DNA from: a virus
Direction: 5' to 3' (one strand)
Length of the DNA stretch: 26,122 bases
Virus record (IMG/VR): IMGVR_UViG_3300026118_000038
Coordinates: 1 to 26,122 of that record
Of this stretch, positions 1 through 26,122 are shown piece by piece. The notes beneath the pieces were generated by a model. It was not told where the DNA came from, ran no database searches, and saw nothing but the letters and a program-made list of their open reading frames with translations. A program made the translations under genes and the position numbers. Each line of letters begins with the position of its first letter. The first letter of the stretch is position 1.

Positions 1-633
1 ACCAGCAATACCGGAATCATGCAAGACTTGACCAGCGTTCTCCGTGTAACGTTGACCTGCTTCTGTGCGAGGCGAATAGGTGGCGAATTTGGCTGCTTTC
101 ACGCCGGCTGGTTCGCCACGAACAAGACCAACCCAAGCTCCATACAAGCCAGCCGGGATCCCCGTAAGCATGGCTAGGCTTGCTTCGCCAGCCCCAAGTG
201 CCTTTTCACCAATGGATTCACCTTCCCCAGGCTTTTTTGCTGGCTGCAAAACACCCTGCTTTGCCAAGTCGGATGTCATGACAGGAAGTCCAGGTTCTGC
301 GGGCGCTGGACGCTCATATGCAGATGCGGGCATCATCCCCCGTCCGGCACCTGCTTGGGAGTCTCCTGATAGACCCAAGGCTTGTGCATATGGTGACAGC
401 CGCTGTGACGACTGTTGGCCCTGAGTCTTCTCTGCCAAAATCCCTTGAAGATCGCTCTTCGCTGCAGGATCCTTGGCTGTGGCGATAGCTTGGCGAAGTT
501 CTGCCAAGTCGCTTGGAGATCCATCCTGGGTGTCCGGCCGTTGCTGATCAGCCGTGACGATGCCAGACCCAGCAGGAGGCCCCTTCGGAGGCTTAATGCC
601 GAGTGCGCTGGCGTAGGTTGACAGATCAGCCAT
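1..633 (-). CDS. Large virion-associated protein, N-terminal part only (runs off the left edge)
   Basis: The frame is open for 211 codons from an ATG at 631-633 to the window edge, so only the N-terminus is seen. The start overlaps the stop of the upstream gene as TGATG, implying translational coupling. Residues 1-135 are low-complexity, rich in A, P, Q, G and S. Residues 145-172 (around GEASLAMLTGIPAGLYGAW) are hydrophobic and could touch membrane. After that comes a short motif with YSPRTEAGQRY. By position, as the third gene of the ejection block, it sits where P22 has gp16. The YSPRTEAGQ stretch also reminds me of the N-terminus of giant DarB-like or polyvalent virion proteins. That is a memory-based resemblance and the choice between the two is open. 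Coding is well supported; function is not. Confidence 0.75.
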   Translation of the reverse strand, partial: MADLSTYASALGIKPPKGPPAGSGIVTADQQRPDTQDGSPSDLAELRQAIATAKDPAAKSDLQGILAEKTQGQQSSQRLSPYAQALGLSGDSQAGAGRGMMPASAYERPAPAEPGLPVMTSDLAKQGVLQPAKKPGEGESIGEKALGAGEASLAMLTGIPAGLYGAWVGLVRGEPAGVKAAKFATYSPRTEAGQRYTENAGQVLHDSGIAG

Positions 634-2081
634 CAGGGGCGTCCATTGGTTGCAAGCGAATCAATGGTGGTCAGCTTGTCAAACAAGGTCTTTGCACCCG
701 ACGATCCCTTGCCGCCAGCGCGCTTGATTGCCATGTCGATCTGGCCCTGATTCTTGTTGTCAACGGCGTTCTTGAACTGCAGCACGTCCGGGTCCATAGC
801 TGAGCCCCACGCCTGATCGAACTCGCGTTTGCCGAAAATACCATTCTGCTTGATGGCCTTTTCCAGCCCCTGCTGGTACATCTGCACGCCAGTCAACAGG
901 GCATCGTTCAGGCTCGCAATCTTCTTGATCGTGTTCTTGTCGTACTCAACCGTTCCGTTTGCGGCGTTCGTCTGCTCAAGACCCGCGTTAGTATGCGGTC
1001 CCATGGACTGCGAAAGCTGCTGATTCGCGCGAGCAAGCATCTTGCCGAGAGTGTTGTAATCGGTCGCGTCACCTGCCCCAAGGTTGTAGCCGGTAGCGCT
1101 CGCAACGCGGTTGATCAGGCCGCCGAGCTTGCCGGTCTGCACATCACCCTCTGCAATGCCGTAGATTTCCCGGTTCAATTGCCGGAGCTGAGGAGCAGAT
1201 TGGACTTGGTTCAAAGCCTGCTGACGTTCCGATTGCAGCGCATCTCGCGTCTGCGGCGTTTCGTTCGGCGGCAGATTGACGGGGCCGGCAGGAGCCTGCT
1301 GAGCAGGGGCTGCGCCACCAGTCGTAGAGCCAGGAACCTGTCGCGTGCCAACGATTACACCTTGCGGAGAGCGCTGGACGACATAGCGATTCCCTTGAGC
1401 ATCCGCCTGGATCTCTTCCTGTCCAGTCGGCGGCACTTGTGCTTGAACGCCAACACCCGGAACGGCTCCAACACCCCCCGCAAGTGGGTTCGTGTTGAAC
1501 ATCTGCGTCGATGTGCCATTGCTGAGCACCGGGCCACTAGGAGCGATGGACGCACCTTGCCCGGAAGCGTTCTGACCGCTCAAGATCATATTCTTGAGGG
1601 TCTGCTGAACTTGGCCGGGGTTGTGGATCGCCTGATACTTCAAGGTCGTGATGTTGACATCAGCAATCTTTGGGTCGATCCCTTGCGCAACCATTTGATC
1701 CCGTGCCATGTTCAGCTTGTCGAGCATGGAATCAGAATCAGCCTTCACGAAAGAAGGGTCGGCCACAAGTCCTGTTGCGATGTCCAGCGCCTTCTGCGAT
1801 TGCTCACCTGTAAGTCGATACTTCGCAAGCTGAGAGGCAGTCTGTGCGCTTGACGTATGAGCCTGCTGTTGCTGAATCAGCGGATTTACATTGGCGGCAT
1901 TCACTGTCGCGGCAGATTGAGCCGAAGATGAATCGGCTTGACGCTGAGCGACATCTGCATCGAACGTAGCGCGTGCCTTGTCGAGATTCAGTCTCTTCTG
2001 ACCAAGATCCAGGAACCCGCTGATGAAGTTCGTGGGATTCGGCTGGACGCCTTGGAGAGGGATGCTCGCATCAGTAGCCAT
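633..2081 (-). CDS. Probable virion/DNA ejection protein, gp20-like by position
   Basis: 482 residues, starting at an ATG that overlaps the stop of the preceding gene. I do not recognise a domain. The composition is rich in A, Q, N, S and G. Residues 40-90 are a Q/A/S-rich stretch that looks helical, the middle (about 190-265) is P/G/Q/T-rich and probably disordered, and the C-terminal 200 residues are more regular and helix-rich. This composition, the length (P22 gp20 is about 470 residues) and the position directly after the gp7-like gene fit an ejection protein that leaves the capsid with the DNA. The role is inferred from gene order only. Confidence 0.7.
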   Translation of the reverse strand: MATDASIPLQGVQPNPTNFISGFLDLGQKRLNLDKARATFDADVAQRQADSSSAQSAATVNAANVNPLIQQQQAHTSSAQTASQLAKYRLTGEQSQKALDIATGLVADPSFVKADSDSMLDKLNMARDQMVAQGIDPKIADVNITTLKYQAIHNPGQVQQTLKNMILSGQNASGQGASIAPSGPVLSNGTSTQMFNTNPLAGGVGAVPGVGVQAQVPPTGQEEIQADAQGNRYVVQRSPQGVIVGTRQVPGSTTGGAAPAQQAPAGPVNLPPNETPQTRDALQSERQQALNQVQSAPQLRQLNREIYGIAEGDVQTGKLGGLINRVASATGYNLGAGDATDYNTLGKMLARANQQLSQSMGPHTNAGLEQTNAANGTVEYDKNTIKKIASLNDALLTGVQMYQQGLEKAIKQNGIFGKREFDQAWGSAMDPDVLQFKNAVDNKNQGQIDMAIKRAGGKGSSGAKTLFDKLTTIDSLATNGRP

Positions 2082-2839
2082 CAGCCACCCCCTCGAAGAT
2101 CGCTTGGAAGCTCTCCGCCACGGTAGTCATAGGTGCTTCCAGACGGGTTTGAGTACGAGCCATAGCTGTTGGGAGATGTATAGCTCTGACCGCCACCATT
2201 GAGGTAATTCCAGCCCGCATAGTTTGACAGGCCATTGCTGACAGCGTTTCCGACACCGATGGTTCCAGCTGCGGAGGCATTCCCAGCGCCGATCATGGCG
2301 TTCGTTGCCTGACCGGTCAGTGCAGTGCCTGCGCCAGCCGTGATTTGGTTTGCGGTCTGCCCGAGGCCTGCAAGGTTCGACAGCCGGTTGTATGTGTTCG
2401 TCTGCTGTGCGGTGAAGTTGTTGAAGGCTTGCTGATAGGCATTTCCGGCGTAGCCTTGCGCATAGTCGTTGATGCCCTTCAGGGTGTTGCCGCTGAAGCC
2501 GCTTGCGTTACCTGCATTCTGTGCCGCGCCCAAGCCCTGCTGCAGCATGAAGTCATAGTTCGGGGCAAGACCATTCTTCAGGTCCTGAGCGTTGAACTGA
2601 TGGTTCAGAGAACCATATCCCTCCGCGCCTGTATTCCCGCTCGTCCCAAGCAGGTCGCCAATCTGGTTGACCGCACCCTCTCCTTGCTTCCGCCAGGCGG
2701 CATTGTCTTGACGGATTTGAGAGTTCTGGTTATTTGCCGCATCGCGAGCGGAGTTCGCGGCATCGACTTGTTTATCAGACGCTTTATCGGCGGCGTATGC
2801 ACCGACTACTGCGCTCCCTACGACTGCCGCTGCGACCAT
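2081..2839 (-). CDS. DNA transfer/ejection protein, gp7-like (p32-type)
   Basis: 252 residues. The N-terminus is hydrophobic and alanine-rich (AAAVVGSAVVGAYAADKAS), followed by an N/Q-rich helical part. Residues about 90-165 carry the pattern typical of phage proteins annotated as DNA transfer protein p32: a 'P-NYDFMLQQG' segment, then 'SGNTLKGINDYAQGYAGNAY', then 'NRLSNLAGLGQTA'. The C-terminal 40 residues are S/G/Y-rich and probably disordered. In P22, gp7 is ejected with the DNA and helps genome entry. Its place after the tail-completion genes and its size (P22 gp7 about 230 residues) agree. The start ATG lies 2 bases after the GNAT gene stop. Confidence 0.75.
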   Translation of the reverse strand: MVAAAVVGSAVVGAYAADKASDKQVDAANSARDAANNQNSQIRQDNAAWRKQGEGAVNQIGDLLGTSGNTGAEGYGSLNHQFNAQDLKNGLAPNYDFMLQQGLGAAQNAGNASGFSGNTLKGINDYAQGYAGNAYQQAFNNFTAQQTNTYNRLSNLAGLGQTANQITAGAGTALTGQATNAMIGAGNASAAGTIGVGNAVSNGLSNYAGWNYLNGGGQSYTSPNSYGSYSNPSGSTYDYRGGELPSDLRGGG

Positions 2840-2841
2840 GT

Positions 2842-3294
2842 TTATTCCAACATCATTGAATAGAAGGTTTCGACCTTATCGAACCCTAGGACCTCGAAGA
2901 GGCGACTTGCATCAGCGTGATTTTTTGATCCAACAAACCAGCGCTGCACGCCTCTGCGCTTCAATTCTTCCTTAACGGCCTTGAACAATCGAGGCCCTCC
3001 CATGCGGCATCTTACTTCAGGATGCACATAGAAGATATCAGTGACGCACGTGAGACACGTTTTGTAGTGCAGCCCGGGATTGATGAATCCGACGTAGTAG
3101 CCGACCAATCTTCCTTCCTCGCGCATAGAAACCAAAAGGCATTGGCCTAAAGCATCTCTTTGAAGGTAAATGTCATACTGCGGATCGAGCGGAACACGAT
3201 CCTTGTTTAGCGCCAATTCTTCATAGTGAAGCGGGAACAGCGGCTTCATCTCTGAAAGGTGTTCTGTCAGCGATTCAACATGGGTCGTCAGCAT
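2842..3294 (-). CDS. GNAT-like acetyltransferase fold protein in the virion module
   Basis: 150 residues. The sequence has the GNAT layout: a strand with LLVSMREEGRLVGYYVGF (53-70), a strand with TDIFYVHPEVRCRMGG (85-100) where the acetyl-CoA pyrophosphate loop would be, a helix (PRLFKAVKEELKRRG), and a C-terminal part with NHADASRLFEVLGFDKVE. The usual Q/R-x-x-G-x-G/A loop is present only in degenerate form (VRCRMGG), so activity is uncertain. Similar proteins recur in phage structural clusters and are sometimes called internal virion protein A. It overlaps the hydroxylase-like gene by 7 bases, so the two are co-translated. The substrate, if any, is unknown. Confidence 0.75.
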   Translation of the reverse strand: MLTTHVESLTEHLSEMKPLFPLHYEELALNKDRVPLDPQYDIYLQRDALGQCLLVSMREEGRLVGYYVGFINPGLHYKTCLTCVTDIFYVHPEVRCRMGGPRLFKAVKEELKRRGVQRWFVGSKNHADASRLFEVLGFDKVETFYSMMLE

Positions 3295-3833
3295 GGCATG
3301 CGGATGTCCACGATGAGATGAATTCTGTCACCGGCACTATTGTTGATGACCTCGTGCTCTACCGAGTTATCGAACCAGAAGATTTCACCCGGAGCCATGT
3401 AGACATTCTCATCTCCACATCTGAAAACAGAGCCCGGCGAGCTTTCTAGAACGATGTGAAATCGGTCGTAATAGGCCGCATGTGTGCCACCGTCGACATG
3501 CGGCTCAATCTTGCAGCCCGGCCGAAGCTTCGTGATCAAGCACCGCCCGAGCCTCTCACCCTGAACATACGCCATGAGGTTCATGACCATCTGCCGAGCC
3601 TCAGGAAGATATGCATATGCCGGGTAATCGATGGACTCATGCTCATCAACGACCTTCTCAACTTCTTCCTCAAGCCGATTGAACCGAAGCCAAATATCGC
3701 TTACTTGCTTGTGGGGGGTCTGCGGGTGTGTGGTGCGAAGCGTGTTCTGATCCCACAGCTCAGGTCGACGCTGCAAATTCAGCAAAAGGCGAGTTGTATC
3801 AATACCTTGGGCGATTCTTCGGAAGTTCTTCAT
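3288..3833 (-). CDS. Aspartyl/asparaginyl beta-hydroxylase-like Fe(II)/2-oxoglutarate oxygenase
   Basis: 181 residues. The C-terminal half has the double-stranded beta-helix signature of the Asp/Asn hydroxylase family: IEPHVDGG with His112 and Asp114 as candidate metal ligands, YDRFHIVLE, a turn with APGEIFWFDNSVEHEV giving the distal His160, and RIHLIVDIR with Arg170 placed to bind 2-oxoglutarate. All expected ligands are present, so an active enzyme is plausible. Family members hydroxylate Asp or Asn side chains. Here the target could be a virion or host protein; this is inference. The start overlaps the upstream stop as TAATG. It lies between tail genes and the ejection block, an arrangement I associate with P22-like phages of beta- and gammaproteobacteria. 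Confidence 0.85.
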   Translation of the reverse strand: MKNFRRIAQGIDTTRLLLNLQRRPELWDQNTLRTTHPQTPHKQVSDIWLRFNRLEEEVEKVVDEHESIDYPAYAYLPEARQMVMNLMAYVQGERLGRCLITKLRPGCKIEPHVDGGTHAAYYDRFHIVLESSPGSVFRCGDENVYMAPGEIFWFDNSVEHEVINNSAGDRIHLIVDIRMPC

Positions 3834-4426
3834 TAGACAGCTATCCCATTCGAGACAAGGGCCGTTCGCAACTGGTTCACCAGTGTTACTAGGTTATTGA
3901 TTATACCTTGCTCAACTGCCGTATATGCCGCTCCTGCCGTCCCTGCAACCGCAGCGCTTACTGCCGATGAAGTCTGGGCCGTCTTGCCATTGCACCCGAA
4001 TGCACCAGCGACAGTCATCACACTCGCGCCAGTGATGGACGTGCTGCTTGATGCAGTCACAAGACCCTTGGCGTTGATTGTGAGGGTCGGGACGGTGCTG
4101 CCGTTACCGAAGGCGCCCGGCGTGCCATTCACTGTCGCCAGAGTCGTGACGAGTGATCCGCCAGGAGTTGTCACATCTCCCGAGAGGGATGGAAGCGCAG
4201 AGGCCGGAATGAAGGTTGTCGGAATGTATGCAGATCCATTCCCGACTGCTATCTGTCCCGCTCCAGGCGCAGTCCCGTTGCCTGTGCCACCCGATGTGAC
4301 TGCTACAACGCCGCTGATCGTGATCTGTTGGAACTGAGGATTCAACAGCCACAACTGCCATGCGCGCGTGATGTAGCCCTTATCGTCTACGAATGCAGAG
4401 GTTGGTAGGTTGACGACGGTTGCCAT
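3833..4426 (-). CDS. Short fibre-repeat protein (tail or head fibre component)
   Basis: 197 residues. Residues 1-35 (with GYITRAWQLWLLNPQFQQ) look like an attachment segment. Residues about 80-135 contain the widespread phage fibre repeat pattern GDVTTPGGSLVTTLATVN, GTPGAFGNGSTVPTLTINAKG and LVTASSSTSITGA. The C-terminal 40 residues (AVEQGIINNLVTLVNQLRTALVSNGIAV) are a hydrophobic heptad-like helix that could trimerise. It sits immediately after the gp10-like gene, where P22 encodes the gp26 tail needle, so a needle or short-fibre role is possible, though there is no evident gp26 sequence likeness. The start overlaps the upstream stop as TGATG. Confidence 0.7.
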   Translation of the reverse strand: MATVVNLPTSAFVDDKGYITRAWQLWLLNPQFQQITISGVVAVTSGGTGNGTAPGAGQIAVGNGSAYIPTTFIPASALPSLSGDVTTPGGSLVTTLATVNGTPGAFGNGSTVPTLTINAKGLVTASSSTSITGASVMTVAGAFGCNGKTAQTSSAVSAAVAGTAGAAYTAVEQGIINNLVTLVNQLRTALVSNGIAV

Positions 4427-5862
4427 CAGATGTCGCTCGATGATGCAGCGAGATTCGCAGAGACGATCACAGCCTTGACCGGATCGCTGAAGACGACCTC
4501 AAACACGCGATCTCGCGCGCTTCCAAGTCTGCGCCAGATGGCCCTGTTCTTGTACTTGCCAATCTGTCCGATGGACTTCCAGTGCTCATTGGACCACGTA
4601 GATCCCCCGTCATTCGACCAACGCAGCATGGCTTGAGGGTCTGAGCCTTGACCTGTACTGAGGCCGACACCGGGCTGAAACTGGAGCTGCAGACGATCAA
4701 AAAACTGCTGGTTGAAGTCGGTCACCAAGTGGGGTGCCCGACGAAGCCTGCGGATCGTCTGGCCGGCATCAGTATAGGTCTTGTTGTCGATGGCGTAGAT
4801 CGCCCCGTTCTGGTAGTCGCCCACCAGAACAAGGCCATTGAAGATCGCCTGACACTGCCCACGATGCCGGTGATAGACGCCGAGCGGGTCCCAATACAGC
4901 CACTTGTGCCAGAACTGTGTTGAGGCGTCATAGACCCACGTCATATCGATTGAGGGGAAGGTCACAACGTAGAACTCATGGCCTTCCATCTGGTAGGTCC
5001 ACGCAACCGCATCGCTGATCGTCTGGTTGATCAGAGTGTTCGTAACCGCATGCGTGCTGATCTCGACGGGCGTATAACCATTCATCACGACGATGATGCC
5101 TTGGCCTCGGGTGTCCTGAGACACGTATGCGAACGAGTTCCCTAGGCGAGAAACGGAGTTCTTTGCCGCCAGCCCGTGCTGAGTTGACGTGCCCGGGATG
5201 CGCGTGAACGGGAATGGGAATGCGCCTGCGTCTTGCCAGACCTCTGATGTGAACTCACCGAGTAGGAAAACCTCTCGGTTGTTGACGATGAGAGAGACGA
5301 TGTTGTCCGAAGAACCATCCTTCTTACCGACACTCAGGTTCGGCGATGAGACTGAGTTCAGGCTTGTGGCGCCCCAATTTTGGGTGCCGAGCTGGTTGTA
5401 GACGAGGAACCCGTCAATGATGTCCGTAGCGCCGCCACCCGTGAAGCCACCATCTGTGCTGGCCACCGTCCCAAACGTAGCACTACCGTAGGTGTAGAAG
5501 TACCGATTTGAGGGGTCGCAGAAGTACACCGACGATCCGTTGTCGCCGATGGATACCGGGCCAGCCGACGATGAAAGCGTGCCTCGCTGAGTCGCGACGA
5601 ATGACTGATCGATGGTGTAGAACCTGCTGCCAATGATTGCAGCCAAGGCTGTGCCACCTTGGATGGGACGCATGCCACGGACTTCACCGTTGATCGGCTG
5701 GCACTTCAATACAAGGCCCGGTGTCGGGTATAGCGAGTACTGTCCGCGTTGCCCATCACCCTTCAGCGGGTCTTTTTCGCAGAACCAATTGATCGTCTCA
5801 TCCGCGCTCTGGTAGATGCTTGGCGCTTCATAGCTAGGCCCGACGAAGCCCCAGTCAGGCAT
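4426..5862 (-). CDS. Tail-completion / packaged DNA stabilization protein, P22 gp10-like
   Basis: 478 residues, against about 472 for P22 gp10. The N-terminus [15 protein letters not shown] and INWFCEKDPLKGDG, then YPTPGLVLKC, is characteristic of the family. The body is all-beta with repeated short strands (for example IVSLIVNNREVFLLGE, HEFYVVTFPSIDMTWVYD, HKWLYWDP), consistent with a propeller-like fold. The C-terminal part (LRWSNDGGSTWSNEHW, RNRAIWRRLGSARDRVFEV-like) is also typical. In P22, six copies of gp10 bind below gp4, plug the portal after packaging and carry the needle and tailspikes. It follows the gp4-like gene with a TAATG overlap. Confidence 0.9.
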   Translation of the reverse strand: MPDWGFVGPSYEAPSIYQSADETINWFCEKDPLKGDGQRGQYSLYPTPGLVLKCQPINGEVRGMRPIQGGTALAAIIGSRFYTIDQSFVATQRGTLSSSAGPVSIGDNGSSVYFCDPSNRYFYTYGSATFGTVASTDGGFTGGGATDIIDGFLVYNQLGTQNWGATSLNSVSSPNLSVGKKDGSSDNIVSLIVNNREVFLLGEFTSEVWQDAGAFPFPFTRIPGTSTQHGLAAKNSVSRLGNSFAYVSQDTRGQGIIVVMNGYTPVEISTHAVTNTLINQTISDAVAWTYQMEGHEFYVVTFPSIDMTWVYDASTQFWHKWLYWDPLGVYHRHRGQCQAIFNGLVLVGDYQNGAIYAIDNKTYTDAGQTIRRLRRAPHLVTDFNQQFFDRLQLQFQPGVGLSTGQGSDPQAMLRWSNDGGSTWSNEHWKSIGQIGKYKNRAIWRRLGSARDRVFEVVFSDPVKAVIVSANLAASSSDI

Positions 5863-6797
5863 TATCGGAAGCCCCCGCTGAGGATGAAACCTGCGTCATT
5901 CCGTTGATTCGTCAACAGCATCGGGTCGAACTTCGAGTTCTGTTGTGGCGCCATGTTGGATCGCTTGATCAATGCCCGGCCATCTGCAGCGAACTTCGCA
6001 ATCACGTCGAATGAATCATGTCCAGCGCGCCCGTATTCAGGGCTCAAAAGCTCTGCCAACCCGTACCGCATAGCAAGGTTGTAGCCCTGCGGGAGTCGCA
6101 CGACATCTGCCAGCGTGTTGAATTGCCCAAGAATCGTGTCTGCAATCAGGTGCATCTCACCGCTTGACGGATTCGGCCAGAAGGTGATATTGCCAAGAGG
6201 GATGCTCGGCTGGTAGTACAGGCCACGAGGCCACGGACCATTCAGCGTCTTGAGGCCGATCAGCTCGTAGTCCTCAATCGACATCACGGCAACAGGATAG
6301 TCAAGCGTCGCCACCCTGACGAATGCGCTGTTGATCCTGACGGGGCGCTGGTAGTAGGCCTGAATCGTCGTTGATGCGACCGCTTGGCTTGCGCTGAGTG
6401 TGTACGTGCCCAGCCCATTCGCCACGCCACCAGCGCCCGTTCCGAACGATGTGATCGTCGTGCCTGCAGTGATGCCGGCGCCTGACAGCGTCTGTCCAAG
6501 CGCTAGCGCTCCAGAAGTGATCCCGGTGACCGTCAACGTGAAGCCAGAGATCGAGCCCGTGATGACTGCTCCCACCGTCCCACCCGGACCAATGGTGTAG
6601 TCCTTCACGCTCGGCACCAGCGGGAAAACGATGTCCGTGGTGTAGTGGATCATCATCTTGGAGTTAGCCCAGGTCGCCAACAGATCATTCAGCAGGATGA
6701 AAGCATCGTTCGCTGAATCAGCATCCGGAACCTCGCCAGACTCCAGCGCGTTGATAGCGCGCATGGCTCCAGAGATGATGTCTAGCGGAGTGGTCAC
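5862..6797 (-). CDS. Tail accessory factor, P22 gp4-like, with an inserted beta domain
   Basis: 311 residues, nearly twice the roughly 166 of P22 gp4. The start is GTG, overlapping the upstream stop as GTGA. Residues 1-75 ([44 protein letters not shown]) and residues 150-311 ([47 protein letters not shown]) form the family core that docks under the portal ring. Between them, residues about 77-147 are an extra G/T/S-rich beta segment ([47 protein letters not shown]). I know this kind of module as a mobile decoration domain found in varied phage proteins. The enzymatic activity reported for some gp4 relatives cannot be judged here. Confidence 0.88.
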
Positions 6798-7126
6798 AGA
6801 CCGTCACCCGGAGTGATATAGACCGTGGAAGTTGTGGCCGGTGCGATAGTCGAGAACCACATATTCGGCGAACCGGTGATAGAAATCTGAGCATTCGGCC
6901 CAAGCCAGTAGCCCCATTGCCCAGTCCCAGGCACTGGAATCACTGCGGCTACCGTAGACGATGTGCCAACAGCGACGAACAAGGGCTGTGCTGAAGCGTT
7001 CGAAAGCAGGAAGTTCGTGCTGTTTTGCTCACCATTGAAGCCCGGAGCCTGGACCGCAGTGCTGGCAGCGGTAGTGACGGCAATGGCGATTGTGTTGCCA
7101 GTTGCCTTGAATGCTGACCATCCCAT
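6794..7126 (-). CDS. Small beta-rich structural protein of unknown function
   Basis: 110 residues, not recognised. The sequence is A/T/S/V-rich with alternating hydrophobic residues ([55 protein letters not shown]), suggesting a small beta sandwich. It starts at ATG with a GGAG ribosome-binding site 6 bases upstream, directly after the TAA of the preceding gene, and overlaps the gp4-like gene by 4 bases. It is probably a capsid decoration or head-tail protein, judged only by position. Confidence 0.7.
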
Positions 7127-7567
7127 TTATGACTCCGTCACTAAAACGCGCACTGGAACTCCTGAGACTCCAGATACGCCGATTGAAAGAACGTCAATCG
7201 ACAGAATTGTTACGGATGCATTCCGCTCTGTCCTGACAGTGAACCCATTTGCATCTGATGCGGTAACACGAACTCTCGTTACGCCATCAGCAGGAGGATA
7301 GGTCACTGGCTGAACATTTGGCGTCACACTGAAAGCTGGAGAATACACAACCGTGTAATCACCACTTCCATTCGTTGTTCCGGAGTAGCTCTCGATTCGC
7401 TTGTTTGGAATGAGCCAGGACGAACCATCGCTCATCATGAATCCAGCGCCACCCGGCCTATCAGTAACCCATGCAATCTTGTGATAGCTGCCTGAAGCTA
7501 TCGGGAGTGATCCTTGGGTATAGTTCCCAGGTAGCACATCCGGTGAATCCCCTGCGCTACGGAGCAT
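7127..7567 (-). CDS. Beta-rich structural protein of unknown function
   Basis: 146 residues. The central part (SGTTNGSGDYTVVYSPAFSVTPNVQPVTY, then VTASDANGFTVRTER) is the 'G-Y-V-(8)-PNV-P-(n)-NGFTV' pattern seen in many phage tail and fibre C-terminal domains and resembling H-type-lectin-like beta modules. This is recognition of a pattern, not a confirmed homology. The C-terminus is hydrophobic (TILSIDVLSIGVSGVSGV). The start ATG has a clear AAGGAG site 5 bases upstream. It lies in the block of small proteins between coat and gp4, so a decoration or adhesin role is possible. Confidence 0.7.
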   Translation of the reverse strand: MLRSAGDSPDVLPGNYTQGSLPIASGSYHKIAWVTDRPGGAGFMMSDGSSWLIPNKRIESYSGTTNGSGDYTVVYSPAFSVTPNVQPVTYPPADGVTRVRVTASDANGFTVRTERNASVTILSIDVLSIGVSGVSGVPVRVLVTES

Positions 7568-7576
7568 GACAGCTCC

Positions 7577-7912
7577 TTACAAAGCGTTCAAATCGAGCGG
7601 CAAAGACTCCGGTCGACCCCAAACAAAGCCATACGGGCCGGCCACAGGGACGAGGCCACCAGCCGTGGCGTTGTTGAAGTCGATGATGATCGTGTTCACC
7701 GCACTAACCCGGACATTCGCAATCGAGATGCCGGGGGTCTGTGCGGTCGCACATTGGCAGTTGATGTAATCACCCGGCTGAACACCGGGAATGGTGAAGG
7801 TCTGCGGGGCAGTGATGTTTGCAGCAACCGATGCGGGAGCAGTCGGGCCAAGTGCAGCCGCGAACACTTTGGTCTGCGCAATGTTGCCGCGAACGAGTGA
7901 GGTAGTCGTCAT
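7577..7912 (-). CDS. Small structural protein of unknown function
   Basis: 111 residues, not recognised. The N-terminal 30 residues are A/T-rich. The rest looks beta-stranded (TFTIPGVQPGDYINCQC, SIANVRVSAVNTIIIDFNNATAG), with a glycine/proline-rich turn before FVWGRPESLPLDL. Such small proteins downstream of a P22-type coat gene are often capsid decoration proteins, which is only an inference here. AAAGGA lies 8 bases before the ATG, and a UUCG-loop hairpin precedes it. Confidence 0.7.
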   Translation of the reverse strand: MTTTSLVRGNIAQTKVFAAALGPTAPASVAANITAPQTFTIPGVQPGDYINCQCATAQTPGISIANVRVSAVNTIIIDFNNATAGGLVPVAGPYGFVWGRPESLPLDLNAL

Positions 7913-7930
7913 TGCTTGTTCCTTTGAAAG

Positions 7931-7948
7931 GAGGGGCCGAAGCCCCTC
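7931..7948 (-). terminator. UUCG-loop hairpin between two small structural genes
   Basis: A perfect 7-bp stem (GAGGGGC / GCCCCTC on the minus strand) closed by a TTCG tetraloop, starting 3 bases after the stop of the upstream gene (7952) and followed by only a short pyrimidine run (CTTTC). The stable tetraloop is typical of intrinsic terminators or mRNA-stabilising hairpins. Without a real T tract, partial termination or 3'-end protection of the coat-region mRNA is more likely than full termination. Confidence 0.45.
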
Positions 7949-7951
7949 TCA

Positions 7952-8326
7952 TCACGAGACGTTGTATCCGAAAAGATACAAATCTACGGTGCCTGTTGCG
8001 ACAGTCGTGCCAACATTCGCGTATAGCGTGCTGACGGCTGCAACCTGAGCAGCAGCAGCCGTGGCAGCGCGAACATATGCGAATGCATTCGTCGTCTGCC
8101 CCGTCAGGGCGGCAGTCGTGAGAACTGCCGTGCCTTGTTGGGCGGGCTGCGTGTAGATGCCAACTGTTGCTGTTGCCATGGTCACGTTTGCATTCGTCGT
8201 GACAACAGTCGTCGGAACAAACGACGTGATGCCGCTTTGAATCGCGAAGGGAGTGTCGCCCGCTGCCGCCACACTGAGCCCCTTGATAACGCCGATCAGA
8301 ACCAGCGCTTGCTGGGAACTGATCAC
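7952..8326 (-). CDS. Small alanine/threonine-rich structural protein (start uncertain)
   Basis: At least 124 residues, not recognised by family. It is A/T/V-rich and mostly beta (SFVPTTVVTTNANVTMATATVGIYTQPAQQG, TVATGTVDLYLFGYNV). The only canonical start is GTG at 8324-8326, which has no ribosome-binding site. The open frame continues upstream to an ATC-ATC pair at 8369-8374, preceded at 5-8 bases by GGAG. It would then begin (M)ANPGPATTVTVNYPVISSQ, which reads like a natural N-terminus. So the true protein is probably about 15 residues longer and starts at a non-standard codon, or the ATG has been mutated. The HNH gene lies directly upstream. Confidence 0.7.
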   Translation of the reverse strand: MISSQQALVLIGVIKGLSVAAAGDTPFAIQSGITSFVPTTVVTTNANVTMATATVGIYTQPAQQGTAVLTTAALTGQTTNAFAYVRAATAAAAQVAAVSTLYANVGTTVATGTVDLYLFGYNVS

Positions 8327-8368
8327 GGGGTAGTTGACGGTGACGGTAGTTGCTGGGCCGGGATTTGC

Positions 8369-8383
8369 GATGATAAATTCTCC
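8369..8383 (-). promoter_or_regulatory. Ribosome-binding site followed by ATC codons rather than ATG
   Basis: GGAG at 8380-8383 is followed after AATTT by ATC ATC GCA, in frame with the small structural gene that ends at 7952. There is no ATG, GTG or TTG within normal spacing in that frame. The upstream in-frame stop is TAA at 8390-8392, so any start must lie between it and the GTG at 8326. An ATC start is rare but known; a lost ATG is the alternative. Confidence 0.45.
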
Positions 8384-8396
8384 GTTTGGTTAAAGC

Positions 8397-8882
8397 TCAA
8401 TGAGCGTTTGCGAAATCGCCATGAAATTTGGCGCGAGCCTCAATTGAAACCAGTTCAGCCAATTCAAAATCACCGAAGCAGCCAACGCTGATGTTGCGTC
8501 CGCTGACCCTGATCCGAACCCTCCAGTTGGAACTGAGGCTATTCCAACTGACGCCCTTCACACCACTGGTGTTCGCCTTCGATAGCTTGGCATTCCATCC
8601 GTTTTGCTCGTTGGTGCACGGCCGGAGGTTTTGAATCCGGTTGTGCATTGGCTCGCGATTCCGATGGTCAAGCCTGTCCGGCAAGTCGTGCCCGTGCCAC
8701 ATCCAAATAAGCCTATGAGCCCGGTATTTCTTGCCGTCAACGCCGACGAAGACACGCCCGCCAACCTTGGTTCCGGCGACACTTCCTGCCAGAGCATTGT
8801 GTGAAGTGGTGACTTTTCTGACTAACTCTCCCGTTTCCGGGAGGTAGTCGAAAAGCTCACGCAGGCGTTCAGTGGTAATCAT
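8397..8882 (-). CDS. HNH homing endonuclease with AP2-type DNA-binding domain
   Basis: 161 residues. The N-terminus (LRELFDYLPETGELVRKV) is the usual lead-in of phage HNH nucleases. The HNH core runs from about 55 to 90: HRLIWMWHGHDLPDRLDH with His72, and NRIQNLRPCTNEQN. A C-terminal AP2-like segment follows (SGVKGVSWNSLSSNWRVRI, about 106-125, to SIEARAKFHG). It is free-standing rather than inside an intron and sits in the 0.5-kb interval between the coat gene and the next structural gene. Such enzymes nick or cut alleles lacking the insertion and spread by repair. The catalytic residues look intact. There is no strong ribosome-binding site before its ATG. Confidence 0.9.
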   Translation of the reverse strand: MITTERLRELFDYLPETGELVRKVTTSHNALAGSVAGTKVGGRVFVGVDGKKYRAHRLIWMWHGHDLPDRLDHRNREPMHNRIQNLRPCTNEQNGWNAKLSKANTSGVKGVSWNSLSSNWRVRIRVSGRNISVGCFGDFELAELVSIEARAKFHGDFANAH

Positions 8883-8908
8883 TGGCTGATTATCTCAGGA
8901 AGTCCCCG

Positions 8909-10165
8909 TTAAGAGCTGACTCGACAGGCCAGTTCCTGATACAGAGGCGCCCAGCCGTACAGCACGTCAAGACGAGTCGGGATTGCATCGTTGTTGATCG
9001 TGTACTGACGGACCACACGGATCGACAGCCCAACATCCTTGTCCGATGCGCGACCGGCAAAGTGGACACCTTCCGGAAGCTCCAGGTCAGCACAGGCCAT
9101 CGTGAACGCGTTCTTGTGGAACATGATGTTCTGCGGGCCAGTCACTGCAGCAGCCGGCGTCACAGCAATCGAGAACGGGGTAACCGTCGCCGTTGCCGAG
9201 GTCGCAGCCACAACCGTGTTTTGGAACTGACCGCCGACGATGATTGCAGGCGAGACGTTCACTGCGAACGTACCGGCAGCAGCCGTGACAGTCTGGTTCA
9301 CGACGAAGCTGCGAGTCTTGCCGTAAGACTGGCGGTTTTGCGGGTTGGCGCCAAACAGGTTGGCGATCTGGATCGTGTCACCTTGGTTCAGCGTGATCGC
9401 CTGCGAGTTGGTCAGGGTGATCGTCGAGGACGAAGCCCAGCCAGTTTGCAGGAAACCAACCTGAGTCAGGGTGTTCGCGGTCAGCGTGCCGGCCGTGGTC
9501 GTCCAGTTGCCGAAGGTCTGGCTAACGACGTTCTGGTCAAGCTTCCAGTTCATGCCGGCGCTGTCACGACCCATCAGGCCCTTGCGGTACTGATTGGACA
9601 GTTGCGAGTCCGGAACGAACAGGCCCTTGAGCGAATCGACGATGACGGCCGAAGTAAACGGCTCGACCACCACGCAACGGCTACCGTCTCGCGGTGCGCC
9701 TTCAGCGTCCAGGTAAGCGGCAGCGTTCAGGTAGGTAATCAGGCCAGTCGGCGCCGTGCCAGCCACACCAACGATGTTGGCAGTGCTGTTCTTTGCCATA
9801 ACCAGACCGTCGCGGTCGATCTTGTTCGCAATCGCTGCGATACAGGGCTTCAGGACGCGATCCGAGAACATGTCCATCGACAGCGCCAGATCCTGCGTGG
9901 TGAACTGAGTATCCACGTGGAACTGGGTCGTCAGGACAACCGGAACGCTGGTTTCGTTGAAGTCCTCAACGTTCAGCGCCGGACCCGTGGTGCCAATGAA
10001 TCGACCCGGGCGGCGGACGTTGACGGTATTGCCGATCTTTGCGCCAGTGACCGCGAATTGATCGTTGTAATCGCGGCTGACCTGAGACGTGAACGTGAGT
10101 TCATTCTCAAGCACCATCAGTGCCTCATTCGTGATTTTCGAAATCGTGAGCAAATTGTTTGCCAT
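8909..10165 (-). CDS. Major coat protein, P22 gp5-like
   Basis: 418 residues (P22 coat about 430). The N-terminus (NNLLTISKITNEALMVLEN, then GAKIGNTVNVRRPGRF) and the C-terminus (DKDVGLSIRVVRQYTINND, then RLDVLYGWAPLYQELACRV) are typical of the P22-type HK97-fold coat family. The region between about 215 and 345, rich in T, A and V, fits the inserted I-domain of P22 coat. ATG start with GAGGA 5 bases upstream. It follows the scaffold gene after a 169-bp leader, as expected for a highly expressed gene. Confidence 0.93.
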   Translation of the reverse strand: MANNLLTISKITNEALMVLENELTFTSQVSRDYNDQFAVTGAKIGNTVNVRRPGRFIGTTGPALNVEDFNETSVPVVLTTQFHVDTQFTTQDLALSMDMFSDRVLKPCIAAIANKIDRDGLVMAKNSTANIVGVAGTAPTGLITYLNAAAYLDAEGAPRDGSRCVVVEPFTSAVIVDSLKGLFVPDSQLSNQYRKGLMGRDSAGMNWKLDQNVVSQTFGNWTTTAGTLTANTLTQVGFLQTGWASSSTITLTNSQAITLNQGDTIQIANLFGANPQNRQSYGKTRSFVVNQTVTAAAGTFAVNVSPAIIVGGQFQNTVVAATSATATVTPFSIAVTPAAAVTGPQNIMFHKNAFTMACADLELPEGVHFAGRASDKDVGLSIRVVRQYTINNDAIPTRLDVLYGWAPLYQELACRVSS

Positions 10166-10258
10166 AAATTCCTCGTTAGGTTGAATGTTTTCACATCCTC
10201 GCTAACGCGGAGGCATAACGAATTTGCCCTGATTCGCTCAGGTCGGCGGTATAGCTTG

Positions 10259-10304
10259 TTCTGCGCCGGATAGGTGCGGCTATTACCCTATCTGCGGCGC
10301 AGAA
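10259..10304 (-). promoter_or_regulatory. Large hairpin in the leader of the coat gene
   Basis: The arms 10259-10268 and 10295-10304 are perfectly complementary (10 bp, TTCTGCGCCG). The stem continues for 6 bp (10269-10274 with 10287-10292) after a 2-base bulge, around a 12-base loop. It lies about 94 bases upstream of the coat ATG. Neither side has a T tract, so a terminator is unlikely. mRNA stabilisation or processing of the coat message is more likely. Confidence 0.55.
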
Positions 10305-10329
10305 TACACGAAAACTATCTTGATTGCAA
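10301..10329 (-). promoter_or_regulatory. Candidate promoter upstream of the coat gene
   Basis: On the minus strand TTGCAA (10324-10329) is separated by 17 bases from TATTCT (10301-10306), each matching the sigma-70 consensus at 4 of 6 positions. It would start transcription inside the leader hairpin. The match is modest and the coat gene could simply be read through from upstream. Confidence 0.25.
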
Positions 10330-10334
10330 CCTAC

Positions 10335-11240
10335 TCACTTGCCGCGCATACGCAAAGCGCGCCACTCCTGATACGTACCCTTGAACTCACCCGAGTCATT
10401 CACCGGATTGTCCGCAGTCTTGGTGCCACGAGCTGGAACAATTGGGGCTGGAGCCTTCTTTACCTCGCGAATAGGATCAGGCTTGCTTTCTTCCTGCTTC
10501 TCTTCCTTGGCAAGCCGAATCTCAAGCTTCCCGATCTCCTTGAGCTGGTCAAGGATCTTCATCTTGTTGAGTTTCTCGACAAGTTCAGGATTCGAGGCGA
10601 ACTCGTACAGAATCCGCGGCCCAATCTCGCTCTCAATCAGAGCATCCTTGACCGGATCGCTCACACCAAGCTCAGAAGAGGCCAGCATGGCGTCATAGTC
10701 GGGGAACTCCTGCTTCGTCGCTTCAACTCGCGTAGCCCATGCCTTGTGAACCTTCTCGCGCTCCTGCTCCTTAGCCTTCTCTGCGTCCTTGACATCCCGA
10801 TCTTTCAAGGCCTTGTCGGTTGACCACTTCGCCAGATCCTTGGCGTATTCAAATGCGTCCGTGTAATCGCTAGCTTTCGGCTCAGGGCCAACATCGTCGT
10901 CAACCTTCTCAACTGGCTTCGGATTGGCCTTCGATTCCAGCTCTTTGGCCTTGCGCTCAGCCTCTTCCGCGCGTCGTTCTGCAGCTTGGGCGCGTTCGTC
11001 GGCTTGCTTGACCTTGCCAGTCAGCTCTGAGAAACGCTCGGCGAGCTTTCCCTTCTTCGGCTTCTCTTCCGCAGGCTTCTCGGGCGTCTTGTCATCGTCG
11101 ACGACATCGTCATCAGGCACGACATCCTCAAGCTTGGTTTCTTCCTGCTTCTTTTCAGCCTCAGGAGGAGTGACAACCAGACCCAAACGGGTCGCATTGA
11201 AATCGGCAAGTGTTTCGCTGGTTACGGTTTGAACAGACAA
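10335..11240 (-). CDS. Scaffolding protein, P22 gp8-like
   Basis: 301 residues (P22 scaffold about 303). It is highly charged and helical: an acidic stretch (LEDVVPDDDVVDDDKTP), a K/E-rich coiled coil at about 65-105 (ADERAQAAERRAEEAERKA), the common phage scaffold motif KASDYTDAFEYAKDLAKW, a second K/E-rich helix (LEIRLAKEEKQEESK), and a basic C-terminal tail (FKGTYQEWRALRMRGK) where P22 scaffold binds coat. It occupies the expected place between portal and coat. The start is TTG at 11238-11240 with AGGA 7-8 bases upstream; no ATG fits. Scaffold directs procapsid assembly and then leaves the shell. Confidence 0.88.
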   Translation of the reverse strand: MSVQTVTSETLADFNATRLGLVVTPPEAEKKQEETKLEDVVPDDDVVDDDKTPEKPAEEKPKKGKLAERFSELTGKVKQADERAQAAERRAEEAERKAKELESKANPKPVEKVDDDVGPEPKASDYTDAFEYAKDLAKWSTDKALKDRDVKDAEKAKEQEREKVHKAWATRVEATKQEFPDYDAMLASSELGVSDPVKDALIESEIGPRILYEFASNPELVEKLNKMKILDQLKEIGKLEIRLAKEEKQEESKPDPIREVKKAPAPIVPARGTKTADNPVNDSGEFKGTYQEWRALRMRGK

Positions 11241-11279
11241 GGTGATTCCTTGGATATACCCGGTGACCGACCGGTGCGG

Positions 11280-13370
11280 TTAGCGCTCGATTTCTCTCTC
11301 TTGCTCGTCCGCGACCTTGTCGAGCTTGGTCATGTCGTGGGCGTTGTCTACCTTGGTCTTGAGCAATGCGCCGGCTTGATTGATCTCGGCAACTCCGAGT
11401 GCGGTCTGTGACTTGACATCCACATCACGCATCCAAGCCTGATTTTCTGCGTCTTCGATCTTCTCGGCGCTGCCGGTCTTGATGGTGACACGGTGCGTCT
11501 CTGCAGCCTGCTTCATGGCTTCCACATCAGCGCGAGACTTCAGAGTTCCTTCCAGCATCTGGATATGCTGCATAGCCTCTTGAAGCTTCTGCTGCATGCC
11601 CTTCATCTGCATCTGAACCGCAGGCGGGATATCGGACTTGTCGTCAATCTGCGACAGGGGGTTTGCAGCTGCAAGACGGTCTGCAATTGTCTCAGCGCCA
11701 GGGAAGTCCATGTTGCGGAACATCACATCGCCGGCCATCTTCATCAGCTCTTCATTCTTCTCGAAGAGCGGCATCATGTTCGTGACAGCCTCTTGGCGCT
11801 TGGTGTTATAGCCAGGGCCAGTGTCCATCACCACGTCATATTGACCGACCGTCACATCATTCAAGACCTGTTGAGGATCTTCCGGACTCGGCTGGTTGAT
11901 GGTATCGGTCTTCGATTTCCCATCGTCCCCAATGATCCGCACCACTCGGCCCGGCTCATTGTAGTAATAGGGCATAACATCCAGCAGATAGCGTCCAGTG
12001 AATGCAATCGAGCGGGTCATGTTGTCGTAGAAGTGGAACGTGCTTTGGTCGCTCTGTTGTCGTTCAGCATTCAGAGCCTTTCCGGACACGTTCCCGCCAA
12101 TGCGCATAGCTGGATCGACGATGCCAAGCACTGCGCTCAGGTCTTGGTCTACCGCTTGAGCCATCGCCATAGCACCTTGCGGCGGCGGTTCTGGCTGTTG
12201 GCGATCTGGAGGAGGGGCAAGCTTCCCACCAACGTCGGTTTGCTTGTACCGAAGCACCGGCTTGGCTGAGATATTGGCGTTTGCCCACTCGTTTTCGTGG
12301 TCTTCGTCCTGTCCTTCGGCCATCACCCACTTTGCCTTCGGAGCCAGCGCGACAGACTCTGTCATCGCCGTCTTCCAGAAGTTGGACATCCGCTGCGGAT
12401 CAACAGCATTCTTGACCAGCCCCGAGCGACGGCGCTTGCCATCGATCACCGTCACCTTGCCGTAGCACGGGAAGACCGGGATCCATCGCCCCGGCAGGTC
12501 TCGCTCATCAAGGATCTCGATAGCCGTCATCTTGCACCACTTCACGGTGCGACGGAATGCCGGGCGTTTATCGGCAACGCTGACTCCGGCACGCTCAAGC
12601 AGTTCTGCGGGCGGCATCTCATCCTCCCACACTGATGTGCCATCCGAGAGCTTGTAGAGCGCCTGAGATTCCTTCTTGATCGTGAAGTATTCGGCCACCC
12701 GAATGGTGTCGCGCGTCACCCAATCAGCATTGGTGAAGCCACCCATGTCAGCAGGAATCCAGCTCGCGCCATCATCCTTGCCAGGATATGCAGTCTTGAA
12801 CGCAGCCTTCGCCATGTCCGTGACAATGAGCGTTTCTTCGTTGTCTGACCCATCCGGCATGATCGAATGGTCATCGAAGTACACCGAGCCCGGATCATCG
12901 ATTGGCGAGATGAATAGTTCTTGCTCGAAACTGTCGTCACGACAGTAGTCCGACATCACGCGCCAGTAGCCCAATCCCTCGGTGATGGCACAAGAGAATC
13001 CCGTGTCGTAACCCATATCAGCGCCACCCTTGGCGGCCTCGATATGGCGGATCATGCCCTTGATGATGTCGGCGTTCTTCTTGGTTGCACCGCCACCCGT
13101 GGGATCTACCTTGATGCGCGGGCGTTGCTGGCGCTGTTGGTTCTCGACCTGTTGGCAGTACGGATCGACTTTGTTGATGGTCAGGCAAGGCCGTTGCTCA
13201 AGCTGCCGGCTGTTCTGAATCTCTGCCGGCCATTGCTCGCCATACCTGAACTTGCGCCAGTACTCTGCCTGAGCACGATTGACCGAGTCATTCTCGCTGA
13301 CCCGGCGCATGAACTTGATTGCCGCATCGATACGCGGGTCTTTGGCATCGATGTTGGTTGAATCAGTCAC
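11280..13370 (-). CDS. Portal protein, P22 gp1-like
   Basis: 696 residues (P22 portal about 725). Family features are the N-terminal Y-WRKFRYGEQWP, PCLTINKVDPYCQQVENQQRQ, a GFSCAITEGLGYWRV segment, an ISPIDDPGSVYFDDHS strand and a FHFYDNMTRSIAFTGRYLLD helix. A long helical C-terminus (about 600-696, with LQEAMQHIQMLEGTLKSR) would form the barrel seen in P22. Twelve copies form the channel at one capsid vertex and contact terminase and gp4. The start is GTG, overlapping the small upstream gene as GTGA. Confidence 0.93.
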   Translation of the reverse strand: MTDSTNIDAKDPRIDAAIKFMRRVSENDSVNRAQAEYWRKFRYGEQWPAEIQNSRQLEQRPCLTINKVDPYCQQVENQQRQQRPRIKVDPTGGGATKKNADIIKGMIRHIEAAKGGADMGYDTGFSCAITEGLGYWRVMSDYCRDDSFEQELFISPIDDPGSVYFDDHSIMPDGSDNEETLIVTDMAKAAFKTAYPGKDDGASWIPADMGGFTNADWVTRDTIRVAEYFTIKKESQALYKLSDGTSVWEDEMPPAELLERAGVSVADKRPAFRRTVKWCKMTAIEILDERDLPGRWIPVFPCYGKVTVIDGKRRRSGLVKNAVDPQRMSNFWKTAMTESVALAPKAKWVMAEGQDEDHENEWANANISAKPVLRYKQTDVGGKLAPPPDRQQPEPPPQGAMAMAQAVDQDLSAVLGIVDPAMRIGGNVSGKALNAERQQSDQSTFHFYDNMTRSIAFTGRYLLDVMPYYYNEPGRVVRIIGDDGKSKTDTINQPSPEDPQQVLNDVTVGQYDVVMDTGPGYNTKRQEAVTNMMPLFEKNEELMKMAGDVMFRNMDFPGAETIADRLAAANPLSQIDDKSDIPPAVQMQMKGMQQKLQEAMQHIQMLEGTLKSRADVEAMKQAAETHRVTIKTGSAEKIEDAENQAWMRDVDVKSQTALGVAEINQAGALLKTKVDNAHDMTKLDKVADEQEREIER

Positions 13371-13540
13371 AGCGGATCACCTTGGTTGAATGCCTTCACC
13401 TCATTGGCAGCATCCACCAGCTTCTGAGCTGCGAACTCCATACGCATGCGTTGAAGGTTCTGCGGGCCTGCCTCATGGCGAATGGAATGCATGAACTCCC
13501 AGGCTTGGAAGAATGAGCGGAGTAGCTCTAGCTCTCTCAT
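13367..13540 (-). CDS. Small helical protein between terminase and portal, unknown
   Basis: 57 residues, not recognised. It is predicted helical and charged (MRELELLRSFFQAWEFMHSI, FAAQKLVDAANEVKAF). I chose the ATG at 13538-13540 because it overlaps the terminase stop as ATGA. An in-frame extension to 13627 is possible but would lie wholly inside the terminase gene. Its stop overlaps the GTG of the portal gene, so the three genes are translationally coupled. Confidence 0.65.
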   Translation of the reverse strand: MRELELLRSFFQAWEFMHSIRHEAGPQNLQRMRMEFAAQKLVDAANEVKAFNQGDPL

Positions 13541-15051
13541 GCCATCCAGCCCGATGGAATGTTCATCAGCTCCGACTTCTTCTCCGCTTTGATCGGCTTG
13601 ACTCTCGCCCCGAACGTCAGAATCCATGCATCCGCCCTATCTGGTGATCTACCGAGGCGCTTCTTATGGTCCTTCTTGGGCTCCATCAGAAGCAATCCAT
13701 CTCGATAGGTGTATCGCACTGCAGCAATTTGTGTCTTCAGTTCTGGATCAACCGGCATGCTGCATCCGCCGACTTTCATGTAATCCAGACCCTCACGCCA
13801 AAGCTTAGCCTTGACATTGTAGTTTCGATTATCACTCAAGCGTGCGCCAGTATGAAGTCCAACGACCTTTGACGCATACTTGCCTCTCTTGAGCGTGTCG
13901 TAGCAGCTAACACCAGGGCCGTCCAGCTCAATAACTATGGAGCCAATCTCACCTCCAGACGCCTCAAGATCTGCGCAGTGATCCTCCACAATCCCAGCCA
14001 GCTCAGGGCCATCAATCTGCTTGCGAATAATCTGCGGCAGGCTAAGCAGTCCTCTACGACTATGGATGACATTCTCATCGTCACCCATATGGGCAGCATC
14101 CACGCCAATGAACCATGGTCCGTTTGGAATCACATTCGCAGGCCCAATACGCTGCGCAGCCTCAACGTAGGAACCCGAGATGAATGAGTCTGATGTGCTG
14201 GCGTTGTAGTCAATATCGACCTCTTGAGCCAGCACAACCGGATCTAGCGTCTCCTGCTGCTTGGCGTACCACTCAGGGCCCTTGCGCGGGTCATCACGCC
14301 AGTGGAATGTAAACACCTTCACCTTTCCGCCATGTCGCTTGCGATAGAACGGACCGCCATTGCCATTGGGTGTACTTACATCAATCTTGCAGTTCGAAGT
14401 CTGGCTCAGGGCGGCATCTATGCTTTCGGCCCGCTCGTAGAAGGCTGACTCGTCCTTGAAGTAGATGCTTGTCCGGTTGCCTCGCCCGATGTTGTCACCA
14501 GACTCGCCAACGATGGCCGATCCGTTCTCAGGGTTCTTGAGGGTCATGAACGGGGCATGCTTCTTCGCATCCCATCCGGCCGGCCTGAACTCAACAGGCA
14601 ACAGATTGACAAACTGCCGAGCCTTCCAAAACAGGGACTTCGGGTCGTTCAGATCATCGACATACTCCTCCTTGCGTGATCCAAAGCCGATCACCGTCCC
14701 CTCATGGAAAAGCCACATCCACACAGCAAAGGCCACACAGAGCCAGGACACCCCCATGTCGCGACTCTTCTCTGCCAACCCATCCTCACGAGCTAGCCAG
14801 CGGTCGCGAAGCCACCCGATGTACTCAGATTGCTTTGGAAACAGGAGGAATGGAACAGTTGTTGGAACGCCGATCTCCGCATTGCGCGGGTCGAATGTCA
14901 TCCCCCATTCGTTGATGAACTCTACCGGGTGATCCTTGTAGAACTCCTTGAGCCCAGCCAGGACAGACGAGTCAGCCCGAATACGCTTCAGGCGCTCGCC
15001 ACGCTCCTTGTAGACAGCCTCGTAGTCGGGCTTCCAGTCAGTCACCGCCAA
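13537..15051 (-). CDS. terL: Terminase large subunit (ATPase and nuclease)
   Basis: 504 residues (P22 gp2 about 499). The N-terminal ATPase has a variant Walker A at about 95-103 (KSRDMGVSW) and Walker B at 196-201 (IYFKDE, Asp200, Glu201). The C-terminal RNase-H-like nuclease has Asp318 (FIGVDAA), Asp377 (IVIELDG) and Asp474 (DRADAW) as the acidic triad. It packages DNA through the portal. Headful packaging would be expected from the P22 likeness, but this is not shown here. The start is TTG (15051) or GTG six bases downstream; both overlap the small subunit gene. Confidence 0.93.
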   Translation of the reverse strand: MAVTDWKPDYEAVYKERGERLKRIRADSSVLAGLKEFYKDHPVEFINEWGMTFDPRNAEIGVPTTVPFLLFPKQSEYIGWLRDRWLAREDGLAEKSRDMGVSWLCVAFAVWMWLFHEGTVIGFGSRKEEYVDDLNDPKSLFWKARQFVNLLPVEFRPAGWDAKKHAPFMTLKNPENGSAIVGESGDNIGRGNRTSIYFKDESAFYERAESIDAALSQTSNCKIDVSTPNGNGGPFYRKRHGGKVKVFTFHWRDDPRKGPEWYAKQQETLDPVVLAQEVDIDYNASTSDSFISGSYVEAAQRIGPANVIPNGPWFIGVDAAHMGDDENVIHSRRGLLSLPQIIRKQIDGPELAGIVEDHCADLEASGGEIGSIVIELDGPGVSCYDTLKRGKYASKVVGLHTGARLSDNRNYNVKAKLWREGLDYMKVGGCSMPVDPELKTQIAAVRYTYRDGLLLMEPKKDHKKRLGRSPDRADAWILTFGARVKPIKAEKKSELMNIPSGWMA

Positions 15052-15517
15052 GCATCCGCTTGTATGCCTCTTCAGCCGTGAGCGTCACCGTCGATTTCGT
15101 CTCAATGGGGCCACCATTCGGCCCCTGCAGCGTGGCCTCAACCTTGTCCCCGTACCGCTTGGGAAGCATCTTGGAAAGCATCCACTTGCGGGTATCGACT
15201 TGAAGTCTGCGGTGCTCAATCATGTCGCCCTCTGTGATCTCAAGCCCTGTAGCCTTGCTCACAGTCTTGGTGCCAGTCAGTGGCGTATCAGCAATACGAA
15301 GGATGTCCTCAGCGAGTCGGTCATATCCAAGTGAGCGTGCCCTTGCGTATTGCGCAGCAAAACCATTCACGTCATCCAATGCCCATGCTCTCACTGTGGC
15401 TTCTGGTGGCATGTCATCCGGCTCGCAGATGTCGCGCAGGCTCTTCCCCTCTGCAAGCTGTTCACAGATGAGGGATGCCTTCTTAGCGTCATAGGTGAGC
15501 GGACGACCGCGGCCCAT
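15038..15517 (-). CDS. terS: Terminase small subunit
   Basis: 159 residues. The N-terminal part (GRPLTYDAKKASLICEQLAE, GKSLRDICEPDDMPPEATVRAW) is the helix-turn-helix DNA-recognition region of a common small-terminase family. The next helix contains AAQYARARSLGYDRLAEDIL, and the C-terminus (RLQVDTRKWMLSKMLPKRYGDK) is also characteristic. It recognises the packaging start site and regulates the large subunit. ATG at 15515-15517 overlaps the upstream stop as TGATG; a GTG one codon earlier is an alternative. Confidence 0.88.
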   Translation of the reverse strand: MGRGRPLTYDAKKASLICEQLAEGKSLRDICEPDDMPPEATVRAWALDDVNGFAAQYARARSLGYDRLAEDILRIADTPLTGTKTVSKATGLEITEGDMIEHRRLQVDTRKWMLSKMLPKRYGDKVEATLQGPNGGPIETKSTVTLTAEEAYKRMLGGD

Positions 15518-15774
15518 CACTTCACCTTGCGCTTGCTGCCCGGCTTGGGTCCGGGCTTCTTGCGAATCAGTTGGGCCATATCCTGCTTGAATGCCTCTTG
15601 GGCATCCTCTTGAGCAATCTTCGCAACAGTACTAAGGATGGCGGCACCGGTAGCCTGGATTGACGCCTTCATGCCTTCGATGTAGTTCGTTGGCTGTGCG
15701 GTCCCGAAGCTCGGATATGTCACCTTGTTGCCTAGCATGGTGTCAGCCCACGAGGGTTTGTCAAATGGATTCAT
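15517..15774 (-). CDS. Small protein upstream of terminase, unknown
   Basis: 85 residues, not recognised. It has an N-terminal segment (NPFDKPSWADTMLGNKVTYP), an alanine-rich central helix (ATGAAILSTVAKIAQEDAQE) and a very basic C-terminus (RKKPGPKPGSKRKVK), suggesting nucleic-acid contact. The start lies 14 bases inside the co-chaperonin gene and the stop overlaps the terminase small subunit start, so it belongs to the packaging operon. Confidence 0.7.
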   Translation of the reverse strand: MNPFDKPSWADTMLGNKVTYPSFGTAQPTNYIEGMKASIQATGAAILSTVAKIAQEDAQEAFKQDMAQLIRKKPGPKPGSKRKVK

Positions 15775-16057
15775 CGATCACCCCCACAATGTCCTTGTCC
15801 TGCAGCACCTTGTATCGAATCCCGTTTTCCTTGTACTCGGGATAGTCGAATTCTCCGTAGCATATCCGGTCACCCACCTTGAGCTGATCCTGATCCACCT
15901 CGGGGCCTACTGCCATCACAGTGCCGTATCGCCCGAGTTGCTCTTGGCTGGGCTTCATGCCCTGGCTAGTGGATACGACGATTCCCATGCTGGTCACGTC
16001 GTCTCGTTCTGCGTCCTGTAGGACGATGATCACATCACGTGTTGGTTTGGCTTGCAT
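15761..16057 (-). CDS. GroES-like co-chaperonin (Cpn10 family)
   Basis: 98 residues, matching the usual Cpn10 length. It starts with RDVIIVLQDAERDD. The mobile loop (about 22-37) carries MGIVVST, matching the conserved G-I-V-L loop that docks on GroEL. It then has the beta-barrel pattern YGTVMAVGPEV, LKVGDRICYGEF, YKVLQDKDIVGVID. A phage GroES could cap host GroEL to help fold its coat or other virion proteins, as gp31 does for T4; this is inference, supported by its position just before the terminase. The ATG overlaps the upstream stop as TGATG. Confidence 0.85.
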   Translation of the reverse strand: MQAKPTRDVIIVLQDAERDDVTSMGIVVSTSQGMKPSQEQLGRYGTVMAVGPEVDQDQLKVGDRICYGEFDYPEYKENGIRYKVLQDKDIVGVIDESI

Positions 16058-16287
16058 CAGAATGTCCCCATTAATGCTCGCATGATATCCACTTGGAATT
16101 TCAACGCTTCCATTTGATATTCAATCTGTCTTGCTTGATATGCAGCCTCTAGCTCTGCATTGTCTTCTTGGACCTCTCTGATGTACGTCTCCGTAGCCTT
16201 GTGGTGCCTCCATCTGGCCTCGTGACCCGCATTCCATGCGGCAATCTCTGCTCGCTTCAAAGCGCGTTCAATTTTGGCTGGCTTCAT
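16057..16287 (-). CDS. Small coiled-coil protein, unknown
   Basis: 76 residues, not recognised. It is almost entirely helical and charged (IERALKRAEIAAWNAGHEAR, YIREVQEDNAELEAAYQARQ), with a hydrophobic C-terminus (ALKFQVDIMRALMGTF). The ATG at 16285-16287 overlaps the upstream stop as ATGA and has GGGAG 6 bases before it, so I prefer it to the in-frame start 6 codons upstream. Confidence 0.65.
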   Translation of the reverse strand: MKPAKIERALKRAEIAAWNAGHEARWRHHKATETYIREVQEDNAELEAAYQARQIEYQMEALKFQVDIMRALMGTF

Positions 16288-16466
16288 GATTGCTCCCGCA
16301 TCCACCTAGGTTTCGCACCCCGACCCGTCCATGTCTCACCATTCTGCCCAAAGTACTTCGGAGGCAGCCTCTTCCCCTTGAGTGGGCTGGGCTGGTAGTC
16401 CTTCAGAGTCAATCCATGCTCTCGGATGATCCTTTGTACTTCTGTGATGGCTTCTTCTTTTGTCAT
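16284..16466 (-). CDS. Short H-NS-type DNA-binding protein (C-terminal domain only)
   Basis: 60 residues. Residues 35-56 (PPKYFGQNGETWTGRGAKPRWM) form the H-NS family DNA-binding domain with its RG-containing minor-groove loop (TWTGRGAKP, Arg49) and the flanking Pro and Trp. Full-length H-NS homologues have about 90-135 residues with an N-terminal oligomerisation region. Here that is replaced by about 30 residues (TKEEAITEVQRIIREHGLTL) that form one short helix. The protein could compete with host H-NS for DNA or act as a local regulator. The open frame extends upstream, but only across the preceding gene. The ATG at 16466 lacks a ribosome-binding site and a TATACT box ends 8 bases before it. 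Confidence 0.75.
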   Translation of the reverse strand: MTKEEAITEVQRIIREHGLTLKDYQPSPLKGKRLPPKYFGQNGETWTGRGAKPRWMREQS

Positions 16467-16474
16467 GAGGGGAT

Positions 16475-16480
16475 AGTATA
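16475..16480 (-). promoter_or_regulatory. Candidate -10 element for a leaderless H-NS-like mRNA
   Basis: TATACT on the minus strand, 5 of 6 to consensus, lies 8 bases before the ATG of the H-NS-like gene, so transcription would start at or next to the start codon. There is no ribosome-binding site in between. I see no convincing -35 hexamer, which keeps the call weak. Confidence 0.3.
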
Positions 16481-16485
16481 GCGGA

Positions 16486-16749
16486 TTACCTTCTTTTGAA
16501 GGTGGCTCTAATTTTTTGCGCCGCACTATAAGCCGCAGCAGACTGAGGTGGCATGCTTGTAAGAACCATAGTGTCATGGCGCCTCTCATCACAAATCTTG
16601 GCACATTCCTCAGCCACAAAAGCGACGAAGCGCTCAAGATGCCCTGCATCCTGATCAAACTCCCAAACCAAATATGTGGCCTCATCAGAAGGAAGTTTCA
16701 ATCTTGCGCCAGCCTCTTCGGCCAATCGCTCGATAAGCCCTTTGTTCAT
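16486..16749 (-). CDS. Small phage protein, unknown
   Basis: 87 residues. It resembles a recurrent small phage protein with an N-terminal NKGLIERLAEEAGARL segment and a helix of the form LERFVAFVAEECAKICDERR. No function is known to me. It starts at the ATG overlapping the upstream stop (ATGA), with GGGAGG 10 bases before it. The open frame upstream of this ATG belongs to other genes. Confidence 0.7.
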   Translation of the reverse strand: MNKGLIERLAEEAGARLKLPSDEATYLVWEFDQDAGHLERFVAFVAEECAKICDERRHDTMVLTSMPPQSAAAYSAAQKIRATFKRR

Positions 16750-16946
16750 CGCCGTGATGCCTCCCACACATGAAACATCGCCAAGGCCTGCGTGACCCTC
16801 GGCGTGCAGTTGTCGGGGTTCTCTCGGGCTAGAACCATCAGAGCTGCACCGAGGATCTCCACAAGGTCCGCGTCTGGCGGGATAGGGGTGTCGTGTCCGT
16901 AGACTTGACGCTCTCGGTGATCTGCCATTTGTTCGAGGATGTTCAT
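16746..16946 (-). CDS. Small protein, unknown
   Basis: 66 residues, not recognised. It begins MNILEQMADHRERQVYGHDT and contains a hydrophobic helix (LVEILGAALMVLAREN). The ATG at 16944-16946 overlaps the stop of the 52-residue gene upstream (ATGA) and has AAGG 5 bases before it; a GTG two codons upstream is possible. It is coupled to the next gene by a 4-base overlap. Confidence 0.65.
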   Translation of the reverse strand: MNILEQMADHRERQVYGHDTPIPPDADLVEILGAALMVLARENPDNCTPRVTQALAMFHVWEASRR

Positions 16947-17101
16947 GTCCACCTTTCCTGTTCAGCAATCTGCCGAAACCGGTTGAATAGGTCCCTGTAC
17001 GCCTCTTGTGGGCTTGCTCCTCTCCCTGCAAAGCCGTAATGAGTGCATACCCAATATCGGCTGTACTTGTTGGAGAGGAAGCGGATGCGGGGTTTGGTCA
17101 C
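16943..17101 (-). CDS. Small basic protein of 52 residues, unknown
   Basis: A GTG-initiated frame that overlaps the upstream stop as GTGA and the downstream ATG as ATGA, filling the gap exactly. The sequence (TKPRIRFLSNKYSRYWVC, then FAGRGASPQEAYRDLFNRF) is a pattern I associate with small phage proteins: a short strand-rich start, Y-WVC, a glycine turn, then SP-EAYRD-F helix. The function is unknown. The perfect fit between two overlaps is the main support. Confidence 0.7.
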   Translation of the reverse strand: MTKPRIRFLSNKYSRYWVCTHYGFAGRGASPQEAYRDLFNRFRQIAEQERWT

Positions 17102-17556
17102 CAATCGCTTGACCCGCAGGAACTCGACGAGCTGCTGTCAGAGCTAGACGAAGAGTCGTAGGAAGCAGATGGAGCCGGGGCCTCATAGCTCGGGCCAGGA
17201 GACGGGCATTCATAGCTCGGTGACGGTGCTGGTGACGGCGACTGATGCGGGCTGTTCAGCATCGAGTTATAGACATTGCCGGGCATCCACATATACGACG
17301 GATCAAGCAGGATGTTTTGCTGCGAAACATCGGCTGCTAGGCTTGCATTCTGAGCCGGCCGATTCCTTGATGTAGACCCTGCTCCCGGGATAGAGCTGCG
17401 ATGGATACCGTGAAATGGCGCAGCGTTGTATGGCCGCATCCGCTCTGCCTGCTCTTGGTTCGCCCTGATCTGCTTGAGCCTGTCTTCGTAGCGATCCTCG
17501 ACAGACTTCCTCTTGGGAGGACTGAATAGGCTTTTGATCCATTGAAACAGCTTCAT
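17098..17556 (-). CDS. Ser/Pro-rich tail protein with amphipathic N-terminus, unknown
   Basis: 152 residues. The N-terminus MKLFQWIKSLFSPPKRK is an amphipathic, possibly membrane-associated helix. A charged helix follows (EDRYEDRLKQIRANQEQAER), then a linker. Residues about 105-130 are repeated SPSPAP, SPSYECPSPGPSYEAPAPS units, and the last 20 are nearly all serine with a single Cys. Similar acidic Ser-rich endings occur in small proteins of lambdoid phages, which I recall only by pattern. It starts at an ATG with AAGGAGAG. It is the first gene after the structured gap, so it opens the late cluster. Confidence 0.7.
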   Translation of the reverse strand: MKLFQWIKSLFSPPKRKSVEDRYEDRLKQIRANQEQAERMRPYNAAPFHGIHRSSIPGAGSTSRNRPAQNASLAADVSQQNILLDPSYMWMPGNVYNSMLNSPHQSPSPAPSPSYECPSPGPSYEAPAPSASYDSSSSSDSSSSSSCGSSDW

Positions 17557-17578
17557 TCTGACTCTCCTTCGTTGATCT

Positions 17579-17866
17579 TGCTTACAGATGCTGGCAGGTG
17601 TCGATCTCCTGCGTTGCGCTCGTTACGCCACAAACGGGCATGCCACTCTAGATTTCGTCCATGCTGGGTGACCTCAGCATTGCGCATCGACCTGCGCATT
17701 CAGCATCTGTAAGCACTTTGTGTTGACGGCCGGAGATGATCCCGGCTTCGGCAAAATCGTGTGGACTCCAACCACAAATAGGCGCATGTAAAGCATGGAT
17801 ATGTTCCGTAGCCCCGTTTACCTCGACCCTCGCGCATCATCACTGCACGCATTCGTCAACACAAAG
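17579..17866. ncRNA. Candidate structured RNA: two abutting large inverted repeats
   Basis: A 322-bp gap without a supported gene. The first repeat pairs 17579-17593 with 17701-17715 (15 bp, perfect). Inside it 17594-17605 pairs with 17686-17695 (10 bp, 2-base bulge), and 17661-17668 pairs with 17673-17680 around a 4-base loop, one pair being G-T on the plus strand. The second repeat begins at the very next base: 17716-17728 pairs with 17854-17866 (13 bp, perfect), with small hairpins inside (GCCGG/CCGGC, TGTGG/CCACA, GTAAA/TTTAC). The plus-strand stretch around CGTTACGCCACAAACGGGCA and GGTGACCTCAGC reminds me of sequence near C4-type antisense RNA and ash/icd genes of P1/P4-like elements. 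That is memory only. The strand is unresolved. Confidence 0.5.
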
Positions 17867-17877
17867 CACTAACAGAC

Positions 17878-17883
17878 ACTATA
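17878..17883 (-). promoter_or_regulatory. Candidate -10 element before the structured gap
   Basis: TATAGT on the minus strand, overlapping the NinG stop codon, 5 of 6 to consensus. It would start transcription near 17871, just before the second inverted repeat. No good -35 hexamer is visible 16-18 bases upstream. This is the place where lambdoid phages carry the late promoter, which is the only other support. Confidence 0.2.
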
Positions 17884-18442
17884 CCGCATTCCTCTTCAGC
17901 TCTCGCACCTTCTGCTTATACTTTTCCTTTATGGCTTTGAGGTCTGATATGTCGTAATGCTTCAGCGTTTGGTCCGCTTCGAGCGCTTCGACTTCCTCTT
18001 TCCCGATCCTCGCGATAAGTCCCGCTCTGTAATCCACTGCGCGACCCGCTCCCCACCGGTTGCATTGCTTGCGCTGACCATGAGCGTTTCTTTCATCGAA
18101 TCGGAGGTGAGGCGCGCTCCCAACCGATCTGTAGTGCCCACAGTCAAAATCTCCCCCGACACTGCCTGACCCGAGCGGCTGGCCGCAGCAAATGCAAGGG
18201 TGCCCAGCATCCCGCGTGCGGATAAAAAGGTTGAACTCACGTTGCGCCTCCTTCATCCATGTTGATCGGGTCTTCAGCTTCTCCAGCTTAACCCGGGTTG
18301 TCTTCCTGTCTTCCTTGACGCGCTTGGCTTCTCTCTTGGCTCCAGCATTCAATGCCTGAGCGGCGGCACAGGCCCATCCGCATAGGCTCTGCATCGGGCG
18401 CTGAGGCTCAAACTTGGTTTTGCAGATCTTGCAGGTCTTCAT
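17879..18442 (-). CDS. ninG: NinG (Rap-type) recombination protein
   Basis: 187 residues from the ATG at 18440-18442, which overlaps the NinB stop. It has an N-terminal zinc knuckle (Cys4, Cys7, Cys21, Cys25 in CKICKTKFEP and SLCGWACA), a basic helical linker, then the NinG core: HPCICCGQPLG, FDCGHYRSVGSAPHLRFDE and QRKQCNRWGAGRAVDYR. It ends in a K/E-rich helix. In lambda this protein aids RecBCD/Red-dependent recombination and is a structure-specific nuclease. It is adjacent to NinB, as in lambdoid nin regions. Confidence 0.92.
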   Translation of the reverse strand: MKTCKICKTKFEPQRPMQSLCGWACAAAQALNAGAKREAKRVKEDRKTTRVKLEKLKTRSTWMKEAQREFNLFIRTRDAGHPCICCGQPLGSGSVGGDFDCGHYRSVGSAPHLRFDERNAHGQRKQCNRWGAGRAVDYRAGLIARIGKEEVEALEADQTLKHYDISDLKAIKEKYKQKVRELKRNAV

Positions 18443-18873
18443 TCCAGCGCCGGCTTCGGAGGAAAGTTCACGTCGTTCTGCGCCCCCCAAGCGTAGACGA
18501 ACTCAATCAGATCGGCACATTCACGCTTGTTGAGCTGGCTGGTGCGCCTGAAGACGATGTCTACGCCATTCCCATCCAGCGCCGGCAGCAACTCGATAGG
18601 CTCGCCGATTGCCCGCGTCCATGCCGCCACCATGAGTCGTTTCCATGTCTCTACATCACGTTTCTTGCCGGCCCATTCGTGATGCTTTGCGATGTAGGTC
18701 AGCATGGCGTGCAGCAGGGCATTCTCGGCCGATGTGCGCGTCTCAGGCCCTACTCGCACCTCCAGCATGTGCCCAGCAAGCAGCCAGGGCTTCACCACTA
18801 TCCACAAGCGCTGAAGGACTGCATGCCCGTCTTGTGCGTTGTGGAGCTTGGCGAAGTGCCTGAACTCGCTCAT
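18439..18873 (-). CDS. ninB: NinB recombination protein
   Basis: 144 residues, the usual NinB length. Family features seen are a LEVRVGPETRTSAENALLHAM-type segment, TYIAKHHEWAGKKRDVETWKR, MVAAWTRAIGEP and a C-terminal RRTSQLNKRECADLIEFVYAW. NinB (Orf) binds single-stranded DNA and acts at the RecFOR-dependent step of recombination in lambda. It is coupled by ATGA overlaps to the genes on both sides. Confidence 0.92.
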   Translation of the reverse strand: MSEFRHFAKLHNAQDGHAVLQRLWIVVKPWLLAGHMLEVRVGPETRTSAENALLHAMLTYIAKHHEWAGKKRDVETWKRLMVAAWTRAIGEPIELLPALDGNGVDIVFRRTSQLNKRECADLIEFVYAWGAQNDVNFPPKPALE

Positions 18874-19037
18874 GTCGCCCGCTTCAGTTGCTCATTCAGA
18901 AGCGCCTTGAAGTGCGCCAGCGTCGGCTCATAGTCGCCGCATCCGGTACCGGTTGACTTAAGCCATGCGCGAGTGACAGCAAGAGCTTCGGCTAGTTCTT
19001 CGTTGTTGAGTTGGAAAAGCTGTCGTTCGTTGTACAT
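18870..19037 (-). CDS. Small protein of 55 residues, unknown
   Basis: Not recognised. It has a helical N-terminus (MYNERQLFQLNNEELAEALA), a glycine turn (TGTGCGDY), then a second helix (TLAHFKALLNEQLKRA). The ATG at 19035-19037 overlaps the upstream stop as TGATG. A longer in-frame reading to 19148 would lie inside the upstream gene and lacks support. It is co-translated with NinB. Confidence 0.65.
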   Translation of the reverse strand: MYNERQLFQLNNEELAEALAVTRAWLKSTGTGCGDYEPTLAHFKALLNEQLKRAT

Positions 19038-19363
19038 CACATCCTCGCCCAAGCATGAACGCCCAGTACACCAATCAAGATCCCGCAGACAATCGCCAGC
19101 GCCAGCGGGAAGCCCATGTTGTCGCTGGGCATGCGGCGCTGCAGCCATTCGTCGAGCGTCAGGCCCTTCGCCAGCGGGATGACGGTGTGAGGCTCATGAG
19201 GAGGGTCTGCAGGGCATTGGCGGCCCTGTTGGCAGTCTCCATGACATGGCGGGCAGATCTTTTGAATGTGCTGCGCGATGGAGTTCCACCGACCCATATC
19301 GTCGTACCCAACCAATTTCCCGGGCTCGATGCATCCACCCTTCGTTTCGTCTTGAATGTACAT
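19037..19363 (-). CDS. Small membrane-anchored protein with Cys motif, unknown
   Basis: 108 residues, not recognised. A soluble N-terminal part contains a Cys cluster (ICPPCHGDCQQGRQCPAD, about 36-53) that could bind a metal. The C-terminal 22 residues (GFPLALAIVCGILIGVLGVH) form one membrane segment. Short phage proteins with the order 'ICPPCHGDC-QG--CP', then a hydrophobic tail, are common and uncharacterised. ATG at 19361-19363 with GGAG 5 bases upstream. Confidence 0.7.
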   Translation of the reverse strand: MYIQDETKGGCIEPGKLVGYDDMGRWNSIAQHIQKICPPCHGDCQQGRQCPADPPHEPHTVIPLAKGLTLDEWLQRRMPSDNMGFPLALAIVCGILIGVLGVHAWARM

Positions 19364-19365
19364 AG

Positions 19366-19929
19366 TCACTCCGCGTGTGTGTTGGTTCGTGTCGGGTTGG
19401 TCGGCGACACCCCAAAGGTGTATTTCGTCTGCCGCGTGAAAACCGGCTCTCCAGGCAGATACGCCGGCCCGCGCGCTGACGATTTTATCGTCACGTTCGC
19501 CGGGAATGAAGGTTTCTGCTTCGGCGTTACCTTGTATTCCCGAGGCTTCTTGATCTTCGGCTCGACCCCACTTGCTGCCAGCCGCTTGGCCCGAGTGGCG
19601 ATCACCCGCGCATTCTTGGCTTCGATCCATGCCGGATCCGTCAGCTTCTTCTTGGCGTATTTGTCTCGCTCTCGTGCTCGCAATCTCTCTTTGGCTCCGG
19701 CGTTCCACTCGGCACTGGCGATGAGGAATGCTTCCTCTGTTGCGTGGTACTGAGCACCACCTGAGCGCTTGAAGCTCCACAGGCGCCCAGCCTTGCGTAG
19801 TGCATAGGTGGCGCGCGAAACGGCTTCTTGCGTGTAGCCAAGCACCGTCAGATCAGCAGTCACTGCACCACCTTCGCGGGCAGAGAACTGAAGAATGGTT
19901 GCAGTGAGGGTTCGGAAAGATTCGGTCAT
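19366..19929 (-). CDS. Putative DNA-binding protein with winged-helix-like N-terminus
   Basis: 187 residues. The first 55 residues (GAVTADLTVLGYTQEAVSRATYALRKAGRL, then GAQYHATEEA) look like a small winged helix: helix, turn, recognition helix, then a strand. A long basic middle follows (AKERLRARERDKYAKKKLTD, ATRAKRLAASG) and a basic, proline-rich tail. This predicts a nucleic-acid-binding protein of unknown role. It overlaps both neighbours by 4 bases or lies next to them. Confidence 0.7.
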   Translation of the reverse strand: MTESFRTLTATILQFSAREGGAVTADLTVLGYTQEAVSRATYALRKAGRLWSFKRSGGAQYHATEEAFLIASAEWNAGAKERLRARERDKYAKKKLTDPAWIEAKNARVIATRAKRLAASGVEPKIKKPREYKVTPKQKPSFPANVTIKSSARGPAYLPGEPVFTRQTKYTFGVSPTNPTRTNTHAE

Positions 19930-20126
19930 GCATCAACCTCCGTATATGACCTGATTGCCGGCTTGCGCAGGCTCCATGTAAGACTGCGCGGGAAATATCC
20001 ATCCACGTAACCGCGCTCCCATTCGCTTGCTGACTTCTCGGGGCGTACTGCCATCCGGGGAGTGTTTCGGTCTTCCCAGGCTTTGCGCTCGCCTGCGCTG
20101 AAGCCTCTTTCGTATTCGGTTGTCAT
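19926..20126 (-). CDS. Small protein of 66 residues, unknown
   Basis: Not recognised. It is a polar, aromatic-rich sequence with two similar 'ERGF-G' and 'ERGYVDGYF' segments (TEYERGFSAGERKAWED and SEWERGYVDGYFPRS), which suggests an internal duplication. The ATG at 20124-20126 overlaps the upstream stop, so I prefer it to the ATG five codons earlier. Its stop overlaps the next gene. Confidence 0.65.
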   Translation of the reverse strand: MTTEYERGFSAGERKAWEDRNTPRMAVRPEKSASEWERGYVDGYFPRSLTWSLRKPAIRSYTEVDA

Positions 20127-20566
20127 GTCATGCTTTCCCATTTAAGTTTTTCCTGAAGAGGCGCCTTGTCGACCCTCTCACGAGATGGCCTAGACCATGA
20201 TCCTCCACCCGCCTTCCCAAGCAGAACAAACCCGGCAGCTCGCAAGCTTGCACCGCCTTCCTCGGGAAGCGTGTACGTGATGATTCGCGCATATCCCATC
20301 GCGTCCCCAGCCTTTCGTATGGCTCCAAGCAGCATTGAGGCACTGTTTCGAGTGCCATCACAGCAGAGTCTTGTCACCTCAAGTGTTTGCCCGTCGTCCG
20401 CATTCCTTGCCACCGGCCGGCCGGCTATTGCAACTCCTACCATCTCGGATTCGCTCCAAACAGACAAGGCGAACTTGCACCCCTGCGTCGGCTTGTGATG
20501 GCGATGGTTCTTGGATACAAAGTCGTTCGCGACTTTCAGGCTCGTAGGGCGAATGGTGAGACTCAA
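20123..20566 (-). CDS. XF1762-type protein (GNAT-like)
   Basis: 147 residues from a TTG at 20564-20566, which has AAGGAG 6 bases upstream; the in-frame reading further upstream has no ribosome-binding site. The sequence (LTIRPTSLKVANDFVSKNHRHH, VGVAIAGRPVARNADDGQTL, EVTRLCCDGTRNSASMLLGA, YTLPEEGGASLRAAGFVLLG, GGGSWSRPSR) is nearly a textbook member of the phage and prophage family named after Xylella XF1762. The layout resembles a GNAT acyltransferase, with the central strand GVAIAGRPV and the R-x-x-GYARIITY segment. Its substrate is unknown. Confidence 0.88.
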   Translation of the reverse strand: MSLTIRPTSLKVANDFVSKNHRHHKPTQGCKFALSVWSESEMVGVAIAGRPVARNADDGQTLEVTRLCCDGTRNSASMLLGAIRKAGDAMGYARIITYTLPEEGGASLRAAGFVLLGKAGGGSWSRPSRERVDKAPLQEKLKWESMT

Positions 20567-20576
20567 GCTACTCTCC

Positions 20577-20858
20577 TTACGATTGATTGCCGCGAAATGC
20601 GTCCCAATGACGCAGAACGCCACCACCGTCCAGATGCTCCAAGTAGCGAAGCGCCTCCGACTTAGTCATGCATGAGGAGCCCTGAAAGCTCACGTAGGAA
20701 ATTGATACTTTCGATCCTGCCGATTGAGCGTGAGACATCCAAAACCTTCAATGGTCGTCAGACTTCGGCTTGTTGATGATCGGATCTGACTCCATGCGCT
20801 TCAAGTGAGCGTTTATCTTGCCGGCGATCTCTCCGAGTTTCATCGGTTTTTCAGTCAT
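20577..20858 (-). pseudogene. Small phage gene interrupted by one in-frame UGA
   Basis: The ATG at 20856-20858 overlaps the upstream stop (ATGA). The frame encodes TEKPMKLGEIAGKINAHLKR and so on to an in-frame TGA at 20748-20750. After that codon the same frame stays open for 56 codons (FWMSHAQSAGSKVSISYVSF, then MTKSEALRYLEHLDGGGVLR) to TAA at 20577-20579. Together they match a small phage family I know by pattern: an N-terminal KL-EIA--INAHLKR half and a C-terminal YVSFQG-S--TK-EA-RYL--LD-G half. The codon changed could have been CGA or TGG. It is either a recent nonsense mutation, a readthrough gene or a sequencing error. The intact second half, without drift, favours something recent or functional. 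Confidence 0.7.
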
Positions 20859-21232
20859 GCTTGCTTCCTAACGATTGATAGGCGAGCCTGCTGTAGGCTC
20901 TCGGAGATTTCTCGGCGACGCACCTCGGGGACCGATGGCGCCGGCTTGCTGTGCTCCTCCAGCCATCTGTCGGCCGAGGCTGTCTGTTGTGAAGTGGCAC
21001 GCCGAATGCTCTTCTGCTTAGGTTCGTATACGTCGCTCCATCCTGCGAGCGTCGATTGGTCTAGAGAGGCATTCGCGTCATGTCCTGCCTCCTTAAGTTC
21101 CTCAAGGGTCTTGAGGATCATCTTTGCAGCCCTCGGCGTGAAGGGGGTTCGCTTGCCCTTGGCGAGCCTCATTTCTACGAAGCCTTGCCATGCTTCGGGG
21201 TCGATGTATGGGGGAAGGTCGATTTCACTCAT
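20855..21232 (-). CDS. Small phage protein, possibly replication-associated
   Basis: 125 residues. It begins SEIDLPPYIDPEAWQGFVEM, then KRTPFTPRAAKMILKTLEEL and AGHDANASLDQSTLAGWSDV. This 'Y-D-W-F---R---KKP-T--A----L--L---G-D----LDQSI-NGW-DVY' pattern is shared with the C-terminal domain of several phage replication and DnaT-like primosome proteins and also occurs as a separate protein. The C-terminal part is basic and helical. A replication-accessory role is inference. The start ATG lies 8 bases inside the XRE gene, with GAGG before it. Confidence 0.65.
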   Translation of the reverse strand: MSEIDLPPYIDPEAWQGFVEMRLAKGKRTPFTPRAAKMILKTLEELKEAGHDANASLDQSTLAGWSDVYEPKQKSIRRATSQQTASADRWLEEHSKPAPSVPEVRRREISESLQQARLSIVRKQA

Positions 21233-21518
21233 GGAGATCAACCTCGGCCAAAAGATCAGCTCCAATCAGCGACTCGGCAGGGACACCCACCACCCACGCC
21301 CGAATCAGAGCGCTCCTAGGGAGTCTTCTCTTTCCGTTCTTGAACTCACTGTATTTGCTGCAAGGAATACCGAGCACCTCTGCCATCTGCTTTTGAGTGA
21401 ACCCATATGCTTCCCTACGAAACTCTACGGCATCTCGAACGATCTGCGCATCAAAACCACATCCGGCATTAGCCTCCTGAAGAACCCTTTTGAATGTCTC
21501 ATCAGGTGTTTCAGTCAT
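21225..21518 (-). CDS. XRE-family helix-turn-helix regulator
   Basis: 97 residues. A helix-turn-helix of the XRE/Cro type lies at about 34-66 (RREAYGFTQKQMAEVLGI, then SKYSEFKNGKRRLP). The N-terminal 30 residues are a helix and the C-terminus is short. There is no peptidase domain, so it is not a LexA/CI-type repressor that self-cleaves. It is the first gene after the 581-bp non-coding region, which suggests it regulates this middle operon, as CII or a second repressor would; this is inference. AAGGA lies before its ATG. Confidence 0.8.
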   Translation of the reverse strand: MTETPDETFKRVLQEANAGCGFDAQIVRDAVEFRREAYGFTQKQMAEVLGIPCSKYSEFKNGKRRLPRSALIRAWVVGVPAESLIGADLLAEVDLHE

Positions 21519-21550
21519 ACATTCCTTTCATCCATGAGATACCCAAGGGT

Positions 21551-21571
21551 GATAGCCCACGACTGGCTATC
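21551..21571 (-). promoter_or_regulatory. Perfect hairpin in the XRE leader
   Basis: GATAGCC at 21551-21557 and its complement at 21565-21571 form a perfect 7-bp stem around a 7-base loop, 32 bases upstream of the XRE ATG. As DNA it could be an operator for a dimeric repressor; as RNA it is a leader hairpin. No T tract follows, so it is not a typical terminator. Confidence 0.4.
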
Positions 21572-21641
21572 CATCCCCGCCCAGAAGATCTTTTGTGGTG
21601 AGCCTTCCAGCTAAGAAGCATGAGGGCCATGAAACGCGCGC

Positions 21642-21671
21642 ATTACAGATCCGGGCCATCGGTTTCTTCAA
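21642..21671 (-). promoter_or_regulatory. Candidate promoter for the XRE/middle operon
   Basis: TTGAAG (21666-21671) and TGTAAT (21642-21647) on the minus strand are 18 bases apart, matching consensus at 4 and 5 of 6 positions. Transcription would begin near 21635, leaving a leader of about 117 bases that contains the 21551-21571 hairpin. Confidence 0.3.
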
Positions 21672-21921
21672 TCTGCCCGCATCAGAGTGTCAGCTAAACA
21701 CCAGACGCCCTACTCACCACAAAAAACCCTCCCAGCGCACCCGGAGGAAGCGATTCCGTCCGCACATCCCGTTTGTCTTCACCGCTTGCCGGGATGGCAT
21801 CTGAGGTCCCTCGCTTACAGGCCTCACGGCTCGCCTTCGGGTGAAGAAGGGCCGGTGTTTTCTTCCGTTCAGCCCATTCAGGCCAGACCATCACGCTCGG
21901 AGTGCGATCCCGAACGCAGAC

Positions 21922-22035
21922 GAAAAAGGCCCTTCTGCTGCGTTCTGTGCTGCCAGGCGAGAGGGACGCGTGTCCCTCACAGAGCGCATGAGAAGGGCCT
22001 CATGACTTTTCATCCTACGCCTGGCAGCAATGGAT
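21922..22035 (-). ncRNA. Candidate small RNA of about 115 nt with pseudoknot potential
   Basis: It starts just after a good promoter and ends at a stem followed by TTTTT. Pairings: 21927-21936 with 21991-22000 (10 bp), 21939-21949 with 21978-21988 (11 bp, one wobble pair on the plus strand, a mismatch on the minus), 21961-21967 with 21972-21978 (7 bp around 4 bases), and, crossing these, GCTGCCAGGCG at 21949-21959 with its perfect complement at 22018-22028 (11 bp). The crossing pair makes either an H-type pseudoknot or two alternative folds. Phage immunity and superinfection RNAs (P1 C4, P4 CI RNA, P22 sar) are comparable in size. I cannot place this one in a family. Confidence 0.55.
21923..22000 (-). 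terminator. Intrinsic terminator of the early operon or small RNA
   Basis: On the minus strand the long stem AGGCCCTTCT ... AGAAGGGCCT (10 bp outer, with an 11-position and a 7-bp inner stem) is followed directly by TTTT (21923-21926; TTTTT counting the last stem base) and then CG. This is the classic layout of a factor-independent terminator. It lies about 100 bases past the stop of the last early gene at 22100, so it could also end the early operon. Confidence 0.6.
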
Positions 22036-22041
22036 GTAAGT

Positions 22042-22071
22042 AGCATAATCGATGTAGGCACAGTCCGTCAA
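22042..22071 (-). promoter_or_regulatory. Candidate promoter for the small RNA
   Basis: TTGACG (22066-22071, 5 of 6) and TATGCT (22042-22047, 4 of 6) on the minus strand, 18 bases apart. The predicted start is near 22035, just upstream of the 5' arm of the pseudoknot pairing. It lies downstream of the last early gene, so it is not needed for that gene. Confidence 0.4.
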
Positions 22072-22099
22072 CGTGTCAGTTGAAAAATTTCTCACACTC

Positions 22100-22360
22100 T
22101 TACAGAGCCGAGTCGGGTCCGTTGTTTGCCCGATGCTGCGCCATCTGTGCGTCGCGATCCCTCGTCAGGTTGTACACCTCCATGACTCGCTGCATTTCTG
22201 CAGTTCGATAATGGCGCAACTTCTCTCGACACTCCTCATCGTCGGATGCATAGGATGGATAGTCCTCACGGTCAAACGTATCGCACACGACGATCATGTA
22301 CTTCTTGCCCTCACGGACGCCGCGGTCAAACCAGCCTTGGATTTCAGTCTTGGATGTCAT
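22100..22360 (-). CDS. Small phage protein, unknown
   Basis: 86 residues of a recurrent phage protein type: EIQGWFDRGVREGKKYMIVV, then CDTFDREDYPSYASDDEECR, ending with a charged helix containing MQRVMEVYNLTRDRDAQMAQ. Function unknown. It is the last gene of the early cassette. ATG with AAGGA upstream, after an 11-base gap. Confidence 0.75.
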   Translation of the reverse strand: MTSKTEIQGWFDRGVREGKKYMIVVCDTFDREDYPSYASDDEECREKLRHYRTAEMQRVMEVYNLTRDRDAQMAQHRANNGPDSAL

Positions 22361-22371
22361 GTTTATTCCTT

Positions 22372-22842
22372 TCAGAGACGTAGGGAGCGGATGGATTCAT
22401 GAACGCTCTTTGCTTTTTCAAGCGAAGCGCTTCGATATGTGACGCAGAACACGCCATCCTCGCGGTATGCAGTGACGCGGTCAGTAGCAGACGGAAATCT
22501 GCATTGACACTGGCCGTAAGGCAGGTCGCAATCGATGCAATTCGCTAACGAGCGCTCATGTGATTCCCGAAACACGGCAACGCCTGCAGGCTCACCAAGC
22601 GTCATCGGGTCACCTCCCGGCGTGAAACAGGGGTATGGATTCGTGAAGGCTAGGAAGTGGTCACCGTTTTTCCAAAGCCACAACTTGTACCCGTCTCGCA
22701 GTTGGTTTATCGAGAACACCTCTTCATTGAGGCCCAGAGCGCGCTGGATCGGCTCCAGAAGCTCCGAAACAGCCTCTGGTGTGAGTTGGAAGGCCAGAAG
22801 CGTTCGGACGCCTTGAAGGGACTGCAATGCTTCGGCTTTCAT
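22372..22842 (-). CDS. Protein of 156 residues, unknown
   Basis: Not recognised. The N-terminal half is helical (LLAFQLTPEAVSELLEPIQR), the middle has aromatic strands (DGYKLWLWKNGDHFLAFTNP) and there is a Cys cluster (CIDCDLPYGQCQC, about 102-114) that could bind zinc. The C-terminal part is beta then helix (GVFCVTYRSASLEKAKSVHE). It overlaps the upstream gene by 4 bases. Confidence 0.7.
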   Translation of the reverse strand: MKAEALQSLQGVRTLLAFQLTPEAVSELLEPIQRALGLNEEVFSINQLRDGYKLWLWKNGDHFLAFTNPYPCFTPGGDPMTLGEPAGVAVFRESHERSLANCIDCDLPYGQCQCRFPSATDRVTAYREDGVFCVTYRSASLEKAKSVHESIRSLRL

Positions 22843-23150
22843 GCTTTCCTCGCTTGGTCAAGGAAGTAATCGACATCGCCTGCAGTCCAGGCGTTTGCCA
22901 TGTTGAGGAGGATTCGTTCAGTGGCGGGCTGCTCCGGGTTTTCGGACGTGTACGCATCACGCCAGATCTGATACCGCTCCGCATCGTCCAGCAGCCGGCG
23001 AATACGGTGAGGGTCGCATGCCTCTCTGAACTGCTCCTTTGTCTCCCTATAGAGCACATGCGGGATTCCCATTGGGTCGCTACCGTCACCCTCAACGTAC
23101 AGCGCATACTTCGCCAGCGCCTCGCGCAGGATCTTGATGTCTTCGTTCAT
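22839..23150 (-). CDS. Protein of 103 residues, unknown
   Basis: Not recognised by function. Acidic and helical, with two clear helices (IKILREALAKYALYVEG and HRIRRLLDDAERYQIWRDAY) and a C-terminal one (ATERILLNMANAWTAGDVDY). Phages often carry such small acidic proteins in the early region. ATGA overlaps on both sides show it belongs to the same operon. Confidence 0.7.
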   Translation of the reverse strand: MNEDIKILREALAKYALYVEGDGSDPMGIPHVLYRETKEQFREACDPHRIRRLLDDAERYQIWRDAYTSENPEQPATERILLNMANAWTAGDVDYFLDQARKA

Positions 23151-23332
23151 ACACGCTCCAGAAGAAGGCGCACTTCAATGCACGTCATGTATTCATCGAA
23201 AAGCTTCTGCGTGCGGTCGCAGGCGCTCAGGATGTCCATCCAGGTGGACCAATCTCCTTGCATCGCCTGAAGCTCGCGGATGGTTTCGAGTTCGGCATTG
23301 ATGCGGGTGAGGAATTTTGCTTCTTCAGTCAT
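23147..23332 (-). CDS. Small helical protein of 61 residues, unknown
   Basis: Not recognised. One long amphipathic helix (TEEAKFLTRINAELETIREL) followed by WSTWMDILSACDRTQKLFDE and a short end. The ATG at 23330-23332 overlaps the upstream stop as ATGA. Upstream in-frame codons lie within the preceding gene and were not used. Confidence 0.65.
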   Translation of the reverse strand: MTEEAKFLTRINAELETIRELQAMQGDWSTWMDILSACDRTQKLFDEYMTCIEVRLLLERV

Positions 23333-23736
23333 GATTGATCCTTCAATGCTTCGCGAGCCACAATGGCAGCCTCTTGGCATCCTTTGCAGCAAGTGTTTGC
23401 GGCAATCGATTGAAGCGCCTTTACCGCTTTGTGCAAAAAGTTGGTTTTGTCAACCGATGAATCTTGCATTTCTGACGATTTGTCAACCAACGGGTCATCC
23501 GGAAGTGGGCGCCAGAAAGTCGGAGCCTCCGACCCATCAAGGCGGCGAGCATCGGGCCATTGCGAGAACCAATCCCACGATTCCATCGCTTCATCGTCTA
23601 ACGCATCGATTTCATCTTGAGTCATCGGAAATGATGATGCCTGGGTGAAGCTCCCGATGAACTGCCCACAATCCTCTCGCCACAGCAGAACCTCTGTTCG
23701 CAACGGTGCTATGTAAGTTGGCAACCACTCACTCAT
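23329..23736 (-). CDS. Phage protein with DUF551-like N-terminus
   Basis: 135 residues. The N-terminal 80 (SEWLPTYIAPLRTEVLLWRE, then DWFSQWPDARRLDGSEAPTF, then W-PLP) show the 'W-----AP--TEVLLW-----F-----------W-PLP' pattern of small phage proteins related to DUF551. The C-terminal third differs: a helix and a Cys cluster (ANTCCKGCQEAA). Function unknown. Confidence 0.75.
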   Translation of the reverse strand: MSEWLPTYIAPLRTEVLLWREDCGQFIGSFTQASSFPMTQDEIDALDDEAMESWDWFSQWPDARRLDGSEAPTFWRPLPDDPLVDKSSEMQDSSVDKTNFLHKAVKALQSIAANTCCKGCQEAAIVAREALKDQS

Positions 23737-24014
23737 TTGAATCTCTCCATGCTTGAAAGAACTGCAGTCAGCTCGGGTACGGTGGCCTTAGACTTCTTTG
23801 CAACCTTGAGCGCGCGCTTCATGGCGTCCACCCATACTTGGGTTGCCTGAACAGTCCCGCCACAAACGGATGCAGGAGGCTTGCGACACATGACGCCGAT
23901 GCGAAGGCAAAGCTCGGCTTTCTCTTCGGCGATGGTGGGGCGAAGGTTCTTGACATCCTTGAACGGCTTGCGCTCAGGCTCGTCAATCCCGCCAACGAAA
24001 TCAATCTGCTTCAT
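23733..24014 (-). CDS. Protein of 93 residues, unknown
   Basis: Not recognised. A charged N-terminus (DEPERKPFKDVKNLRPTIAE), a middle with two Cys (ELCLRIGVMCRKPPASVCGG) and a basic C-terminal helix (MKRALKVAKKSKATVPEL). It shares 14 bases with the upstream gene in another frame and 4 with the downstream one. Confidence 0.65.
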   Translation of the reverse strand: MKQIDFVGGIDEPERKPFKDVKNLRPTIAEEKAELCLRIGVMCRKPPASVCGGTVQATQVWVDAMKRALKVAKKSKATVPELTAVLSSMERFK

Positions 24015-24192
24015 AGATCAACCTTTCAATCTCTTCTGGATGCAGCCGAGCGGCGATGGGGAATGCGTCCGTCAGACTCTCTGCTGACTCATACCAAGAT
24101 GCGCACGCCAGTAGCCGAACAAGCTCGCGCCGGCCTTCGGCATTGTTTTCGATGAAAAGCCTTCGTTCAAGCTCGTCGGCCGTAAGGTTCAC
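24001..24192 (-). CDS. Small acidic helical protein of 63 residues, unknown
   Basis: Not recognised. Starts with GTG, overlapping the upstream stop as GTGA. Sequence NLTADELERRLFIENNAEGR, then ELVRLLACASWYESAESLTD, is mainly helical and acidic. Confidence 0.65.
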   Translation of the reverse strand: MNLTADELERRLFIENNAEGRRELVRLLACASWYESAESLTDAFPIAARLHPEEIERLIYEAD

Positions 24193-24350
24193 TGCAGCTC
24201 CTTGTGCTGGTTGGCATACGCCGCTACATCGTCTTGCGCCTGCATCAGGTCTTGCCAGTTCTGGCAGAAGTGAGGCGCTTCAGGATGCTCTACGGGTTCG
24301 GCTTCTGCCTTTGCGCGGAGCTGTGCTGCGAGGCTGTGAAGGGTCAGCAT
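24189..24350 (-). CDS. Small protein of 53 residues, unknown
   Basis: Fills the gap between two genes exactly: the ATG at 24348-24350 lies 7 bases inside the upstream gene and the stop overlaps the next GTG. Sequence: a basic/alanine helix (LTLHSLAAQLRAKAEAE), a short PH-C linker and an acidic helix (QDLMQAQDDVAAYANQHKEL). Not recognised. Confidence 0.65.
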   Translation of the reverse strand: MLTLHSLAAQLRAKAEAEPVEHPEAPHFCQNWQDLMQAQDDVAAYANQHKELQ

Positions 24351-24640
24351 GGCTGCTCTCCCATCGCCTTCGCAATAGCCGCATTGATGTACTCAAGATC
24401 GTGATCCGCAGGCCTCAGGAACCTGCGCGCATACACCAGAGCAACCAAAAGATCCGGAGCAGCAGAGATCAGCGCCGCCGTTGCTTCCGCCTCCTCCTTT
24501 GTGACTTCGCGGTCCGTCTGCACAGAAACGGAGAATCGATTCTTGAACTGCTCAATGCCCTTTCGATAACCGGAATGCATGAGTGCATAGACGGTTGTAC
24601 CTTCACGGAGCCACGGGCCTTCAGTGAATAGCTTGCTCAT
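24344..24640 (-). CDS. Small phage protein of the 'TPGPW / AAPDLL' type, unknown
   Basis: 98 residues. It has the two hallmarks of a very common phage family: an N-terminal LFTEGPWLREGTTVYAL and a C-terminal ATAALISAAPDLLVALVYAR. Function unknown; such proteins may be repeated in one phage genome. ATG at 24638-24640 with GGAGGTGA upstream; the in-frame codons before it belong to the neighbour. Confidence 0.75.
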   Translation of the reverse strand: MSKLFTEGPWLREGTTVYALMHSGYRKGIEQFKNRFSVSVQTDREVTKEEAEATAALISAAPDLLVALVYARRFLRPADHDLEYINAAIAKAMGEQPC

Positions 24641-24777
24641 TTTGTCACCTCCGAAAAAGCAAACCACAGCTCCCACACCGATTCACCGAAGAACTCAGTG
24701 ACTTCAGGCAAGGAGCCAATGTCGAATGGGTCGTAGGGGATGGGTTGAAGCGTTGCTCCTTGGGAGGCTGATCTCAT
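24637..24777 (-). CDS. Small protein of 46 residues, unknown
   Basis: The ATG at 24775-24777 overlaps the upstream stop as ATGA, and its own stop overlaps the next ATG as ATGA, so the frame exactly bridges two genes. Sequence RSASQGATLQPIPYDPFDIG, then VTEFFGESVWELWFAF, is acidic and aromatic-rich at the end. Not recognised. Confidence 0.65.
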   Translation of the reverse strand: MRSASQGATLQPIPYDPFDIGSLPEVTEFFGESVWELWFAFSEVTK

Positions 24778-25052
24778 TTCTGCTTCTCCGAGTAGACGGA
24801 TTTGCGCCGAGGAAGGGCCTGGCCGTCTGTGAGATTTCGGTTGTACAACGGCTTTTCTGCCTTGATAGCACGACTTTCTTCGATCAGGGCATCGATCTTC
24901 GAATTGAAGTGAGTCAGGCGGATCGTGTGGACCTCCTTAACCCAATCCGTGCCGTAAATGTGGTTCATGAGCCTAGCGAAATAGCTTGTGCTGCAGCCGA
25001 CGTACAAGAGAACGCCTTCTTTGTTGTACTTCCTGTAGACAACCCCGCTCAC
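24774..25052 (-). CDS. GIY-YIG-like nuclease domain protein
   Basis: 92 residues from a GTG that overlaps the Cro stop, with AGGAG 8 bases upstream. The layout matches the GIY-YIG fold: first strand pair VVYRKY (4-9) and LLYVGCS (15-21) in place of GIY and YIG, then a helix with Arg27 (FARLMNH), strands TDWVKEVHTIRL, a helix with Glu58/Glu59 (DALIEESRAIKAEKPLYN) and the terminal Asn71. The catalytic Tyr, Arg, Glu and Asn positions are filled. Single-domain members occur in phages and may be homing or DNA-processing enzymes; the role is unknown. Confidence 0.75.
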   Translation of the reverse strand: MSGVVYRKYNKEGVLLYVGCSTSYFARLMNHIYGTDWVKEVHTIRLTHFNSKIDALIEESRAIKAEKPLYNRNLTDGQALPRRKSVYSEKQK

Positions 25053-25228
25053 TTTGACTTCTCCTTGAACCACTCAGGCTTTAGCACCTGGAGCCTCCAT
25101 ACGTGACGGTCCGGAATGTCCGGCTTCCATCGGTAGGTAGCGAGTGGAGTGACGCCTAGAAGCGCAGCAAGCGCCTTGCGTCCAGCAGTCCCACCACCAG
25201 CGAGTTTGATTGCCTTGTCTGTGTTCAT
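25049..25228 (-). CDS. Cro-like repressor (DicC/Cro family)
   Basis: 59 residues. The pattern DKAIKLAGGGTAGRKALAAL, then LGVTPLATYRWKPDIPDRHV, WRLQVLKPEWF, is typical of small Cro/DicC proteins: a helix-turn-helix ending in the 'W--DIP---V' motif. It is the first gene of the leftward operon and faces the plus-strand genes across a divergent control region, as Cro does. No CI-type gene lies opposite. ATG at 25226-25228, almost without a leader or ribosome-binding site. Confidence 0.85.
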   Translation of the reverse strand: MNTDKAIKLAGGGTAGRKALAALLGVTPLATYRWKPDIPDRHVWRLQVLKPEWFKEKSK

Positions 25229-25235
25229 GCGATAG

Positions 25236-25264
25236 ACTTTAGCGCAGCTGCAAACAGAACACAA
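25236..25264 (-). promoter_or_regulatory. Candidate promoter for the cro operon
   Basis: TTGTGT (25259-25264) and TAAAGT (25236-25241) on the minus strand with a 17-base spacer, 3 and 4 of 6 to consensus. The predicted start falls at or just before the cro ATG, so the mRNA would be leaderless or nearly so, consistent with the missing ribosome-binding site. Confidence 0.35.
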
Positions 25265-25271
25265 GAAGAGA

Positions 25272-25292
25272 TTTTTGCACTGTTACAAAAAA
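25272..25292. promoter_or_regulatory. Candidate repressor operator between the divergent promoters
   Basis: A near-palindrome TTTTTG ... CAAAAA (25272-25291) lies between the two promoters. TTTGCAC also occurs twice in direct order, at 25274-25280 and 25297-25303 (23 bases apart), and once inverted as TTTGCAG (25248-25254). This is the layout of repeated operator sites for a Cro-type dimer. Confidence 0.45.
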
Positions 25293-25297
25293 GATGT

Positions 25298-25326
25298 TTG
25301 CACAACTACCAAAGCTGGTCTATGAT
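25298..25326 (+). promoter_or_regulatory. Promoter for the rightward genes
   Basis: TTGCAC (25298-25303) and TATGAT (25321-25326, 5 of 6) with a 17-base spacer. The start would be near 25333, giving a 31-base leader with GGAG before the ATG at 25364. The -35 region overlaps one TTTGCAC repeat, so a repressor bound there would block it. Confidence 0.5.
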
Positions 25327-25363
25327 TCAGTCATCGGATCAGCAAACACAGACGGAGCCCACC

Positions 25364-25681
25364 ATGAACACCACTCCCTACACCTTCGAGCAAGTTCTGG
25401 AAATGAACCCCGACCAATTCGAGATCCGCGCACGTGATCCCGTGATGTGGCCGATAGCCGATGACGCTTTGCCGTTCAGCGTTTGGCGTGAAACGCGCAT
25501 CCTGCCGCGTCGCCGCTTGGCTGCTTTCCGCGTGCAGGAAGATGCATCGCGGTTCTCTGAAATGCGCGCTCGGATCGAAGGTGAGAACGACTGCAATGTT
25601 GACACCACTATCTGGATGAGCCGCCCGGATGGCAGCGAAGTCCTGATTCATCGCTTCTCTTCGATCATCCGCGCCGCCTGA
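25364..25681 (+). CDS. Small protein of 105 residues, unknown
   Basis: Not recognised. It begins NTTPYTFEQVLEMNPDQFEI and has short aromatic and basic segments (PFSVWRETRILPRRRLAAFR) and an acidic middle (RIEGENDCNVDTTIWMSRPD). First gene of the rightward unit, with GGAG 6 bases before the ATG. It replaces the CI repressor expected opposite cro. Confidence 0.65.
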   Translation: MNTTPYTFEQVLEMNPDQFEIRARDPVMWPIADDALPFSVWRETRILPRRRLAAFRVQEDASRFSEMRARIEGENDCNVDTTIWMSRPDGSEVLIHRFSSIIRAA

Positions 25682-25708
25682 CCCATCACTGCCTACTGGA
25701 GATCAACC

Positions 25709-25906
25709 ATGAGCACTGGACCGAAAAGCGGGAAAGACATGGCCATCCAGCCTTGTCCATCTTCATGGGCCGTCTCCAAGGCGTTTCCGCACGACGTGAT
25801 TGCTTGCCCGACGTGCGGCAAGCCCGTCTGCGTGAAGTTGATGGGCGGAACAAAGTGGCCGGGCCGCTACGTCGGAATTCCGAAGCACACCCGCGTCACC
25901 TCCTGA
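25709..25906 (+). CDS. Small zinc-ribbon-like protein, unknown
   Basis: 65 residues. One CPTCGKPVC motif (about 33-41) suggests a zinc knuckle, although the second Cys pair is incomplete. The end (GGTKWPGRYVGIPKHTR) is basic and aromatic. GGAG lies 7 bases before the ATG. Not recognised. Confidence 0.6.
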   Translation: MSTGPKSGKDMAIQPCPSSWAVSKAFPHDVIACPTCGKPVCVKLMGGTKWPGRYVGIPKHTRVTS

Positions 25907-25935
25907 CCCTCTACCAACCAAACATCATCACCATC

Positions 25936-26122
25936 ATGCGTATCGACAACATCACCCCGGCCCAGCAAGCCCGCTTCAAGGAGTGGACCGAAAAGTGGAT
26001 CCAGATCGGCCTGTCCACCGCGCCGGCCAACTTCGACAAGGCCACCGAAGCGGCGCTCAAGGCCTACAAGCTCTGCAACCTCGAAAAGCCGATGGTGATT
26101 CTGCGGATGGGTAGCCCCTACG
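25936..26122 (+). CDS. DUF6745-like protein, N-terminal part only (runs off the right edge)
   Basis: 62 complete codons are visible from the ATG at 25936. The sequence ITPAQQARFKEWTEKWIQIG, then LSTAPANFDKATEAALKAYK and KPMVILRMGSPY, matches the N-terminus I associate with DUF6745 proteins, where a 'W---WI-IGLST-P-D---AE-A----Y---GL--P' segment leads to a conserved 'SP' turn. No enzymatic role is known to me. There is no clear ribosome-binding site. Codon use is visibly G+C-rich. Confidence 0.6.
   Translation, partial: MRIDNITPAQQARFKEWTEKWIQIGLSTAPANFDKATEAALKAYKLCNLEKPMVILRMGSPY

Follow-up and report, generated by a model that had tools for sequence, protein, structure and literature searches.

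A small RNA with a pseudoknotted fold, here termed RNA1, is predicted on the minus strand of the window (i.e., the whole stretch of viral DNA analyzed, comprising 26,122 bases), and relatives sharing its fold were recovered from more than 100 phage contigs. RNA1 is probably encoded by a free-standing, moron-like phage small RNA gene, its folded product exerting its effect in trans. Since this strongly covarying RNA is absent from Rfam, the small-RNA repertoire of environmental phages appears to be poorly mapped.

The source record represents a P22-like podovirus with a lambdoid gene order, the listed genes being located on the minus strand throughout (Table 1). The O-like replication gene is followed by genes encoding a Mom-like protein, NinB, NinG, an Sf6-like small terminase, the large terminase, a P22 portal, and a P22 coat protein. 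RNA1 occupies a gap featuring the 86-aa ORF on one side and the HTH gene on the other. The earlier note had placed it between the early operon and an XRE regulator; the flanking ORF and the HTH gene were confirmed, whereas an additional structured stretch (RNA2) intervenes before the latter gene. No relatives were found when the XRE protein was used as bait. Regarding the remaining gene content, the Mom-like DNA-modification protein (20626-20123, minus strand; PF25680, phrog_1384) is encoded adjacent to the replication gene, and a GroES/Cpn10-like co-chaperonin gene (16057-15761, minus strand; PF00166, E 9e-12) lies close to where the packaging genes begin. Among the tail-side genes, an aspartyl/asparaginyl beta-hydroxylase-like gene (3833-3288, minus strand) is followed by a GNAT acetyltransferase gene (2842-3294).

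Promoter, terminator stem, U-run, and 11-bp crossing pair were all found on the minus strand where the earlier note had located them, and its reading of the region as a discrete unit of promoter, RNA, and terminator is supported, the ends of this unit being predicted ones. The predicted 120-nt RNA folds with -53.9 kcal/mol, which is 4.5 standard deviations below dinucleotide shuffles, and none of the 200 shuffles equaled this value. In a descriptor scan for a terminator stem with U-run crossed by a second stem, the window scored 62, whereas the loci collected up to that stage, when shuffled once, reached 59 at most. The single-sequence evidence for the crossing-stem unit is thus just modestly above chance, and certainty comes from the homologues.

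Table 1. Features of the window in and around RNA1. PK, crossing helix.
Feature	Position	Strand	Details
Cro-like gene	25264-25049	-	Early genes next
86-aa ORF	22360-22100	-	Upstream of RNA1
Sigma70-type promoter	22071-22042	-	-35 TTGACG 22071-22066; 18-nt spacer; -10 TATGCT 22047-22042; 9/12 consensus match
Predicted transcription start	~22036-22035	-	
Predicted small RNA, RNA1	22036-21923	-	~114 nt; fold z -4.5; match to covariance model R1
P1, 5' hairpin	22036-22011	-	CAUCC 22036-22032 / GGAUG 22015-22011; loop carries 5' strand of crossing helix
Crossing helix (PK), DNA letters	22028-22018 x 21959-21949	-	GCTGCCAGGCG x CGCCTGGCAGC; perfect 11 bp, 11/11 pairs
PK 5' strand	22028-22018	-	GCUGCCAGGCG; partner 21949-21959; covariation
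PK 3' strand	21959-21949	-	CGCCUGGCAGC; flanked by both terminator-stem arms; covariation
P2 outer (terminator) stem, 5' arm	22001-21991	-	GAGGCCCUUCU; fold; covariation
Core strand CUCAUGC	21992-21986	-	2x2 internal loop CA/GY separating P2 outer from P2 inner
P2 inner stem	21988-21979 x 21948-21939	-	UGCGCUCUGU x ACAGAACGCA; fold
P3, small hairpin	21978-21961	-	GAGGGAC-ACGC-GUCCCUC; length and sequence differ among members
Core strand GCAGCAG (family: GCAGYAG)	21941-21935	-	Same internal-loop motif
P2 outer (terminator) stem, 3' arm	21936-21926	-	AGAAGGGCCUU; fold; covariation
Intrinsic terminator U-run	21927-21923	-	TTTTT (U5)
RNA2, behind RNA1	21922-21725	-	Ends CCUCC...GGAGG-UUUUUU, ~21745-21726
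HTH_19/HTH_31-like protein	21518-21225	-	Downstream of RNA1
O-like replication gene	21265-20855	-	

Comparison of the window region with 50,697 phage records by means of blastn yielded no match. When the search pattern was restricted to both crossing strands with their correct spacing, one other viral contig (L059) was recovered; it has the promoter -35 in common with the window, carries altered yet complementary outer stem arms, and keeps the letters CTCATGCG...GAACGCAG. Patterns built on these letters identified 31 stretches, five contigs being members, and three successive scans of viral contigs gave 39, 69, and at least 120 matches, respectively, the last of them with a relaxed pattern applied after the phage genome MW202484.1 had shown that the inner stem is variable, too. 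Altogether, the loci collected represent 114 distinct places. MW202484.1 (Podoviridae sp. ctfne034) was the one complete phage genome retrieved from the phage records by blastn with a member sequence (L114), while two further members (L128 and L165) had no match among these records. Scanning of genome contigs resulted in 10 matches, of which just the Hydrogenophaga locus (L128) was genuine by inspection. Hydrogenophaga sp. NFH-34 was the sole match of the covariance model R1 in 401 genomes of the Hydrogenophaga family, and again the only one when the relaxed pattern was applied to approximately 400 genomes of the same order and approximately 400 of the same phylum. RNA1 is at home mainly in viral contigs of metagenomes, and this habitat may account for its absence from Rfam.

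R1 was built from 28 sequences and cannot represent a pseudoknot, so that counts for the crossing helix were scripted separately. The window, being among these 28 sequences, matches R1 by construction (72.8 bits, E 1e-17); it features the outer and inner P2 stems with the core CUCAUGC/GCAGYAG. All 11 R1-matching records (11/11) contain a single copy.

The crossing helix was found to be paired in 99% of cells among 28 non-redundant members, with at least three Watson-Crick types (three or four) at every position. When whole 3' strands were exchanged among members in 2000 shuffles, 45% of cells were paired (maximum 60%), and the number of double-change cells dropped from the 165 observed to 52 (maximum 90). 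Because the register had been picked for maximal pairing, mismatched partners were also register-optimized as a fairer test; the mean helix score was 32.9 for own partners versus 18.1 for mismatched ones, and in a further set of 35 members, mostly of subtype B, 21.4 versus 13.5. For 55 members of both subtypes, the true partner achieved a median rank of 1, compared to 16 in a promoter-region control. The earlier note had proposed a pseudoknot and had named compensatory substitution within the 11-bp crossing pair as its test beforehand; such substitutions are strongly present, and the pseudoknot is genuine. The terminator stem was recovered by RNAalifold with double changes at 7 of 17 pairs. 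Moreover, the crossing helix contains 35 G-U cells versus 5 A-C/C-A cells, and G-U is likewise far more common than A-C mismatches in P2. This asymmetry identifies the minus strand of the window as the transcribed one.

A promoter match of at least 9/12 was detected in 58% of the members versus 2% of control windows, the end of the -10 element mostly being located 39-57 nt upstream of CTCATGC (49 nt in the window), and a U-run of at least five residues is present in 68 out of 80 members. Conservation of both elements suggests that RNA1 is a transcription unit of approximately 105-120 nt, which would be transcribed and terminated as predicted. Relatives carry different complementary sequences in place of the P1 stem (UUCGUC/GACGAA, UUGUC/GACAA, and GUUG/CAAC), and in type B and MW202484.1, the P2 inner stem is substituted in the same manner. 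CUCAUGC and GCAGYAG around the internal loop are kept in all members, a constancy to which the search patterns themselves contributed in part; the motif was also present in L059 and MW202484.1, found with the crossing-helix-only pattern and blastn, respectively, i.e., independently of it. Neither a conserved unpaired seed outside the core nor a conserved ORF in RNA1 was detected among the members.

Two subtypes with a common body were distinguished. The crossing helix comprises 11 bp in subtype A, to which the window belongs, and 7-9 bp in subtype B, which features a GUUG/CAAC-like P1 and two-nucleotide linkers compatible with an H-type pseudoknot. Considering the co-transcriptional order, the fold containing the crossing helix is the minimum free energy structure (-45.2 kcal/mol) up to nucleotide 98, when the last arm is unmade, whereas among the nested alternatives for the complete RNA, the terminator stem (-53.9 kcal/mol) is preferred to the crossing helix (-48.8 kcal/mol). 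The earlier note had left the choice between a pseudoknot and two exclusive folds; taken alone, the nested energies permit exclusivity. One pseudoknotted body, in which two hairpins would be linked by a loop-strand helix, is nevertheless favored, both because the two helices are conserved and because of the subtype B geometry.

In several type A members (e.g., L059, L091, L217, and L241), the U-run is directly followed by the inner-stem strand (TGCGTTC or a variant thereof), which thereby occurs for the third time. This additional copy follows the stem changes in L217 and L241 and does not do so in subtype B. A three-segment antiterminator, with GAACGCA choosing between two TGCGTTC copies, was rejected as a general model, the downstream copy being untracked in most members.

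The genomic position of RNA1 varies considerably. It was found after cro (L228, L229, L257, L271, and L276), after the O-like gene (L190, L250, L251, and L272) or before it (window, L059, and the L091 group), before the terminase (L115, L148, L170, and L204), after TerL (L287), and between the scaffold and coat protein genes (L227). Its neighbors are accordingly diverse, including cro, O-like, RusA, small and large terminase, HNH, scaffold, and coat protein genes, the cro and O-like assignments having been made partly by eye. The longest downstream ORF is co-oriented with RNA1 in 81 out of 107 cases, which is a rough count. As longest-ORF calling yields shadow ORFs, only genes supported by PHROG or Pfam entered the orientation argument. 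On this basis, RNA1 lies on the strand opposite to the recognized downstream gene in L215 (TerL), L245 (integrase), and L281 (PAPS reductase), where the upstream ORFs are mostly on the opposite strand, too. Regarding further neighbors, a queuine tRNA-ribosyltransferase-like gene (3404-4174, plus strand; phrog_887) was observed shortly after RNA1 in an environmental phage (L214), and N-termini similar to that of its product follow RNA1 in L093 and L106.

In most members, RNA1 is followed by a second structured region of approximately 200 nt (RNA2), for which no promoter of its own was seen. It appears to be duplicated in tandem in L254 and is absent from L094 and L289, where a gene begins immediately, indicating that RNA1 is independent of RNA2. 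In L090, RNA2 (2667-2788, plus strand) was identified as the Rfam family RF02932, Betaproteobacteria-1 (58.5 bits, cut-off 49.4), a structured RNA of Burkholderiales genomes that is thus located directly behind a member of the RNA1 family. Identity of Betaproteobacteria-1 with RNA1 itself was considered and rejected; the family corresponds to the downstream RNA2, RNA1 does not match RF02932, and the canonical copies lack a preceding RNA1. Betaproteobacteria-1 exceeded the cut-off in 5 of the 401 genomes of the Hydrogenophaga family, several copies residing after phage-type primase genes (as judged by eye), with no RNA1 in front. An apparent covarying contact within RNA2 (ACUCC..GGAAG versus CAGGG..ACCC) was also observed.

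Being position-independent and present as a single copy, having its own promoter and terminator, and featuring neither a conserved ORF nor a free seed, RNA1 is best read as a moron-like gene for a trans-acting RNA, and its action is probably autonomous, as opposed to that of a switch controlling a neighboring gene. A sigma70 promoter would give rise to an RNA of approximately 105-120 nt ending at the intrinsic terminator. Two hairpins would form, P1 at the 5' end and then P2/P3, the P2 stem doubling as terminator, and pairing of the P1 loop with a strand inside P2 would tie both into a compact body surrounding the invariant CUCAUGC/GCAGYAG internal-loop motif. This motif would be a natural binding site for a conserved host factor, through which RNA1, as a folded RNA effector carried as a moron, would most likely act in trans and benefit the phage within the cell.

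The attenuator or immunity-RNA logic proposed in the earlier note was not supported, since covariation is seen in the terminator stem as well as in the crossing pair, the genome position varies, and some members oppose their flanking genes. Alternatively, the promoter and RNA1, together with RNA2, could form a regulated, cis-acting leader for the replication or late operon located downstream, in the manner of lambda pR'-tR' or HK022 put; the crossing helix would form first and delay or allow the terminator hairpin, so that the polymerase stops or reads through. We regard this as unlikely, although it retains weight, RNA1 frequently lying at the heads of replication or packaging genes and being followed by RNA2. 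These positions, the predominant co-orientation, and the promoterless RNA2 suggest read-through and a possible cis role, and the crossing fold is indeed the most stable one as long as the last arm is missing, the terminator fold prevailing in the complete RNA. Moreover, the Q families PF06530 and PF03589 were not found above the cut-off in 28 records. On the other hand, RNA1 cannot be the leader of the neighboring operon in the three phages in which it opposes the flanking genes, its position is highly variable with one copy per record, and changes in the stem are not mirrored by the third strand downstream. Lambda 6S RNA is a short RNA originating from pR' and ending at the early intrinsic terminator tR'. 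RNA1 resembles it by its constitutive-looking promoter, its early intrinsic terminator, and its frequent location at the head of late genes, but it is not tied to the late operon, features a covarying pseudoknot, and was not accompanied by a lambda/P22-type Q family above the cut-off in the 28 records. The idea of a late leader connected with Q, prompted by the terminase neighborhoods, was weakened by the other positions and the opposite orientation. Similarity also exists to putL/putR of HK022, two-stem-loop phage RNAs encoded close to a promoter of a lambdoid phage (PMC9378689). However, put comprises approximately 73 nt, is described as two stem-loops and no crossing helix, and serves the operon it heads (PMC9378689). 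It acts in cis on the transcribing polymerase, whose beta' zinc-binding domain it binds, whereas RNA1 differs in architecture, carries a terminator at its end, and may face away from its neighbors. A put-like leader position is compatible with most members, L215, L245, and L281 being exceptions due to their opposite orientation.

The remaining readings are much weaker. A role in immunity or as an antirepressor RNA, exerted as in P4 CI or P1/P7 c4 by base-pairing with a phage transcript, appears improbable. The P4 immunity region features a seqA-seqB-seqC arrangement, which the TGCGTTC / GAACGCA / TGCGTTC series of type A resembles, and RNA1 is a compact promoter-RNA-terminator unit lying close to cro in several phages and near immunity functions in some members. 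Nevertheless, complementary flanking segments of the P4 CI type were not found as a family feature, the third segment being untracked outside part of type A, including in subtype B and MW202484.1. Free antisense loops are lacking, since the loops are consumed by the crossing helix and the conserved letters reside in the paired internal-loop motif; many members occur in late or packaging regions, and no Rfam model, including the C4 antisense RNA of P1/P7, matched RNA1 at the thresholds used. Even lower probability is assigned to an oligomeric RNA, either a packaging RNA like phi29 pRNA or a GOLLD/ROOL-like assembly, with loop and strand pairing between molecules. The phi29 pRNA, GOLLD, and ROOL are folded RNAs carried by phages, in which loop-strand pairing persists despite sequence drift. 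Covariation looks the same whether a molecule pairs with itself or with an identical copy, and terminase genes frequently adjoin RNA1. However, RNA1 comprises approximately 110 nt, ends in a terminator, is associated with no particular motor, and has no Rfam match; the phage of the window possesses ordinary small and large terminases and a P22-like portal, many members are far from packaging genes, and the short linkers of subtype B (2 nt, with a 7-bp helix) are in line with an H-type pseudoknot formed within one molecule. Finally, it is hardly credible that the locus is a DNA-level element (origin, cos/pac, or recombination site) merely looking structured, or a chance fold. Several members do adjoin replication or terminase genes, but covariation in the crossing helix and the excess of G-U over A-C are characteristic of one strand being transcribed, and the sigma70 promoter is conserved at a fixed distance.

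A bolder form of the trans-acting RNA gene, which we put forward tentatively and with some doubt, is that RNA1 represents a new class of RNA effector, namely a compact, protein-free moron found in a broad group of tailed phages, mostly from the environment. Via CUCAUGC/GCAGYAG, it would target in trans some conserved machinery of the host (polymerase, ribosome, RNase, or a defense system), while the surroundings of this motif drift by covariation. If true, RNA1 would be among the few known phage RNA effectors. With fold, strand, promoter, and invariant motif defined, its expression, structure, and binding partner are now directly testable.

Phage small RNAs are known as a kind; to our knowledge, the fold and family of RNA1 were not known previously. 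RNA1 of the window had no match at the gathering thresholds of Rfam 15 (4227 families) and only chance matches at E<=1, and RNA1 of 15 further member contigs was not matched, either; the suggestion of a small RNA new relative to Rfam 15 is thereby borne out in covariance-model searches. No description of RNA1 was found in open-access papers, to which the search was confined, and it may exist as an unnamed motif in some large computational screen.

The nearest relative of the phage represented by the window (L002; O-like protein 71% identical) shares with it the promoter (90% identity) and the downstream flank (92%). The RNA at the same place (3286-3440, plus strand) is unrelated in sequence and has the same topology, a stem of at least 13 bp crossing the terminator stem. 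Because R1 does not match this RNA, it is considered either analogous to RNA1 or only very remotely related to it. A tRNA-like sequence, unrecognized by ARAGORN and by Rfam, follows it at approximately 3455-3600 (plus strand), featuring a 7-bp acceptor-like stem, a CCGGG-UUCAAGU-CCCGG arm, and the letters ..CUCCACCA.
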